Source: Tamlana sp. I1 (lineage in GTDB: Bacteria; Bacteroidota; Bacteroidia; Flavobacteriales; Flavobacteriaceae). Taken from it: a stretch of DNA of 64,000 bases. How positions within the stretch are numbered: the stretch's first letter is position 1; each line of letters begins with the position of its first letter. Below the pieces are notes generated by a model that was given only the letters and a program-made list of their open reading frames with translations, had not been told where the DNA came from and ran no database searches. Below are positions 1 through 64,000 of this stretch, one piece after another. The translations under genes and the position numbers were made by a program. The DNA lies in NCBI RefSeq assembly GCF_015355625.1, contig NZ_JACLAF010000008.1, positions 124,001-188,000 of the forward strand, read 5' to 3'.

Positions 1-1986
1 GCTTTGGTCGCGACCGAAGACGTGCGTTTTTTTAAACACGATGGTATTGACAACGTAAGTTTAATGCGTGTGTTTATTAAAAGTATTTTGCTTCAAAAAA
101 AATCGTCTGGTGGCGGAAGCACCATAACGCTTCAGTTGGCAAAAAACCTGTTTGGAAGAGACGATTATGTCTTGTTTGGCATTGTTATCAATAAATTTAA
201 AGAAAGTATTATTGCCAAACGTCTTGAAGAAATTTATAGCAAAAACGAAATTTTAACCCTTTATCTTAATACGGTTCCGTTTTCTGATAATACTTATGGG
301 ATCGAAAGTGCCTCCCGAAAATTTTTCAATAAACCAACACAAGAACTTAGTATTTCAGAGGCTGCAACCCTTGTTGGAACTTTAAAAGCGAACAGTTATT
401 TTAATCCGAGATTGCATTTAGAGCGTTGCCAAGAACGACGCGATATGGTTTTATCTCAAATGGAAAAATATGGCTATTTGCCGCAAGATTCTTTAGATGT
501 AATTACGAACAAGGATCTGGTTTTACATTACCGTTCGTTTAATCATGATTTGGGCATAGCGCCCTATTTTAGAGAAAAGGTTAAAGAGGAATTATCGGCT
601 ATTTTAGATAGCATTAAAACGCCGGAAGGTACACGTTACGATTTGTATAAGGACGGCTTGAAAGTGTACACAACTTTAGATTATAAAATGCAGCAATTGG
701 CAGAAGAGGCCATGAAATCGCATATGTCTAAATTACAGCATGATTTTGAAGCTTCTTATGGGAAATCGGCTCCATGGCTAAAAAACGACAAACTGATAGA
801 CGCCGAAATTAAAAAATTACCGATTTATAAATCTTATAAAGCACAAGGGTTAAGTGAGTCGCAAATTCAAGATTCTTTAAATGTTAAACGCCCAGTGGAA
901 CTGTTTAGCTGGACAGGCGACACCATTAAAAACTTAAATGTTCGCGATAGTATTAGTCATTATTTAAAACTTTTAAACACCGGATTATTGTCTGTCGAAC
1001 CAAGTACAGGAGCTGTTCGTGCTTATATTGGAGGCATAGATTTTAGGTTTTTTAAATACGATCATGTCTCACAAAGTGAACGCCAAGTAGGATCTACTTT
1101 TAAACCTATCGTCTATACAGCAGCCATAGAAAATGGTATGGATCCCTGTACTTATTTTTCTTTAGCTGAAGTCACTTATACCAATTATAAAAATTGGACG
1201 CCAAGTAACTCTGGCAGTAATGAAGATGATGTTTACGAGAACTATTCTTTAGAAAAAGCTTTAAGCCATTCGGTAAATACCATTGCTGTAAAAGTGTTAA
1301 ATAAAGTTGGAATTCATAACGTGATTACTCAAGCTGAAAAAATGGGGATTTCAAAGGAGTTGCCTAACGAGCCTTCATTAGCCTTGGGTGTTGCTCAAAT
1401 GACTTTAAAAGACCTCACACAGGCCTACACCAGTTATGTAAATAATAGTCATCCAGCAAAACCATATTTTATCACTAAAATTGAAGATAGAAATGGCAAC
1501 ACAATCGCTACTTTCGAGCCAGAAATTGCCAAAAATGAAGCTTTTAGTGCGTACACACGACAAGTTTTATTAGAAATGATGCAATCTACCGTTAACGAAG
1601 GTACAGCAAAACGCTTACGAAGTTCTTATCATTTAAAAAATGCCATTGCTGGAAAAACTGGTACGACCCAAGATAATAAAGATGGTTGGTTTATAGGGAT
1701 TACACCGCAGTTAGTTACCGTAACTTGGGTTGGAAACGATAACCACAGCATTGGTTTTAAAACCACAGGGATGGGACAAGGCGCTAATTCGGCATTGCCA
1801 ATTTTTGGTGAATTTTATAAAAAATTAAACGCTGATACTACTTTTCATACTATTACGAAAGCTCGTTTTGAAAGTCCTTCCGAGCAGGTTACTTCCGACT
1901 TAAATTGCGAACCAGAAAAACGTGATGGCTTTTTAAAACGCTTGTTTAAAAGTAAGCATAAAAAGAAAAAGTTTAAAGGGGATTAG
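1..1986 (+). CDS. Penicillin-binding protein 1A-type, 5' partial
   Basis: Bifunctional class A penicillin-binding protein that polymerises and cross-links peptidoglycan at the outer face of the inner membrane. The reading frame is open at base 1, so the membrane anchor and true start lie upstream of the window. The glycosyltransferase domain begins at once with the ATEDVRFF motif (catalytic Glu), followed by GGGSTITLQLAKN. The transpeptidase domain has all three motifs: STFK (nucleophile Ser at about 1093), SVN (about 1270) and KTGTT (about 1654). The C-terminus is a short lysine-rich tail. A hairpin terminator lies between it and the convergent next gene. The family call is firm; the exact subtype is not resolved. 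Confidence 0.95.
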   Translation, partial: ALVATEDVRFFKHDGIDNVSLMRVFIKSILLQKKSSGGGSTITLQLAKNLFGRDDYVLFGIVINKFKESIIAKRLEEIYSKNEILTLYLNTVPFSDNTYGIESASRKFFNKPTQELSISEAATLVGTLKANSYFNPRLHLERCQERRDMVLSQMEKYGYLPQDSLDVITNKDLVLHYRSFNHDLGIAPYFREKVKEELSAILDSIKTPEGTRYDLYKDGLKVYTTLDYKMQQLAEEAMKSHMSKLQHDFEASYGKSAPWLKNDKLIDAEIKKLPIYKSYKAQGLSESQIQDSLNVKRPVELFSWTGDTIKNLNVRDSISHYLKLLNTGLLSVEPSTGAVRAYIGGIDFRFFKYDHVSQSERQVGSTFKPIVYTAAIENGMDPCTYFSLAEVTYTNYKNWTPSNSGSNEDDVYENYSLEKALSHSVNTIAVKVLNKVGIHNVITQAEKMGISKELPNEPSLALGVAQMTLKDLTQAYTSYVNNSHPAKPYFITKIEDRNGNTIATFEPEIAKNEAFSAYTRQVLLEMMQSTVNEGTAKRLRSSYHLKNAIAGKTGTTQDNKDGWFIGITPQLVTVTWVGNDNHSIGFKTTGMGQGANSALPIFGEFYKKLNADTTFHTITKARFESPSEQVTSDLNCEPEKRDGFLKRLFKSKHKKKKFKGD

Positions 1987-2087
1987 GTTTCAAAGAATCA
2001 AAGTAACATAGTTTCTTAAACTTAATATTTTTTCTTCTATTGAGATACTGTCCTCTGCAGTTTTGTAACTCTGAATAACCCTAAAGG

Positions 2088-2146
2088 AAAAAAAGCTGCA
2101 AAGTTCTATAGATATTTTTTGTCTATCCATAAAACTTTGCAGCTTT
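2088..2146 (-). terminator. Rho-independent terminator of the DUF3078 gene
   Basis: A perfect 14-bp stem (AAAGCTGCAAAGTT / AACTTTGCAGCTTT, 2092-2105 and 2133-2146) encloses a loop with a small inner hairpin. Read on the minus strand it ends in a run of seven T, which suits the DUF3078 gene ending at 2175. It may also stop plus-strand transcripts from the PBP gene, but the T-run on that side is poor. Confidence 0.8.
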
Positions 2147-2174
2147 GATACTCTGTAACTTAGATGCTTTCTAA

Positions 2175-3101
2175 TTAAAAGGCATAACTTAAACCAAAGG
2201 TCCAGTACGATTGTAAGTCGTTATCAACGTTGTCAAAAGTAGCATTTGTATCGCCTTCTGTGTTAATAGCGTAGTTTAATGCTTCTTGTTTATTGTCTCT
2301 TAAACCAAACTCAAAACCTAAACCAATTCCTTTCCAAACCTCGTATCCAAAAGCATTTGTCCAAGTCCAGTTAGATAAATTGGAGCTTTTGTAAGATTGA
2401 AACATCGATAAGTTAGAGTTTAATTTTAGTTTTCCGAACGATTTAGCATAGTTTGCTACAAGTTTAGCACCTAATGAAGAATCGAAAATGGTTTTCTCGT
2501 TACTAAATACAATATTGTAGTTTAAAGGGTGTACAACCACCACTAAATCTGAAATTGGAGTCCATGTAAAACCAATACCTAAATCTAAATATCCAGGATC
2601 GTTAAAGTTGTTTAACAAGGTTGTTCTATATTCACCTAAAGTAGAGGCAGCAAGGGTCTTGCTAATTCTATAACCGTAAAGTGATGTGATGGTAAAAACA
2701 TCGGTAGCTTGTCTAAAATCATCATCGTCATTTGGGTCGTCTTTATCATCGAATTTTACCCAGCTCAGGTTGATGTTTGCTGTATTATACCAGAAATATT
2801 TTTCTCTGTTTAATTTTGCATAAGGATTAACTGTAATGGTTACGTTACCTGCAGAATTGTTTGGCGTTCCTTGGGCGTACCAGTTGCTAAATTCAGATAA
2901 ATTAGCACCAATAGTACCAAAAGCACCATAGTTCCATCCTGGGAATTTATCAATTTGTTTTTTAAGGGCATCAACTTCCGATTGTAGTGCGCTAATAGAA
3001 TCTTCTTTAGCTGCTTTTAAAGTTTCTAATTCTTCTTTAGTTTGTGCATTTACAGAAACAAGACCCATAAATAAGGCACAAATTAATAGCGTTTTTTTCA
3101 T
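2175..3101 (-). CDS. DUF3078 domain-containing outer-membrane-type protein
   Basis: Protein of 308 residues with an N-terminal signal peptide (about residues 1-19, ending VNAQ). A short heptad-like segment rich in Lys and Glu (about 20-55) follows, and the rest is built of alternating aromatic strands typical of a beta-barrel, ending in Phe (SYAF). The block WNYGAFGTIGANLSEFSNW resembles the DUF3078 family of Bacteroidota, whose function is unknown. It is transcribed alone: 75 bp separate it from the DUF2480 gene upstream and a strong terminator follows. Location in the outer membrane is inferred from the strand pattern. Confidence 0.8.
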   Translation of the reverse strand: MKKTLLICALFMGLVSVNAQTKEELETLKAAKEDSISALQSEVDALKKQIDKFPGWNYGAFGTIGANLSEFSNWYAQGTPNNSAGNVTITVNPYAKLNREKYFWYNTANINLSWVKFDDKDDPNDDDDFRQATDVFTITSLYGYRISKTLAASTLGEYRTTLLNNFNDPGYLDLGIGFTWTPISDLVVVVHPLNYNIVFSNEKTIFDSSLGAKLVANYAKSFGKLKLNSNLSMFQSYKSSNLSNWTWTNAFGYEVWKGIGLGFEFGLRDNKQEALNYAINTEGDTNATFDNVDNDLQSYWTFGLSYAF

Positions 3102-3176
3102 TGTTTTCAGTTTTAATAAGGGATTAATTATAAAGTAATTTTTAAGTGTTTTTAAAGTATGTTGTTGAAGGCCCTT

Positions 3177-3683
3177 TTATTTGTTTTTATATAGGGGAAC
3201 AGACGAGCAAGCTTCGCCATACATAATAGATTTTACTACAGGCTGCAATTTGTTAGCCAACATGATGTATGCATTTTGTGGCACAGGTTTGTTGGAACAG
3301 CCTTTAATTATAATAGGTTTTCCTTCAAATTCTGAAACATCCAATTGATTAATCACGTCTTGGTATATAGACGTTTCAAGATGGTCTAAACTGCCAACAA
3401 TAATCTTTTTAGCAACAGGTTGCAATTGAATACTAAGCAGCATATAAGCCCAGCCTGGAATAATAGCATCGCTGCTACAGGTTAAAGCCACATAGCTGTC
3501 TTGGTATTGACTCCAATCGTAGTTGGCCACTTGGTCTCTAAAGTCTTTTTCACGAAGCACAAAACCTTCGTAAAGCCAGTCTTTAATATCAAATAATACA
3601 CGGTTTCCTTTAGGATAATAATCCTCAAGATTTATCGTGATTAATTTGCTGTTTGCAACGCGATTGATGATTTCATCAGCCAT
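3177..3683 (-). CDS. DUF2480 family protein
   Basis: Soluble 168-residue protein matching the DUF2480 family found in Bacteroidota. It has an internal duplication: a segment containing AIIPGWAYMLLSIQLQPV and a later one containing PVPQNAYIMLANKLQPV, each followed by a lysine- and isoleucine-rich strand. There is no signal peptide or membrane segment. It is the last gene in the direction of the suf cluster, 172 bp after sufT, with a heptanucleotide tandem repeat in the gap. Co-occurrence with suf genes suggests a link to iron-sulfur metabolism, but no function is established. Confidence 0.85.
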   Translation of the reverse strand: MADEIINRVANSKLITINLEDYYPKGNRVLFDIKDWLYEGFVLREKDFRDQVANYDWSQYQDSYVALTCSSDAIIPGWAYMLLSIQLQPVAKKIIVGSLDHLETSIYQDVINQLDVSEFEGKPIIIKGCSNKPVPQNAYIMLANKLQPVVKSIMYGEACSSVPLYKNK

Positions 3684-3754
3684 AAAAAGTATGTAAATTT
3701 AATATGCCGTTAAGTAATTTTATTAGAAGAAGTCGTACTAGCTAATTGTTAATT

Positions 3755-3810
3755 TTGACTATTGACTATTGACTATTGACTATTGACTATTGACTATTGA
3801 CTATTGACTA
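3755..3810. repeat. Tandem heptanucleotide repeat, 8 x TTGACTA
   Basis: Eight perfect head-to-tail copies of the 7-bp unit TTGACTA occupy 56 bases between sufT and the DUF2480 gene. The flanks are low-complexity AT-rich DNA built from related words (AATAACTAATAACAATC). It lies 72 bp upstream of the DUF2480 start. Copy number is likely variable between strains because perfect short tandem arrays slip. Confidence 0.95.
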
Positions 3811-3855
3811 AAAACTATAAACCAATAACTAATAACAATCAACCAAAAACCATCT

Positions 3856-4179
3856 CTAAAGCATCCCCAATTCCAATTTGGCTTCTTCGCTCATTAAGTC
3901 TTGAGTCCAAGGCGGATCGAAAGTAATTTCAACTTCGGCACCTTTTACTTCGTCAAGAGATTTTACTTTCTCTTCAACTTCTAAAGGCAATGTTTCTGCT
4001 ACAGGACAGTTTGGCGTTGTTAAAGTCATTAATATTTTAACATCGTTGTCTTCATTTACAAAAACATCGTAGATTAAACCTAATTCGTAAATATCTACAG
4101 GGATTTCCGGATCGTAAATGCTTTTTAAAACATTTACTATTTTTTCCCCTAATTCTGCGGTATCTATTGCTTCACTCAT
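3856..4179 (-). CDS. sufT: SufT-like DUF59 protein (Fe-S assembly factor)
   Basis: A 107-residue MIP18/DUF59-family protein, a small factor that helps deliver or mature iron-sulfur clusters. The family signature is clear: YDPEIPVDIYELGLIYD near the N-terminus, then MTLTTPNCPVAETLP with the conserved Cys (about residue 58), and DPPWTQDLMSEEAK near the end. It is 75 bp downstream of sufE on the same strand and closes the suf cluster. The related PaaD proteins of phenylacetate degradation have the same fold, but the context decides for SufT. Confidence 0.9.
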   Translation of the reverse strand: MSEAIDTAELGEKIVNVLKSIYDPEIPVDIYELGLIYDVFVNEDNDVKILMTLTTPNCPVAETLPLEVEEKVKSLDEVKGAEVEITFDPPWTQDLMSEEAKLELGML

Positions 4180-4254
4180 GGTATTAATGTTGATGCGTTA
4201 ATTTGTTAATGCGTTTAATTGTTTATAAAAACAGTTAAACGAAAAACGATTAAA

Positions 4255-4677
4255 CTAATTTAACTGTGTTTGGTATGCAATGGCATACATTTTTAATTGT
4301 TTTATCATGCTAACCAAGCCATTTGCTCGTGTTGGCGATAAATGTTCTTTAAGTCCGATTTCGTCTATAAAACCAGTTTCCGAATTAATAATATCTTTTG
4401 GATGTTGGTTAGAGAACGCACGAACCAAAATAGCAATAATGCCTTTGGTAATAATAGCGTCGCTATCTGCCGTAAACACGAGTTTGTCACCTTGCATTTC
4501 GGCATGCACCCAAACTTTACTTTGGCAACCTTTAATAATATTGCTATCGGTTTTGTATTGGTCGTCAATTAAGGGTAAATCTTTCCCTAAATCAATCATA
4601 TATTGGTAACGCTCTTCCCAGTCTTCAAACATTGAGAATTCGTCTATTATTTCGTTTTGGATTTCTTCTATACTCAC
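4255..4677 (-). CDS. sufE: SufE-family sulfur acceptor
   Basis: SufE accepts persulfide sulfur from SufS and passes it to the SufBCD scaffold. The acceptor Cys sits in NIIKGCQSKVWV, and the family motif DLPLID lies near residues 30-40. I start at the GTG at 4677, giving VSIEEIQNEI and about 140 residues. The frame can be extended to a TTG at 4704, but the added codons overlap a TATTTTTGC promoter box (4693-4701) and do not look like protein. The ATG-less start is therefore inferred. It lies between a lipoprotein gene and sufT. Confidence 0.92.
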   Translation of the reverse strand: MSIEEIQNEIIDEFSMFEDWEERYQYMIDLGKDLPLIDDQYKTDSNIIKGCQSKVWVHAEMQGDKLVFTADSDAIITKGIIAILVRAFSNQHPKDIINSETGFIDEIGLKEHLSPTRANGLVSMIKQLKMYAIAYQTQLN

Positions 4678-4692
4678 AATCACTAATTTTAT

Positions 4693-4701
4693 GCAAAAAT
4701 A
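4693..4701 (-). promoter_or_regulatory. Promoter -7 box TATTTTTGC for sufE-sufT
   Basis: Exact match to the Bacteroidota TAnnTTTGC -7 element on the minus strand. Transcription would start near 4688, about ten bases before the GTG start of sufE. This suggests an internal suf promoter with a very short leader. No convincing -33 TTG element was located. Confidence 0.5.
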
Positions 4702-4716
4702 CAATAAGAAATGTTG

Positions 4717-5181
4717 CTATTCAATGTTTTCGGAAATTGATAGCAGTTCTTTAACGAATGCTTCTATTTCTTTGGGCGGATTTCCATGATCGAAAGGTGC
4801 CGATTCGTAAGTTTTTCCGTTTGAAGTTATTTTTAAAATGGCTTTTGAAGCCCCGTCAAAAAGAAATTTTTTACTTGGAACTTCAAGTTCTGAAAGCGTT
4901 TCCAGAGGAATGCTTTTAGAAAGGGTTAATAACTGTTCCCAATCTGAAGCTTTTAGTGGTTTTGAAGCCTCTGATTTTCCGCGTTTTTTTGAAACTGAAA
5001 TTGAGTTTTTGGAAATTTTTATTTTACTGAAAGCATTACGGGATGAAGCTACATACTCAAAAACAATGGTCTTTTCGGTAAATTCTTGTTGTTCTATGTT
5101 TTTAGATGCTTTTGAAGGTTTTGCGGTACCACAAGATTTTAGGCTAAAAACACACAGTAGTAAAATGCATAGTATTTTCAT
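4717..5181 (-). CDS. Putative lipoprotein in the suf cluster
   Basis: A 154-residue protein with a lipoprotein signal (MKILCILLLCVFSLKSC, acylated Cys at 17) and then a Lys/Ser-rich soluble domain. I do not recognise the family. The C-terminal half (ILKITSNGKTYES...PPKEIEAFVKELL) resembles small lipoproteins common beside suf genes in Flavobacteriaceae, but that is from memory. It lies between sufS and sufE, separated from sufS by a palindromic repeat, and ends 13 bp before the sufE promoter region. Confidence 0.75.
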   Translation of the reverse strand: MKILCILLLCVFSLKSCGTAKPSKASKNIEQQEFTEKTIVFEYVASSRNAFSKIKISKNSISVSKKRGKSEASKPLKASDWEQLLTLSKSIPLETLSELEVPSKKFLFDGASKAILKITSNGKTYESAPFDHGNPPKEIEAFVKELLSISENIE

Positions 5182-5237
5182 AAACGGATTGCTTTTATTA
5201 TTCCGGCCAGAAGAGGAATCTTTAGATGTGTTTTAAA

Positions 5238-5322
5238 AGATGCTTCATTCTGCTGCGCTATATTCTGAATGACAAGTTCTATTTTGTTTTGTCATGCAGA
5301 AGGAGGTACGACTGAAGCATCT
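5238..5322. repeat. Palindromic intergenic repeat (REP/MITE-like)
   Basis: An 85-bp imperfect palindrome with perfect 10-bp ends: AGATGCTTCA at 5238-5247 and TGAAGCATCT at 5313-5322. A second pairing, ATGACA with TGTCAT, lies inside. It falls just before sufS in the otherwise tight suf cluster. The words ATTCTGAATGACA and GTCATGCAGAAGGAGGTACGA are of the kind seen in dispersed Bacteroidota intergenic repeats. Confidence 0.7.
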
Positions 5323-5335
5323 AAAATACTTGTTG

Positions 5336-6550
5336 TTAAGACAACATCATTTTTGCTTTTTTAACGCCTTCTACTAAAAGATCAATTTCAGTCTTGGTGT
5401 TGTAAAATGCAAGCGAAGCTCTAACCGTTCCAGGAATTTTATAATAATCCATAATAGGCTGTGCGCAGTGGTGTCCTGTTCTTACAGCAATTCCCAACTT
5501 ATCTAAAATAGTACCTACATCGTAAGGATGAATGCCTTCTAAATTAAAAGAAATTACTGATGTTTTCTCTTTTGATGTTCCGTAGATTTTTAAACCGTCG
5601 ATTTCTAATAATCTCTCTGTGGCGTATTCTAGAAGCTCGTGTTCATAAGATGCAATGGCATCAAAACCAATGCTGTTCATGTAATCTAGAGCCGCTCCAA
5701 AAACGATGCCTCCCGCGATATTTGGTGTGCCAGCTTCAAATTTATGAGGCAAATCGGCATAGGTTGTTTTTTCAAAAGTGACCTCGGCAATCATTTCGCC
5801 ACCACCTTGATAAGGCGGTAATTTTTTTAACCAGGCTTCTTTTCCGTAAAGCATGCCAACGCCTGTTGGGCCACACATTTTATGCGCAGAAACCACATAA
5901 AAATCGACATCTAATTTTTGAACATCTGGTTTTATATGCGGACTCGATTGTGCGCCGTCAATTAAAACAGCAGCACCTACTTGGTGTGCTTTTTCAATAA
6001 TATATTCTATAGGATTTACGGTGCCTAATGCGTTTGAAACGTGATTTACAAAAACTAGTTTTGTGTTTTCTGAAAGTAATTTATCAAATTCTGCCATAAC
6101 CAATTCCCCTTCTTGGTTCATTGGAATGACTTTTAAATTCGCACCCGTGCGTTCGCAAAGCATTTGCCAAGGCACAATGTTTGAATGGTGCTCTAGTGCT
6201 GAAACGATAATATCATCACCTTTTTTAAGTAGTGTTGAAAAGCCGTTTGCTACTAAATTAATGCCGTGTGTTGTTCCTGAAGTGAAAATAATTTCATGGG
6301 AAAACTTGGCGTTAAAATGCGCTTGAATTTTGTAACGTGCCTGTTCGTACAAATCGGTAGCTTCCTGACTTAGCGTATGTACACCACGATGTATATTCGC
6401 GTTGTAATTTGAGTAATAATCTACAATAGCATCGATAACCTGTTTTGGGGTTTGCGATGTTGCGGCATTGTCAAAATACACTAAAGGTTTTCCGTTTACT
6501 TTGCGAGAAAGTATCGGGAAGTCTTTTCTTATGTCTTCTACATTGAACAT
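5336..6550 (-). CDS. sufS: Cysteine desulfurase SufS
   Basis: PLP-dependent class V aminotransferase-fold enzyme that removes sulfur from L-cysteine for cluster assembly. The Schiff-base lysine is in VVSAHKMCGPTG and the catalytic Cys in RTGHHCAQP. ALEHHSNIVPW and LIDGAQ bind the cofactor. I choose the ATG at 6550 (MFNVEDIRKDFPILSR, 404 residues, the usual SufS length). The frame runs a further 11 codons upstream, but these do not resemble family members. It lies 89 bp after sufD in the suf cluster and works with SufE. Confidence 0.97.
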   Translation of the reverse strand: MFNVEDIRKDFPILSRKVNGKPLVYFDNAATSQTPKQVIDAIVDYYSNYNANIHRGVHTLSQEATDLYEQARYKIQAHFNAKFSHEIIFTSGTTHGINLVANGFSTLLKKGDDIIVSALEHHSNIVPWQMLCERTGANLKVIPMNQEGELVMAEFDKLLSENTKLVFVNHVSNALGTVNPIEYIIEKAHQVGAAVLIDGAQSSPHIKPDVQKLDVDFYVVSAHKMCGPTGVGMLYGKEAWLKKLPPYQGGGEMIAEVTFEKTTYADLPHKFEAGTPNIAGGIVFGAALDYMNSIGFDAIASYEHELLEYATERLLEIDGLKIYGTSKEKTSVISFNLEGIHPYDVGTILDKLGIAVRTGHHCAQPIMDYYKIPGTVRASLAFYNTKTEIDLLVEGVKKAKMMLS

Positions 6551-6639
6551 GGCGGTAAGGTTTAGCCCCGATAGTAGCGGCATCCTTTTTTGTTTTTCTC
6601 AAAAAAGATATAGCGGATAGCGGGATTAGCTACAAATTA

Positions 6640-7953
6640 TTATAAATCGAATCCGATATTAACACCCAATTTGTTAGCGATAATTTTAGTAATGCGTTGT
6701 TTTAACTCAGGAATTTTTACCGAGCTTAATACATTATTACTAAATGCATACATTAAAAGGGCTTTGGCTTCTTTTTTAGGAATACCACGCGATTGCATGT
6801 AAAATAAGGCACTTTCATCTAACTGACCAATGGTACAACCGTGAGAACATTTTACATCGTCTGCAAAAATTTCCAATTGTGGTTTGGTGTTTATAGATGC
6901 TTTATCGCTTATTAAAATATTGTTGTTCGCTTGGAAAGCATTTGTTTTTTGGGCTTCTTTTTCAACAATAATTTTTCCGTTGAAAACGCCTGTTGAACTA
7001 TCGCCAAAAATACCTTTATAATCTTGGTGACTTTCGCAATTTGGTTCGATATGGTGTACTAATGTATTGTGATCTACATGTTGTTTATCGCCAAGAATAG
7101 TTACACCTTTTAATATAGAATCGATGCGTTCTCCTTCTTGGAAGAAATTAAGGTTGTTTCTAATTAATTTCCCGCCAAAGGCAAATGTATGTACCGAAGC
7201 AATACTTTCACGTTGCTGCTTAATGAAGGTATTATCGATTAATGAGGCGTTTTCGGCATCATTTTGAATTTTGTAATAATCGACAATAGCACGTTTTTTA
7301 GTGAAAATTTCGGTTACACTATTGGTTAAAACAGGGTTTTCTGTTAAACTTTGGTGACGCTCGATAATTTGAACATGCGCATTCTCTTCAGCAACAATTA
7401 AATTACGAGGTTGAAGTAAGGTTGCCGATTCGTTTCCTGTTGAAAAATTGATAAACTGAATCGGTTTGTCGGCAATTTTATTTTTAGGAATGTGTACATA
7501 AACCCCTTCTTGTGAAAACGCCGTGTTTAACGATGGTAAACTATCGGTTGTAGCTGCTTTATTGAAATGGTTTTCAATAATTAAGCGGTATTTCGGATTT
7601 GTTAAAGCAGAAGACATTAAGCACACATCGATACCATCGTGTGTGGTGTTCGATAAATGTGAAGAATATTTTCCATCGATGAAAACCACATGGTAAGTGT
7701 CGATTTCGTGGATGAAATATTTTTTAACATCTTTATAATCTATTGCATTTTCTTGCTTTGGGAAAACGCTATAATCTTCTTTTAATAATTTATTTAAAGA
7801 GGTGTATTTCCAAGCTTCTTCCTTTTTAGTAGGAAAGCCTTTTTCTTCAAATATTTTTATAGCTTCAGATCTCACATTATGAACGAAAGTGTCAACATCG
7901 ACCTTGTTTTCAAATGCTAAAAATGATGATACTAATTTGTCTTTTAAATCCAT
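6640..7953 (-). CDS. sufD: SufD, Fe-S scaffold component
   Basis: SufD partners SufB and SufC in the SufBC2D scaffold. Length is about 437 residues from the ATG at 7953 (MDLKDKLVSSFLAFEN); an upstream TTG adds six unlikely residues. The N-terminal helical part contains the typical PTKKEEAWKYTSL, and the C-terminal beta-helix core contains DNTLVHHIEPNCES and CSHGCTIGQLDESALFYMQ. A four-helix-bundle gene separates it from sufC, while the cluster order is otherwise sufBCDS. Confidence 0.97.
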   Translation of the reverse strand: MDLKDKLVSSFLAFENKVDVDTFVHNVRSEAIKIFEEKGFPTKKEEAWKYTSLNKLLKEDYSVFPKQENAIDYKDVKKYFIHEIDTYHVVFIDGKYSSHLSNTTHDGIDVCLMSSALTNPKYRLIIENHFNKAATTDSLPSLNTAFSQEGVYVHIPKNKIADKPIQFINFSTGNESATLLQPRNLIVAEENAHVQIIERHQSLTENPVLTNSVTEIFTKKRAIVDYYKIQNDAENASLIDNTFIKQQRESIASVHTFAFGGKLIRNNLNFFQEGERIDSILKGVTILGDKQHVDHNTLVHHIEPNCESHQDYKGIFGDSSTGVFNGKIIVEKEAQKTNAFQANNNILISDKASINTKPQLEIFADDVKCSHGCTIGQLDESALFYMQSRGIPKKEAKALLMYAFSNNVLSSVKIPELKQRITKIIANKLGVNIGFDL

Positions 7954-8012
7954 TGTTATAAATCGTTTCAAGTTTAATGTTTAAAAAGTTCCAAGTTGTT
8001 TACTCAACCCCT

Positions 8013-8402
8013 TTATTTAAACTTGCTTCCTTTAAAATCTTTTTTGTTCAAATATGAAATGAAAGCAGATAAACGCATGCTTAATTGTTCATATTCTGAA
8101 ACTAATGTTTTGAATTTTTCTTCTGAAATATATTCTGAATCAAAAACTCTATATAATTGTGACCTTGTTTCTCCGGCTGAACCTTTTGCTATTGAAAGAA
8201 ATTGACGAAATTCTAAGTTTCCATCTCTTTCAAAACCTTCGGCAATATTATCCATTACAGATCCAGATGAAGCTTTTATTTGGTCTTTTAATCTGAAATC
8301 ATTTTTTAAAGCTGTTTCATTGGCAATATCTTTAATTTGATTAAATAGTCTTCTGGCTTCTTGCCAAGTTTCTAAATCTTCAAATTTAGTGATAGTCGCC
8401 AT
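8013..8402 (-). CDS. Four helix bundle protein (23S rRNA IVS type), copy 1
   Basis: A 129-residue all-helical protein of the family first described in 23S rRNA intervening sequences. Family landmarks are [13 protein letters not shown] at the N-terminus, [20 protein letters not shown] in the middle, and [17 protein letters not shown]. Members form pentameric bundles with a basic face, and a nucleic-acid role has been suggested but not proven. It sits between sufC and sufD in the same direction, with gaps of 38 and 59 bp. It is a paralogue of the gene at 11137-11508. Confidence 0.9.
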
Positions 8403-8440
8403 GAACTTGAAACATTAAACTTTAAACCTTTTCAACTTCC

Positions 8441-9193
8441 TTACGCGTTCGCTTCTTCTTTAATCCAGTCGTAACCTTTTTCTTCAAGCTCATGAGCCAG
8501 TTCTTTACCGCCCGATTTTACAATACGACCATTGTGTAATACGTGTACAAAATCTGGAACGATATAATCTAATAAACGTTGGTAGTGTGTAATTACCACT
8601 ACGGCATTGTCTTTACTTTTTAATTTGTTTACACCGTTTGCAACGATACGTAGGGCATCGATATCTAGACCAGAATCGGTTTCATCAAGAATAGCCAATT
8701 TAGGTTCAAGCATCGCCATTTGGAAAATTTCATTACGTTTTTTCTCACCACCCGAAAAACCTTCGTTTAATGAACGTGATAAAAATTTACGATCGATTTC
8801 TAGCATTTCAGATTTCTCGCGAATAAGTTTTAGCATGTCCTTAGCTGGCATATCCTCTAAACCTTTTGCTTTTCTCGATTCGTTAATGGCTGTTTTGATA
8901 AAGTTTGTAACCGAAACTCCAGGGATTTCTACAGGGTATTGAAACGATAAAAAGATGCCTTTGTGAGCGCGCTCTTCGGCAGCTAATTCTTCAATGTCTT
9001 CACCTTCAAAATAGATTTTACCATCGGTTACTTCGTACTCTTCTTTTCCAGCGATTACTGAAGATAGGGTACTTTTTCCAGAACCATTTGGTCCCATAAT
9101 GGCATGAACTTCGCCTGGTTTTACTTCAAGGTTAATACCTTTTAAAATATTTTTATCCTCGACACTTGCGTGTAAATTCTCAATTTTTAACAT
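8441..9193 (-). CDS. sufC: SufC, Fe-S assembly ATPase
   Basis: ABC-type ATPase of the SufBC2D complex, 250 residues. The Walker A motif is GPNGSGKST, the signature is LNEGFSGGEKKRNEI, and the Walker B region is PKLAILDETDSGLD. The H-loop follows in VVVITHYQRLLDYI. The start at 9193 is the only one that leaves the first strand intact. It ends 38 bp before a four-helix-bundle gene and begins one base after a lipoprotein gene, so it is co-transcribed with its neighbours. Confidence 0.98.
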   Translation of the reverse strand: MLKIENLHASVEDKNILKGINLEVKPGEVHAIMGPNGSGKSTLSSVIAGKEEYEVTDGKIYFEGEDIEELAAEERAHKGIFLSFQYPVEIPGVSVTNFIKTAINESRKAKGLEDMPAKDMLKLIREKSEMLEIDRKFLSRSLNEGFSGGEKKRNEIFQMAMLEPKLAILDETDSGLDIDALRIVANGVNKLKSKDNAVVVITHYQRLLDYIVPDFVHVLHNGRIVKSGGKELAHELEEKGYDWIKEEANA

Positions 9194-9194
9194 A

Positions 9195-9605
9195 CTATTG
9201 GTTTCCTAATTTTACAACTTTGTTATCTTCTTTTGGAGCAGGTTTTACGTTGATTATTTCAACAATTTCAACTTTATTATCCCAAAGAATTACATCATCT
9301 TTTTGATTTGTAACTTTTCCTTTTATTTCAATTTGAACCAGATCTGTTGGTTCTGTTTTGTATTTCTCGGCAAGTGTGTTTAATTCCTTTGCTTTGCTAG
9401 TCATTAACACCCCGTAAATTTTATTGTGCGATTGTAAAACCGCAGCGCCATCAAAATACACAAAATCACCTTTTATGGTGGTTAACTCGTCATCACTATA
9501 AGTTTTTGATATTTCGTTTTCTGCATCTTTTACATCAGATTTAGAATCGTTTTTACAACTTACAAATACCGTTAGGAGTAATGTGATAAAAAATAGTTTC
9601 TTCAC
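9195..9605 (-). CDS. Lipoprotein with NlpE C-terminal-like domain
   Basis: A 136-residue lipoprotein (MKKLFFITLLLTVFVSC, Cys at 17) lying between sufB and sufC, one base before sufC. After an acidic linker the mature part reads GDFVYFDGAAVLQSHNKIYG and later VQIEIKGKVTNQ. This pattern recalls the small OB-fold domain at the C-terminus of NlpE, an outer-membrane envelope-stress and copper-response lipoprotein. That resemblance is my reading and unverified. A periplasm-facing lipoprotein inside a cytosolic Fe-S assembly operon is notable. Confidence 0.7.
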   Translation of the reverse strand: MKKLFFITLLLTVFVSCKNDSKSDVKDAENEISKTYSDDELTTIKGDFVYFDGAAVLQSHNKIYGVLMTSKAKELNTLAEKYKTEPTDLVQIEIKGKVTNQKDDVILWDNKVEIVEIINVKPAPKEDNKVVKLGNQ

Positions 9606-9658
9606 TTCAATTTATGTTTTAGGTTTCTTTTGATGAGATTTCCACTTTCGTGGAAATA

Positions 9659-11107
9659 TTATCCAACGCTTCCTTCTAAACTAATTTCTAATAATTTTTG
9701 GGCTTCCACAGCAAACTCCATTGGAAGTTTATTTAAAACCTCTTTACTAAATCCGTTTACAATTAAAGCAATGGCTTTTTCGGTATCGATACCACGTTGG
9801 TTACAGTAGAAAATTTGATCTTCACCAATTTTACTGGTTGTAGCTTCATGTTCGATTTTTGCCGTTTTGTTTTTTGCTTCAATGTACGGGAAAGTATGCG
9901 CGCCACATTCGTTACCCATTAATAAACTATCACATTGTGAAAAGTTACGAGCGTTTTCTGCTCTTGAATTAATTTGAACTAAACCACGGTAACTGTTTTG
10001 CGATTTTCCTGCTGAAATTCCTTTTGATATAATAGTCGACTTGGTGTTTTTTCCCAAGTGAATCATTTTTGTTCCTGTATCGGCTTGTTGGTAATTGTTA
10101 GTTACTGCGATTGAATAAAACTCACCCACAGAGTTATCACCTTTTAAAATACATGATGGATATTTCCAAGTTACTGCCGAACCGGTTTCTACTTGTGTCC
10201 AAGAGATTTTTGCGTTTTTTTCGCATAAACCACGCTTGGTTACAAAGTTGTAAACTCCACCTTTTCCTTCGGCATTCCCTGGAAACCAGTTTTGTACCGT
10301 TGAATATTTTATTTCAGCATCGTCTAAAGCGATAAGCTCGACAACTGCTGCGTGTAATTGATTTTCGTCACGACTTGGTGCGGTACAACCTTCTAAGTAA
10401 CTTACGTAACTGCCTTCATCAGCAATGACTAGAGTACGTTCAAACTGTCCTGTTCCTGCTTGGTTAATTCGGAAATAGGTCGATAATTCCATTGGACATT
10501 TTACGCCTTTAGGAATGTAGCAAAAAGAACCATCACTAAATACTGCAGAGTTTAAAGCGGCATAAAAGTTGTCTTTTTGTGGTACTACCGTTCCTAGATA
10601 TTTTTTCACAAGTTCTGGGTGCTCCTGAATGGCTTCAGAAATACTCATGAAAATAATACCTTTTTCACCCAATGTTTTCTTGAATGTTGTTGCAACCGAA
10701 ACCGAATCGACAACAATATCCATAGCAATATTGTTCATTTTTTTCTGCTCATCGACAGAAATACCTAATTTTTTGTACATGGCCAATAAATCAGGATCTA
10801 CATCGTCTAATGTTTTATTAGGATCTACAGATGTAGGTGCCGAATAGTAAGCAATGGCTTGAAAATCGGGTTTTTTATAATGTACGTTTGCCCATTCCGG
10901 CTCAATCATTTGTTCCCAAGCTCTAAAAGCATCAAGCCTCCAATCGGTCATCCATTGTGGCTCATTTTTCTTTTTAGAAATAGCGCGCACAATATCCTCA
11001 TTTAAACCAATAGGAAATGTATCAGACTTTAAATCGGTATAAAATCCGTATTCGTATTCTTTGGTTTTTAGCTCTTCGCGTAAATCATCCTCGGTATACT
11101 TGCTCAT
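9659..11107 (-). CDS. sufB: SufB, Fe-S cluster scaffold
   Basis: SufB is the main scaffold on which the nascent iron-sulfur cluster is built with SufC and SufD. Length is 482 residues, normal for the family. Landmarks are [20 protein letters not shown] near the N-terminus, [18 protein letters not shown] in the middle, and [17 protein letters not shown] plus [20 protein letters not shown] near the C-terminus. It follows a second four-helix-bundle gene by 29 bp. Confidence 0.98.
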
Positions 11108-11136
11108 ATGTTGTTGTCATGTTGAAAAGTATAAAG

Positions 11137-11508
11137 TTATAAAGTTGAACTTAAGTATTTTATTAAGCCACTAATTAACTTTGATACTTCATTTACTTCT
11201 AATGTTAATTTATTAAATTCAATGTCATTTATATATTCTAAATCAAAAGCTAAATATAATTGAGAGCGAAACTCTCCAGCTGATGCTTTGGCTATGTATA
11301 AAAAACGTATGAACTCTTTTGTTGTTTCTCTTTCAAAACCTTCAGCTATATTTGAAGAAATTGAAATACTTGATCTTCTTATTTGATCTCTTAATCCAAA
11401 ATCTTTAGAAAAAGAGGTGTTATTAATTGTTATTTGATAAATGTCTTTATTTAATGCTCTTGCTTTCTGCCATGAAAGGATTTCTTCAAAAGAATTAAAT
11501 TTCGCCAC
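11137..11508 (-). CDS. Four helix bundle protein (23S rRNA IVS type), copy 2
   Basis: A 123-residue paralogue of the protein encoded at 8013-8402, with the same landmarks: [33 protein letters not shown] and FLYIAKASAGEFRSQLY. The two copies are clearly related but not recent duplicates: the motifs are conserved while most other residues differ. It lies between sufA (33 bp) and sufB (29 bp), so it should be expressed with the suf operon. Function is unknown. Confidence 0.9.
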   Translation of the reverse strand: MAKFNSFEEILSWQKARALNKDIYQITINNTSFSKDFGLRDQIRRSSISISSNIAEGFERETTKEFIRFLYIAKASAGEFRSQLYLAFDLEYINDIEFNKLTLEVNEVSKLISGLIKYLSSTL

Positions 11509-11541
11509 CTACTTTACTACTTTAAAACTTTTCACTTTTAA

Positions 11542-11871
11542 CTACAATGAAAACGATTCGCCACAACCACAAGTTCGGTTGGCATTTGGATTGTTAAATA
11601 CGAATCCTGTTCCATTTAACCCTCCAGAATATTCTAGTGTGGTGCCAATTAAATACAAAAAGCTTTTTTTGTCGACAATAATTTTAACGCCATTATCTTC
11701 AAAAACTTTATCTTCATCTTGTTGTTCTTTGTCAAATTTTAAATCGTAAGACAAGCCAGAACAACCACCGCTTTTTACGCCAACACGTACGTAATCTTTA
11801 GCGACATCATAACCATCATCGGTCATGAGCTCAATCACTTTTTTCTTAGCTGTTTCAGAAACTTTTATCAT
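11542..11871 (-). CDS. sufA: SufA/IscA-type A-type Fe-S carrier
   Basis: A-type carrier of 109 residues that receives clusters and delivers them to apoproteins. The three conserved cysteines are present: one in GVKSGGCSGLSYDL (about residue 36) and two in RTCGCGESF at the C-terminus. It is the first gene of the minus-strand suf operon, with a TATATTTGC promoter box about 120 bp upstream. ErpA-like and SufA-like carriers are hard to tell apart by sequence; the operon position favours SufA. Confidence 0.93.
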   Translation of the reverse strand: MIKVSETAKKKVIELMTDDGYDVAKDYVRVGVKSGGCSGLSYDLKFDKEQQDEDKVFEDNGVKIIVDKKSFLYLIGTTLEYSGGLNGTGFVFNNPNANRTCGCGESFSL

Positions 11872-11992
11872 AATTCTTTATTATATTTTATTCATGTGAA
11901 ACTTAATTTATTTGCACATGTAACCGTTTCAATAAAACCAACCTTTTCAAATACTTGCGATTGTTTTATTAAGACGGATTCTAAAATAGAGT

Positions 11993-12001
11993 GCAAATAT
12001 A
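11993..12001 (-). promoter_or_regulatory. Promoter -7 box TATATTTGC for the suf operon
   Basis: Exact TAnnTTTGC match on the minus strand, 122 bp upstream of sufA, in the only gap before the whole suf operon. The transcript would carry a leader of about 115 bases. I found no obvious -33 element or operator, and no clear terminator for the preceding operon, so some read-through from it is possible. Confidence 0.6.
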
Positions 12002-12069
12002 CAATATAAGTCAGCGAATACCATGTAACCTAACATTATATTAATAGATAGTTTGATAGATTTTTATTA

Positions 12070-13134
12070 TTAATTATTAAAAGCAGAATTATTAATAAAT
12101 TCATAATCAGATAGGGAAAGTAGAAAACTTTTTAAATCGGCTTTGTCCTGATCGGTTAAACCAACACCGCCAAGATGCACTTTTTTCATTAAAGGATCGA
12201 TGGTTGAAGAATTTTTTAAGCCTTCGCTATAATGATTGATGACTTCTTCAAGCGTTGCAAAACGCCCATCGTGCATATAGGGTGCGGTAAAGGCTAAGTT
12301 TCGTAATGATGGTGATTTGAATTTGCCGTTGTCGGCGGGATCGCCAGTAACGGCGCCCAAACCAAGGTCCGTAAAGGTTTCGTCTAAACCGTTATTATGA
12401 AAAATATTGTCGGTCCATAACGGGTTTTTATCGCTGCCATGACAGTGAAAACAATCGCCGCGATTTTCGTCCATAAACACATTAAAACCGTTTTGTTCTT
12501 CAGGTGTTAATTCGGCTTCGCCTAATAGAAATTTATCGAATTTTGAGTTAGATGAAATTAAAGTACGTTCAAATTGAGCGATGGCTTTTACCACTAAATT
12601 GGAGTCGATTTTGCTGGTTCCGAAGGCTTTTTCAAATAAGCTTGGGTATTCTGAATGCTGTTGTAATTTGTTTGAAACCTCTTGCCAATTACTGTGCATT
12701 TCGATAGGGTCTGAAACCGGTACGAATGCCTGATGTTCTAGGCTGAAGGTATTACCATCCCAGAAGAATTTTTCATCGTAATTCCAGGCTAAATTAAAAA
12801 GCGGCATAGCATTTCGGCTGCCTGAAATACCATCAATGCCTGTGCTGAATCTATCAGGATCTGTAAATGCATGTTCTGGCGCATGGCAATCTGCGCAGGC
12901 TTGTGTGTTATTTCCTGATAAAATCGGGTCGAAAAATAATTTTTTTCCAAGCGAAATGCCTTCCTCGGTTTGCGGATTATCTGCTGGAATGATGGGTGAT
13001 AAAATAAGGGTTTCAAAAAGTGGAGGAATGTTTAAAGGACTTGGCGTAGGCACATAGTTTTCTGCATTTTCATTAGAGCAAGAAAAACTCATGAAAATGA
13101 AAAACAAAGCACCGTATACTATCCACTTTTTCAA
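12070..13134 (-). CDS. Di-heme cytochrome c peroxidase / MbnH-like
   Basis: Exported lipoprotein of 354 residues (lipobox ending MSFSC) with two c-type heme sites, CADCH (about residue 79) and CFHCH (about 230), as in bacterial di-heme peroxidases and the MauG/MbnH family. Other landmarks are PYMHDGRFATLEEVINHY and the GVGLTDQDKADLKSFLLSL tail. It lies 6 bp after an MbnP-like gene. In methanotrophs the MbnH enzyme oxidises a tryptophan of MbnP to kynurenine, which helps bind copper. The gene pairing suggests that role here rather than peroxide removal. Confidence 0.9.
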   Translation of the reverse strand: MKKWIVYGALFFIFMSFSCSNENAENYVPTPSPLNIPPLFETLILSPIIPADNPQTEEGISLGKKLFFDPILSGNNTQACADCHAPEHAFTDPDRFSTGIDGISGSRNAMPLFNLAWNYDEKFFWDGNTFSLEHQAFVPVSDPIEMHSNWQEVSNKLQQHSEYPSLFEKAFGTSKIDSNLVVKAIAQFERTLISSNSKFDKFLLGEAELTPEEQNGFNVFMDENRGDCFHCHGSDKNPLWTDNIFHNNGLDETFTDLGLGAVTGDPADNGKFKSPSLRNLAFTAPYMHDGRFATLEEVINHYSEGLKNSSTIDPLMKKVHLGGVGLTDQDKADLKSFLLSLSDYEFINNSAFNN

Positions 13135-13140
13135 GCTGTT

Positions 13141-13908
13141 TTATTGGTCTATTGATTCTAAACTAAAAACTGATTGTCCGTTTTCGTACATTAAAATTTG
13201 GGCATCATAATTAGGCATAAGCATGTTGTTTAATTGGTTTAAATCCCAAGTGTTTGGGTTTTTAAACCATTCGGAAACATTCATATTTATATTAAACGTT
13301 GTGCTTTTTGAAAGATTGATTTCGCCTAAATCAACTTCAAAAAAAGTGTCTTCAAAAACCAACTCGGGGCCTGTGTTATCAACCGCTCTAATGGTGTGGT
13401 AGGCATAACCGGTTTCGGTGCTCGTATTGTCTATAAATTTACCTTCTAATTGCATAAAATGGTAGCCGCCACCTAGCATTTCTGGGACGTTCCAAGATTC
13501 TGAGTTTAAGTCTTGGTAGTTGTTATAATTGTCTTCATTGTCAAATCCGAAGGTGAAAAACACACGGCTATAAGTGCCAACAGGAATGGCGTATTTTGGT
13601 GTAAAACTTAGGTTTTTTCCGTTGGTAATATCAACTAAATTATAGCCGTCTAGCGTATAAGTTTCGCCATTTTCTTTTTGAAATGTAATTTTTGAAATAA
13701 GATAACGCAGCTTGGTAATACTCAGTTCCTCGCCGTGAGCATTGGTGAATTCAATAGTATTAAAATTGGATGCTGTTATTGGTGTGTCATCCCAAGAATG
13801 ATTGAATTTTAAGGTGACCAGGGCAGGGAAAACATCATCGTCTTTGTCTTTATGACAAGACAGTAAACACAGAAAAAATACCGATGAAATCGCAATAAGT
13901 TTATTCAT
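13141..13908 (-). CDS. MbnP-family copper-binding-type lipoprotein
   Basis: A 255-residue lipoprotein (SSVFFLCLLSC) of the MbnP family. Landmarks are the initial strand VTLKFNHSWDDTPI, ISKITFQKENGE, YSRVFFTFGFDNEDNYN, and SESWNVPEMLGGGYHFMQLEG, where the Trp and the GYHF block match the region carrying the modified Trp in characterised MbnP. It is followed by the di-heme partner gene (6-bp gap) and preceded by a propeller-type lipoprotein gene (8-bp gap). Copper or another metal as ligand is inferred from the family. Confidence 0.85.
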   Translation of the reverse strand: MNKLIAISSVFFLCLLSCHKDKDDDVFPALVTLKFNHSWDDTPITASNFNTIEFTNAHGEELSITKLRYLISKITFQKENGETYTLDGYNLVDITNGKNLSFTPKYAIPVGTYSRVFFTFGFDNEDNYNNYQDLNSESWNVPEMLGGGYHFMQLEGKFIDNTSTETGYAYHTIRAVDNTGPELVFEDTFFEVDLGEINLSKSTTFNINMNVSEWFKNPNTWDLNQLNNMLMPNYDAQILMYENGQSVFSLESIDQ

Positions 13909-13916
13909 TATATATA

Positions 13917-15254
13917 TTATTTTAATTTGATAAGTAAGCCGTCCGAAAACCCTTTGTTCGACGGGATATCACCGTCTGCACTATTAGTTTCGCCTGCAAC
14001 AATTATACTTTTATCGTTAAGTTCTATGGCGTCGTAAGCAAAATCGATATCCTGTCCGCCTACTGTTTTTTGCCAAATAATCTTGGCAGCGCTATCAATT
14101 TTTAAAACCCAGGCATCATTTTGTCCTTTATTTTCAGAAACATCGCCATTCGAACTCCGTGAACTTCCAGCGATAATAAAATCGCCAGCTTCGGTTTTCG
14201 AAATTGAGCGCCCAGCATCAAAACTTGTGCCTCCAAAATTTTGCCCCCAAATGAGATTTCCTGTTGGGGAAATTTTAATCACCCATAAATCGGCAGCGCC
14301 ATTGTTGTTAGAAACGTCTAAATCACTACTTCTAGTATCGCCAATAATAATATAGTTGCCGTCGCCTGAATTTGTAATCGCATGGGCTTCGTCTATACCA
14401 GAGCCGCCAAAAGATTTTTCCCAAAGGAGTTCGCCGTGTTCAGAGATTTTAACTACCCAAAAATCATAGCTGCCTTTATTGTTTTTAATATCAACATCAT
14501 TACTATCCGAAGATCCTACTATAATATAGCCTTTGTCTTCGGTTTGAATTACATCGTAAGGCGTATCGGTAAACGTGCCGCCGTAATAATGGCTCCATTC
14601 TTTTTCGCCTAAAGCATTTAGTTTAATGGCCCAATAATCGCCTCCTGCATGAAGTTTTGCCATGGCCATTTTACTAATGCCTTGCCCGCCAGAAGCCGTA
14701 ACGTCTAAATCACCAATTAAAAGGTAGCCCTCATCTTGTGTTTGAATGAGTCCTCTGCCGTTATCAGCCCCACTAAAACCAAAGGATTTTTTCCAAGTAA
14801 TTGTTCCTGAAGCATTGAGTTTGCAAATCCAAAAATCGGTGGCGCCATTATTTTCCGAAACATCGCGGTCGCTACTTTGGCTGTATCCAAAAACAGCAAG
14901 ACCACCATCGTTGGTTGCAATAAGGTCTGTTCCTCGGTCGTCAAGCGAACCACCAAAGGATTTTTGCCATTGAAGTTGGTCGTTTTGGTCGAATTTTAAA
15001 AGCCAATAATCAAAGGAGTTGTCGGGTTTGTCTGTGAGATCACCGTCCATGCTTTGTGCATGTCCTAAAGCCGCATAACCACCATCGGTAGTTTTTATAA
15101 TCGATTTAAAACTTTCATTTAAAGAACCTCCAAATGTTTTTGAAAAAGCAATTTCAATTTTGGGAGTTTTTGGAGTTTCAGGTGAATCTTCTTTTGATGA
15201 ACAATTGAAAATAAATACGGTTAAAATCCCGATGATGATTCTGCAGTAATTCAT
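13917..15254 (-). CDS. Repeat-containing beta-propeller-like lipoprotein
   Basis: A 445-residue lipoprotein (TVFIFNCSS) made of about seven repeats of roughly 55 residues. Each repeat carries a version of TTDGGYAALGHAQS..., then DYWLLKFDQNGQLQWQKSFGG and an SxDGDV turn. The pattern predicts a beta-propeller on the cell surface or in the periplasm. No catalytic motif is visible. It lies in a tight operon between the choice-of-anchor B protein and MbnP, so a role in metal binding or surface display is possible but unproven. Confidence 0.8.
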   Translation of the reverse strand: MNYCRIIIGILTVFIFNCSSKEDSPETPKTPKIEIAFSKTFGGSLNESFKSIIKTTDGGYAALGHAQSMDGDLTDKPDNSFDYWLLKFDQNDQLQWQKSFGGSLDDRGTDLIATNDGGLAVFGYSQSSDRDVSENNGATDFWICKLNASGTITWKKSFGFSGADNGRGLIQTQDEGYLLIGDLDVTASGGQGISKMAMAKLHAGGDYWAIKLNALGEKEWSHYYGGTFTDTPYDVIQTEDKGYIIVGSSDSNDVDIKNNKGSYDFWVVKISEHGELLWEKSFGGSGIDEAHAITNSGDGNYIIIGDTRSSDLDVSNNNGAADLWVIKISPTGNLIWGQNFGGTSFDAGRSISKTEAGDFIIAGSSRSSNGDVSENKGQNDAWVLKIDSAAKIIWQKTVGGQDIDFAYDAIELNDKSIIVAGETNSADGDIPSNKGFSDGLLIKLK

Positions 15255-15265
15255 AAGAAAATCTA

Positions 15266-16621
15266 TTACAAATCACTTTTTCGTATCACAAATAAACCGC
15301 GATTAATGTCGCTAATTATTATGTTTCCGCTAGGTAAATAAGGGTAAACACTCCAGGCGCCATTAAATTCTGTATTGTTATTTTCAGGATACGTATCGAA
15401 ATAAGCACTTTCAGAAATGTTTTTATTTTCAATATCAGATATGTCTAATGCTCGAAATCCTGCGGTATAACTTGCTTGGTAATAGGTGTTGTTTTTTACA
15501 TAGCCATTATGGTCGATTGCAGTAGAAGGGCCAAAATAATTCGTGTGGTGTTTGGGGTTGTCTAAATCGGTGAAATCAAAAACTAAAGTTTTGGTGTTTA
15601 TTCCAATATTTACTTCATCCAGTTCGTCGCCTAAAATAAAATAGGTCATGTCTTCGGTAAACCAGCCTTGGTGCGTGTAGCCAACACTATTGTAGCTAAT
15701 TTTTGAAAGCTCAATTGGGTTTGCTTTATCAGTAACATCTACAATAACGATTTCAGTCTCATTACTGCCAATTAGGATTTCTTTGTTAGCGTGTTCGGTA
15801 TCTGGACCATTATATGTTACGGCTTGTGCATCGTGAGAATAGCCTGGAAATCCGCCTGCATCTATGGGGTTTATCGGGTCATTAATGTCAATAAATAGAG
15901 GGCCGCCACTATAGGTACCCGATCGGCTTGTACCTACAGCATAAGCGAATCCAGAATCTTCATTAATAACTATGTTGTGGGCGCTTCCAAAATTGGTGTA
16001 TCGGCTATCTGCTGTAAAAATTTCGGGCGGATTTGCTACGTTTCTAAGTCGTGTTAAGTCGAAAATTTGCATGCCATGATCTTGAGCGTTATCAGCAACA
16101 ATATAAGCGTGGTTTTTGTAAACTTTTATATCGCGCCAAGAGCTATTTATGGTTGCAGTAGGCAGTTTTCCAACTAAAACGGGCGCGTTTGGGGTGCTAA
16201 TATCTACAAAAGCCACACCGTTAGAGGCACAAAATAAGGCGTATTCTTTTTGGTTACTCGGGTCGACCCAGCCCCAGCAATCGGTTCCGGAAGCACCAGA
16301 TCCGCCTAATGTTTCAAGGGATACATGGCCCATTAAATCGTAGTCTTTGCATGGAAAAATATCAGCTAAACCATCTGTGCAAAATGCTAGAGGTGTAAAG
16401 GGGTAGTCTGTATCGCAAGCGTCGCCAATGCCATCGCCATCACTGTCTTCTTGATCTGCATTTGGTGTTTCAGGACAATTGTCAACATCGTCTGGAATGC
16501 CGTCATTGTCTGAATCGATGATAACTACAATTTCATCATCGGAATCCGATTTACAGGATTGTATTGTAATTGCAAAAAAGCAGCATATTACTAGTGTGAT
16601 TGTTGTTAGGAGATGTTTCAA
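15266..16621 (-). CDS. Choice-of-anchor B family LVIVD-repeat lipoprotein
   Basis: A 451-residue lipoprotein ([11 protein letters not shown]). Residues about 35-75 carry thrombospondin type 3 calcium-binding repeats ([30 protein letters not shown]). The rest is a propeller of LVIVD-type repeats, including [30 protein letters not shown] and [18 protein letters not shown]. This is the choice-of-anchor B architecture. It is the first gene of the MbnP operon; the shared intergenic space with thiL is 82 bp. Function is unknown; the TSP3 part likely binds Ca2+. Confidence 0.85.
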
Positions 16622-16691
16622 TGTATATTTATTTAAATAACTAAAATAGCTTATGTTTTAGTATAAAGATAGTAAAAACAAAAAAGCTTCT

Positions 16692-16700
16692 TATTTTTGC
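16692..16700 (+). promoter_or_regulatory. Promoter -7 box TATTTTTGC of thiL
   Basis: Exact TAnnTTTGC match ending three bases before the thiL ATG. Transcription would start at or within a few bases of the start codon, so the mRNA would be leaderless or nearly so. No ribosome binding site precedes the ATG. Confidence 0.6.
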
Positions 16701-16703
16701 AGC

Positions 16704-17750
16704 ATGATAGAAGATAAAAATCAACAACGTACAAAATTAAGTGATTTAGGTGAATTCGGACTCATAGATCATTTGACTAAAAATTTTAAAATTACGCATA
16801 AATCAACAGTTAAAGGTATTGGTGATGATGCAGCTGTTTTAGAATTTAATAAAAAACGCATTGTCGTGACCACAGATTTATTGGTTGAAGGTGTGCATTT
16901 CGATTTAAGTTATATGCCATTAAAGCATTTGGGTTATAAGTCGATTGTTGTGAATTTATCGGATGTTTTTGCTATGAATGCAAAGGCGACACAAGTAACC
17001 GTATCCATTGCGGTATCAAATCGTTTTCCATTAGAAGCTTTAGAAGAATTATATGCTGGTATTGAAACGGCAGCACATATATATAATGTCGATGTTATTG
17101 GAGGCGATACCACATCGTCTACCACAGGTTTGTTAATTTCGGTAACAGCCATTGGCGAAGTAGAATCTGGCTTGGAAGTGTATAGAAACGGAGCAAAACC
17201 AAGCGATTTGTTGGTTGTAACGGGCGATTTAGGCGCTGCTTATATGGGCTTGCAGGTTTTAGAACGTGAAAAAGAAGTTTATAAAGTAAACCCTAATAAT
17301 CAACCCGATTTAGAACCGTATAGTTATATTATCGAGCGTCAATTAAAACCTGAAGCTCGTAAAGATGTGGTAAAATTATTAGAAGAATTGGATGTGAAAC
17401 CTACGGCTATGATTGATGTTAGCGATGGTTTGTCTTCTGAAATTATTCATATTTGCAAACAAAGCGAAGTAGGCTGCGATTTGTATGAAGACAAAATTCC
17501 GTTAGACCCTCAAGTGATTTCTACTTGCGAAGAATTTAATATTGATAGTACAACAGTGGCGTTAAATGGTGGAGAAGATTATGAATTGTTATTCACTATT
17601 TCTCAGGCTGATTATCCTAAAATTAAGGCTAATCCAAATTTAACAATTATTGGGCATATGAAGGATGCTTCGGAAGGTTTGCACTTGGTAACAAGAGCAG
17701 ATACAAGAATTCCGATTAAGGCACAAGGTTGGAAAAACTTTAATGAATAA
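16704..17750 (+). CDS. thiL: Thiamine-monophosphate kinase
   Basis: ThiL phosphorylates thiamine monophosphate to thiamine diphosphate using ATP. Length is 348 residues. Landmarks are IGDDAAVLEF, VVTTDLLVEGVHFDLSYMP, VVNLSDVFAMNAKATQV, DVIGGDTTSS and AMIDVSDGLSSEIIHI, all in normal order; ALNGGEDYELLFTI follows near the C-terminus. It appears to be a single-gene unit read from a promoter directly at its start. It converges on the small zinc-ribbon gene 45 bp downstream with no clear terminator. Confidence 0.97.
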   Translation: MIEDKNQQRTKLSDLGEFGLIDHLTKNFKITHKSTVKGIGDDAAVLEFNKKRIVVTTDLLVEGVHFDLSYMPLKHLGYKSIVVNLSDVFAMNAKATQVTVSIAVSNRFPLEALEELYAGIETAAHIYNVDVIGGDTTSSTTGLLISVTAIGEVESGLEVYRNGAKPSDLLVVTGDLGAAYMGLQVLEREKEVYKVNPNNQPDLEPYSYIIERQLKPEARKDVVKLLEELDVKPTAMIDVSDGLSSEIIHICKQSEVGCDLYEDKIPLDPQVISTCEEFNIDSTTVALNGGEDYELLFTISQADYPKIKANPNLTIIGHMKDASEGLHLVTRADTRIPIKAQGWKNFNE

Positions 17751-17795
17751 GCAAGATTATGAATAAGGGAAGTGAGTTGTGTCTTGCTGTAGTTT

Positions 17796-18077
17796 TTAAA
17801 CTTGTTCGTAAATAGGTAAACTACTAATGGTTTTGCTTTTTAAACGCTCTGATTTCGAGTTGTAAATGCGCTCTAAAAGGGCGTTTATTTCTCTAAATTT
17901 TGGGGTTAATTCTGTTAGTTTGCCGTTGCTGTTTGTGGTTAATTCATGCTTGCAATGTTTGCAGGTGTATTCTTTTACATGTGAGGTTACTTTTTTACTA
18001 ACCACATAGTCATGTCCAAAAAAATGGCAATACATTTTCGGAATTAAAGCCAGCTTATTTGTGCTTGGTCTCATCAT
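17796..18077 (-). CDS. Small zinc-ribbon-like protein
   Basis: A 93-residue protein with CHFFGHDY near the N-terminus and CKHCKH about 20 residues later, so three cysteines plus histidines could hold one metal ion. The pattern recalls DUF1660-type small proteins, which is a tentative comparison. The C-terminal half is helical (KFREINALLERIYNS). It stands alone between convergent thiL and an alpha/beta hydrolase gene. Function is unknown. Confidence 0.65.
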   Translation of the reverse strand: MMRPSTNKLALIPKMYCHFFGHDYVVSKKVTSHVKEYTCKHCKHELTTNSNGKLTELTPKFREINALLERIYNSKSERLKSKTISSLPIYEQV

Positions 18078-18133
18078 TTTACATTTAGGGTTGCACTAAA
18101 TGTAATAATAAAAATAAATAACGCGACAAAAAG

Positions 18134-18913
18134 CTATTTATTTTCGATGAAATACATGATTTCATGTAGTACTTCACTTTCATTTTCGATAAAACTCATG
18201 TGTCCGTCGGGTAATTCAATGATTTTCACCTCGGTACCTTCCGCTTGCTCTAAAAGTGACTTGTAGTCTAAAACAGGATCGTTTTTACTTATAATCATCA
18301 TTTTCTTAAACGGTGTAAAATGCAATAACGCTTCTCGGTTATCTCTAATTTTCATGCCTTCCAAAGCCGCAACAATTCCTTGAAGAGGTGTTTGTAAGGC
18401 TTCTTTTGTGAGCTCTTTTATTTGTGTTTTAAAAATAATTCGGTTTTTAGGTCGAAATAAATTGCTAATACCAATCTTAATAAAAGTTTTGTGGTTTTGT
18501 TTAACGGCTACAATGGCGCGGTCTCTATTGATTTGTTTTTCTGGTGTGTCTGAGACTGCTGTCGAATTTAATAAGCACAATCCTTTTAGCGCATCAGGAT
18601 TTTTTTCCGCGAAAGCGAGCGCCACATAACCGCCCATTGAATGTCCGATCATGGTGGAACGCCGAATTCTTAAGTGTTTTAAAACAGCCTCAACAGCTTC
18701 GGCCATAAGTTCCATGCTGTGTACATAACCCAGGCAGCCCGTTTTGCCATGCCCCAATAAATCGATGCAAATTAGTCTGTTTTTTTTTGAAAAAGTTTCA
18801 ATAAAAGGCTTCCAAATGCTTATGTTTTCTAAAAATCCATGAAGTAAAACTATGGCATTTCCTTTTCCTGAATCGCTATAATTAATAAGTGTTCCTTTGT
18901 ATTCGAGAGTCAT
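18134..18913 (-). CDS. Alpha/beta fold hydrolase
   Basis: A 259-residue hydrolase with the complete fold: oxyanion strand VLLHGFLENISIWKPF, nucleophile elbow MIGHSMGGYVAL (Ser about 93), an acid in the segment SKNDPVLDY, and the catalytic His in LPDGHMSFIE. It has no signal peptide. The substrate cannot be told from sequence; relatives include esterases and MhpC/BioH-like enzymes. It is monocistronic by spacing (56 bp to the next gene on the same strand). Confidence 0.88.
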   Translation of the reverse strand: MTLEYKGTLINYSDSGKGNAIVLLHGFLENISIWKPFIETFSKKNRLICIDLLGHGKTGCLGYVHSMELMAEAVEAVLKHLRIRRSTMIGHSMGGYVALAFAEKNPDALKGLCLLNSTAVSDTPEKQINRDRAIVAVKQNHKTFIKIGISNLFRPKNRIIFKTQIKELTKEALQTPLQGIVAALEGMKIRDNREALLHFTPFKKMMIISKNDPVLDYKSLLEQAEGTEVKIIELPDGHMSFIENESEVLHEIMYFIENK

Positions 18914-18982
18914 AAATTGTTTATCTGTTGCAAAGATAAATTTTACGATGGAAAATATGGAAGCGTTTTTTTGGTTTTAACT

Positions 18983-19174
18983 TCATTGTGAAAGATTATT
19001 TAAAAGTGCTTCGTATTCTTCAAAGCGATGTGCTCTTATAGGACGAATTTTCGGTTCGGTTGAAAAATGTAACAATAAACAGGGGCTAATTTGTTTGTAT
19101 TTATCAACATATTCGTAGCCAACTAATTCATTGTTGTTAATGCGTTGCTTTATTTTATTGTGGTAGGGATACAT
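18983..19174 (-). CDS. Conserved small hypothetical protein
   Basis: A 63-residue soluble protein starting MYPYHNKIKQRINNNELVGY, with CLLLHFSTEPKIRPIRAHRF in the second half. I recall similar small proteins across Flavobacteriaceae, which supports a real gene, but no function is known. It lies 69 bp upstream of the alpha/beta hydrolase on the same strand and is divergent from the CoA-disulfide reductase gene. Confidence 0.6.
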   Translation of the reverse strand: MYPYHNKIKQRINNNELVGYEYVDKYKQISPCLLLHFSTEPKIRPIRAHRFEEYEALLNNLSQ

Positions 19175-19267
19175 GCTTGTTTAAGTCTAATCAGGGTTGA
19201 GTTTGTGATAAAAGTTACACTCTAATTTAAGCGTTTAGTTGAAATTTGAATATAATTTACAATTAAA

Positions 19268-20950
19268 ATGGAAAAAATCATCGTTATAGGAGGCTTATCT
19301 GCAGGTCCTTCTGCTGCTGCTAAAGCTAGAAGAGAAAACGAACAGGCTGAAATTATTTTGTTTGAAAAGGGTGCGCATGTAAGTTACGCGACTTGCGGAA
19401 TGCCTTATGCGTTTTCTGGTGTTATTGATAGTAGGGATAAGTTGATGGTGGTTAAGCCCGAATTGCTTCAAAACCGTTTTAATATCGACGTTCGATTGAA
19501 TGAAGAAGTAATCAACATAAACACTAAGGGTAAAATGGTGTTTTCTAACTTAGGTTCTTATAACTATGACAAACTGATATTCGCTACGGGAGCGAGACCG
19601 GTGGTGCCGCCCATTGCAAATATAAAATTAGCGCGTAATTGGTCGACTTGTCGTTCTATGGCTGATTTCGATAAAATCGTAAAATTAGGCTTGGCAACAG
19701 CGTCTAAACATATAACCGTTGTTGGTGCTGGATTGATAGGTGTTGAAGTGGCTGAAAATTTAATTGAAGCAGGAAAAAAAGTGACTTTAATTGAAGGGGC
19801 TTCACATGTTTTAACTATGTGGCAAAAGAAATTTGGCGATTTTTTGGAACGCATTTTAACGTCTGAAGGTGTTGAGGTTTTAACCAGTACTTTGGTTTCT
19901 AAATTTGATATTGATAAAGACGGCACCATTGAATCTGTAATTACAAAAGACGGAAACCGTATTCCAACCGATTTCGTGATTTTAAGTGTAGGTATAAAAC
20001 CCAATACAGATTTATTATTGGCTGAAGGCGCAGAATCTATTGAAAATGGGGCTTTAAAAGTGAATGAATTTATGGAAACTTCTATTAAAGATGTATTTGC
20101 TTCAGGCGATAACGTGTCGCTAAAAAATTTACAAACCAATGCTTTTGATTATTTTCCGCTAGGGACACATTCTAATAAAGGCGGGCGTGCTGCAGGAGTA
20201 AATGCTTTGGGAGGCGCTATTTCATTTAAAGGAGCTTATAAAACGGCTATTATAAAAGTGTTTGATTATACTTTAGCTAGAACAGGGATGAATGCGACGG
20301 CTTTAGAAGTTCAAGGAATTCCTTTTAAAACGGTGTTAACTGTATCAGGAGCAACGCCTGGTTACTATCCTGGACAAAAAGATTTGATTACTGAAATTTA
20401 TTTTGACCCTGAAACCGAACGTATTTTAGGTGCCGAATTATTTGGAGAAGTTGGGGTTGATAAGCGTGTTGATGTATTAAGTACTGCTATTTATGCGAAT
20501 CTTAAAATCACCGATTTATCGCAATTAGATTTGGCTTATGCACCACCATTTTCACCTGCCAAGGATCCTGTTGTTGTATCCAGTTTTGTTGCTGAGAATA
20601 TCATAAATGGAAAAAGTGAACAGATTACGGTTGAAGCTTTTTATGAATTATTAAATGCTGATTCTCAAGAAGATTATTTACTACTCGATGTGCGCTCTGA
20701 AAATGAGTATGAGCGAGGTACTATCCCTGGAGCCTTAAATTATCCATTGGACGATTTAAGAAATCATATGGATTTAATTAAAAGTAAAAATAAAAATATA
20801 ATTATTTTTTGTCAGAAAGGGCTAAGAGGTTATTTAGCAGAACGTATTTTAAGAAACAATGGGGTAGAAAGAATTTCAAACCTTGCAGGTGGTTTTAAGC
20901 TATGGTCGATGTTTAGTGATCAAATTGAGGTTCCAGAAGTTGTTGTTTGA
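19268..20950 (+). CDS. CoA-disulfide reductase with C-terminal rhodanese domain
   Basis: A 560-residue fusion. Residues 1-440 form a FAD/NAD(P)H pyridine nucleotide-disulfide oxidoreductase with FAD motif IVIGGLSAGPSAAAKARR, redox-active single Cys in YATCGMPYAFSG (about 43), and NAD motif VVGAGLIGVEVAENL. Residues about 455-555 form a rhodanese domain with active-site loop FCQKGLRGY (Cys about 521). Known fusions reduce CoA disulfide, CoA persulfide or polysulfide. The gene converges on the ACT-domain gene with a 17-bp gap holding an AT-rich palindrome (20955-20972). Confidence 0.93.
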   Translation: MEKIIVIGGLSAGPSAAAKARRENEQAEIILFEKGAHVSYATCGMPYAFSGVIDSRDKLMVVKPELLQNRFNIDVRLNEEVININTKGKMVFSNLGSYNYDKLIFATGARPVVPPIANIKLARNWSTCRSMADFDKIVKLGLATASKHITVVGAGLIGVEVAENLIEAGKKVTLIEGASHVLTMWQKKFGDFLERILTSEGVEVLTSTLVSKFDIDKDGTIESVITKDGNRIPTDFVILSVGIKPNTDLLLAEGAESIENGALKVNEFMETSIKDVFASGDNVSLKNLQTNAFDYFPLGTHSNKGGRAAGVNALGGAISFKGAYKTAIIKVFDYTLARTGMNATALEVQGIPFKTVLTVSGATPGYYPGQKDLITEIYFDPETERILGAELFGEVGVDKRVDVLSTAIYANLKITDLSQLDLAYAPPFSPAKDPVVVSSFVAENIINGKSEQITVEAFYELLNADSQEDYLLLDVRSENEYERGTIPGALNYPLDDLRNHMDLIKSKNKNIIIFCQKGLRGYLAERILRNNGVERISNLAGGFKLWSMFSDQIEVPEVVV

Positions 20951-20967
20951 TCAGCTTAAAAACCTTT

Positions 20968-21624
20968 TTAAGATTTTACGCGTTTTATAGCCGTAAATGC
21001 TTTGTCTACATATTCGTCTTCAACTAAAATGGTAAATTCGTTGGTGGTTGAAATTACTTCATACATCACTACGCCATCCCAAGCTAAACGTTTAAAAAAG
21101 TGGTAGTACAAGCCTGCAATTTTCGAGTTGTCTTGTGGTAAATTAATACTGATGGCCGATAAGCCTTCTTGAACAGCAAGCAGTGTTTCGTTTTCTAATT
21201 CTTTTTTTATAAATTCATTTAAACTGCTGGAAATAATCAGGTTGCTTTCATGAATCCCTCTTGTAAAGGTGTAAAAAGGTTTTGATTCTATTTTGATGCG
21301 TTCAAGGATTTTCGAATGGTTATCAATTAATGTATCCGAATTTTTTACGGTAAAATCGGTAAGATTGGAACGTACTGTAATATCGCCTAAATTTTGAATG
21401 GCTCTTTTCATTTTTACCGAATTCGATAAAGTTGCTGGCGGATTGTAGCGACGAAGTGCCATCATAATCGCACCAGGTTTTACATCTTTTTTAAGCATTT
21501 TGCTTATTGGTTCCACCAATTCGATGGCAAGCGCACTAAAATTAATGATGTTTCTAGATAAGGCTTCCTCTAAATAAGGTTGTGTAATTAAAATGTCTTC
21601 AACGCAATTGGATACCGTTTTCAT
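20968..21624 (-). CDS. ACT-domain-like protein paired with aspartate kinase
   Basis: A 218-residue soluble protein. The C-terminal 60 residues (GLYYHFFKRLAWDGVVMYEV, then NEFTILVEDEYVDKAF) look like an ACT ligand-binding domain, with a second weaker copy before it (TLLAVQEGLSAISINLP). The N-terminal third contains KPGAIMMALRRY, perhaps a helix-turn-helix or dimer segment. It is divergent from lysC with only 104 bp between them. ACT domains often sense amino acids, so a regulator of the aspartate pathway is plausible but not shown. Confidence 0.7.
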   Translation of the reverse strand: MKTVSNCVEDILITQPYLEEALSRNIINFSALAIELVEPISKMLKKDVKPGAIMMALRRYNPPATLSNSVKMKRAIQNLGDITVRSNLTDFTVKNSDTLIDNHSKILERIKIESKPFYTFTRGIHESNLIISSSLNEFIKKELENETLLAVQEGLSAISINLPQDNSKIAGLYYHFFKRLAWDGVVMYEVISTTNEFTILVEDEYVDKAFTAIKRVKS

Positions 21625-21734
21625 AAAGTTTCAAATGTTAATTATTTAACAATATGTGTAAAAATAAACTTTTTTTTAAATAAACATCGTGGTTATGCAA
21701 ATGAATTCTAATTTCGCGCTTTAAATTAATGACA

Positions 21735-23057
21735 ATGAAAGTATTAAAATTTGGTGGGACTTCTGTAGGGTCTGTTGAAAATATGTCCAACGTTAAAAAA
21801 ATTATTAACGATGGCGCTAAAAAGGTTGTTGTGCTTTCGGCCATGTCTGGAACAACAAATCAGTTGGTTGCAATTGCTCAAGATATTAAAGCAGGGAAAG
21901 CGCAAGATGCTGTTGAAAAAGTAAACCAACTTCATGAAAAATATAAAGTTACTATTGATGAACTTTTAAATGATACTGCTTTAAATACTGCTGTGAAAGC
22001 TTATGTTTCAGAGGTGTTTGCTTTTTTAGGAGATTGTACGAGTAAGTCTTTTTTAGAAACCTTAGAAAATCAAATTGTTGCTCAAGGCGAATTACTTTCT
22101 ACTTATATGTTTAATGCTTATTTAAATCAAGAAGGCGTAAGTTCGGCGTTATTGCCAGCATTAGATTTTATGCGTATTGATGAAAATAAAGAACCAGATA
22201 TCAACTATATTAAAGAAAATTTTAAACGTGTTTTTGACAATACGCCAGATTCTCAAATATACATCACTCAAGGTTTTATTTGTTTAGATGCTGAAGGTGA
22301 GATTTCAAATTTACAACGTGGTGGTAGCGATTATACGGCCACTATAATTGGAGCAGCTTTTATTGCTGAAGAAGTTCAAATCTGGACCGATATCGACGGG
22401 ATGCATAATAACGACCCAAGACATGTTGAAGGTACGCACCCTATTTCAAATTTATCTTTTGATGAAGCGGCAGAGTTGGCTTATTTCGGAGCAAAAATTT
22501 TACACCCACAAACAGTAACGCCTGTTCGTGTAGATAATATTCCGGTACGTTTAAAAAACACGATGGAGCCTTCTGCACACGGTACATTAATTTCAAATTT
22601 AACTTCTGGCGACGGAATTAAGGCTATTGCGGCAAAAGATGGTATTACGGCTATAAAAATTAAGTCGGCTAGAATGTTGCAAGCACATGGTTTCTTAAAG
22701 AAAGTGTTTGAAATTTTCGAAACTTATAAAACATCTATCGATATGATTACCACTTCGGAAGTAGCGGTTTCATTAACGATTGATGACGACAAGAACTTAG
22801 AAGCAATTTTAGCTGAATTAGAGAAAATTGCCATTATTGAAGTGGATAAAAACCAGAGTATTGTTTGTTTAGTAGGGCATGAGGTTGTAAATCACGACGA
22901 TACTTTTAAACTTTTCCAGATTTTACAAGATGTAAAAATTAGAATGATTTCATATGGTGGAAGTCAAAATAATATTTCATTATTAATTGATTCTGAAGAT
23001 AAAATTAATACGCTTCAAAAACTAAACGATTATTTATTTGAATTAGTCACTCCTTAG
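21735..23057 (+). CDS. lysC: Aspartate kinase, monofunctional
   Basis: Catalyses phosphorylation of aspartate, the first step towards lysine, threonine and methionine. Landmarks are MKVLKFGGTSVGS, FICLDAEGEISNLQRGGSDY and IWTDIDGMHNNDPRHVEGTH. The C-terminal part holds two ACT domains (AAKDGITAIKIKSARML and VSLTIDDDKNLEAILAELEK). I prefer the ATG at 21735; another ATG two codons upstream (21729) is possible. A TAATTTCGC sequence (21709-21717) resembles a degenerate -7 box. No homoserine dehydrogenase domain is attached. A strong terminator follows. Confidence 0.96.
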   Translation: MKVLKFGGTSVGSVENMSNVKKIINDGAKKVVVLSAMSGTTNQLVAIAQDIKAGKAQDAVEKVNQLHEKYKVTIDELLNDTALNTAVKAYVSEVFAFLGDCTSKSFLETLENQIVAQGELLSTYMFNAYLNQEGVSSALLPALDFMRIDENKEPDINYIKENFKRVFDNTPDSQIYITQGFICLDAEGEISNLQRGGSDYTATIIGAAFIAEEVQIWTDIDGMHNNDPRHVEGTHPISNLSFDEAAELAYFGAKILHPQTVTPVRVDNIPVRLKNTMEPSAHGTLISNLTSGDGIKAIAAKDGITAIKIKSARMLQAHGFLKKVFEIFETYKTSIDMITTSEVAVSLTIDDDKNLEAILAELEKIAIIEVDKNQSIVCLVGHEVVNHDDTFKLFQILQDVKIRMISYGGSQNNISLLIDSEDKINTLQKLNDYLFELVTP

Positions 23058-23082
23058 ATTAATCTAAAGATTTTGAAAGCAT

Positions 23083-23113
23083 AAGGGACGTTAATTTTAA
23101 CGTCCCTTTTTTT
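23083..23113 (+). terminator. Rho-independent terminator after lysC
   Basis: Stem GGGACGTTAA / TTAACGTCCC with a two-base loop, followed by seven T. It lies 25 bp after the lysC stop and separates it from the convergent aminopeptidase gene. Confidence 0.9.
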
Positions 23114-23151
23114 GTTTTATATATCTTATTCCGTGAAAACGGAAGGGTGAT

Positions 23152-24444
23152 TTATGAATTCATAATATCCTCAATTTCTTCAACTTCAATAGGGATGTTT
23201 TGCATTAAATTGAAGGGTGCTCCATTTTCTTGAATAACAAGATCGTCTTCTAAACGGATACCAAAACCTTCATTCGGAATGTATATTCCAGGCTCGACAG
23301 TAAAGACCATATTGGCTTCCATGGGGTCGGTTAAAATACCGTAATCATGTGTGTCTAATCCCATGTGGTGTGAGGTGCCGTGCATAAAGTATTTTTTATA
23401 AGCGGGCCATTCTGGGTTTTCGTTTTGCACATCGGCTTTGTCTAGTAAGCCAAGACCAAGTAATTCGCTAGTCATAAGTTTGCCAACTTCAATGTGGTAT
23501 TGTGTCCAATCGGTACCAGGAATAAGCATTTTTGTAGCTTCATTTTTCACTCTTAAAACCGCATTGTAAACTGCTTTTTGGCGGTCGGTAAATTTTCCTG
23601 AAACGGGAACACTACGGGTCATGTCGCTTGAGTAATTGGCGTATTCGGCGCCAATATCCATTAAAATGAGTTCGCCCGCTTGGCACTGTTGGTTGTTTTC
23701 AACATAATGTAAAACATTAGCGTTATTTCCTGATGCAACAATAGGAGTGTAGGCGAATTTTTTAGAACGGTTTCTTAAAAACTCATGCATAAATTCGGCT
23801 TCAATTTCATGTTCCCAAACACCTGGTTTTACAAAATTTAAAATTCGGCGAAAGCCTTTTTCTGTGATATTACAAGCTTGTTGGATTAAATCGATTTCAA
23901 TAGGGTTTTTAACCGAGCGTAAGCGTTGTAAAATAGGATTGCTTTTAGCAACACGGTGCGCAGGGTATTTGTCTTTTAGCCATTTGGTGTAGCGGTCCTC
24001 TCGGGTTTCAACATCAACATTAGCTCTGTAGTGTTCGTTGGTATTGATGTAAACGGTGTCGCATTGGGTCATGATTTCAAACATGATTTTTTCCATGTCT
24101 TGCAGCCAATACACAGTTTTTATGCCGCTGGTTTCAAAAGCTTTTTCTTTGGTTAGTTTTTCGCCTTCCCAAATAGCAATATGTTCATTTGTTTCTTTTA
24201 AAAATAAAATTTCGCGATGCTTTTCTTTTGGGCAATCTGGAAATAAAACTAAAATACTTTCTTCTTGATCTACGCCGCTTAAGTAAAAAATATCGCGGTG
24301 TTGTTCGAAAGGTAGCGTACTGTCTGCGCTTATGGGGTAAATATCGTTAGAATTAAAAACGGCTAAACTTTTAGGTTGCATTTGTGCTTTAAAGTTTTCA
24401 CGGTTTTTAATAAATAGCTTGCTATTAATTGGGCTGTATTTCAT
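23152..24444 (-). CDS. pepP: Xaa-Pro aminopeptidase (aminopeptidase P)
   Basis: A 430-residue cytosolic metallopeptidase that removes N-terminal residues preceding proline. The N-terminal creatinase-like domain contains NDIYPISADSTLPFEQHRDIF without its last bases of similarity resolved. The pita-bread domain carries the dinuclear metal ligands: the Asp pair in LMDIGAEYANYSSDMTR, the His in FMHGTSHHMGLDTHD, and two Glu in TVEPGIYIP and GIRLEDDLVI. The gene is monocistronic between a convergent lysC and a divergent metalloprotease gene. Confidence 0.95.
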   Translation of the reverse strand: MKYSPINSKLFIKNRENFKAQMQPKSLAVFNSNDIYPISADSTLPFEQHRDIFYLSGVDQEESILVLFPDCPKEKHREILFLKETNEHIAIWEGEKLTKEKAFETSGIKTVYWLQDMEKIMFEIMTQCDTVYINTNEHYRANVDVETREDRYTKWLKDKYPAHRVAKSNPILQRLRSVKNPIEIDLIQQACNITEKGFRRILNFVKPGVWEHEIEAEFMHEFLRNRSKKFAYTPIVASGNNANVLHYVENNQQCQAGELILMDIGAEYANYSSDMTRSVPVSGKFTDRQKAVYNAVLRVKNEATKMLIPGTDWTQYHIEVGKLMTSELLGLGLLDKADVQNENPEWPAYKKYFMHGTSHHMGLDTHDYGILTDPMEANMVFTVEPGIYIPNEGFGIRLEDDLVIQENGAPFNLMQNIPIEVEEIEDIMNS

Positions 24445-24508
24445 TTTTTAAGAATTTTAAAAGGAAGATAAAAGTACTGATTCTGTTCGATTTCAGGAGT
24501 TTATTTGC

Positions 24509-24516
24509 TATATTTG
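24509..24516 (+). promoter_or_regulatory. Promoter -7 box TATATTTG of the T9SS metalloprotease
   Basis: Exact TAnnTTTG match, 38 bp upstream of the ATG at 24555. A second TTTG-containing word lies just before it (TTTATTTGC), so the precise start is uncertain. Confidence 0.5.
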
Positions 24517-24554
24517 GGAAGGTTCTACTCATTATTTAACTAAAAATTAAGAAG

Positions 24555-26405
24555 ATGGTAATTAATCTTACTTGTTATAAAGCTTTTTTTACTGTTGTCT
24601 TTTTTAGTTTGATACTATCTCTAAGTTCTCATGCACAAGTTTTATTACGAGAAATTCCGTTAGAACAACAAGTTGAGAAATCTAATGTTGTGGTTGAAGG
24701 AAAAGTGGTTTCTAAAAAATCATTTTGGGGTTCGGATGGTAATATTTATACAGCAAACACTGTGGCTGTTTACAAGGTTTTTAAAGGTGAAACCACTTCT
24801 TTAATTGATATTGTAACCCAAGGCGGAACTATTGGCTTCGATTATCAAATGGTTACTCATAGTTTGCAACTTAAACGTGATGATTTAGGTGTTTTTACTT
24901 TAGTTGAACATTCAGAGTCTAGTAAAAGCGGAAATCAAATTAAACACTATAAAGTTTATAGTGGTTTGCAAGGTTTTTATAAATATAACTTGCATAATGA
25001 TGTGGTTTCAAACCCATTTTATTCACAGGAAGGTATCTCTAGTGCGTTTTATAAACAAATTTCAAACTATACAAAATCAGCTTTTATCGCAGTTAAGAAT
25101 TTTAATGTTGTTGATGCGATTTCAAAAATAAGTCAGTCAAAAAGTGTTTTGGTGCCTACTGAAATTACTTTTGCACCTACCACGGTATCTGCAGGAACGA
25201 AATCAACAATTACAATCTCTATTCCTAATGGGGCTACAGGTAATTTTGGAAACACTCAAGGTAAAGTGAGTTTTAGAAATGCCGATTCTGGGGGACAGGA
25301 TAAAATGGGAGTACCTGATTATATTGATGCTCTAGAAACTCAAATTTTAAATTGGACACCCACTTCTATTACTGTTGAGGTGCCTGATAATGCAGGAAAT
25401 GGTAATATTCGTGTTACCGATTCTAATTCGAATATTATAGACTCTACTGCCGATTTAGCTATAACTTACGCCTTGCTTAATGTTGTTTTTGATATTGAAG
25501 TTTCTGGCGTAACTAAAGATTATGCCTTTGCAACACGTCATGTAAATAACGATGGGAGTGGCGGCTATAAATGGCAAATGGAAACTAGTTTTGATGCCGA
25601 TGTTGAGCATGCAGGAGCAAAAGCAGCGTATCTATCAGCTTTAGGGACCTGGCGATGTGAAACAGGAGTGAACTTTACAATAGGTGCTGTGACTTCAATT
25701 GATAAGGCAGAGTTTGATGGTGTCAATGTGATTCGGTTTGATAATGGCGCAGAATTACCAGATGGAACCATTGGGCAAACTAGTTATTCTTTTTCAGCGT
25801 GTGGCACTAGTTTAGATAATATTCAGGCTTTTCCGACCGAGATAGATATGGTTTTTGATGATGAAACCAATTGGTATTTTGGGGATGGTTTACCTGGTTT
25901 TCGGGTCGATTTTCAAAGTGTGGCTTTGCATGAACTAGGTCATGCCCATCAATTGGGACATGTTATCCAGGAAATTGATGATGTGATGCATTATTCTATA
26001 TCTTTGGGCGCTCAAAAAAGAGTGTTGACTGTTGAAAATATTACAGCCGCTGAAATTGTTCAAAGCAAAAGTGAGTCTAGTGTACCAACTTCTAGTTGTT
26101 TTTCGGGTAAATCGCCTATGACGCATTATAATTGTCAGTTAAGTACTGAAGATTTTTCTGCAAATCACAAGCTTAAATTGTATCCAAATCCAACAAATGG
26201 ATTGCTTTATATTCAGTCGGGGGGATTAATTGATTTAGAATACGTAGTTGTTTCTGATGTTAGTGGCAGAATAATGTTTGAAAATAAAGTTTCTAATCTA
26301 AGTAATCCCGTTGTAATCGATTTAACTTCATTTTCAAAAGGTGTTTATTTTATCCAAATTTCAGCAAAAAGCGGTGCCTTAACAAAAAAAATCATCTTAG
26401 AATAG
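24555..26405 (+). CDS. T9SS-exported metzincin-type metalloprotease
   Basis: A 616-residue secreted protein. The signal peptide ends near SLSSHAQ (about residue 27). An IPT/TIG-like beta-sandwich occupies about 200-305 (TFAPTTVSAGTKSTITISIP). The protease domain has HELGHAHQLGH, the extended metzincin zinc motif HExxHxxxxxH with HELGH giving the general base, and MHYSI downstream as a Met-turn candidate. The C-terminal 80 residues are a type A T9SS sorting domain (KLYPNPTNGLLYIQSGG ... ISAKSGALTKKIILE). It should be released or surface-attached. Substrates are unknown. Confidence 0.9.
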   Translation: MVINLTCYKAFFTVVFFSLILSLSSHAQVLLREIPLEQQVEKSNVVVEGKVVSKKSFWGSDGNIYTANTVAVYKVFKGETTSLIDIVTQGGTIGFDYQMVTHSLQLKRDDLGVFTLVEHSESSKSGNQIKHYKVYSGLQGFYKYNLHNDVVSNPFYSQEGISSAFYKQISNYTKSAFIAVKNFNVVDAISKISQSKSVLVPTEITFAPTTVSAGTKSTITISIPNGATGNFGNTQGKVSFRNADSGGQDKMGVPDYIDALETQILNWTPTSITVEVPDNAGNGNIRVTDSNSNIIDSTADLAITYALLNVVFDIEVSGVTKDYAFATRHVNNDGSGGYKWQMETSFDADVEHAGAKAAYLSALGTWRCETGVNFTIGAVTSIDKAEFDGVNVIRFDNGAELPDGTIGQTSYSFSACGTSLDNIQAFPTEIDMVFDDETNWYFGDGLPGFRVDFQSVALHELGHAHQLGHVIQEIDDVMHYSISLGAQKRVLTVENITAAEIVQSKSESSVPTSSCFSGKSPMTHYNCQLSTEDFSANHKLKLYPNPTNGLLYIQSGGLIDLEYVVVSDVSGRIMFENKVSNLSNPVVIDLTSFSKGVYFIQISAKSGALTKKIILE

Positions 26406-26494
26406 GGCTTTGTAAGTTAATTTACTTAGATATTTAGTTTACTTCTAAGTAAAAATACGTAGTTAATTATAATGATTCTAAATAACAAAAACAT

Positions 26495-26511
26495 GACAAA
26501 TGTTATTTGTC
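26495..26511. promoter_or_regulatory. Perfect palindrome over the sdh promoter
   Basis: GACAAAT-GTT-ATTTGTC is a perfect 7-bp inverted repeat with a 3-bp spacer. Its right arm contains the TTTG that serves as the -33 element of the sdh promoter, so a bound dimeric regulator would block or aid RNA polymerase. The regulator is not identified. Confidence 0.6.
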
Positions 26512-26538
26512 TATAATTCGGTTCTGAACTACCTTTGC
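26506..26538 (+). promoter_or_regulatory. Promoter of the sdh operon
   Basis: TTTG (26506-26509), a 20-bp spacer, then TACCTTTGC (26530-26538). Both elements fit the Bacteroidota consensus. The -7 box ends 25 bp before the sdhC start. Confidence 0.75.
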
Positions 26539-26563
26539 TAGAATCTTAAAAATAACTTAACTA

Positions 26564-27244
26564 ATGAGCGGATTTTTTAAATCTTCGATAGGAAGGAAGG
26601 TAGCCATGGCGCTTTCTGCATTCTTCCTCATGTTTTTCTTACTTCAGCATTTTGCTATTAATATTTTATCGGTAATCAGTCCAGAACTTTTTAACGAGGT
26701 GTCTCACTTTATGGGGACAAACCCATTAATACAATTTGCTTTACAACCTGTTTTACTTTTTGGTGTGATTTTTCATTTCGTAATGGGATTCATATTAGAA
26801 ATTAAAAACAAAAAAGCAAATGGTGTAGCTTATGCTAAAAATAATGGCGCTGCAAACTCTTCTTGGGTAAGCAGAAACATGATTTGGAGTGGGGTTGCTA
26901 TCTTAGCTTTCATCATTTTACACTTTATTGATTTTTGGTTTCCTGAAATCAACGCGAAATTTATTAAAGGCGATTGGTCTGGTACCATGGCAGGTGTAGA
27001 AGGGTATCGTTATTATGAAGAATTGGTTCATAAATTCGTAAACCCAATTCGTGTTGGCGCTTATGTTGTTGCTTTTGTGTTTCTAGCATTACACTTATTA
27101 CACGGATTCACTTCGGCTTTCCAATCTATGGGAGGTACAGCAGGAAGAAAAAAGACCTTACAAACTATTGGTAAAGCCTATTCAATAATTATTCCTTTAG
27201 GGTTTATTTTTATTGCACTTTACCATCATTTTTTTAACCATTAA
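26564..27244 (+). CDS. sdhC: Succinate dehydrogenase cytochrome b subunit
   Basis: Membrane anchor of complex II, 226 residues with five predicted transmembrane helices, the arrangement of the single-polypeptide di-heme b type. Candidate heme-ligand histidines lie in the helices ([43 protein letters not shown]). It begins the operon sdhC-sdhA-(lipoprotein)-sdhB, 11 bp before sdhA. It transfers electrons from the iron-sulfur subunit to menaquinone, by family knowledge. Confidence 0.95.
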
Positions 27245-27255
27245 TCTTCAATAGA

Positions 27256-29268
27256 ATGGCTTTAGATTCAAAAATACCAAAAGGTCCACTTAAAGATAAA
27301 TGGACAGATTATAAAAATCATATTAATTTAGTAAACCCTGCAAACAAGCGTAATATTGATATTATTGTTGTTGGAACAGGTTTAGCAGGAGGTTCGGCAT
27401 CTGCAACATTAGCCGAATTAGGATATAATGTAAAAGCATTTGCTTACCAAGATTCTCCACGTCGTGCGCACTCTATTGCAGCACAAGGGGGAATTAATGC
27501 AGCAAAAAATTATCAAGGTGATGGCGATTCTAATTACAGATTGTTTTACGATACTGTAAAAGGAGGTGATTACCGATCTCGTGAGGCTAACGTTTACCGT
27601 TTGGCTGAGGTTTCAGGAAATATTATCGACCAATGTGTGGCACAAGGAGTTCCTTTTGCACGTGATTATGGTGGATTATTAGATAACCGTTCATTTGGAG
27701 GGGTTCTTGTATCAAGAACGTTCTACGCAAAAGGACAAACTGGACAACAATTATTACTAGGAGCTTACTCTGCGATGAACAGACAAATTGCTCGTGGTAA
27801 AATTGAAATGTTTAACCGTCATGAAATGCTTGACGTTGTTAAAATTGACGGAAAAGCTAGAGGAATTATCGCTCGTAATTTAATTACTGGTGAAATTGAG
27901 CGTCACTCGGCACACGCTGTTGTTATTGCAACAGGTGGTTACGGTAACGTTTATTTCCTTTCAACAAATGCGATGGGTTCTAATGCTACTGCAGCATGGA
28001 AAATTCATAAAAAAGGGGCGTATTTCGCAAACCCTTGTTATACACAAATTCACCCAACTTGTATTCCACGTTCGGGAGACTACCAGTCTAAATTAACCTT
28101 GATGTCGGAGTCTTTACGTAATGATGGTCGTATTTGGGTACCTGCAAAAATCGAAGACGCTAAAGCGATTCAGCAAGGGAAATTAAAACCTACTGAAATT
28201 GCTGAAGCAGATCGTGATTATTACTTAGAAAGACGTTACCCTGCCTTTGGTAACTTAGTACCTCGTGATGTAGCATCGAGAGCCGCTAAAGAGCGATGTG
28301 ATGCTGGATTTGGTGTTAACGCTACTGGTGAAGCGGTTTATTTAGATTTCGCTTCAGCAATCGAGCGTTACGGTAAAGAACAAGCAAAAATTCATAACAT
28401 TGCAAATCCTTCTGCAGAGAAAATCTACGAATTAGGACAAGCGATTGTAGAGGCTAAATACGGAAACTTATTCCAAATGTATGAGAAGATCGTCGATCAA
28501 AATCCATACAAAACGCCGATGATGATTTATCCTGCAACACACTACACCATGGGTGGTGTTTGGGTTGATTATAACTTAATGACAACGGTTGAAGGTTTAT
28601 ATTGTATTGGTGAAGCTAACTTCTCTGATCACGGTGCAAACAGACTTGGAGCTTCGGCTTTAATGCAAGGTTTAGCCGATGGTTATTTCGTATTACCTTA
28701 TACGATTGGTGATTATTTATCGCACGATATTAGAACAGGAAAAATCCCAACAAATACTCCAGAATTTGATGCTGTTGAAAAAGAAGTAAAAGATCGTATC
28801 GATTTCTTCATAAACAACAAGGGAACAAAATCTGTAGACTACTTCCACAAAAAACTTGGAAAAGTAATGTGGGATAAAGTAGGGATGTCTAGAAATGCTC
28901 AAGGCTTGACTGAAGCTATGGCTGAAATTAAAGCGATTCGTGAGGAATTCTGGAAAGAAGTTAAAGTTCCAGGAAGTGCCAACGAGTTAAATCCTGAGTT
29001 AGAAAAAGCTGGACGTGTAGCAGATTTCCTTGAATTAGGAGAGTTATTTGCTAAAGATGCTTTAAACAGAGCTGAATCTTGTGGTGGTCACTTTAGAGAA
29101 GAGTCTGTTGAGCTTGATGGCGAGCAAGAAGGAGAAGCAAAACGTGACGATGTAAATTATGCATACGTTGCTGCTTGGGAGTATAAAGGAGAGCCTGCAG
29201 ATGCGGTATTACACAAAGAAGAATTAGAATTTAAAGACATTGAACTGAAACAACGTTCATACAAATAA
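27256..29268 (+). CDS. sdhA: Succinate dehydrogenase flavoprotein subunit
   Basis: Catalytic FAD subunit of complex II, 670 residues. The dinucleotide fold reads [20 protein letters not shown], and the covalent-FAD histidine sits in [17 protein letters not shown]. Substrate-site residues occur in [14 protein letters not shown]-like sequence ([14 protein letters not shown]) and [17 protein letters not shown]. The length and the [17 protein letters not shown] insert fit the Bacteroidota/epsilon type. It is co-transcribed with sdhC; a small hairpin (29270-29286) and a lipoprotein gene separate it from sdhB. Confidence 0.97.
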
Positions 29269-29306
29269 GATGATTGTTTCAATCATTAAAACAAAAAAAC
29301 ATATAA

Positions 29307-29825
29307 ATGAATTTCAAAATATTAACTATTAGTATCTTATCTGTATTTTTATTAAATTCTTGTTCTTCAAATGAAGAAAAATTAGATAGTGATAAAAATT
29401 CAATTTTCGGCACCTATGAACTAGAATCATACAACACTGTGCCTTCCACAGATATAAATAATGATGGCATTGCGTCTGAAAATCAGGCATTGGAAAGTAG
29501 TTGTCATCAGAATTTTTCTATCACATTAAATGAAGATAATACTTCTGTTGTTAAATATACCTTTTTAGAGCTTGAACGAGATTCTAATAACATGGAAACA
29601 CAGCAAATAGAATGTTATGTGTCAGATCGTTCTGGAACATTTACTGTTGAAGGTGATGTTTTAACTTTGTCATATGATTCTGATGGTGTTATTGAAAAAT
29701 CAATATTTAATATTGATGGAAATAAAATTACAGGAACAAGTGAGAGTATTGATTTGTTAACAAGAAACTCTGAAGGGAAATTGGTTTATGTAAATGCTTC
29801 TTTAATAGTAATACTTGAAAAATAA
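29307..29825 (+). CDS. Lipocalin-like lipoprotein inside the sdh operon
   Basis: A 172-residue lipoprotein (SVFLLNSCSS, Cys at 19). The mature part begins FGTYELESYNTVP, followed by an aspartate-rich DINNDGIASENQ segment and alternating strands ending FNIDGNKITGTSE; this recalls small lipocalin-like lipoproteins of Bacteroidota. It lies 38 bp after sdhA and 171 bp before sdhB, so it splits a normally tight operon. No link to respiration is known. It is probably a later insertion. Confidence 0.8.
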   Translation: MNFKILTISILSVFLLNSCSSNEEKLDSDKNSIFGTYELESYNTVPSTDINNDGIASENQALESSCHQNFSITLNEDNTSVVKYTFLELERDSNNMETQQIECYVSDRSGTFTVEGDVLTLSYDSDGVIEKSIFNIDGNKITGTSESIDLLTRNSEGKLVYVNASLIVILEK

Positions 29826-29996
29826 TTTCAAAAAATAGAAAGTAAAAATGAAGAATTTTAAAGAACGACTATAGGTTTTAAAAATGGATTGAGATTAATA
29901 ATCTGTTTACTATTTTCTTTTTTCTTATTCTAAAAAATTGAATTATTATCACAATATTAAAGCTAGGTAATGAGCTTTTTTTAAAAGAGAATAAAA

Positions 29997-30740
29997 ATGA
30001 ATTTAACACTTAAAATTTGGAGACAAAAAGACTCAAATGCAAAGGGTCAAATGGTCGATTATAAAGTAACTGATATTTCAGAACATATGTCTTTCCTTGA
30101 AATGATGGATGTTTTAAACGAACAATTGGTAAACTCTGGTGAAGAGCCAGTAGCTTTCGATCATGATTGTCGTGAAGGAATATGTGGTATGTGTTCTTTA
30201 TATATTAACGGTGAAGCACACGGTCCTGATAGAGGAGTTACTACTTGCCAGTTACACATGAGAATGTTTAAAGATGGTGATACCATTACTATCGAGCCTT
30301 GGAGAGCAGCAGCTTTCCCTGTAATTAAAGATTTAATTGTTGATAGAATGGCTTTTGAGCGTATTCAACACGCTGGAGGGTATATTTCTGTAAATACTTC
30401 GGGTAATACGCAAGATGCTAACTCATTACCGATATCTAAAATCGCAGCCGATGAGGCTATGGATGCTGCAACTTGTATTGGTTGTGGTGCTTGTGTGGCG
30501 ACTTGTAAAAACTCATCTGCGATGTTATTCGTAGGTGCTAAAGTATCGCAATATGCATTATTACCACAAGGTCAGGTTGAAGCTGCCGAACGTGTTAAAA
30601 ACATGGTAGCCCAAATGGATCTTGAAGGTTTTGGTAACTGTACCAACACTGGTGCTTGTGAAGTGGAATGTCCTAAAGGCATTTCATTAGATAATATCGC
30701 TAGAATGAATAGAGAACTTATGAAAGCTGCGCTTAAATAA
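29997..30740 (+). CDS. sdhB: Succinate dehydrogenase iron-sulfur subunit
   Basis: Complex II subunit of 247 residues carrying three clusters. The [2Fe-2S] ligands are in [13 protein letters not shown] and the following TTCQLHM; the [4Fe-4S] and [3Fe-4S] ligands are in [15 protein letters not shown] and [15 protein letters not shown]. It relays electrons from SdhA to SdhC. It is the last gene of the operon and is followed by a strong terminator. The 171-bp gap upstream suggests extra regulation or the scar of an insertion. Confidence 0.97.
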
Positions 30741-30764
30741 GCATCTATTAAAATCATATATTTT

Positions 30765-30798
30765 AAAAGCCCGTATCGAATGATATGGGCTTTTTTTT
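30765..30798 (+). terminator. Terminator of the sdh operon
   Basis: AAAAGCCC ... GGGCTTTT stem extended by TATC/GATA and one G-T wobble, with a four-base loop and eight T. The reverse strand also ends in A/T runs, so it can serve the convergent gene ending at 30814. Confidence 0.9.
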
Positions 30799-30813
30799 AT
30801 GGGTGATTTGAAA

Positions 30814-33800
30814 TTAAAAATAAGCTTTCAATTGTACAGACCCTGAATGGATGGTTTTACTGGTTTCTGTTTTTCTTCCGAAGTAGCTTAGATTTAAATC
30901 TAAAAATTTAGTGAGTTTTCGTTGGGCTAATAAAGTCCACGTAAAGTTTTTCCCAGGCTGTAAGCCTTCTAATATTTGATATGCTACTGGTGTGTTGGCG
31001 TTTCCTGTAAAACGATTAGAAATATAATTAAATTCGCCATTCACGGCACTTTTTTCACTGCTTCCCAATGTAAATGAAGCACCGTATTTATTTTGATTTA
31101 GCGTTTCTTCGTCGCCAATGGTATTGTTTTTCTTCGTTGTTTGATAAAAGATATCGAAACTGGAATTATCATTAAATAAATAGGATAGCTTAGGATTTAA
31201 AATCGATTCATTTAAATTGTAATTTTTGCTTGTGAAATTTTCACTTTTACTTTCATTGGTGTTAAATGAAGCGAGCATATTGATAAGCCAACTTTCAACA
31301 ATTTTATGATTGAAATTTATTTGATGACTGCTCAAACTATTTTCAATAAAACCAATGGAAAGTATATTTCTACTTGTGTTTTCAAGATAGGTGTAAGACG
31401 TTGTGTAACGTTGTTTTCCGCGGTTAAAAAAGAAAACATTTCTAAAATTAAGCTGTAAACCTAATAGGTCATCTTCACTGTTTTCAAAAGGATTTAGATT
31501 AAAACCAGAGTTGTTACGTTGCATTTTTCGGTCTACTAAATAACTGGTTTGGTTATAAAAGTGTGACCAAAACCGTTTTGATTTTTTTTCGGAAACCGAC
31601 CATTGCGAAGGGTTAATGGTTAGGGTTTGGCTCAGTCGGTTTTGGTGAGTCTTCACAAAAATACGGTTTGGTAAAAGCACCCGAATGTAGGTGCCTTGAT
31701 CTTGAAACTGCGCCAGTTCAAATTCTTCAAGCTCTTGAATGCCATTTTCATTGTAATCAATCCACGTGTAAGCACCTTGTCCGGGTTCTACTTCCACGTA
31801 AGTGAAATCTTGAAGCGGTAAAGTACCCGAATTGGTTTCAAAAATGGTATTCCAAAAAATAAGTTGCTTGAATAATTTCTGACTGAATTGCAATCGGGAA
31901 TTTATAGATTGCTCATCTTTAATAGTAGCATCTTCACTTTTTAGGTTTCTATAATTGGCGTATAATGATAAATTGGTGTTTTTGTTTTGAATAATTCTAG
32001 AGTCGAGATACACGGTGTTCGAGGTGTTTACTTTTTCCAGACTGTTATTTCTAATACTATCGTTAACCCGATTTATATAACCTACTTGAGCAAAAATTTT
32101 GGTGCTATCGCCAATACCGTAAAAGGCTTCGTAAGCTTTATATTTCTGACTTAAAGCCGTGAGGGTTTGTGTCGCGACCTCTCTTTGTTCGTTGTTTTCA
32201 AAGGCGAATTTTGCGCCAACCCAACTTTTGTTTAGACTATAAGTTACACGGTTATACGACCTAGAAAACGAGGAGTTGTTTATGGTTGAAGTAGTTTTTA
32301 AAAAGCTTGAAAATGAAGTGATATTGAATTTATTTAGTTGTAAATTTATGTTTGTTAAATGACGATTTCCATTAAAACCATCAGAGAAATTTAAGTGCTC
32401 GTAGGTGTAATCTGCAAATCCTTTTTTGTTATGAGCAATTCGCGCACCTGTATTCAATAATGTTTGGTTTCCTAAATTGTAACCAATACCGCTTAGGTTG
32501 GTTTGGTCGAGGTTCCAATCGCGGTTAAATTCTGGATTGTAAAGTCCTTCAATATTTCGGTAGTTTGAACTGATGTAATCGGTGTCTAAAAACACATTTA
32601 AATTCCAGTTGTTGTCACTTTTAATCAGCGCTTGTTCAAGGGTTATTTTGCCCGCGAAGCCATCGTTTTCGTCGTCATCAATGGTTGAAAACAAATTTTC
32701 ATCATATTTACTGCCCGAGCCTTCAAAACTAATCGTGGTTTTTTGGCTTGGTTTATACACGCCGTTTACCACGGCAAGTTGTAATTTTTTTGGTGCTACA
32801 AGTTGTGTAATTGGCGCATAAAAGCCCTGGCCGGGACCAACATATTCATAAATATTATTAATGGCGTTTATACTGCTTAATCGGTATGCGCCTTGGTTTT
32901 CGCCAACAAGGGAGAAGGTTACACTGTATAACTCATCGCTAGCATCGTTTGAAAACACGTAGATTTCTTCGCCGTTTAGGATTTCTTTTTTGTATAAAAT
33001 TCGGTTTTGATTGTATTCGGTTCTTGTGCCCGAAGGTGAAACCATTTTTGTTTGATCGTTTCCAGCCTGCTCTAAAATAGCAACTTGATCTTCAGAAAGA
33101 TTTTGTTGCAGTGGTTGATTTTTTGCATCATTTTCAGAATATACCGAAACACCAATATTTAGTTTTTTACTTTCATAAGTTGCTCCGCCATAACCTACAA
33201 AACGTGTGTAGTTGCGTTCGCTAAATTGATAATCGACAATAACACGCATTTCGGAAGTGATGGGAAATGTTGAGTTAAAAATGATCTCGCCGGCATTATA
33301 ATCGATAATATAATCTTGGTCTTCACCGCGTTTTAAAGCGACACCATTTACAAACAGGGTTTCGCTTCCAGAAACAATAAGCACATACAATTCGCCATTA
33401 GGGCCTTGTAATTTATAAGGGCCTTGGTTGCCTTCTTGGGCGGTAAATTGACTGCGTGTAAATTGTCCGCGAACAATGGCGCCTGCAGCAAACAGATTGG
33501 TTTCATGGTTGTCGTTTCCTAAGTTTACATTAAAATTTAAACCTTGTACACGTTTAGAGAATTTTGAAAAATAAGAGTTGGTATTAATAAGGTCTATATC
33601 TCCAGCGCGAATGTTCCATCGGTCGGTAAAAAGCTCTATAAAAACTTGGTCGAATTCATCTAAACGCTGGGAATAACCGCTTTCTTGTAAAGGGATATTG
33701 GCGTCTTGAATGGAAGCGCGAAGCGACACTTTATCGTTTAGTTTTCCTGTAATTTGAAGATCTAATTCGCTTCTTAAAACCGCATTTTGGTTGTTTCCTA

Positions 33801-34236
33801 CGGTAATGCCACGTGAAATACTTCCGGAAGAACTTAGTCCATCAAAAGGAATAAATTGTTTAGAGCTGTTAGACTGAGTAAATTTGTAAAGACTTTGGTT
33901 TTGGTTATTATTGTTTACAATAATGGCTTCATCCAGTTGTTTGTAAGTTTTGGTTAGAAACTCTGGGTATTTTAAATACTTAATAAGTATCGTGTCTGTA
34001 TCAATAGGCGTATTAAATGTTAAAATGGCTTTGGCAAAATCTACTTTGTAAAGTGTCGAGTCAATTGGGGTTTGGTCTTTTCTGTAGATTGAAAAACCAC
34101 TTGAATTTATGCTTACATTCTCTATATAAATAGTGTCCGTTACAGCAACTTTTTTAGTTCTATAGTTCGAGGTTTTGCTTTGTGAAAACCCACAAAAACC
34201 GATGAAAAACAAAAGAATATACGTGAAACACTTCAT
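30814..34236 (-). CDS. Large outer-membrane beta-barrel protein (1140 aa)
   Basis: Signal peptide at residues 1-18 (FIGFCGFSQ), a beta-rich periplasmic part with SSGSISRGITVGNNQNAVLR and DLQITGKLNDKVSLRASIQD, then several hundred residues of amphipathic strands, ending LKAYF. The segment with RLDEFDQVFIELFTDRWNI resembles a region of SprA-like T9SS proteins, but at 1140 residues this is less than half SprA length. I call it an outer-membrane barrel of unknown function. It is transcribed alone. Confidence 0.75.
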   Translation of the reverse strand: MKCFTYILLFFIGFCGFSQSKTSNYRTKKVAVTDTIYIENVSINSSGFSIYRKDQTPIDSTLYKVDFAKAILTFNTPIDTDTILIKYLKYPEFLTKTYKQLDEAIIVNNNNQNQSLYKFTQSNSSKQFIPFDGLSSSGSISRGITVGNNQNAVLRSELDLQITGKLNDKVSLRASIQDANIPLQESGYSQRLDEFDQVFIELFTDRWNIRAGDIDLINTNSYFSKFSKRVQGLNFNVNLGNDNHETNLFAAGAIVRGQFTRSQFTAQEGNQGPYKLQGPNGELYVLIVSGSETLFVNGVALKRGEDQDYIIDYNAGEIIFNSTFPITSEMRVIVDYQFSERNYTRFVGYGGATYESKKLNIGVSVYSENDAKNQPLQQNLSEDQVAILEQAGNDQTKMVSPSGTRTEYNQNRILYKKEILNGEEIYVFSNDASDELYSVTFSLVGENQGAYRLSSINAINNIYEYVGPGQGFYAPITQLVAPKKLQLAVVNGVYKPSQKTTISFEGSGSKYDENLFSTIDDDENDGFAGKITLEQALIKSDNNWNLNVFLDTDYISSNYRNIEGLYNPEFNRDWNLDQTNLSGIGYNLGNQTLLNTGARIAHNKKGFADYTYEHLNFSDGFNGNRHLTNINLQLNKFNITSFSSFLKTTSTINNSSFSRSYNRVTYSLNKSWVGAKFAFENNEQREVATQTLTALSQKYKAYEAFYGIGDSTKIFAQVGYINRVNDSIRNNSLEKVNTSNTVYLDSRIIQNKNTNLSLYANYRNLKSEDATIKDEQSINSRLQFSQKLFKQLIFWNTIFETNSGTLPLQDFTYVEVEPGQGAYTWIDYNENGIQELEEFELAQFQDQGTYIRVLLPNRIFVKTHQNRLSQTLTINPSQWSVSEKKSKRFWSHFYNQTSYLVDRKMQRNNSGFNLNPFENSEDDLLGLQLNFRNVFFFNRGKQRYTTSYTYLENTSRNILSIGFIENSLSSHQINFNHKIVESWLINMLASFNTNESKSENFTSKNYNLNESILNPKLSYLFNDNSSFDIFYQTTKKNNTIGDEETLNQNKYGASFTLGSSEKSAVNGEFNYISNRFTGNANTPVAYQILEGLQPGKNFTWTLLAQRKLTKFLDLNLSYFGRKTETSKTIHSGSVQLKAYF

Positions 34237-34414
34237 TGGATACTTAAACTGTAAATCCCTTAAATTATTTTGTGAATAGCCTAAGCTAAATCAACCGTAA
34301 AATAATAGTGTAAAAGTAACGTATTATTTATTTTAGCTGAAATTAACGCGTTTTATAAAATGTTACCCTTCATTTTACTTGAAGTCTTCCATTTTTAATT
34401 CAAAAACACAAATA

Positions 34415-35176
34415 ATGAAAATTATATCTTACAATGTAAATGGCGTTAGAGCCGCTATGAATAAAGGTTTTATCGATTGGTTAATAAGTGCAAACCCCGA
34501 TGTTATTTGTCTTCAGGAAATAAAAGCATTAAAGGAACAGTTGGATTTAAGTCTTTTTGAAAAAGCAGGATATGTATATAATTATTGGTATTCAGCACAA
34601 AAAAAAGGCTATAGCGGTGTTGCTATTTTAAGCAAAAAAGAGCCTAATCATATCGAGTATGGCACAGGAATTGCTTCGATGGACTTCGAAGGTCGAAATT
34701 TGCGTGTAGATTTTGATGATGTTTCGGTAATGAGTTTGTATTTGCCTTCGGGAACTAACGATGCGCGATTGGATCATAAATTGGAATATATGGATCTTTT
34801 TCAAGATTATATAAACACGTTAAAACTAAGTATTCCTAATTTAATTATTTGTGGCGATTATAATATTTGTCATGAAGAAATTGATATTCATAACCCAAAA
34901 ATGAAGGGCGTTTCAGGGTTTTTACCTGTAGAGCGTGAATGGTTGGGAAGGTTTATAGATAGCGGATTTATAGATTCGTTTAGGTATATAAACCCAGAAT
35001 TGCAACAGTACAGTTGGTGGTCGTACAGAGCGAATGCACGTGCCAACAATAAAGGCTGGCGATTGGATTATGCGATGGTTTCGCAACCTTTACAAGAAAG
35101 AATTAAAAGAGCCGTTATTTTAACGGAAGCAGTACATAGCGACCATTGTCCGATACTGCTAGAAATAGAAGATTAA
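34415..35176 (+). CDS. xth: Exodeoxyribonuclease III family (AP endonuclease)
   Basis: DNA repair nuclease that cleaves at abasic sites and removes 3' blocks. Length is 253 residues from the ATG at 34415 (MKIISYNVNGVRAAMNKGF); a TTG 36 bp upstream gives an unlikely extension. Catalytic motifs are VICLQEIKA (metal Glu), ICGDYNICHEEIDIHNPK and the terminal SDHCPILLEIED. It ends 25 bp before an OmpA-family gene and the two may share a transcript. Confidence 0.95.
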   Translation: MKIISYNVNGVRAAMNKGFIDWLISANPDVICLQEIKALKEQLDLSLFEKAGYVYNYWYSAQKKGYSGVAILSKKEPNHIEYGTGIASMDFEGRNLRVDFDDVSVMSLYLPSGTNDARLDHKLEYMDLFQDYINTLKLSIPNLIICGDYNICHEEIDIHNPKMKGVSGFLPVEREWLGRFIDSGFIDSFRYINPELQQYSWWSYRANARANNKGWRLDYAMVSQPLQERIKRAVILTEAVHSDHCPILLEIED

Positions 35177-35201
35177 TAACTAAATGATAACTTTAAACAC
35201 C

Positions 35202-36161
35202 ATGATTAAAAAAAGTGTCTTAACCATTTTTACAATTACCCTTTTAGCTTCTTGTGTATCTCCCAAAATATACAAGGATTTAGAGGCTAAATATGCCGAA
35301 TTAAAAAAGGAAAATCGCAAATTGTCAGATGAAAACGAATCGCTTCTCACAGCAAAAGTTGAAGTTGAAAATGCTTTAAAGGATTCTAGAAAAGCTTATG
35401 AAAAAGCCATTGCCGAACGCAACAAGCTGCAAGCCGATTACAATGCAACCTATGCCAATCTTGAAACTTTAAAATCGTCATATAGTGCATTAGAGAAAAA
35501 TAGTTCGGCTGCCATTGCATCGAATTCTAAAAAGAACAGAGAATTATTAGCAGATCTTGAAGCTAAAGAGCGCGCTTTATCAGCTGAAATCACTCGTTTG
35601 GCAAAACTTAAAAAAGAACTTGAAGATCGCTCGAATCGTGTTGCAGAATTAGAGAGTGTTATCGCGGCTAAAGACGCTGCAATGAGTACCTTAAAAGATG
35701 CCATATCAAAAGCCTTAACCGATTTTGAAGGCAAGGGTTTAACTGTAGAGCAAAAGGAAGGAAAGGTTTATGTGTCTATGGAAAATAAACTGTTATTTAA
35801 TTCAGGAAGTTGGGCGGTAGGCACTGAAGGGCGTCGTGCTGTTGAGCAACTTGGAAATGTTTTGGGTGTGAATCCAGATATTGCTGTTTTAATTGAAGGA
35901 CATACCGATAATGTACCCTATAAAGGTAATGGTCCATTAACGAGTAACTGGGATTTGTCTACAAAACGTGCAACATCAATTGTGAATATTCTAAGAGAGA
36001 ATAAAGCCATTAATCCTGAGAATTTAACGGCTGCAGGTCGTGGTGAATTTGCACCTATAGCTTCTAACGAATCGCCTAGTGGTCGTGCGACTAACAGACG
36101 TATAGAAGTGATTTTAACTCCGAAATTAGATGAACTATCTAAGTTGTTAAACGAGAAGTAA
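35202..36161 (+). CDS. OmpA-family lipoprotein with coiled coil
   Basis: Lipoprotein signal MIKKSVLTIFTITLLASC, so the ATG at 35202 is preferred over one six codons upstream. Residues about 20-170 are charged heptads predicting a long coiled coil. Residues about 190-310 are an OmpA/MotB peptidoglycan-binding domain (IEGHTDNVPYKG, RATSIVNILREN, GRGEFAPIASN, NRRIEVILTP). It likely tethers the outer membrane to the cell wall. A perfect-stem terminator follows 28 bp later. Confidence 0.92.
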   Translation: MIKKSVLTIFTITLLASCVSPKIYKDLEAKYAELKKENRKLSDENESLLTAKVEVENALKDSRKAYEKAIAERNKLQADYNATYANLETLKSSYSALEKNSSAAIASNSKKNRELLADLEAKERALSAEITRLAKLKKELEDRSNRVAELESVIAAKDAAMSTLKDAISKALTDFEGKGLTVEQKEGKVYVSMENKLLFNSGSWAVGTEGRRAVEQLGNVLGVNPDIAVLIEGHTDNVPYKGNGPLTSNWDLSTKRATSIVNILRENKAINPENLTAAGRGEFAPIASNESPSGRATNRRIEVILTPKLDELSKLLNEK

Positions 36162-36189
36162 AACTTGTTTGATTAAAATATAAAAGTTT

Positions 36190-36217
36190 AAGGCTGTCTG
36201 AAAAGACAGCCTTTTTT
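36190..36217 (+). terminator. Terminator after the OmpA-family gene
   Basis: Perfect 10-bp stem AAGGCTGTCT / AGACAGCCTT with a GAAA tetraloop and a T-run. Confidence 0.95.
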
Positions 36218-36514
36218 ATGCTTTTAGGATGTTTTCTCAGCGAAAATGAGAAGGATTTCAGAAGAACGCTTTGAGGTGGGTATCGGTAAATAAATAGATT
36301 CGGAGTTGTTTTAAAGAGTTAAGCCTTGTAAATTATTTTGATAACTGTGTAGTTTCAGCTAGATTGTAAAATTTATATAAATTATAATGAAGCTCTCTTT
36401 TTCTAATACAATCATTTTAACACGATCAACTCTCACAACTAAAATCAACTTAAACGCTTTCGTTATTTTTTAGTAATTTCTCTAGATTTTACAAACTCAA
36501 CTAATTAAAGGTTA

Positions 36515-36523
36515 TATATTTGC
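36515..36523 (+). promoter_or_regulatory. Promoter -7 box 1 upstream of tkt (TATATTTGC)
   Basis: Exact match to TAnnTTTGC, 201 bp before the tkt start. It would give a leader of about 195 bases that includes the second box. Confidence 0.6.
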
Positions 36524-36599
36524 AAAAATTAAATCATAAAGCGATTAATGATTTTAAAAACTAGTAAGTGTTTTTTTTACACTTGTAAAATAATTATTA

Positions 36600-36608
36600 T
36601 ATATTTGC
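36600..36608 (+). promoter_or_regulatory. Promoter -7 box 2 upstream of tkt (TATATTTGC)
   Basis: A second exact copy of the same nine bases, 116 bp before the tkt start, followed by CAAAGGTTATC. A TTG lies 14 bp upstream, closer than the usual 17-23 bp spacing. Confidence 0.6.
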
Positions 36609-36724
36609 AAAGGTTATCAACTTATTAAATTGATTCTGAAAAATCTATTTGCAATTAGAATACATTTATTTTAAAGTTAAGTACTGAAGAATACAGGCTA
36701 TTAAATACAAATTATAATTAGAAA

Positions 36725-38770
36725 ATGAACAAACAAAATGATCAGCAAGCAGCAGATAATATTAGAGCATTAGCTGTTGCTATGGTAGAAAAAGCGAAAT
36801 CAGGTCACCCAGGTGGCCCTATGGGTGGTGCAGATTTTATGCACATTTTATACTCGGAATTTTTTAATTATGACCCTACAGATATGGAGTGGCCGTTTAG
36901 AGACCGTTTCTTTATGGATGCCGGTCACTTGTCTACTTTAATGTATGCACAGTATTACCTATTAGGTAACTATGCTAAAGATGATGTTGCTAATTTCAGA
37001 CAATGGGGTTCTATCACACCTGGTCACCCAGAAGTTGATGTAAAACGTGGTATTGAAAACACCTCTGGACCATTAGGGCAAGGACACACGATGGGTGTGG
37101 GAGCTGCTATTGGTGCGAAGTTTTTACAAGCTAAATTTGGCGATTGGATGAACCATAAAGTTTATGGGTTTATTTCTGATGGTGGTATTCAAGAAGAAGT
37201 TTCTCAAGGTGCAGGGCGTATTGCTGGACACTTAGGGTTAAGCAACTTTATCATGTTTTTCGATTCTAACGATATCCAGTTATCAACATCTACCGATGAG
37301 GTGACTACCGAAGATACGGCTATGAAATACGAGTCTTGGGGATGGAAAGTTGTTACTATCGACGGGCATAACCACGATGAAATTAGAAAAGCTTTAAAAG
37401 ATGCTAATGCTGAAACTGAAAAACCAACCTTAATTATTGGTAAAACCATTATGGGTAAAGGTTGTGTAACTGCCGATGGTGGTATGTTTGAAGGTTATTG
37501 CGAATTACACGGTCAGCCAATTGGAGCTACTGGAGCCGATTACGAAAAAACATTAGAAAATTTAGGTGCAGACGTTAATAATCCATTTGAGATTTATCCT
37601 GAAGTAGCCGATTTCTATAAAAATATCATTGCTGAAAAAACAGCCAAAGCTGCTGAAAAGAAAGCAGAAATTAATACGTGGAGAGAAGCTAATCCTGTAT
37701 TAGCAGAGAAATTAGACTTCTTCTTCTCTGGAGAATTACCAGAATTAGATTTTAACATTCCTCAAAAAGAAGGTTTAGCAACTAGAGCAGCGTCTTCAGC
37801 GGTTTTAGGATACCTTGCTGAAAATGTAGAAAACATGATTGTGTCTTCTGCTGATTTATCAAATTCAGATAAAACGGATGGTTTCTTAAAGAAAACTCAC
37901 GCGATGAAAAAAGGTGATTTTTCAGGAGCCTTTTTACAAGCTGGTGTTGCTGAGTTAACTATGGCTTGTATCGCAAACGGATTGGCTTTACACGGTGGTA
38001 TCATTCCAGTTGTAGCAACATTCTTCGTGTTTTCAGATTATATGAAACCAGCCATTCGTTTAAGTGGTATTCAAGAATTGGGTGTTAAATATGTATGGAC
38101 TCACGATGCCTTTAGAGTAGGTGAAGATGGTCCAACACACCAACCAATCGAGCAAGAAGCGCAAATTCGTTTACTTGAAAAATTAAAAAACCACAGCGGA
38201 AACCCAAGTTTCTTAGCTTTACGTCCTGCCGATTCAGCAGAAACAAACGTGGCTTGGAAAATGGCGCTAGAAAATAAAAATACACCTACAGGTTTAATAC
38301 TTTCTAGACAAGGTATTAAAGATGTGGCTCCTCAAGGCGCATCAAGATACCAAGAGGCTTTAGCTGCCGAAAAAGGTGGGTATTTAGTGAAAGAAGTTGA
38401 AAACCCAGATGTGGTGCTTATCGCAAACGGTTCTGAGGTGGCAACTTTAATCGCTGCTGCTGAAATTTTAGAAGCTGAAAAAGGATTAAAAGTAAACATC
38501 GCTTCTGTAATTTCTGAAGGTGTTTTCAGATTACAATCTAAAGCATATCAAAACAGCGTTATCCCACAAGACAAACCATTATTTGGTTTGACAGCTGGTT
38601 TACCGGTGAACTTAGAAGGTCTTGTTGGTGCTAACGGAAAAGTGTTTGGAGTCGATCATTTCGGTTACTCTGCTCCTGCAGGTGTATTGGACGAGAAATT
38701 CGGATTCACCGGCGAAAAAGTAAGTAACGAAGTATTAGAATATTTAAAAACAGCATATAAAACTGCATAA
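36725..38770 (+). CDS. tkt: Transketolase
   Basis: Thiamine-diphosphate enzyme of the non-oxidative pentose phosphate pathway, 681 residues. The N-terminal domain has [20 protein letters not shown] and [20 protein letters not shown]; the diphosphate/Mg site reads [13 protein letters not shown], slightly different from the GDG form of enterobacteria. The pyrimidine-binding domain contains [20 protein letters not shown] with the conserved acidic and His residues. It lies 2 bp before a transaldolase-like gene, and the two act in the same pathway. Confidence 0.97.
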
Positions 38771-38772
38771 TT

Positions 38773-39426
38773 ATGAAATTTTTTATTGATACAGCAAACC
38801 TTGATGATATCGCTGAAGCACAGGCTTTAGGTGTTTTAGATGGGGTAACAACAAACCCGTCTTTAATGGCGAAAGAAGGTATTACAGGTGCTGAAAATAT
38901 TTTAGCACACTATACAAAAATCTGTGATATTGTTGATGGTGATGTAAGTGCCGAGGTCATTTCAACCGATTTTGAAGGTATGGTAAAAGAAGGTGAAGCC
39001 CTTGCTGCTTTACACCCACAAATCGTGGTAAAACTTCCTTTAATTGCCGATGGTATTAAAGCTTGTAAATATTTTTCAGATAAAGGGATTAGAACGAACG
39101 TAACTTTAGTATTCTCTGCTGGCCAAGCTTTATTGGCTGCAAAAGCAGGTGCTACTTATGTGTCTCCTTTTATTGGAAGATTAGATGATATTTCTACAGA
39201 CGGTTTAAACCTTATTGCAGAAATCAGACAGATTTACGATAACTACGGTTTCGAAACTCAAATTTTAGCAGCTTCAGTACGTCACACAATGCACGTTATT
39301 GATTGTGCAAAATTAGGATCTGATGTAATGACAGGACCATTATCGTCTATTAAAGGCTTATTAAAACACCCTTTAACCGATATCGGTTTAGCGAAATTCT
39401 TAGAAGATTACAAAAAAGGAAACTAG
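38773..39426 (+). CDS. fsa: Transaldolase-like fructose-6-phosphate aldolase
   Basis: A 217-residue class I aldolase of the small TalC/FSA subfamily. The Schiff-base lysine is in [14 protein letters not shown] (about residue 86); other landmarks are [29 protein letters not shown] and [12 protein letters not shown]. Members act as transaldolase or as fructose-6-phosphate aldolase and cannot be told apart here; the tight pairing with transketolase favours transaldolase. A long hairpin terminator follows. Confidence 0.93.
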
Positions 39427-39449
39427 TCCTTTAAAAGTATAAATTTTTT

Positions 39450-39494
39450 AAAGCTTCTCTTTTCAGGATATGTTCTTGAAAAGGGAAGCTTTTT
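39450..39494 (+). terminator. Terminator of the tkt-fsa operon
   Basis: A 16-bp stem (AAAGCTTCTCTTTTCA / TGAAAAGGGAAGCTTT) with one G-T wobble and a T-rich tail. The wobble pairs only when read on the plus strand. Confidence 0.9.
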
Positions 39495-39666
39495 CTTTTT
39501 AAGATTTTTATGACCGCCATTGACAGAATAACAGATTCACAGTTTTTGTTTGTAAATTTATAGTCTATTTGAAATGTGGTTTTGGCGTCTTAAAGAAAGT
39601 TTTTAGCCTTATTTACGACTATTATCACCTTTGAAACTAATAAATTCTAATGAAACGAGCACTTAT

Positions 39667-40119
39667 ATGTTAACATGGAAAGATATTATGCATTTTGCAG
39701 TGAATGGTAATCCCGTTCCTAATAAACGCGTTGAAAAAAGCGAAGCCGAATGGCTAGAACAACTAACGCCAGAACAATATAGAATTACAAGGCAAAAAGG
39801 CACTGAGCGTGCGCATAGTGGCGATTTGTGTACCGCGTACGATGAGGGCAAATATAATTGTGTGTGTTGCGATGTACCCCTGTTCGATTCTACTATAAAA
39901 TTTAGTTCAGGAACCGGTTGGCCAAGTTTTACACAGCCTATTGCCGAGAATGCCATTAAATACGAAAAAGACACCACTTATGGAATGGTGCGCGTGGAGG
40001 TGATGTGTAATGTGTGCGATGCACACTTAGGACATGTTTTTCCTGACGGACCAGAACCTAGCGGATTGCGTTATTGCATCAATTCGGAGTCTATGGTTTT
40101 AGAAAAAGAAAAAGTATGA
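39667..40119 (+). CDS. msrB: Peptide-methionine (R)-S-oxide reductase MsrB
   Basis: Repairs the R epimer of methionine sulfoxide in proteins. I start at the ATG at 39667 (MLTWKDIMHFAVNGNPVPNK, 150 residues); a TTG twelve codons upstream is less likely. Zinc ligands are CVCC and CNVCDAHLGHVF; GTGWPSFTQP and the catalytic Cys in LRYCINSESM (about residue 137) complete the family pattern. It opens a repair operon and overlaps msrA by 4 bp (ATGA). Confidence 0.95.
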   Translation: MLTWKDIMHFAVNGNPVPNKRVEKSEAEWLEQLTPEQYRITRQKGTERAHSGDLCTAYDEGKYNCVCCDVPLFDSTIKFSSGTGWPSFTQPIAENAIKYEKDTTYGMVRVEVMCNVCDAHLGHVFPDGPEPSGLRYCINSESMVLEKEKV

Positions 40120-40652
40120 GCAATATACAAGTAGCAACTTTAGGTGGCGGCTGTTTTTGGTGTACCGAAGCGGTTTTTCAGGAAGTAAAAGGGGTAGAAA
40201 AAGTGGTTTCAGGTTATTCGGGAGGAACTGTGCCTGGGCATCCTACCTATCGGGAGATTTGTTCCGGATTAACAGGACACGCCGAAGTGATTCAAATTAC
40301 TTTTGATGCTGATGTGATTTCGTATCAAGATATTTTAATCATTTTTATGACCACCCACGATCCTACCACTTTAAATCAGCAAGGAGCCGATCGTGGAACG
40401 CAATACCGTTCGGTGATTTATTTTCACGATGATAAACAAGAGCAAATTGCGAAAAATGTGATTGCCGAAATAAGCACCTATTACGAAAATCCTATTGTGA
40501 CTGAAATTTCACCTCTAGATGTTTTTTATGAAGCTGAAGCTGAACATCAAAATTATTACCGCACACATCCCACGCAGGGTTATTGTAGTTTTGTAATCAC
40601 ACCAAAACTGATGAAACTCCGAAAATTACATTCGGATAAATTAAAAGCATGA
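40116..40652 (+). CDS. msrA: Peptide-methionine (S)-S-oxide reductase MsrA
   Basis: Repairs the S epimer of methionine sulfoxide. The start at 40116 (MSNIQVATLGGGCFWC) overlaps the msrB stop and gives 178 residues; the longer frame reaching back into msrB is a shadow. The active-site Cys is in GGGCFWCTEAVF (Cys 13) with GYSGGTVPGHPTYREIC and TGHAEVIQITF following. Its stop overlaps the selO start by 4 bp, so translation is coupled. Confidence 0.95.
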   Translation: MSNIQVATLGGGCFWCTEAVFQEVKGVEKVVSGYSGGTVPGHPTYREICSGLTGHAEVIQITFDADVISYQDILIIFMTTHDPTTLNQQGADRGTQYRSVIYFHDDKQEQIAKNVIAEISTYYENPIVTEISPLDVFYEAEAEHQNYYRTHPTQGYCSFVITPKLMKLRKLHSDKLKA

Positions 40653-42211
40653 AACTAAATATAAACGACAAATTCACCAAAGAATTACCTGCAGACCCTA
40701 TTCTGGAAAACAGCAGAAGACAGGTTGAAAAAGCCTGTTTTTCCTATGTGACACCTAAAAAAACAGCACTGCCGGAAATGCTTCATGTGTCTCCTGAAAT
40801 GCTTGCCAATCTCGGACTTTCAAAAGAAGACAGTAAATCGGAAGCTTTTTTAAAGGTATTTACTGGGAATGACGTTTTGCCAAACACAACACCTTATGCT
40901 ATGTGTTATGGCGGCTATCAGTTTGGAAATTGGGCTGGGCAATTGGGTGATGGTCGTGCTATAAATTTATGCGAAGTAACGCATGATAATAAAAACTGGG
41001 CGTTACAATTAAAAGGATCAGGGGAAACACCTTATTCAAGAACGGCCGATGGTTTGGCGGTATTACGCTCGTCTATTCGTGAGTATTTATGTAGTGAAGC
41101 CATGTTTCATTTGGGAGTGCCAACAACCCGCGCTTTGTCTTTGGCCTTATCTGGCGATCAAGTGTTGCGCGATGTGTTGTATAATGGCAATCCCGAATAC
41201 GAAAAAGGCGCTATAGTTTGTCGCACCGCCGAGTCTTTTTTACGTTTTGGAAACTATCAAATATTCGCTGCAAGACAAGACCATAAAACACTTAAAATTT
41301 TAGTCGATTATACTATAAAGCATCATTTTTCTCATTTAGGAAATCCGTCGAAAGATACTTATTTAGCATTTTTTAATGAAGTGACTCGGCGTACGCTTGA
41401 CATGATAATTCACTGGCAGCGTGTTGGTTTTGTGCACGGCGTAATGAATACTGATAACATGTCTATTCTAGGGCTAACCATAGATTACGGGCCTTACGGC
41501 TGGTTAGAGGGCTTCGATTTTGGGTGGACCCCTAACACCACCGACAGACAACATAAACGTTACCGTTTTGGTAATCAACCCAACATGGGACTTTGGAATT
41601 TATTGCAATTAGCTAATGCGCTTTATCCGTTAATTGAAGATGTTCCGGCTCTAGAAGCGATATTAAACACGTACCAAACGAATTTTGAAGGGGAGTCCTT
41701 AAAGATGATGCGCTCAAAATTAGGATTGTTAGAAGAGTCTAATTCCGATCTTGCATTGATTCAAGATTTAGAAGATGTGTTGCACCTCACGGAAACCGAT
41801 ATGACGATTTTCTTCCGATTGTTAGCCAATTTTAATGCTGAAAAAGCTGATGAAGGTTTCAACGTAATTTCAGAAGCCTTTTATACGCCTGATTCTATTT
41901 CTGAAGCTATTAAATCCCGATGGAATCAATGGTTTGAAAGTTATGTCGAGCGTTTAAAATTGGAGTCTGTTTCTGCTTCCGAAAGGAAAGAAAAAATGAA
42001 TGGCGTGAATCCGAAATACGTATTACGAAATTACATGGCACAATTAGCTATTGATGATGCCGATAAAGGTGATTATAAATTAATTGACGAATTATTTCAG
42101 CTTTTAAAGGAACCTTATGCCGAGCAACCCGAAAACGAAAAATGGTTTGCCAAACGTCCAGAATGGGCACGTAATAAAGTAGGCTGTTCCATGTTGTCTT
42201 GTAGCTCTTAA
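40649..42211 (+). CDS. selO: SelO family protein adenylyltransferase
   Basis: A pseudokinase-fold enzyme that transfers AMP to Ser, Thr or Tyr of proteins; in other organisms it targets redox-related proteins. Length is 520 residues. Landmarks are LQLKGSGETPYSRTADGLAV, SSIREYLCSEAM, HGVMNTDNMSILGLTIDYGP and a C-terminal GCSMLSCSS. The Cys three residues from the end aligns by position with the selenocysteine of eukaryotic SelO. It is translationally coupled to msrA and followed 1 bp later by a second msrA-like gene. Confidence 0.95.
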   Translation: MKLNINDKFTKELPADPILENSRRQVEKACFSYVTPKKTALPEMLHVSPEMLANLGLSKEDSKSEAFLKVFTGNDVLPNTTPYAMCYGGYQFGNWAGQLGDGRAINLCEVTHDNKNWALQLKGSGETPYSRTADGLAVLRSSIREYLCSEAMFHLGVPTTRALSLALSGDQVLRDVLYNGNPEYEKGAIVCRTAESFLRFGNYQIFAARQDHKTLKILVDYTIKHHFSHLGNPSKDTYLAFFNEVTRRTLDMIIHWQRVGFVHGVMNTDNMSILGLTIDYGPYGWLEGFDFGWTPNTTDRQHKRYRFGNQPNMGLWNLLQLANALYPLIEDVPALEAILNTYQTNFEGESLKMMRSKLGLLEESNSDLALIQDLEDVLHLTETDMTIFFRLLANFNAEKADEGFNVISEAFYTPDSISEAIKSRWNQWFESYVERLKLESVSASERKEKMNGVNPKYVLRNYMAQLAIDDADKGDYKLIDELFQLLKEPYAEQPENEKWFAKRPEWARNKVGCSMLSCSS

Positions 42212-42212
42212 A

Positions 42213-42728
42213 ATGAAAATTTTACAGAAAATAGCTTTGGGCGGAGGTTGCCATTGGTGCACCGAAGCCGTGTTTCAATCACTTATTGGGGTTGAAAAAG
42301 TAGAACAAGGTTATGTGGCTTCTGTAGATGTTAATGCCTCATTTTCCGAAGCGGTGATTGTGCATTTTAATGATGAGGTCATTCCGCTTCAAACATTAAT
42401 TGAAATTCATTTACATACGCATAAAAGCACCTCAAATCATAGTAGGCGAAACACATATCGTTCGGCTGTTTATGTGTTTTCAGAAGAACAGTATCAGCAG
42501 GTTTTAAAAATTTTAGAAGGTTTTCAAAAGCAATTTGAAAACAAACTAATCACACAGGTGCTTACGTTTAAGGTTTTTGAAGCTTCGCGAGCAGCCATTC
42601 AAAATTACTATTACACAAATCCGCAGAAACCCTTTTGCAAACAATTTATAAATCCGAAATTAGAGCTTTTATTACAGCGGTTTTCAGACTATACGAAAAC
42701 GGCTCAATTAAATCATTTAAAATCTTAA
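42213..42728 (+). CDS. Divergent MsrA-family protein
   Basis: A 171-residue MsrA paralogue starting MKILQKIALGGGCHWCTEAV. The active-site Cys is kept but the usual Phe of GCFWC is His. The segment that normally reads GYSGG and TGHAE is replaced by GYVASVDVNASFSEAVIVHF, so residues that bind the sulfoxide are lost. NTYRSAVYVF matches the normal QYRSVIYF region. It may reduce another substrate or act as a modified reductase. It is the fourth gene of the msrB-msrA-selO operon. Confidence 0.88.
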   Translation: MKILQKIALGGGCHWCTEAVFQSLIGVEKVEQGYVASVDVNASFSEAVIVHFNDEVIPLQTLIEIHLHTHKSTSNHSRRNTYRSAVYVFSEEQYQQVLKILEGFQKQFENKLITQVLTFKVFEASRAAIQNYYYTNPQKPFCKQFINPKLELLLQRFSDYTKTAQLNHLKS

Positions 42729-42743
42729 AAATCCTTTAGTATT

Positions 42744-43706
42744 ATCAAAACATCAGTCACAAAAATAGGGTTAGGCTTAGCAGCTTTGGGCAGACCAGAA
42801 TATATAAATATTAGAACAAATCACGATATTGATAAATCGGAAACAGCCTTTAAAAACACGACATTTTCGGTTTTAAATGAAGCCTATAAATTGGGTGTTA
42901 GATATTTTGATACGGCACCATCGTATGGAAAAGGTGAAGCTTTTCTGCAGGAATGGAATCTGAAAAATAATCATAACGATGTTGTTTTAGGAACCAAATG
43001 GGGGTATACCTATGTCGCAAATTGGCAGCTTGACTACGCGGGGAAGCATGAAATTAAAGAGCATTCTTTAGGGAAATTATTGGAGCAATGGGAGGTTTCT
43101 AAACACATGCTTCCTAACTTAAAATATTACCAAGTACATTCGGCAACATTTGATAGTGGTATTTTAGAAAATCAAGCTGTTTTAGCGGAACTACATCGTA
43201 TTAAAGAAACTACAGGGTTACATATTGGAATAACTACAAGTGGTGAAAATCAAAAAGAGGTCATTTCTGAAGCTTTAAAAATTGAAGTGAATGGCAATCT
43301 TTTATTTGATAGCTTTCAAGTGTCTTTTAATGTGTTTGAACAATCTACATTTGAAGTTTTATGCACGCTTATTAAAAGCGGAAAAACGGTAATTATTAAG
43401 GAAGCTCTGGCTAACGGACGTGTTTTTGAAAGTGAAAACTTCCCGAAATATCAAGCAGCTTACAAAGTATTGAAGCAATTATCTGAAAAACACAAAGTTG
43501 GTGCCGATGCTATTGCTTTGCGTTTTGTTATCGATGTCTTGCAGCCTGCTTATGTGTTAAGCGGCGCTTCAAATGTTCAGCAATTAAAAGCCAATTTAAA
43601 AGCACTTGATTTTAACTTATCCGAAGAAGAAATCAATGTGTTAAAGTCTATTCAAACCAAACCCGAATTTTATTGGAACGAGCGTAGTGAACTGGCTTGG
43701 AATTAA
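42744..43706 (+). CDS. Aldo/keto reductase without a standard start codon
   Basis: NAD(P)H-dependent reductase family, about 320 residues. The conserved first strand, KTSVTKIGLGLAALGRPEYI, is encoded upstream of the first ATG/GTG/TTG (TTG at 42786). In frame, the codon before Lys is ATC at 42744, where an ATG would be expected; an ATT at 42741 is next to it and a stop lies at 42726. The start I give is therefore a best guess. Other landmarks are YFDTAPSYGKGEAFLQEW and YYQVHSATF; the last part has the usual SEEEINVLKSIQ. Either a rare start codon is used or the gene has lost its start. Confidence 0.7.
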   Translation: MKTSVTKIGLGLAALGRPEYINIRTNHDIDKSETAFKNTTFSVLNEAYKLGVRYFDTAPSYGKGEAFLQEWNLKNNHNDVVLGTKWGYTYVANWQLDYAGKHEIKEHSLGKLLEQWEVSKHMLPNLKYYQVHSATFDSGILENQAVLAELHRIKETTGLHIGITTSGENQKEVISEALKIEVNGNLLFDSFQVSFNVFEQSTFEVLCTLIKSGKTVIIKEALANGRVFESENFPKYQAAYKVLKQLSEKHKVGADAIALRFVIDVLQPAYVLSGASNVQQLKANLKALDFNLSEEEINVLKSIQTKPEFYWNERSELAWN

Positions 43707-43861
43707 CTTATTTTTTTAGAGCCTTCAACATTTATTGTATTTTTAATCAAAATAAAACGATTACGGGTTAATTTAAAATTAAATTTATCAAACAATTGAT
43801 AAAATATTCTCGTAGCCGTGCATTATTTAATAGATTTACAGCGTAAAAAGAAGGAATAGCA

Positions 43862-44731
43862 ATGACTACGGTTGACGATTTATTAAAACTCTTGGTTTTA
43901 GAAAAGGTAAATGACTACGTTTTCAATGGTATAAGTAAAACTATAGGAAGCCCGATTGTTTTCGGGGGGCAAGTTTTAGCCCAGGCCATTAATGCTGCAC
44001 GCAGAACCGTTTCAAATCAAAGAATTTTACATTCCATGCATGCCTATTTTTTAGAGGCAGGAAATCTAGATTCGCCAATTACTTATAATGTTGCTATAGT
44101 TAGAGATGGAGGCAGTTTTTCGGTGCGTCGTGTAACGGCCTATCAAAATGAAAACACCATATTTATTTTAGCAGCATCTTTTCATAAAGAAGAAACCGGT
44201 TATAATCATCAAATAGAAATGAAATCAGGTTTAAAACAGCCTGAAGAATTATTAAGTTGGACCGATATTTTACATCAATTTGGTGATTATTTGCCAAAAG
44301 GATTAAAATCTTTTTTTGAAGTAGATCGCCCCATAGAATTTAAACCAACCGAAATTGTAAATCCGTTAGAGCGAAAAGATTTACCACCGTTTACAGATGT
44401 TTGGTTTAAGCTAAAAGGTGATGCTAAAAATTTAGATTTGGCAACAAAACAACAAATTCTAACTTATATTTCAGATTATAACATTTTAGTTTCTGCGCTT
44501 AACCCGCATGCTAGTAAAGCACATTGGGGAAATACGCAAACAGCAAGTTTAGACCATTCTATGTGGTTTTTTAGAGATTTCGATTTTAACGATTGGTTGC
44601 TGTTTTCTATGGAATCACCTAGTGCATCAAGCGCCAGAGGATTTGCTAGAGGAAATATTTACACACGAAACGGCGAATTAATCGCATCGGTAGCTCAAGA
44701 AGGTTTAATGCGTCCAATTGAAAAAAAATGA
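43862..44731 (+). CDS. tesB: Acyl-CoA thioesterase II (TesB type)
   Basis: Double hot-dog thioesterase of 289 residues that releases CoA from acyl-CoA. Landmarks are FGGQVLAQAINAARRTV, HSMHAYFLEAGN, VRRVTAYQNENTIFILAASF and the catalytic Asp in TASLDHSMWFFRDF (about residue 228). It is the first gene of a compact operon: the stop overlaps the next start (ATGA). It is a typical family member. Confidence 0.95.
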   Translation: MTTVDDLLKLLVLEKVNDYVFNGISKTIGSPIVFGGQVLAQAINAARRTVSNQRILHSMHAYFLEAGNLDSPITYNVAIVRDGGSFSVRRVTAYQNENTIFILAASFHKEETGYNHQIEMKSGLKQPEELLSWTDILHQFGDYLPKGLKSFFEVDRPIEFKPTEIVNPLERKDLPPFTDVWFKLKGDAKNLDLATKQQILTYISDYNILVSALNPHASKAHWGNTQTASLDHSMWFFRDFDFNDWLLFSMESPSASSARGFARGNIYTRNGELIASVAQEGLMRPIEKK

Positions 44732-45414
44732 CAAACAAAATTTTAAAAATAGGGCATCGCGGTGCCAAAGGCCACTTAGCAGAAAACACATTAGAATCCA
44801 TTAAAAAAGGAATGGATATTGGTGTGGATGGTATTGAAATAGATATTCACAGGTGTGCATCTGGAGAATTGGTGGTATTTCACGATTTTACTTTAAACCG
44901 CGTGACCGATGGTGAGGGTGAAATTTCTGCACATACCCTTAATAACTTGAAAAAAGTTAAAGTTAAAGGCCGTTATCAAATCCCAACCTTATCGCAGGTT
45001 TTAGCTTTTATAGACAACAAATGTTTGTTGAATATTGAGTTAAAAGGACGTGATACCGTAAAGGAAGCGTGTAGACTTATCGATTTTTTTGTTGAAAAAA
45101 AGGGCTGGTCGTATGATAATATTATCGTGTCGAGTTTTCAATTTAACTTATTAGAGGAAGTCTATAACATCAATAAAAATATTCCTATTGGTGTGCTTAC
45201 CAATACGCATTTGGATGAAGCCGTAGCATTTGCAAAACGTGTTGAAGCGGTGTCTATTCATCCTAATTATACCATGCTTACCCCTGAAAATGTATTAGAA
45301 TTACAACGCGAGTACAAAGTTATTGCCTATACTGTAAATAATTTGAAACCTATTGAACGTATGATAGAGTATGGTGTTGATGGGATTATTTCAGATTATC
45401 CAGATAGAATATGA
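44728..45414 (+). CDS. Glycerophosphodiester phosphodiesterase
   Basis: TIM-barrel phosphodiesterase of 228 residues. Catalytic and metal residues are visible in IGHRGAKGHLAENTLESIKK, DGIEIDIHRCASGELVVFHD and LLNIELKGRD. There is no signal peptide, so it acts in the cytosol, releasing glycerol 3-phosphate from deacylated lipids. It overlaps both neighbours by 4 bp. Confidence 0.94.
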   Translation: MTNKILKIGHRGAKGHLAENTLESIKKGMDIGVDGIEIDIHRCASGELVVFHDFTLNRVTDGEGEISAHTLNNLKKVKVKGRYQIPTLSQVLAFIDNKCLLNIELKGRDTVKEACRLIDFFVEKKGWSYDNIIVSSFQFNLLEEVYNINKNIPIGVLTNTHLDEAVAFAKRVEAVSIHPNYTMLTPENVLELQREYKVIAYTVNNLKPIERMIEYGVDGIISDYPDRI

Positions 45415-46628
45415 TAAAAAAAGACGTCATTATTGTTGGTGGTGGAGCAGCTGGTTTTTTTGCAGCTATAAATATTGCAGAGCAAAACCCAGATTTGAAG
45501 GTGGCGATTTTAGAACGTGCCAAAGCAGGTTTAGCTAAAGTAAAAGTCTCTGGCGGCGGTCGCTGTAATGTTACGCATGCCGAATTTACTCCTTCGGAAT
45601 TGGTGCAGAATTATCCGCGTGGCGAAAAGGAATTATTAGGGCCTTTTCATCAATTTATGACGGGCGATACCATCGCATGGTTTGAAGAACGCGGTGTTGA
45701 GCTAAAAATTGAAGACGACGGCCGCATGTTTCCGGTTTCAAATTCATCCCAAACTATAATTGATTGTTTTTTAAGTGAAGCTGAAAAGCATCAGGTTGAT
45801 GTTTTTTATAATTATGCTGTAAAATCTATTGAAAATCAGGATGATGAATTTCATATAGAAACTTCTGAAGGTTCTTTTTCTTCAAATAAAATTTTAATAG
45901 CAACAGGCAGTAATCCTAAAATCTGGAAGCTTTTAGAAAACTTAGGACACACCGTTTCGCAACCCGTACCTTCGTTATTCACATTTAATATTAAAGACGA
46001 ACGCATTCAGGATATTCCTGGCGTTGTGGCATCGCATGTAGAGGTAAAAGTTCTAGGCACCGATTTATGGAGCGAAGGCCCGTTGCTAATTACGCATTGG
46101 GGCATGAGTGCGCCTTCCATTTTAAAATTATCGGCTTTTGGAGCCTTAGAATTGGCTAAACGCGATTATAAATTTCAAATAGAAATCAATTTTATAAAAC
46201 AATCTTTTGAGGATTGTTTGGAGGTTTTAAAAGCCTTAAAAAAAGAATTAGCTAAAAAAACAGTGTTTAAATCCACGCAATTTGATTTACCAAAACGCCT
46301 ATGGCATAAATTGGTTTTAGCTTCAAATATGGTAGAAGAAACCCGTTGGGCCGATTTAAATAAAGCACAATTAGAAGCTTTGGCTTCTCAGTTAACAAAA
46401 GCAATTTTTAACGTTGAAGGGAAAAGCACGTTTAAGGAAGAATTTGTAACGGCTGGCGGAGTAAATCTTAAAGAAATCAACTTTAAAACCTTTGAAAGTA
46501 AACGTATTAAAAACCTATATTTTGCCGGCGAAGTATTAAATATTGATGCTATTACAGGTGGTTTTAATTTCCAAAATGCCTGGACTGGGGCTTTTATTGC
46601 AGCTCGAGATATAGCGAAGTCGTTTTAA
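45411..46628 (+). CDS. NAD(P)/FAD-dependent oxidoreductase, HI0933 family
   Basis: Flavoprotein of 405 residues of the HI0933/YhiN family, whose reaction is unknown. The FAD-binding motif is VIIVGGGAAGFFAAINIAEQ; the family signatures are KVSGGGRCNVTH near residue 50 and FAGEVLNIDAITGGFNFQ near the C-terminus. It ends the tesB operon. No redox-active Cys pair is evident. Confidence 0.9.
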   Translation: MIKKDVIIVGGGAAGFFAAINIAEQNPDLKVAILERAKAGLAKVKVSGGGRCNVTHAEFTPSELVQNYPRGEKELLGPFHQFMTGDTIAWFEERGVELKIEDDGRMFPVSNSSQTIIDCFLSEAEKHQVDVFYNYAVKSIENQDDEFHIETSEGSFSSNKILIATGSNPKIWKLLENLGHTVSQPVPSLFTFNIKDERIQDIPGVVASHVEVKVLGTDLWSEGPLLITHWGMSAPSILKLSAFGALELAKRDYKFQIEINFIKQSFEDCLEVLKALKKELAKKTVFKSTQFDLPKRLWHKLVLASNMVEETRWADLNKAQLEALASQLTKAIFNVEGKSTFKEEFVTAGGVNLKEINFKTFESKRIKNLYFAGEVLNIDAITGGFNFQNAWTGAFIAARDIAKSF

Positions 46629-46694
46629 AGATCTATTTAAAAATAAGCTAGGATTGATATATTTTTTATATATTTAGTATATATAATCTATATC

Positions 46695-46940
46695 ATGGGA
46701 AAAACAAAAAAACTTATCGAATTAGACGATAAAGCCATTGAAATTCTAGAAAAACAAGCCAAACTCGAAAAGCGCTCGTTAAAAAACTATATTGAATATA
46801 CTTTAGAAGAACAAGCTGTGCGTTTTAGTGAGCCTTCCGAAGCCTATAAGGCGATGATGGATGATATGTTAGATAAGATGGAGAAGAATGAAATAAATTT
46901 CATATCAATGGACGCTGTTAAGAAAAAGTATGGTTTATAA
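46695..46940 (+). CDS. Antitoxin-like ribbon-helix-helix protein
   Basis: An 81-residue protein with an N-terminal strand and two helices (KKLIELDDKAIEILEKQAKL, then RSLKNYIEYTLEEQA) typical of ribbon-helix-helix antitoxins, and a flexible acidic C-terminus that would wrap the toxin. Its last 11 bases overlap the ParE-like gene. A palindromic AT stretch (TTATATA ... TATATAA, about 46668-46692) just upstream could be the autoregulatory site. Confidence 0.85.
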   Translation: MGKTKKLIELDDKAIEILEKQAKLEKRSLKNYIEYTLEEQAVRFSEPSEAYKAMMDDMLDKMEKNEINFISMDAVKKKYGL

Positions 46941-47199
46941 ATTGATTATTACCCCAGAAGCTTTTAGGGAAATTGATTTAGCAGTTTGTTATTTTAAAAC
47001 GAAAAACATTGAAGATTCGTTTTTGAAGGAGCTCAGTGAGCAAATAACATTTTTGGAAAAACATCCTTTAACAAGACAGGTTCGTTACAAAAACATTAGA
47101 ATCCATCTGTTTGAAAAATTCAATTATTCATTTCATTATGTGGTGGTTGATGATGAAGTACGAATATTGAGTTTTCTCAACCAAAAACAAGATTTTTAA
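46930..47199 (+). CDS. RelE/ParE-family toxin
   Basis: An 89-residue basic protein with the ParE/RelE pattern: ITPEAFREIDLAVCYF, a central helix and FLEKHPLTRQVRYKNIRIHL, ending SFHYVVVDDEVRILSFLNQK. It follows the antitoxin gene with overlap and ends directly at the DUF1697 start. Whether it poisons gyrase (ParE) or the ribosome (RelE) cannot be read from the sequence. Confidence 0.88.
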   Translation: MVYKLIITPEAFREIDLAVCYFKTKNIEDSFLKELSEQITFLEKHPLTRQVRYKNIRIHLFEKFNYSFHYVVVDDEVRILSFLNQKQDF

Positions 47200-47748
47200 A
47201 TGAAAACCTATATCGCGCTTTTAAGAGGCATTAATGTAAGCGGACAAAAGAAAATCCCTATGGCAGAACTTCGTGAGTTGCTTTCTGGTAGTGGATTAGA
47301 AAGCGTTCAAACCTATATTCAAAGTGGGAATGTATTGTTGCAATCTTCCGAAGAAAATCTTCAAAAATTAGAATTAAAAATACATCAAGCTATTAAATCA
47401 CATTTTGGTTTTGATGTGCCTGTTTTGGTGAAAACACCCCAAATGCTTCGGGATATTTTTGATAGTTGTCCGTTTTCCGAAGAAAAAAAACAGAACAGTT
47501 ATTTCACATTTTTATATGCAGTGCCAAATCCAGAAATTGTTGACGAACTTTCAAAAACAAGCTATCCCAACGAAGAATTTGTAATCACTAAAAACTGCAT
47601 TTATTTCTATAGTAGTGTTGGTTACGGGCGCGCAAAGTGCAGTAATAATTTTTTCGAACGAAAGCTGAAAACAACTGCAACAGCACGAAATTATAAAACC
47701 ATGGTCAAGCTTTTAGATTTGTCTGAAGCTTATAAAAAAGACCAATAG
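47200..47748 (+). CDS. DUF1697 domain-containing protein
   Basis: A 182-residue soluble protein with the family signatures YIALLRGINVSGQKKIPMAE and SVQTYIQSGNVLLQS, and a C-terminal SNNFFERKLKTTATARNYKT. The function of the family is unknown. Its ATG directly follows the stop of the toxin gene, so they may be co-transcribed. Confidence 0.93.
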   Translation: MKTYIALLRGINVSGQKKIPMAELRELLSGSGLESVQTYIQSGNVLLQSSEENLQKLELKIHQAIKSHFGFDVPVLVKTPQMLRDIFDSCPFSEEKKQNSYFTFLYAVPNPEIVDELSKTSYPNEEFVITKNCIYFYSSVGYGRAKCSNNFFERKLKTTATARNYKTMVKLLDLSEAYKKDQ

Positions 47749-47756
47749 ATATTTCT

Positions 47757-47765
47757 TATTTTTGC
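47757..47765 (+). promoter_or_regulatory. Promoter -7 box TATTTTTGC of mvaD
   Basis: Exact TAnnTTTGC match 57 bp before the ATG of the diphosphomevalonate decarboxylase gene. No clear -33 element at the usual spacing. Confidence 0.55.
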
Positions 47766-47822
47766 AATCGTATTAAACAATTTAAAGTTGGGTAAAAGGC
47801 TTTATTTGTTGAAATTTAAGAA

Positions 47823-48944
47823 ATGACAGAGCAAAATTTTATTCCAAAACCCTATACCAATTCAATTCAACAAGGCCGCTATACATGGTCGTCACCCAGT
47901 AACATTGCATTGGTAAAATATTGGGGTAAAAAGAAGGATCAAATCCCAGAAAACCCATCTATTAGTTTTACTTTAAATAACTGTAAAACGACTACGACTT
48001 TAAGTTTTTCAAAAAAAACAGATAAGGAAGCGTTTTCATTTGAGGTGTATTTGGATGGTGAAAAAAAAGAGAGTTTTAAATCTAAAATAGAAACTTTTTT
48101 TAATCGTGTTGAGGTGTATTTACCATTTTTAAAAGCCTATCATTTTAAAATTGAAACGTCTAATACTTTTCCTCATAGTTCAGGAATTGCGTCTTCAGCT
48201 TCAGGAATGAGTGCTTTGGCCTTGTGTTTAATGAGTGTTGAAAAGGCATTACTAGGTGGTTCTGTCATTCCGAGCGTAGTCGAGGAATCTCAAGCGGAAA
48301 CTTATTTCATTCAAAAAGCCTCATTTTTAGCCCGTTTGGGTTCTGGGTCTGCATGCAGAAGTCTGGAAGGTGATTTGGTAGTTTGGGGTAAAAGTGAAGC
48401 AATTGAAGGCAGCTCAGATTTGTTTGGAGTAAAGTTTCCACACCAAGTCCATGAGGTGTTTAAAAATTACCAAGACACCATTTTGTTGGTGGATAAAGGT
48501 GAAAAAGTGGTGAGTAGCACGGTTGGACATAATTTGATGCACGGACACCCTTTTGCACAGGAACGTTTTAAGCAAGCCGATAAAAATTTAAAAACGATTA
48601 CCGAAATTTTAAAATCGGGTGATTTGGATGCGTTTATTGCTCTGGTGGAAAGTGAAGCCTTAACGCTTCATGCTATGATGATGACCAGTATGCCGTATTT
48701 CATTTTAATGAAACCTAATACTTTAGAAATCATCAATAAAATATGGGCGTTTAGAAAAGAAACCGGTTCTAAAGTGTGTTTTACACTAGATGCAGGCGCA
48801 AACGTTCATGTGTTATATCCTGAAAATGAAACCAATCTCGTTTTGAACTTCATTAAAGATGAATTAGTTGCGTTTTGTCAGAAAGGTCAGTACATCGTCG
48901 ATAAAATTGGTTTTGGAGCTCAAGAATTATCAATTTACAAATAA
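47823..48944 (+). CDS. mvaD: Diphosphomevalonate decarboxylase with repeat-derived insert
   Basis: GHMP-superfamily enzyme making isopentenyl diphosphate. Length is 373 residues. Landmarks are NIALVKYWGKKKDQIPENPS, FPHSSGIASSASGMSALALC, ARLGSGSACRSLEGDLVVWG and the catalytic Asp in FTLDAGANVHVLYP. Between the ATP helix and the next strand is a stretch GSVIPSVVEESQAE (about residues 146-158) encoded by a dispersed intergenic repeat that is in frame. The insert replaces a variable surface loop, so activity may be kept. Confidence 0.95.
   Translation: MTEQNFIPKPYTNSIQQGRYTWSSPSNIALVKYWGKKKDQIPENPSISFTLNNCKTTTTLSFSKKTDKEAFSFEVYLDGEKKESFKSKIETFFNRVEVYLPFLKAYHFKIETSNTFPHSSGIASSASGMSALALCLMSVEKALLGGSVIPSVVEESQAETYFIQKASFLARLGSGSACRSLEGDLVVWGKSEAIEGSSDLFGVKFPHQVHEVFKNYQDTILLVDKGEKVVSSTVGHNLMHGHPFAQERFKQADKNLKTITEILKSGDLDAFIALVESEALTLHAMMMTSMPYFILMKPNTLEIINKIWAFRKETGSKVCFTLDAGANVHVLYPENETNLVLNFIKDELVAFCQKGQYIVDKIGFGAQELSIYK
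48264..48291. repeat. Dispersed repeat inside mvaD
   Basis: The 28-bp word beginning GTCATTCCGAGCGTAGTCGA and ending GGAATCTC is typical of repeats found between genes in Bacteroidota. Here it lies within a coding region and is translated as VIPSVVEES. It contains the imperfect inverted pair GATTCC / GGAATC. Confidence 0.75.
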
Positions 48945-49030
48945 CAATTAGCAATTAAGTTTGTTTTGATATTTATAATACTACAAATGTAGATTCAGGT
49001 AAAGAAATAATCAATTTAAATATTTCTGAG

Positions 49031-49039
49031 TATCTTTGC
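49031..49039 (+). promoter_or_regulatory. Promoter -7 box TATCTTTGC of the mevalonate kinase gene
   Basis: Exact TAnnTTTGC match 99 bp before the start of the GHMP kinase gene, giving a leader of about 95 bases that contains related AATTGTCAATT/ATTGTCATTT words. Confidence 0.6.
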
Positions 49040-49137
49040 TCCTGAATTTGATTTTGAATGTTTTAGCTAGAATGATTAAAACTTCAAAAGAAAAATAATT
49101 GTCAATTATTAATTGTCATTTGTCAATTGAAGCATAT

Positions 49138-50067
49138 ATGAAAGGACCTTTATTTTATTCTAAAATTTTACTTTTCGGAGAGTACGGCATCATTAAAGAT
49201 TCTAAAGGCTTATCCATTCCTTATAATTTTTATAACGGTGCATTAAAAAAATCTGAAAATCCTTCAGAAACCGCAATAAAATCTAATGCTAGTTTAAAAC
49301 GTTTTGCCGAATATCTTCAAACTATAGATAGCGATTTAGTACGTTTTGATAGTGCACTTTTGTTAGCGGATGTTAATTCTGGGATGTATTTCGATTCGTC
49401 TATTCCGCAAGGTTATGGTGTAGGAAGTAGCGGGGCTTTAGTGGCTGCGATTTACGATCAATACGCTTTTGATAAAATAACCGTTCTTGAAAATTTAACC
49501 AGAGAAAAGTTATTAAAACTAAAAACGGTTTTTGCTGCGATGGAATCTTTTTTCCACGGAAAATCCTCTGGATTAGATCCTTTAAATAGCTATTTAAGCA
49601 TTCCAATTCTTATTAATTCCAAAGATAATATTGAAGCTACAGGCATTCCTGCACAACAAAGTGAGGGTAAAGGCGCTGTATTTTTAATAGACAGTGGTAT
49701 TGTTGGCGAAACTGCGCCAATGGTGAATTTGTTTATGGAAAGCATGAAGCAAGAAGGTTTTCGTAACATGCTTAAAACACAGTTTATAAAACATACCGAT
49801 GCTTGTGTGGACGATTTTTTAAAAGGCAACATCAAATCGTTGTTTAAAAACACCAAACAGCTTTCAAAAATTGTTTTGAGTCATTTTAAACCTATGATTC
49901 CTCAGCAATTTCATGAACTTTGGAAAAAAGGCATCGAAACAAATAATTACTACCTAAAACTTTGTGGTTCTGGCGGTGGTGGTTATATTCTTGGTTTTAC
50001 CGAAGACATAGAAAAAGCGCAAGAAGCTTTAGCAGATTACACATTGGAAGTGGTTTATAATTTCTAA
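49138..50067 (+). CDS. GHMP kinase, mevalonate kinase-like
   Basis: A 309-residue kinase from the ATG at 49138 (MKGPLFYSKILLFGEYGI); thirteen extra upstream codons are AT-rich leader. The ATP motif is PQGYGVGSSGALVAAI, with SFFHGKSSGLDPLNSYLS and KLCGSGGGGYILGF as the other GHMP signatures. It is next to mvaD and a UbiA gene, so it is probably mevalonate kinase. No separate phosphomevalonate kinase gene is in the window. Confidence 0.9.
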   Translation: MKGPLFYSKILLFGEYGIIKDSKGLSIPYNFYNGALKKSENPSETAIKSNASLKRFAEYLQTIDSDLVRFDSALLLADVNSGMYFDSSIPQGYGVGSSGALVAAIYDQYAFDKITVLENLTREKLLKLKTVFAAMESFFHGKSSGLDPLNSYLSIPILINSKDNIEATGIPAQQSEGKGAVFLIDSGIVGETAPMVNLFMESMKQEGFRNMLKTQFIKHTDACVDDFLKGNIKSLFKNTKQLSKIVLSHFKPMIPQQFHELWKKGIETNNYYLKLCGSGGGGYILGFTEDIEKAQEALADYTLEVVYNF

Positions 50068-50122
50068 ATTTGGCTGTTATCCCGAGTGCTACTATTTACG
50101 GGTTTCATCAAAAAATATTTTT

Positions 50123-51025
50123 ATGTTAAACCGAAAACAGAAACACATCCTACTTAAGTTTTTCAGTATGTTTTCCGTGGTTCGGGGCTATAATATTTTA
50201 ATCGTAATTATAGCACAGTATTTAACTTCTATTTACATTTTGGCCCATGACAAGCCTTTAAAAGAAGTGGTTTCAGATCTTAATTTGTTTATGTTGGTTT
50301 TGGCGTCTTCGGCCACTATTGCAGGGGGCTATATTATTAATAATTTTTACGATTCGGAGAAAGATTTGATCAATCGGCCTATAAAATCTAGGTTGGATAA
50401 ATTGGTGAGCCAAACTACAAAATTGTCTTTCTATTTTGTGCTTAATTTTATGGCGGTAGTTATGGCGAGCTATGTGTCGTTTCACGCAGTTGTATTCTTT
50501 TCGGCTTATATTTTTGGAATTTGGTTGTATTCACATAAATTAAAAAAACTGCCTTTTATTGGGAATTTAACCTCGGCGGTGCTAACTATTACGCCGTTTT
50601 TCGCGATTTTCTTGTATTATAAAAACTTTGAAACCGTAATTTTTGTACACGCGGTGTTTTTGTTTTTAATGATTTCTATGCGCGAATTAACCAAAGATTT
50701 AGAAAACATTAAAGGTGATATCGCTCAAAACTATGTAACCATTCCAGTGGCTTACGGCGAAAAAGTTTCAAAAGTAATGCTTACGGTTTTAGCCATTTTA
50801 ACGTTAGTTCCAACTTATCTTTTATTGTTTAAATTCCAAGTTGGGCATATGGATATTTTCTTTTATCTCAGTATTTTTTTATTAGGGGTGTTTTTAATAT
50901 TACTATGGAAATCGAACGCTAAAATTCATTATTTAATTCTTCATAATATTCTTAAATTTATCATTCTCGCAGGCGTTTTTAGTATTTTACTAATTGATGT
51001 TAATGTGATTTTAAATAGAATTTAA
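50123..51025 (+). CDS. UbiA-family prenyltransferase (GGGP synthase-like)
   Basis: Integral membrane protein of 300 residues with about eight transmembrane helices. The two aspartate motifs are NNFYDSEKDLINRP and MRELTKDLENIKGD. In Flavobacteriaceae this subgroup is usually labelled geranylgeranylglycerol-phosphate geranylgeranyltransferase; the exact acceptor is not shown here. It follows the mevalonate kinase gene by 55 bp and would use isoprenoids made by the preceding genes. Confidence 0.88.
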   Translation: MLNRKQKHILLKFFSMFSVVRGYNILIVIIAQYLTSIYILAHDKPLKEVVSDLNLFMLVLASSATIAGGYIINNFYDSEKDLINRPIKSRLDKLVSQTTKLSFYFVLNFMAVVMASYVSFHAVVFFSAYIFGIWLYSHKLKKLPFIGNLTSAVLTITPFFAIFLYYKNFETVIFVHAVFLFLMISMRELTKDLENIKGDIAQNYVTIPVAYGEKVSKVMLTVLAILTLVPTYLLLFKFQVGHMDIFFYLSIFLLGVFLILLWKSNAKIHYLILHNILKFIILAGVFSILLIDVNVILNRI

Positions 51026-51064
51026 AAGCGGATTGAAAACAAAGTAAATCTGAAATATTTAGTC

Positions 51065-51290
51065 ATGAAAATTCAAAATAGCCAGCTTGAAGATTTAGAA
51101 AAGGTTTCCTGCTATTTACATTCATAGAATTTCTACAGATCCAAATTTTAGAGGTCGGAATCTGGTTGTCATTAATTATTATAAAACATGCAACTTTGAT
51201 TTTTTAGGATTATCAAGGCTTCATAATAATTCCGAACTGCCTGCCCATTATATAAATGCTACGGTGAGTTTGTTTCAGTTAACTGTTTGA
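51065..51290 (+). pseudogene. Degraded GNAT acetyltransferase
   Basis: A start is followed by MKIQNSQLEDLEKV and CYLHS, then a stop. In another frame the sequence continues ISTDPNFRGRNLV, NYYKTCNFDFLGLSRL and SELPAHYINATVSLF before a stop. These are the RISTDP-acetyl-CoA loop, helix and C-terminal strand of a GNAT enzyme. Whole middle segments are missing: two deletions and a frameshift. The fragment is too short to work. Confidence 0.8.
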
Positions 51291-51525
51291 TGATATTTTC
51301 ATCTAAAAAAAAACACAATTAATTGACGTAATGAAATAAGATTAATCTTATATTTATGTGGTAAAGTGTTCAATGTTAAATATCTAGTAATATTTGTATT
51401 TGATTGAGTTACAGTCCTAAATTCAACTTAGCTTGTAAAAATATTTTAAAATTATAGATTCTTTAAAATATGGAGAAAGCCGAAAATCCGTGATAGAGTA
51501 GGCGTAATATATAGAAATTAAGAAA

Positions 51526-51810
51526 ATGGACAAACAGGAATTTAAAGCAAAAGCAAAGGAAAGCATTGACGAAATTGTTTCAAAAATCGATGAAATAGAA
51601 AGTAAAAGCGATAAGCTAAAAGATGAAATTAGTAAAAAATATGATGAAGAGCTGGCTGTTTTAAAAACAAAAAAAGATAAACTTCAAGCAAAGTATGATC
51701 AGCTTGAAGATGCCACAGAAGACGAATGGGAAGATGTGAAAAAATCTTTTTCTTCAGCATCAGAGTCCTTTAAAGAGGGTTTTTCAAATTTATTTTCAAT
51801 GTTCAAATAA
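51526..51810 (+). CDS. Small coiled-coil protein
   Basis: A 94-residue highly charged protein (MDKQEFKAKAKESIDEIVSK at the start) forming one long coiled coil from about residue 5 to 70, then an amphipathic tail (FKEGFSNLFSMFK) that could touch a membrane. It resembles short stress-related coiled-coil proteins but I do not assign a family. It stands alone, with 235 bp of featureless AT-rich DNA upstream and 250 bp downstream. Confidence 0.75.
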   Translation: MDKQEFKAKAKESIDEIVSKIDEIESKSDKLKDEISKKYDEELAVLKTKKDKLQAKYDQLEDATEDEWEDVKKSFSSASESFKEGFSNLFSMFK

Positions 51811-52036
51811 TAGAAGTAGAACGCATTTTGAAAAAATGATTTGTTTTATTCTGCGATAATAAGTGAAATTATTGGGTGATTTTATAAAGTTTGTTTTCCC
51901 TTTTGTTTCGTTTATACTCGCAGATTTTATTTTTAGTACAGCAGGCAAGATGTAAAACAAAGGTAAGTGTATTTGCAATACAGCGTAATTAATGCACAAA
52001 ACAGCTTTCTTAAATAAGAAGTCGTAATTTTAAGTA

Positions 52037-52045
52037 TATCTTTGC
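52037..52045 (+). promoter_or_regulatory. Promoter -7 box TATCTTTGC of the pseudouridine synthase gene
   Basis: Exact TAnnTTTGC match, 16 bp before the ATG, giving a leader of about ten bases. Confidence 0.6.
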
Positions 52046-52061
52046 AAAAAAATATTAAGTC

Positions 52062-52925
52062 ATGAACAGACATCAAGGGAGTAAAGGAAAAGGAAAGCCA
52101 TCGGGACGCGGTCATGGAAACACACGTTCAGAAAGTCATGCAAGAGGAAATGCGCCTATAAAAAAAGCTAGTGCAACACCAAAAAAAACACCATCAGCAC
52201 CTAAAAAAACGGGAAATCCTGATGAAATTAGGTTAAATAAATATGTGGCGAATTCGGGCATGTGTTCACGCCGTGAAGCCGATGTGCATATCGCAACAGG
52301 ATTAGTTTCCGTAAACGGAAAAGTGATTGTTGAAATGGGTTATAAAGTAAAGCCTGGGGATGAGGTACGTTACGACGGTGCAAGAATTAACCCAGAAAAA
52401 AAAGCATACGTTTTACTAAATAAACCAAAAGGCTTTGCAACCACGACTAGCGAAGGGAAAGGACGTACGGTTATGGATTTGGTAGCTAATGCAACAACAT
52501 CTAGAATAAAGCCAGTTGGTCGCTTAGGAAGAAACTCTAAAGGCTTATTGTTTTTTACTAATGATGATGCCATTGCTGCAAAATTTACAAATTCTAAACA
52601 TGGTGTAGCCCGTTTATTTCATGTAGAGTTAGATAAAAACTTAAAACTTGAAGATTTAAAAAAGATTCAAGCAGGATTTAAGTTTGAAGGAAAACTTATT
52701 GAGGTTGAAGAAATTAGTTATATAGATGGCGCGGCTAAAAAAGAAATAGGTTTAAAAATTAAAAATACAGGAAACACCATTATTCGTACTATTTTCGATT
52801 ATTTTAAATACGATATTATCAATTTAGACTGTGTGGCTATTGGACCACTTACTAAAAAAGATATTCCGCGTGGTAGCTGGAAACATTTAACAGAGCAGGA
52901 GCTTAATATGCTTAAAATGCTTTAG
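52062..52925 (+). CDS. RsuA/RluB-family pseudouridine synthase homologue, catalytic Asp replaced
   Basis: A 287-residue protein. Residues 1-50 are basic low-complexity; an S4 RNA-binding domain follows (IRLNKYVANSGMCSRREADV); the rest matches RluB. In the catalytic motif, which in active enzymes reads GRLD, this protein has PVGRLGRNSKGLLFFTND. Codon 156 (52527-52529, GGA) encodes Gly where the Asp is essential. The later region IIRTIFDYF also lacks the usual VRR. By family knowledge it should be inactive as a synthase; it may still bind rRNA. A second active copy elsewhere in the genome is expected. Confidence 0.9.
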   Translation: MNRHQGSKGKGKPSGRGHGNTRSESHARGNAPIKKASATPKKTPSAPKKTGNPDEIRLNKYVANSGMCSRREADVHIATGLVSVNGKVIVEMGYKVKPGDEVRYDGARINPEKKAYVLLNKPKGFATTTSEGKGRTVMDLVANATTSRIKPVGRLGRNSKGLLFFTNDDAIAAKFTNSKHGVARLFHVELDKNLKLEDLKKIQAGFKFEGKLIEVEEISYIDGAAKKEIGLKIKNTGNTIIRTIFDYFKYDIINLDCVAIGPLTKKDIPRGSWKHLTEQELNMLKML

Positions 52926-52947
52926 TATTTAAGATATAAAATTTTGT

Positions 52948-52990
52948 AATCAGCACGCTAAACTTTGATGTTTAGCGTGCTGATTTTATT
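52948..52990 (+). terminator. Terminator after the pseudouridine synthase homologue
   Basis: Perfect 16-bp stem AATCAGCACGCTAAAC / GTTTAGCGTGCTGATT with a six-base loop, then T-rich sequence. It marks the boundary to the accessory island. Confidence 0.93.
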
Positions 52991-52997
52991 TTAAGCC

Positions 52998-53042
52998 GGT
53001 TCTGTCTCGTTACCCTGAATTTATTTCAGGGTCGCATCAAAC
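52998..53042. repeat. 45-bp island boundary repeat, left copy
   Basis: GGTTCTGTCTCGTTACCCTG ... CAGGGTCGCATCAAAC, with inner inverted repeat CCCTGAA/TTCAGGG. It matches the copy at 57715-57759 at 43 of 45 positions and in the same orientation. Confidence 0.9.
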
Positions 53043-53356
53043 ATGATGTAATAATCGGTTGAAACTCATAAAAGAATTAAGAATACTTTTCGAACACCCT
53101 AATCACCAGAAATATCTTCTAACACCAAAAAAGAAAAGTAACAACAAGAAAAATTATGCTACAACAGTATCGTTTTTTAGTATTTTAGAACGCTGTGAGT
53201 AGGAAGGCAAGAAACTTTCAAGATGATGATGCCGTTTTAGAGATGGATAAGCTAGGTTTTTTTGGGCTGAAGGCACTAGTAGATACTAGCGCTAGCAGGG
53301 GTATTTGTTTTCCTTAGAAAATCTAAAAACATACTAAACATATAAAAAAATGCACT
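53043..53356. other. Non-coding stretch at the left of the island
   Basis: About 310 bases with no convincing gene. It holds the first of two 20-bp inverted repeats (53278-53297). Short open stretches such as MLQQYRFLVF are too short to judge. No terminator or promoter box was found. Confidence 0.6.
53278..53297. repeat. 20-bp inverted repeat, left arm
   Basis: AGTAGATACTAGCGCTAGCA. Its reverse complement occurs at 54839-54858 with a single mismatch. It includes the palindrome CTAGCGCTAG. Together the arms bracket about 1.5 kb holding four of the broken or small genes. Confidence 0.85.
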
Positions 53357-53631
53357 ATGAGTAAGTCAAATTATAAAATGAATTGGTATGACTATTTAGT
53401 CTATTCTGTAATTTCGATAGCTCTCGCTTTAGCTATAGCCTTTAAGTGGTTTTCAGCAATGATAGGAGGTAGACCTTATAGTGAGCTAAGTTCGTCTAAA
53501 TCTTCTGGTTTAGCCTACATGGTATCAATAATTGAACAGCGCAATTGGAGGTTTGTATTAGTAATAACATTTTTTTTATAGCTCTACTGTATATAAAAAA
53601 AGCAATAAAAATTTATAACGAAAACAAATAA
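53357..53631 (+). pseudogene. Small membrane protein, frameshifted at T8
   Basis: The open frame gives 74 residues with two hydrophobic helices (YSVISIALALAIAFKWF and RFVLVITFF) and stops at 53579-53581, directly after a run of eight T (53570-53577). One more T would join it to IALLYIKKAIKIYNENK, ending at the TAA at 53629-53631, a natural C-terminus. I therefore read one 90-residue gene with a one-base deletion. A sequencing error in the homopolymer would look the same. No family is recognised. Confidence 0.65.
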
Positions 53632-53655
53632 GACTTCCTATAGGTAAAGTCCGCT

Positions 53656-53677
53656 AGCGCGAGCGTCCCGCTCGTGA
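53656..53677. repeat. GC-rich palindromic repeat, copy 1
   Basis: AGCGCGAGCGTCCCGCTCGT followed by GA, with a perfect CGAGCG/CGCTCG stem. The identical 22 bases occur at 55782-55803. It stands out strongly in this AT-rich region. Confidence 0.9.
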
Positions 53678-53878
53678 GATAGTAATCGAAATAGTATTAT
53701 AAAAAATGACGCTACAAAGTTGATTGAGCCGTTTGGTTTTGCTAAAGAAATAAAGTATTTAAGGGAAAATGATGTTAACCAAGTAAAATTTAAAGATGGC
53801 TCAGTATTAGATTTAAATAGTGTGGATTTAGATAATATCGGTTTGGATTGGAAAACTCATTGGAAATATGATAAGTAA
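53678..53878 (+). pseudogene. Start-less C-terminal protein fragment (possible toxin tail)
   Basis: A frame opens right after the TGA inside the GC-rich repeat and runs 66 codons with no ATG, GTG or TTG at its head. It reads ... KLIEPFGFAKEIKYLRENDV, then VKFKDGSVLDLN and ends DWKTHWKYDK. The sequence looks like the C-terminal domain of a larger protein whose upstream part has been lost. Resemblance to the tip of a polymorphic toxin is an inference from length, position and the neighbouring immunity-like genes. Confidence 0.55.
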
Positions 53879-53890
53879 ATAAAGAATAGC

Positions 53891-54383
53891 ATGAATATAA
53901 TAAATAAAAGATTTAGATGTAAAACGGTAATACCTCACGTAATATATAATGATATACAGTCTGGTAGTAGAGTTACGGATATATACATATATATATAATA
54001 AAACAGTTACTTTGACATATCATTCATACTCAAAAGAGACAGACGAATATATAGTTAAGAGCGATAATAAATCTAATAAGTTTGAACCTTTAGATAATAA
54101 GGAAACAGTAAAACAAACCTTAAATAGAAGTATAGAAAGTGGTAATGATCCTACAGTTAAAGAATACCAGATAGATAAAAATACAATTATCATGACTGAG
54201 ACTAATATTGACGGTAAAGTCATTGTAAGATTTAAAGGAGAAATTTTACTTGATGGTGATGCTATAAGAGGTGTTTTTTATAATAAGGGCGAACAAGTAA
54301 CCCCTATGCGAGTATACTACAATGTAGATAAACCGTTGCCTAACCCACTATTGCCAGATAATGACATAAATGAAAATATATAA
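53891..54383 (+). pseudogene. Hypothetical protein, frameshifted in a TA repeat
   Basis: The frame from the ATG at 53891 (MNIINKRFRCKTVIPHVIYN) stops at 53996-53998 within TATATACATATATATATAAT. The other frame continues as NKTVTLTYHSYSKETDEYIV to 54383. One extra TA unit would join both parts into a single protein of about 163 residues. A shorter ORF from an ATG at 53949 is possible but its first 20 residues are encoded by the repeat. Family unknown. The gene ends directly at the next start. Confidence 0.65.
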
Positions 54384-54830
54384 ATGAACCCTATACTATT
54401 AATATTAGCATTATTGTTTTTAATACCAATAACTAAGGAAATTAGGCTATTAATACGTGTAAAATGGTATTCAAAAAGAATTATTGGACAAGTTACTAAT
54501 GATATAATAATAAAAGAAACTTTTACAAGATATTATGTTTCAATATTACAAGGCGGCAAATATAGGTCTATAAAAATATCATATAAATTTAGATTTAATA
54601 ACAAAGAGTATAAAATTGTTAATGATGATTTAGTTTTTTCTCCTAAATCTAAATTCAATAAATTAAAAAAAGATGATAACATTGATATATATGTATATTC
54701 AAAAAATAATGAAATAAAAAACACATGGCTTTTTAAGCCGACAATTATGAGAGTAATTCCGTTAATGTTATTGTTTATAATGTTATTGATTGTGGCTTAT
54801 TTGTCAGCTGACATGTATTGGGATAATTAG
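54384..54830 (+). CDS. Two-helix membrane protein, DUF3592-like
   Basis: A 148-residue protein with an N-terminal membrane helix (about 3-22), an extracytoplasmic beta-rich domain of about 90 residues (YYVSILQGGKYRSIKISYKF, then DDNIDIYVYSKNN) and a C-terminal helix (IPLMLLFIMLLIVAYL). This topology and the strand pattern resemble DUF3592, often found near toxin-immunity loci. Its ATG follows the stop of the previous gene with no gap. It is intact. Confidence 0.65.
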   Translation: MNPILLILALLFLIPITKEIRLLIRVKWYSKRIIGQVTNDIIIKETFTRYYVSILQGGKYRSIKISYKFRFNNKEYKIVNDDLVFSPKSKFNKLKKDDNIDIYVYSKNNEIKNTWLFKPTIMRVIPLMLLFIMLLIVAYLSADMYWDN

Positions 54831-54838
54831 AAATCCTA

Positions 54839-54858
54839 TGCTAGTGCTAGTATCTACT
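54839..54858. repeat. 20-bp inverted repeat, right arm
   Basis: TGCTAGTGCTAGTATCTACT, the reverse complement of 53278-53297 with one mismatch. It begins 8 bp after the stop of the DUF3592-like gene. Confidence 0.85.
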
Positions 54859-54874
54859 AATGCAGTCAAAGAAA

Positions 54875-55088
54875 ATGAAAGCGAGAATTAGATTGCAATA
54901 TGTAGAAAGTACAAGTTTAGCTTTGAAAAATGAAACTATTACCCAAATAAAGCCAGTTGGCAATAGAGCGAAAAAGTTTCTTACGAGTGGATGAATTACC
55001 TCAAAATATAAATATTGAAAACTCTGTAGACTTTTATGTCAATGATTTTGCAACAGATGGATATGGTATTTACAAAAAGGCATTTTAA
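54875..55088 (+). pseudogene. Frameshifted gene remnant
   Basis: An ATG frame gives MKARIRLQYVESTSLALKNE and ends at 54991-54993; an overlapping frame then reads RVDELPQNINIENSVDFYVN and DFATDGYGIYKKAF. The two halves look like one short protein broken by a single indel, or the tail of a longer one. No family is recognised. It ends 5 bp before the next gene. Confidence 0.4.
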
Positions 55089-55093
55089 TAAAT

Positions 55094-55753
55094 ATGACAG
55101 CAAAAGAGCTTAAAACATTTCTAAGTAATGCATTTAAAGAAAAATTAAGTCCATTAGGATTTAAGAAAATAAGAGATAATTATGTGCTAACTGAGGGTGA
55201 TAGAACTTATTCTTTAACGTTTAATAGTTTGAATTACGATAATTCTTACCGAACATCATTTAGTGCTTTTACAGGTTATATAATAGTCAATAAAATACTT
55301 CAAAGAGCTTTAGGAGAAGATGAACAAAAAGTTAATAAAACAAAAATAGGTGATCAAATATACCTAACACAAGTAATACTTTGGGAACAAGGAAATTATC
55401 TTTGTAAGGATTACGATATTTACACATTGAAAGAAGCTAAAAAAGCTGTTGACGAAATAGTTGAACACTTTACAGATAATATTCTTCCAGAGTTTAAGAA
55501 AATAAATAGTCTATTTGATTTTGACCAATTGTTTAACTTAGGGGATTATATAAAAAACAGTAAACGTCTGAAATTAGATATTATGTGTGCATTGGTAATT
55601 GCAAAGTTAGTTTCAAACCCAAATTACAATAGTCTTAGTAAAAATTATCAAAAGAGAATAGACCATTTTAGCGAATGGGATAAAAAAGAAGTGAATAATC
55701 TAATTCAATATTTAGAATCCAACTCTGGAAAATTTGAAAATCACCCTGCATAA
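55094..55753 (+). CDS. Candidate immunity protein A (DUF4304-like)
   Basis: A soluble 219-residue protein. The N-terminus FLSNAFKEKLSPLGFKKIRD followed by YSLTFNSLNY resembles the DUF4304 layout, in which a helix and a GFKK turn precede a beta-sheet. The C-terminal half is helical (ALVIAKLVSNPNYNSLSKNY). The protein at 57035-57697 shares the overall plan and a similar C-terminal segment. Proteins of this kind are frequently immunity proteins beside polymorphic toxins; no toxin gene remains next to it, so it may be an orphan. Confidence 0.65.
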   Translation: MTAKELKTFLSNAFKEKLSPLGFKKIRDNYVLTEGDRTYSLTFNSLNYDNSYRTSFSAFTGYIIVNKILQRALGEDEQKVNKTKIGDQIYLTQVILWEQGNYLCKDYDIYTLKEAKKAVDEIVEHFTDNILPEFKKINSLFDFDQLFNLGDYIKNSKRLKLDIMCALVIAKLVSNPNYNSLSKNYQKRIDHFSEWDKKEVNNLIQYLESNSGKFENHPA

Positions 55754-56094
55754 GCTCTTTTAGTTTTAATATCTCCCCGCAAGCGCGAGCGTCCCGCTCG
55801 TGACGTTAGGAGTAGGAAGGAATAACATGAGAAAAAAGATAGGTGTAAAAAATTAAAATAATACTATTAAAAACCTGCTTTTAGTTTGTTTTCCAGCACA
55901 ATAAAAATGCTTGCCCTAGCAGTTAAGGGAGGACAAAAGTAATAAGGCTAAGCATAACAAATGAGTAGAAAATATAAATCCCATACCCAAACAGTAGCTT
56001 ATTTTATAACCTTCTCAACTGTGTATTGGTTAGATATTTTTACAAGACAATAAAAAAAAGCACATGTTTTTGAACAAACAAACCCTAACGTTTT
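55754..56094. other. Non-coding stretch with the second GC-rich palindrome
   Basis: About 340 bases without a gene that I can support. It starts with the GC-rich palindrome at 55782-55803, preceded by CCCCGCA and followed by CGTTAGGAGTAGGAAGG. The rest is AT-rich with no promoter box match. Confidence 0.6.
55782..55803. repeat. GC-rich palindromic repeat, copy 2
   Basis: Identical over 22 bases to 53656-53677 and in the same orientation. Both copies lie just after a gene end in the island. Confidence 0.9.
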
Positions 56095-56950
56095 ATGAAA
56101 ACTAAATTAGAATTAGGTGTATATCGTTTTTTTAACGAGGCTAACAAAACTTTCGAAACCATAATATTAACTAGAGGTTTTAATAAATTTTATTGGTCCG
56201 TTAATAAATATAAAACTTTAGATTTTTCGGTACTAAAAAAAGGACTATTTGGTAAAAGAAAAACTACGAATAAAACACTCGAACTAAACTTCTTTAATAA
56301 CGAACACCCTCAATTAAAAGGAGAAATACTATCTGAAACTAGTTTTAAAATTAATGATGATGGTACCCCTAAAATTTTCAAAAAAGAAAACGACCTAAAG
56401 GACCTAAACAATAAAGAAATAGCCTTAAAATCTACCTTATTTATTTTTATTGCCGCTTGTATTTATTTTATATACGCTCTGTTAAATCCATATTTTAATG
56501 CTTCATTAGAAAATCAGCATACAAGTACGGAAATTCCAATAGCTATCGAGGTATTAACAACAAAAAACACTTTTGTTACATCAAAAGGCGTAGGTAAACT
56601 TAGGTTTCCTGTAATTAAGGAAGAAGAACAGGTTAGTTTATGTGTTAAAACAAAAAACAATTTGTACACGACACGCTATTATAATGCTCTTGGCGAAAAA
56701 CTACAAACGGTGTTGCCTATAAAAAAACATAACAGAACAAAAAATAAACTTTGATGTTAACCAAATAGTAAAGATTAATACGCTGTATAACAATAACAAT
56801 GATATTACCGAATTGCGTATTAACGATGTAACGATAAAAGCTTTTAAAGCGAAGAAAATGACACAAATAACAACGACACCGGTGGTTGTCGTTAGCATTC
56901 TTTTGCTAAGTTTTATTTTTTTACTAATTTTCCTATGGAATGAACCTTAA
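56095..56950 (+). pseudogene. Two-helix membrane protein, frameshifted at A7
   Basis: The open frame gives 219 residues with one membrane helix (about 114-132, STLFIFIAACIYFIYALL) and stops at 56752-56754. Removing one A from the run of seven A at 56721-56727 joins it to ITEQKINFDVNQIVKINTLY and a second helix (VVVVSILLLSFIFLLIFLW), ending at 56950. The joined protein would have about 284 residues and two helices. It resembles no family I know. The frameshift may be real, reversible or a sequencing error. Confidence 0.65.
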
Positions 56951-57034
56951 TTGGCACGCTTTCATAAACATATTTTTTAGAAATAAGAAAAAAACACCCA
57001 GATAAATCACCATATCACACAAAGATTTTAACCT

Positions 57035-57697
57035 ATGAAAATAGCAGAAAAACGTAAGCAACTATTTGATAGTTTAACTCCAGTATTAAAACCTAAAGGG
57101 TTTAAATTATTTAAAACAGGCGGAAACCCATGTTATATTTACTATAAAAATGATATAGCTATAGATTTAGGGTTTAACTTTTTTAAACTTGGAGATATAA
57201 CTTTTTCTAGTTACGGTATTACACACTACGAAGTTGAAGACTATATTTTAGCATTAAATAAATTTCCTGAAGTTTTTAAGGAAAAAAAGAAAGATCATTT
57301 GAATACTGTATACCAATGGGAAACCAAATGTATTCATGGTTTTGACGCAAACACACCCGAAGAAATTGAACAAGGTATAGAGTTGATAAACACCTACATA
57401 AACGGTGAGGGACAAACTTTTTTAGACACCTATATGTATTTGCCAAATATTCTTAAAAGAATGGATGAATTGGAAGCTAAAGGAAGTTCTTGGCAAGACA
57501 TATTAGCTGGTACTTTAGATGCATATTTTAGAGTTTTAATTATCTCTAAATTATGTAATGATTCTAATTATGAATCTAAAAAAGCATTAGTGGATTTAAT
57601 ATTTGAAAAACCAGGTTATGAAAATTGGATCCCCTTCTATGAAAAACTAAAACTTGTTTTACCCACAATACAACCAAAATATAATTTAGATCATTAG
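57035..57697 (+). CDS. Candidate immunity protein B, distant relative of A
   Basis: A soluble 220-residue protein with the same plan as the one at 55094-55753. An N-terminal helix precedes LTPVLKPKGFKLFKTGG, a mixed sheet follows (IAIDLGFNFFKLGDITFSS), and the C-terminal helical part reads VLIISKLCNDSNYESKKALV. Similarity to the other protein is weak and judged by eye. It is the last island gene before the right boundary repeat. Confidence 0.6.
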   Translation: MKIAEKRKQLFDSLTPVLKPKGFKLFKTGGNPCYIYYKNDIAIDLGFNFFKLGDITFSSYGITHYEVEDYILALNKFPEVFKEKKKDHLNTVYQWETKCIHGFDANTPEEIEQGIELINTYINGEGQTFLDTYMYLPNILKRMDELEAKGSSWQDILAGTLDAYFRVLIISKLCNDSNYESKKALVDLIFEKPGYENWIPFYEKLKLVLPTIQPKYNLDH

Positions 57698-57714
57698 AAA
57701 TTCCCTAGCAATCA

Positions 57715-57759
57715 GGTTCTGTCTCGTCACCCTGAATTTATTTCAGTGTCGCATCAAAC
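57715..57759. repeat. 45-bp island boundary repeat, right copy
   Basis: Same orientation and 43/45 identity to 52998-53042; the two differences are T/C at position 14 and G/T at position 33. The second change disrupts the inner palindrome. Confidence 0.9.
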
Positions 57760-57946
57760 TTGTTTTGTGACATAATAGCGGGGATTTAAGGTATAAGTCC
57801 GCGCTATTAGATCTCTCGCAGGTAGGTTAATTGAACTGCTTGCTTCTTTAATTTGGGGCTGTAAAATTGTTTTTTCATATTTCTAAGATATTTGTTTTGT
57901 AACAAACGGTCTTTAATTTTATGTCCGAGTAAAGGTCGCAACGCCA

Positions 57947-58360
57947 TTATTTTCGGGCTAAAAATTCTTTTGCAGTCAAAACAGGAATTTTTGAGTTTTT
58001 AAAGTCTCTTTTATTTCGTGTGATTATTATGTCTATTTGATTTTCAAAAGCAGAGTAATATTGTAATCTGTCTTCAAAATCTGGAAAATTATCATCACTC
58101 AAGGCTAATTCTGTAATCTTATCATCTAAACTTAATAACTCAACAAGCACTTTAAATTTTCTTAATATTTCTCTAGCTTCTTTTGCTGATTTGAGTTTTG
58201 AAAGAATATAATTTGTATTTGCAAAGGTTAAGGATGAAATGGTGAGTTCTAGTTCTTTTTTGTCCGCACGAGAAAATAAATCGGCAGCCTCATCATAGAA
58301 TTTATCTCTTTTTGAAAGTAAATCTATTACGATGTTGGTGTCAATCAATAATCTGCTCAT
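57947..58360 (-). CDS. vapC: PIN-domain toxin (VapC-like)
   Basis: A 137-residue ribonuclease-type toxin. The four acidic residues of the PIN domain are visible: Asp in LLIDTNIVIDLL, a second acidic residue near the middle helix, DFEDRLQYYSA and Asp in IITRNKRDF. Such toxins cleave RNA, often tRNA. It overlaps its antitoxin gene by 4 bp. This gene pair is a separate module from the preceding island. Confidence 0.9.
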   Translation of the reverse strand: MSRLLIDTNIVIDLLSKRDKFYDEAADLFSRADKKELELTISSLTFANTNYILSKLKSAKEAREILRKFKVLVELLSLDDKITELALSDDNFPDFEDRLQYYSAFENQIDIIITRNKRDFKNSKIPVLTAKEFLARK

Positions 58361-58602
58361 TTGTATTTCTCGATTAGGTAATCAGTATAAGCATCTTTTA
58401 CATCAAAATCTTCATCAAGTGTAATTACTCCACTTAAACTTTCAACAAGAGGTGTTATTTCTGTTGAGTTCTTTGTCCGTTTAGTGAGCGTAGTTAAATA
58501 AGATTCGATAAGTTTAGATAAGCTAATGTTATTTGATTTGGCATATTTTTTTGCACTTTCAATAATTGCTTGGTCTAAGCTCAATGTCAATTTTTTATCC
58601 AT
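58357..58602 (-). CDS. DUF6364-type antitoxin
   Basis: An 81-residue protein with a ribbon-helix-helix-like start (MDKKLTLSLDQAIIESAKKY, then NNISLSKLIESYLTTL) and an acidic C-terminal tail that would bind the toxin. The pattern matches the DUF6364 family of VapC partners in Bacteroidota. A promoter and inverted repeat lie directly upstream, suggesting autoregulation. Confidence 0.85.
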   Translation of the reverse strand: MDKKLTLSLDQAIIESAKKYAKSNNISLSKLIESYLTTLTKRTKNSTEITPLVESLSGVITLDEDFDVKDAYTDYLIEKYK

Positions 58603-58611
58603 AATAATTGT

Positions 58612-58644
58612 TTTACGTACAAATTTAATAAATTATTACGTAAA
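58612..58644 (-). promoter_or_regulatory. Promoter and operator of the vapBC-type pair
   Basis: Two perfect inverted 8-bp boxes, TTTACGTA (58612-58619) and TACGTAAA (58637-58644), flank a minus-strand -7 element TAAATTTG (58620-58627). The first box is 10 bp upstream of the antitoxin start. A DNA-bound antitoxin would cover the promoter. Confidence 0.75.
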
Positions 58645-58999
58645 GTTGATTTTGTTACAGAATTTTTTGTGTGTGGCTAACGTCAGTTTGTCTCAAAACT
58701 ACCAATTAAAATTTAAGGATAGATTAAAAAGAAAGGATTAACAAAGAATAGTCGTACAATACGGTTTTTGGCAAAAAAAAACAGAAAATACTGGTACTAT
58801 TTTTGTCTTTAATGCCGTATCATGCTTTAGAATCCCGATCCAAGGCACCCTCAGAAAGCTTCTTTTAGCATGTCGTTTATGGCTTAAGGAGAGGCGTCGA
58901 GAAGGAGATTATATTTAAAATTTAGCGGTTCTAGGCTTCGCTCGAACATCGTGGTGATGAAATTTTTGTTGATTTTCAAGATTGTAAATAAAAGGATTC

Positions 59000-59031
59000 A
59001 GACCCTTCAGGTTTTGAAACCTGAAGGGTCT
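59000..59031. repeat. Near-perfect 32-bp palindrome
   Basis: AGACCCTTCAGGTTT / AAACCTGAAGGGTCT with a two-base loop, then TTTTGG. It may act as a terminator or be a dispersed intergenic palindrome. No gene lies directly upstream on the plus strand. Confidence 0.8.
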
Positions 59032-59070
59032 TTTGGAAAAACCAAAAACCAAAAACCAAACTCCAATCTC

Positions 59071-59202
59071 CGGGTTAGGGATAGCAGTGGAAATCCTTTT
59101 TTTGCTGAATAAATTAAAAGACCATTGTGTTAACTAGGGTTTAGTTTACATACGAAAACCTAGAGGCATAACAAAAAAAGATTGCAACGAATAGCCCGAC
59201 CC
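59071..59202 (+). ncRNA. Candidate structured RNA
   Basis: Outer stem GGGTT-A-GGG (59072-59080) pairs with CCC-GACCC (59195-59202) with one bulged A and one G-T wobble that pairs only as plus-strand RNA. An asymmetric internal loop (ATAGCAGTGGA / GCAACGAATA) follows, then a 12-bp stem AATC-C-TTTTTTTG (59092-59104) / CAAAAAAAGATT (59172-59183). The apical part has its own hairpin CTAGG/CCTAG. From memory, GGGATAGCAGTGGAAATCC and GAATAGCCCGACCC recur in Flavobacteriia; the Rfam Flavo-1 motif is a candidate identity that I could not check. Confidence 0.7.
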
Positions 59203-59272
59203 TTGGGTAACCCCCAAAATATAGCTTTGAAAAAGGCATTCATAAAGTTTTCAAAAAAAAACTAAAAAAAAG

Positions 59273-59303
59273 TTTGTAATTCAATTTTTTGTTTTTCATT
59301 TGC
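59273..59303 (+). promoter_or_regulatory. Likely promoter of the speA leader
   Basis: TTTG (59273-59276), an 18-bp spacer and TTCATTTGC (59295-59303), one mismatch from TAnnTTTGC. Transcription would start near 59309 and give a leader of about 258 bases before speA. Confidence 0.55.
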
Positions 59304-59340
59304 ACTCTATTTAGCTGAACAAATTGAACACTGTTTCTAT

Positions 59341-59474
59341 GTTCGGGCTTTTGAAAATTAGGAAGTCATATTCAAAAGCAGCTTACCGATTAAGCGACCG
59401 AATTTTAAAGCTAACTTCCGTATCACCCATATATGCGATCCAGCATAAATACGGCTTTGTGCCCACTACCGAAC
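59341..59474 (+). ncRNA. Candidate structured 5' leader of speA
   Basis: A closing stem GTTCGG (59341-59346) / CCGAAC (59469-59474) encloses three hairpins: GCTTTTGAA / TTCAAAAGC (59347-59355, 59371-59379), GCTTA / TAAGC (59381-59395) and CCGTAT / ATACGG (59418-59423, 59449-59454) with inner TATGC / GCATA. An upstream GAACA (59326-59330) can pair with TGTTC (59340-59344), which competes with the closing stem. The layout suggests a switchable leader. It is a prediction from pairing by eye. Confidence 0.6.
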
Positions 59475-59566
59475 GCGAAATTCAAGTTTGATTCCATTTA
59501 TTTTTTATTATCTTAACACGTAGTTAATCTACTATTTACATCTTTAACTTTTTTAAAAACAGTACA

Positions 59567-60964
59567 TTGAATACTAAATATATTGATTTAATTAATCAAA
59601 CTTTTGATTTCCCGCAAGAGGAATTTAAAGTTGATAAAGGCGAATTGCATTTTCATGATATTGACCTCATGCAACTTACAAAACAGTACGGCGCACCTTT
59701 AAAATTCACCTACTTACCGCAAATTTCTAACAATATTAATAAGGCGAAAAGTTGGTTTGCTAATGCGATTGAAAAGTACGATTACAAAGGCAAATACAAT
59801 TATTGCTATTGTACAAAAAGCTCGCATTTTAAGCATGTTTTAGACGAGGCTTTGAAGAATGATATTCATATTGAAACCTCTTCGGCGTTTGATATTGATA
59901 TTATTGAAAACCTTAAAGCCGAAGGTAAAATTACCGATGAAACCTTTGTAATTAGCAACGGTTTTAAGCGCGCACAATACATTACAAATATTGCACGATT
60001 AATTAATAACGGCCACAAAAATGCGATTCCGATTATTGATAATTACGAGGAAATTGATTTGCTTTCGCAAGAGATTACAGGCAAATTTAATGTGGGGATT
60101 CGAATTGCTTCGGAAGAGGAGCCTAAGTTCGAGTTTTATACCTCTAGATTAGGTATTGGTTATAAGAATATTGTGCCTTTTTACAAAAATCAAATCGCTA
60201 ATAATGATAAAGTTGAGCTTAAAATGCTACACTTTTTTATTAATACAGGCATTCGAGATAACGCGTATTATTGGAACGAATTACACAAATGTTTGAAGGT
60301 ATACACAAGCCTGAAAAAGATTTGTCCGACTTTAAATAGTTTGAATATTGGAGGTGGTTTCCCGATAAAGGCGTCTTTAGGTTTCGATTTTGATTATGAA
60401 TATATGGTTGATGAAATTGTAAATCAAATTAAATTAACCTGTGATGCTGAAGGGGTAGAAGTGCCAAATATTTTTACCGAATTTGGAAGTTTTACCGTTG
60501 GCGAAAGTGGCGGCGCGATTTACGAAGTGCTTTACCAAAAACAACAAAACGATCGTGAGAAATGGAATATGATAAACTCATCGTTTATCACCACATTGCC
60601 AGATACTTGGGCTATAAATAAACGTTTTATTTTACTGCCATTAAACCGCTGGCAAGAAAGTTACGAGCGTGTGTTATTAGGTGGTTTAACCTGCGATAGT
60701 GACGATTATTACAATAGCGAGCAGCACATGAACGCGATTTATATGCCAAAATACAATAAAGATAAACCCTTATATATTGGCTTTTTTAATACAGGCGCTT
60801 ACCAGGAAACCATTGGTGGTTTTGGTGGTTTGCAGCACTGCTTAATTCCGTCGCCAAAGCATGTTTTAATTAACAAAGATGCCGATGGAAATTTAACAAC
60901 AACATTATTTAGTGAACAACAAAAAAGTGAAGACTTACTTAAAATTTTAGGTTATGAGCAATAA
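59567..60964 (+). CDS. speA: Biosynthetic arginine decarboxylase
   Basis: PLP enzyme of the alanine-racemase/group IV decarboxylase fold converting arginine to agmatine. Length is 465 residues. The first codon is TTG (59567), chosen because NTKYIDLINQTFDFPQEEF matches the usual N-terminus and no ATG lies nearby. The PLP lysine is in YCYCTKSSHFKHVL; SLNIGGGFPI and TEFGSFTVGESGGAIYEV carry phosphate-loop and cofactor residues. It is shorter than the enterobacterial enzyme. It overlaps speB by 11 bp. Confidence 0.93.
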   Translation: MNTKYIDLINQTFDFPQEEFKVDKGELHFHDIDLMQLTKQYGAPLKFTYLPQISNNINKAKSWFANAIEKYDYKGKYNYCYCTKSSHFKHVLDEALKNDIHIETSSAFDIDIIENLKAEGKITDETFVISNGFKRAQYITNIARLINNGHKNAIPIIDNYEEIDLLSQEITGKFNVGIRIASEEEPKFEFYTSRLGIGYKNIVPFYKNQIANNDKVELKMLHFFINTGIRDNAYYWNELHKCLKVYTSLKKICPTLNSLNIGGGFPIKASLGFDFDYEYMVDEIVNQIKLTCDAEGVEVPNIFTEFGSFTVGESGGAIYEVLYQKQQNDREKWNMINSSFITTLPDTWAINKRFILLPLNRWQESYERVLLGGLTCDSDDYYNSEQHMNAIYMPKYNKDKPLYIGFFNTGAYQETIGGFGGLQHCLIPSPKHVLINKDADGNLTTTLFSEQQKSEDLLKILGYEQ

Positions 60965-61892
60965 GACCTACGCTGGAATTCCAGAAGAATTTGGGAAATT
61001 AGAAACCGCAAAAATCGTTTTAATTCCCGTGCCTTATGATGGTACAAGTACTTGGCAAAAAGGTGCCGATAAAGGCCCTGATGCGTTTTTAAATGCTTCG
61101 GAAAACATGGAGCTTTACGACATTGAAACGGGTACAGAAGTGTATCAGCAAGGTGTGTTTTTAGCAAATGCGGTAACCGAAAACAGCTCGCCAGAAGCCA
61201 TGGTTGAAGCGGTACATCAAGCAACTAAAAAATACATTAAGAAAAATAAATTTGTTACCATTTTTGGTGGCGAGCACTCAATTTCTATTGGTACCATTCG
61301 TGCTTTTAACGAGATGTACCCAAGTTTAACGGTGTTGCATATTGATGCCCATGCCGATTTACGTAAGGAATACGATGGCACAACTTGCAATCATGCTTGT
61401 GCGGTTTACGAAGCGAGCCAAACCACGAATTTAATTCAGGTGGGAATCCGTTCGATGGACGTGATGGAAAAAACCGTTATGGATGAAGAGAAAACCTATT
61501 TCGCTCATGAAATGGCTGTTGATGATACGTGGATGGATTCGGCTATCGATCAAATGACCGATAATGTATTTATCACCTTCGATTTAGATGCCTTCGACCC
61601 ATCGATTATGCCAAGCACAGGCACCCCAGAACCAGGCGGTTTACTGTGGTACGAAACTTTAGATTTCTTAAAACAAGTGTTTGCCGAGAAAAATGTAGTA
61701 GGCTTTGATATTGTTGAACTGTGTCCGAATAAAAAGGAGAAGTCATCAGATTTCCTAGCAGCAAAATTGTATTATAAAATGTTAAGTTATAAATTTATGG
61801 ACGAAGCCATAGATGACGATTACGATAATGCCTTCGATAATTCAAAACAAAAAAATAACGCATCAAAATTTACTGAAGACGATGAGTACTAA
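60954..61892 (+). CDS. speB: Agmatinase
   Basis: Ureohydrolase of 312 residues that splits agmatine into putrescine and urea. Dinuclear manganese ligands are in FGGEHSISIGTIRA, HIDAHADLRKEY, and FDLDAFDPSIMP. The C-terminus extends into a disordered acidic tail (DDDYDNAFDNSKQKNNASKF). It starts inside the speA end and its end overlaps the deoxyhypusine-synthase-like gene by 11 bp, so all are translationally coupled. Confidence 0.95.
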   Translation: MSNKTYAGIPEEFGKLETAKIVLIPVPYDGTSTWQKGADKGPDAFLNASENMELYDIETGTEVYQQGVFLANAVTENSSPEAMVEAVHQATKKYIKKNKFVTIFGGEHSISIGTIRAFNEMYPSLTVLHIDAHADLRKEYDGTTCNHACAVYEASQTTNLIQVGIRSMDVMEKTVMDEEKTYFAHEMAVDDTWMDSAIDQMTDNVFITFDLDAFDPSIMPSTGTPEPGGLLWYETLDFLKQVFAEKNVVGFDIVELCPNKKEKSSDFLAAKLYYKMLSYKFMDEAIDDDYDNAFDNSKQKNNASKFTEDDEY

Positions 61893-62856
61893 AGGACCAA
61901 TTTCGCAATTTATAGAAAAACATTATTTACATTTTAATGCTGCTGCCTTAGTAGACGCTGCAAAGGGTTACGAGGCACAGTTAGAATCTGGAGCTAAAAT
62001 GTTAGTGTCGCTTGCGGGTGCGATGAGTACCGCCGAATTAGGTAAAAGTTTTGCCGAAATGATTCGTCAAGATAAAGTGCAAATTATTTCTTGTACAGGG
62101 GCAAACCTTGAAGAGGATATCATGAATTTGGTAGCACACTCACACTATAAACGTGTGCCAAACTACCGCGATTTAACCCCTCAAGAAGAGTGGGATTTGT
62201 TAGAAAAAGGCCTAAATCGTGTAACCGATACCTGTATCCCAGAACATGAAGCGTTTAGACGTTTGCAAAGTCATATTGTTGAAATTTGGAAAGAAGCTGA
62301 AGCGAAAGGCGAACGCTATTTACCACATGAATTCATGTACAAAATGTTATTGTCTGGCGTTTTAGAACAATACTACGAAATCGATTTAAAAGATTCTTGG
62401 ATGTACGCTGCCGCGGAAAAAAACTTGCCAATTGTTTGCCCAGGATGGGAAGACAGTACTATGGGGAATATTTTTGCAAGCTACGTTTTAAAAGGCGAGT
62501 TGAAAGCAAGCACCATGAAATCTGGAATTGAATACATGACCTTTTTAGCCGATTGGTACACCGATAATTCTGAAAATGGTATTGGTTTCTTCCAAATTGG
62601 CGGTGGTATTGCTGGCGATTTCCCAATTTGTGTAGTGCCAATGCTATATCAAGATATGGAGCGCACCGATACACCATTCTGGAGCTATTTTTGCCAAATA
62701 AGCGATTCTACAACCAGTTACGGGTCGTATTCTGGAGCGGTGCCAAACGAAAAAATCACATGGGGAAAATTGGATATTAACACACCAAAATTCATCATAG
62801 AAAGTGATGCGACTATCGTTGCACCGTTAATTTTCGCCTACCTTTTAGGGCAATAG
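61882..62856 (+). CDS. Deoxyhypusine synthase-like protein, probable homospermidine synthase
   Basis: A 324-residue member of the deoxyhypusine synthase superfamily from the ATG at 61882 (MSTKGPISQFIEKHYLHF); the frame extends upstream into speB. The NAD region has MLVSLAGAMSTAELGKSF and the active-site lysine region reads AVPNEKITWGKLD. True deoxyhypusine synthase modifies eIF5A, which bacteria lack. Related bacterial enzymes make homospermidine, the main polyamine reported for Flavobacteriaceae. Its place after speA and speB supports this. Confidence 0.88.
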   Translation: MSTKGPISQFIEKHYLHFNAAALVDAAKGYEAQLESGAKMLVSLAGAMSTAELGKSFAEMIRQDKVQIISCTGANLEEDIMNLVAHSHYKRVPNYRDLTPQEEWDLLEKGLNRVTDTCIPEHEAFRRLQSHIVEIWKEAEAKGERYLPHEFMYKMLLSGVLEQYYEIDLKDSWMYAAAEKNLPIVCPGWEDSTMGNIFASYVLKGELKASTMKSGIEYMTFLADWYTDNSENGIGFFQIGGGIAGDFPICVVPMLYQDMERTDTPFWSYFCQISDSTTSYGSYSGAVPNEKITWGKLDINTPKFIIESDATIVAPLIFAYLLGQ

Positions 62857-62858
62857 CG

Positions 62859-64000
62859 ATGGACTCAAAAAAAATTGAAAATATAGAACTTAAGTACCTA
62901 ACTGTTGATGACTTTGAGGAATTAAAAGCAGCGACTTTAGAGTCGTATGCTGGTGTGCTTAATTCATATTGGAAAAAACATCACATACAAGATTTAACCA
63001 CCATGTTCCCAGAGGGACAGGTGGTTATTAAAATTGATGGTGATATTGCCGGCTGCGCATTATCGTTAATCGTAGATTACGATAGTATTGATGACGAGCA
63101 TACTTATGAAGATATTATTGGTGGCGAATCCTTTAAAAATCATAATGCCGACGGCGATGTTTTATACGGCATCGACGTTTTTATAAAGCCGGAATACAGA
63201 GGTTTACGCTTAGGACGCCGTTTGTATGATTATAGAAAGGAAGTTTGTGAAAATTTAAACTTAAAAAGTATTGTTTTTGGTGGTAGAATGCCAAATTACC
63301 ATAAGCATAAAGATTTAACACCTAAAGAATATATTGAAAAAGTAAAACGTAAAGAAATTCATGATCCTGTTTTAAATTTTCAAATTTCTAACGATTTTCA
63401 TCCGGTTCGTGTTTTAAAAAACTATTTAGAAGGCGATACGGCATCGAACGAGTACGCTGTTTTAATGGAATGGGATAATATTTCATATACCAAACCTAAC
63501 AAGAAAGCGAGTACTGTTAAAACCGTTGTGCGATTAGGTTTAATCCAGTGGCAAATGCGTCCGTATAAAGGATTGGAAGACTTAATGGAGCAAGTGGAAT
63601 ATTTTATTGATAGCGTTGCTGCTTATCGATCGGATTTTGCCGTGCTTCCCGAGTTTTTTAATGCGCCTTTAATGGCTGCGTTTAACCATATGCATGAACC
63701 CGATGCCATTAGAGAGCTGGCCAAATTTACCGAAACCATTGTAAATCAGCTTAAACAGTTGTCCATTTCTTATAACATCAATATCATTTCAGGGTCTATG
63801 CCCGAATTGGTAGACGATAAGTTATATAATGTGGGGTATTTGTGCAGACGAGATGGTAGTGTAGAACGTTACGAGAAAATACATGTAACGCCAGACGAAG
63901 CTAAAGTTTGGGGGATGCAACGTGGTAACAAACTGCAAACTTTTGAAACCGATTGTGGTAAAATTGGCATCTTAATTTGTTACGATTCGGAATTTCCAGA
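62859..64000 (+). CDS. GNAT acetyltransferase-nitrilase fusion, 3' partial
   Basis: The frame opens 2 bp after the previous stop and runs to the window end, at least 380 residues. Residues about 1-210 are a GNAT domain (YGIDVFIKPEYRGLRLGRRL). From about 225 comes a carbon-nitrogen hydrolase domain whose triad is visible: Glu in VLPEFFNAPL, Lys in YEKIHVTPDE and Cys in ILICYDSEFP. Nitrilase-family amidases include N-carbamoylputrescine amidase, so with the GNAT part a role in polyamine or amide metabolism is plausible. The C-terminus is outside the window. Confidence 0.9.
   Translation, partial: MDSKKIENIELKYLTVDDFEELKAATLESYAGVLNSYWKKHHIQDLTTMFPEGQVVIKIDGDIAGCALSLIVDYDSIDDEHTYEDIIGGESFKNHNADGDVLYGIDVFIKPEYRGLRLGRRLYDYRKEVCENLNLKSIVFGGRMPNYHKHKDLTPKEYIEKVKRKEIHDPVLNFQISNDFHPVRVLKNYLEGDTASNEYAVLMEWDNISYTKPNKKASTVKTVVRLGLIQWQMRPYKGLEDLMEQVEYFIDSVAAYRSDFAVLPEFFNAPLMAAFNHMHEPDAIRELAKFTETIVNQLKQLSISYNINIISGSMPELVDDKLYNVGYLCRRDGSVERYEKIHVTPDEAKVWGMQRGNKLQTFETDCGKIGILICYDSEFP

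Follow-up and report, generated by a model that had tools for sequence, protein, structure and literature searches.

The speA polyamine operon in the window, the whole stretch of 64,000 nucleotides analysed here, is preceded by a leader in which a folded RNA and a short open reading frame (ORF) occupy the same letters. From comparison with relatives, we regard this anatomy, an RNA plus an ORF that are conserved and linked to speA, as close to certain. The bases of the predicted junction and pseudoknot fall within the first 33 codons of the 55-codon leader ORF. With a probability of roughly 55%, we read the leader as a bipartite cis-regulatory element of the operon that would act by the full mechanism proposed below.

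Upstream of speA, a sizeable region contains no long ORF and is followed by a promoter-like sequence and the gene itself. In the window sequence, a leader of ~258 nt (59309-59566) separates a plausible Bacteroidetes promoter from speA; promoter, leader and operon all lie on the plus strand. The likely promoter (59273-59302) comprises TTTG at 59273-59276 and TTCATTTG at 59295-59302, in keeping with the Bacteroidetes promoter consensus. The position of TTTG is fixed among relatives, with 87 occurrences in 139 sequences beginning 27 to 23 nt 5' of the leader start codon. We infer that the transcript probably starts near 59308-59311. An initial annotation of this DNA had placed a long leader between a likely promoter and a TTG start of speA. 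Both claims hold: the leader is conserved in relatives, and across 19 aligned loci speA starts with TTG in eight and with ATG, at the identical position, in 11. Missing from that annotation were the leader ORF (59324-59491) and the pseudoknot.

The folded RNA

The stability of the fold is ordinary, with folding energies that are not exceptional for the whole leader (z = -1.28) or for 59309-59422 (z = -1.09), so comparison had to decide. Conservation and covariation among the aligned sequences, not folding energy, carry the case for the leader. An alignment thinned to 86 of 139 sequences, all below 90% similarity to one another, indicates that the 5' part of the mRNA (~59342-59419) is a three-way junction of helices P2, P3 and P4 locked by a pseudoknot. 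Over the named structure, 95.4% of 2494 alignment cells are paired, against 30-57% for slid partners used as a control, and 19 of the 29 pairs change on both sides. None of 500 shuffles matches the observed structure values on any of five measures.

P2 (59342-59402) encloses the other two helices and pairs TTCGG (59342-59346) with CCGAA (59398-59402); it is 98.4% paired, with changes on both sides in three of five pairs. P3 (59347-59379) pairs GCTTTTGAA (59347-59355) with TTCAAAAGC (59371-59379), is 93.9% paired and shows both-side change in all nine pairs. The same holds for all five pairs of P4 (59381-59395; 90.9% paired), formed by GCTTA (59381-59385) and TAAGC (59391-59395). The pseudoknot (59361-59419) joins GGAAGT in the P3 loop (59361-59366) to ACTTCC (59414-59419) and is 98.3% paired. 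Two of its six pairs change on both sides and two are invariant across the 86 sequences; on the speA tree, it accounts for eight both-side changes.

The folded region probably starts at 59311, where TTAGCT (59311-59316) can pair with AGCTAA (59409-59414) to form P0, a helix with one base common to the pseudoknot. P0 is present in the minimum free energy fold of 59309-59422 and is paired in 89.1% of 515 cells, with both-side change in three of six pairs; 38 and 55 of 500 shuffles match its counts of pairs and types, respectively. A possible further helix, P1', between GTTT (59333-59336) and AAGC (59408-59411), is 96.2% paired; all of its pairs vary on one side only, and the tree holds no both-side change for it. 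P0 and P1' compete for AGC at 59409-59411 and are mutually exclusive. An alternative pairing of GAACA with TGTTC would in turn compete with P2. A switch among the P0, P1', GAACA/TGTTC and P2 pairings is possible.

A simple parsimony count on the speA tree (135 sequences) gives 98 branches with a both-side change, versus 4-25 for slid partners; branches that break a pair are not fewer than in the control (77 versus 68-134). Ranked by mutual information in 139 sequences, many base-pairable positions of the later helices stand near the top, beside unpaired upstream positions. High-scoring covariation also occurs at positions -11 to -3, which are not base-paired and were left out of the count; we attribute this signal to an upstream motif that in some sequences sits one base or one codon out of register.

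The initial annotation had described three hairpins enclosed by a 6-bp stem and had named loss of the stems in orthologous leaders, along with a leader that leaves expression unchanged, as grounds for rejecting its proposal. Two of the hairpins, P3 and P4, covary, and P2, P3 and P4 are conserved; the enclosing stem is not. On the conservation criterion the proposal therefore survives, while its closing stem falls. In that stem, GTTCGG (59341-59346) would pair with CCGAAC (59469-59474), a motif that only 3 of 139 relatives carry in the ORF's 3' portion (CCGAA or CCGAG in 12 of 139). The covarying partner of TTCGG is CCGAA at 59398-59402, not the one at 59469-59474. The alternative GAACA/TGTTC pairing, which had been set against the closing stem, is 83.5% paired with weak covariation in the 86 sequences, and the upstream side reads GAAC in 116 of 139 sequences, GAGC in seven and neither in 16.

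The leader ORF and its peptide

The leader ORF (59324-59491; 55 codons; MNTVSMFGLLKIRKSYSKAAYRLSDRILKLTSVSPIYAIQHKYGFVPTTEREIQV) runs from a TTG start to a TGA stop. Its start codon stands at the same place in all 144 copies and is TTG in 99, ATG in 34 and GTG in 11. Twenty loci were selected on DNA similarity without regard to coding, and in each of them one frame stays open through the element, reaching 53 to 80 codons counted from the start. The ORF is present at every one of the 143 loci fetched. The 139 ORFs were delimited from stop to stop, which makes the absence of internal stops in 139/139 true by construction; in Flavobacteriaceae, none of the listed protein matches to profile A1, obtained with stops read through, contains a stop.

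Codons 34-55 (59423-59491), the 3' half of the ORF, bear peptide-level constraint. Among the 83 of 139 ORFs with exactly 55 codons, 34 disjoint pairs give a pN/pS of 0.22 in frame, against 1.83 and 1.95 in frames +1 and +2, and none of 500 column shuffles gives a value as low. Over 1247 overlapping pairs from the same set, pS is 0.61 and pN 0.23 in this half, while pS is 0.17 in codons 7-33 and 0.75 in speA codons 61-210. In codons 2-6, pS falls to 0.018 with a pN of 0.24, which points to constraint on the RNA, not on the peptide. By this pattern along the codons, selection preserves chiefly the RNA in the 5' half of the leader ORF and the peptide in the 3' half. On these patterns we take the ORF to be translated. 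Judged by comparison, it has what characterizes a leader peptide (uORF): it is conserved, short, under peptide-level selection and close 5' of speA.

The window peptide ends in I-Q-V, followed by UGA. This codon would be read by RF2. It closes 129 of 139 leader ORFs. In the background, which comes mostly from speA neighbourhoods rather than whole genomes, UGA ends only 9 of the 177 long ORFs at 112 of these loci and 4 of 39 ORFs in the window. The peptide finishes with I or V in 129 of the 139, encoded by ATT, ATC, ATA, GTT or GTA; since several codons are used, the residue and not just the base seems to matter. Codons 34-55 mostly end in [ILF]-x-[IV]-UGA across the 139 ORFs. Classes of C-terminus with this end, distinguished by eye, are SQHxYGFxPTTxxQIQ[IV], QYKLCFVPKxQYQIMI, RLAYWLNPIRI and FxPSTxFIFRI; the main class has ~20 conserved residues.

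The sequence AATCAAACT within speA (59598-59606) complements, base for base, AGTTTGATT at the leader stop (59485-59493), and the relatives' consensus sequences at the two sites are also largely complementary, without co-variation. The leader end and speA are more complementary than shuffled ends (-5.9 versus -4.4 kcal/mol). Co-evolution of the leader end and speA codons as pairing partners is unsupported, as own pairs beat mispaired ones in 59 of 122 cases and the mean pairing probability is 0.09. A pairing is conceivable, since both sides are conserved, and the constraint on UGA might be partly due to it.

Linkage to speA and copies elsewhere

The arginine decarboxylase-like speA gene (59567-60964) begins with TTG, aligns with its orthologues and matches NCBIfam TIGR01273 with E 5e-47, below the curated cut-off. 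It is followed by the agmatinase gene speB (60954-61892; NCBIfam TIGR01230, above cut-off), a gene of the deoxyhypusine/homospermidine synthase family (61813-62856; Pfam PF01916, above cut-off) and a GNAT plus carbon-nitrogen hydrolase gene (62859-64000, continuing past the window end and complete in the extended sequence; Pfam PF00583 and PF00795). On the minus strand at 57947-58602, upstream of the operon, two small ORFs overlap, one with a weak VapC-like match below the family cut-off; they are possibly a toxin-antitoxin pair.

In 140 of 143 loci, speA lies 3' of the leader on the same strand, 2-205 nt after the leader stop and 55-110 nt after it in 124 of the 140. The loci comprise 20 from the nucleotide search and 30 and 93 from later searches; they hold 144 copies and 139 distinct sequences, some places having been fetched twice. 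The element is thereby a conserved, cis-linked structured RNA 5' of metabolic genes, as in riboswitch classes, with small-molecule binding putative. In the window, the spacer to speA spans 75 nt (59492-59566), and a terminator search of its plus strand found no intrinsic-terminator-like site.

Some leader ORFs end at or near speA itself. That of L313 (G218:C3:983826-983948) ends on the speA start codon (ATGA), and three ORFs that have no C-terminal motif (L017, L128 and L121, the first two from one genus) end 36, 30 and 2 nt 5' of the gene. These ends suggest translational coupling. The argument rests on few lineages, because the strict motif is also absent from five ORFs (L086, L105, L117, L118 and L139) that end 71-88 nt before speA; their ends are near-motifs, about one residue off.

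A nucleotide search with the leader (E <= 1) gave matches in 58 of 60 relatives, mostly short and many of them to the AT-rich 3' end. Of the 30 loci taken from it (L002-L031), L021, L022 and L024-L031 were dropped as short or weak matches. Clear matches to the 5' part remain at 20 loci, including the window, with 71-91% identity (window excepted); the 5' ~110 nt are closely similar in all, and speA lies downstream in 19, the exception being L015. At the protein level, profile A1 matches in 196 of 397 sampled Flavobacteriaceae genomes (E <= 0.01), which were fetched in part only, and a speA-like gene is found in 269 of the 397. The two coincide in 187 genomes, that is, 187 of the 196 with the leader peptide and 187 of the 269 with speA. 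Six of the nine peptide-positive genomes without speA at the threshold used have peptide matches with E > 1e-4, and another of the nine, G197, is an incomplete genome with its match at a contig end. Named hosts, for 80 of 129 GTDB loci, include Tamlana, Algibacter, Winogradskyella, Olleya, Lacinutrix and Bizionia.

An RNA model detects the element in 145 of 299 genomes of the family. The remaining 82 of the 269 speA genomes have no peptide match; of 17 speA-upstream regions hand-picked from the listed members of this group, 14 gave no RNA match with filters off and three gave weak ones (E < 0.001). One of these three, L325, combines the RNA match with an ORF ending in KQIQI and UGA. Another region, L329, retains LRKKVWPLLPLIV, which resembles the C-termini of L136, L306 and L307, with no RNA detected. 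Samples of the order (246 genomes) and the class (198), each with family members in it, yield a single match outside Flavobacteriaceae, a weak one away from speA (G490/L161, another family of the order, E 0.0072); we treat it as chance, as no speA is among the ORFs within 3.1 kb. The single match in the class sample (1/198) is the window's own genome. The distribution is bounded only roughly by these samples, since they hold family members and were searched with stricter filters.

The element also precedes genes other than speA. In L015 and L119 (same genus, speA not detected) and in L120, it stands before a pair of small genes, IVDY92 and S74; the same pair follows it in L301, and IVDY92 alone in L298. 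Neither protein has a Pfam match. Homologues of both, judged by comparison and by eye, occur in L314 at 64430-64753 and 64768-64989 (window numbering), just past the window and directly after the GNAT/hydrolase gene. Since they adjoin the operon in the window genome, the element may have stayed with the remainder of the operon after loss of speA, a history reconstructed from gene order. Other second copies precede S74-like secreted proteins, in L299 and L300 by tblastn and in L311 and one copy of L152 by eye. L152 (G206:C3:97287-97866) holds two divergent, back-to-back copies, one before speA and the other before the small S74-like secreted protein.

Eight ORF-bearing copies lack an adjacent speA (L015, L119, L120, L152, L298, L299, L301 and L311; for L298, L299, L301 and L311, the stop and the C-terminal residues were identified by eye). 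UGA is kept in three of them (L119, L120 and L301), against 127 of 135 speA-linked ORFs, and the C-terminal motif in two (L299 and L301); the RNA scores high in several. The two parts can thus occur separately: the RNA is retained where the peptide C-terminus is lost (L015 and L119), L300 (G135:C1:2671052-2671175) has the RNA with its pseudoknot (E 2.5e-9) and no leader ORF before an S74-like protein, and L329 has the C-terminus with no detectable RNA.

Known systems, proposed mechanism and alternatives

No Rfam 15 family matches the leader; three matches with E no higher than 10 reach just 14.6-15.3 bits, where the gathering scores are 50-70. Twenty A1 members of the leader peptide gave no NCBIfam match and two single Pfam matches (E 0.11 and 0.13). 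Across Rfam, Pfam, NCBIfam and literature listings, no described family corresponding to the leader was found; none of the listed papers concerned control of the speA-like gene in Flavobacteriaceae, and one narrow literature search gave nothing on arrest peptides in the phylum Bacteroidota. The leader represents a new family within a general type of control that is already known, with an unusual overlap of RNA and coding sequence. The sole Rfam family to reach its gathering score near the leader is Flavo-1 (RF01705), a Bacteroidetes RNA at 59064-59205, ~100 nt upstream of the leader, and it is a separate element, not part of the leader. The window holds two Flavo-1 RNAs, at 6560-6631 and 59064-59205, the second with a long insert (65 unaligned bases) and ~70 nt upstream of the leader promoter, and a DUF805b motif RNA (RF02914) at 51470-51504, above its gathering score.

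The closest parallels come from other phyla. The speF-orf34/SpeFL leader of Salmonella and E. coli likewise combines a short ORF 5' of a polyamine-synthesis decarboxylase with leader RNA structure, translation being predicted in our case; according to PMC6386406, translation of orf34 is required for speF expression and prevents Rho termination. That system differs in its gene (ornithine decarboxylase, against a speA-like gene here), its phylum and its length of 34 codons. Its inhibitory structure sequesters the speF ribosome-binding site and the role of Rho has been shown, whereas here the pseudoknotted fold lies inside the ORF (PMC6386406). The E. coli mdtU-mdtJI leader shares a polyamine-related gene and a uORF that is most conserved at its C-terminus; mdtU, whose stop codon lies 106 nt upstream of mdtJI, has 34 codons and serves a spermidine exporter, and the passages of PMC7815308 consulted make no mention of a pseudoknotted RNA inside the ORF.

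By analogy, the UGA and C-terminus of our leader resemble those of termination-arrest leaders, namely TnaC (UGA, RF2) and SpeFL (RF1), as described in PMC8429421. TnaC of tnaCAB also ends in UGA; its nascent C-terminus keeps RF2 from acting, and the ribosome stalled there protects against Rho termination (PMC8429421). It has 24 residues and controls tryptophan catabolism, and arrest is putative in our case. SpeFL inhibits RF1 (same source), whereas the leader here ends in UGA; both likenesses are by description. The downstream-peptide motif (RF01704) is another riboswitch candidate with a short conserved coding sequence. According to PMC2864571, it is cyanobacterial and nitrogen-related, and its RNA is the 5' UTR of the ORF; our leader has no Rfam match.

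In the mechanism we propose, a signal, most likely a polyamine, agmatine or arginine, would stabilize the RNA fold and turn leader translation off. With the leader untranslated, speA would be silenced, probably as Rho terminates transcription, or coupled initiation is lost, in the spacer. Translation of the leader would unfold the RNA, and the nascent C-terminus would make the ribosome pause at UGA, or slow its termination there, leaving the spacer open and speA expressed. Folded RNA and ribosomes on the leader ORF would be mutually exclusive, since the start codon lies just 5' of the junction and would be enclosed by P0 should that helix form; the fold should hinder leader ribosomes because the start codon is 18 nt before P2, 7 nt after P0 and close to where the transcript presumably begins. 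A positive effect of leader translation on speA expression we infer by analogy with orf34/speF and mdtU and from the lineages in which the motif is lost and the ORF ends on the speA start or beside it. The ligand and the direction of the signal are guesses, of which end-product repression by a polyamine is the simplest. A more specific form, a two-input switch in which a pseudoknotted RNA aptamer in the coding sequence gates leader translation and the nascent peptide gates termination at a fixed UGA, is a tentative proposal.

The initial annotation had suggested RNA-level control of the operon by a polyamine, arginine or another ligand. The structured RNA, its pseudoknot and compensatory changes, and the near-constant linkage to speA lend strong support to RNA-level control; a pure metabolite riboswitch is only one possible reading of it, because relatives do not conserve the closing stem and because the leader doubles as an ORF under peptide-level selection. 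A riboswitch with leader-ORF translation as its output, the peptide serving as a carrier of ribosomes with no sensing or pausing, would suit a compact pseudoknotted three-way junction at the mRNA 5' end, the RNA without an ORF in L300 and the survival of the RNA after loss of the C-terminus in L015 and L119. We consider it doubtful given the strong selection on the C-terminus and UGA, and the C-terminal class that persists in L329 with no RNA detected. That selection (UGA in 129 of 139, the [ILF]-x-[IV] end, ~20 conserved C-terminal residues in the main class) would be explained if the leader were solely an arrest peptide of the SpeFL or TnaC kind, its nascent chain sensing a metabolite and its ligand-free RNA merely rearranged by ribosomes; inhibition of RF1 and RF2 provides precedents (PMC8429421). 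Such an arrangement is unlikely: a ribosome stalled at the stop has already passed the RNA farther 5', which would then refold in its wake; codons 2-6 are under RNA and not peptide constraint (pS 0.018, pN 0.24); and there are several different C-terminal classes.

The RNA could instead bind a regulatory protein in place of a small molecule, and a trans-acting factor could bind all copies, since copies also precede IVDY92 and S74-like genes. Complex pseudoknotted junctions are more typical of ligand binding, and there is no candidate protein, which makes a protein site improbable. A chance fold without function in an AT-rich leader, as the ordinary folding energies (z -1.28 and -1.09) would allow, is hardly credible: it is refuted by the covariation, and the linkage and coding tests also stand against it.

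The bipartite cis-regulatory leader is our preferred reading. Its fold inside a conserved ORF offers a candidate, straightforward to test, both for a riboswitch that responds to a polyamine, agmatine or arginine and for a peptide that arrests termination, and the extra copies before two small uncharacterised protein families offer a handle on their role. If the two-input form is true, the leader would represent both a new riboswitch class and a new arrest-peptide family for polyamine synthesis.
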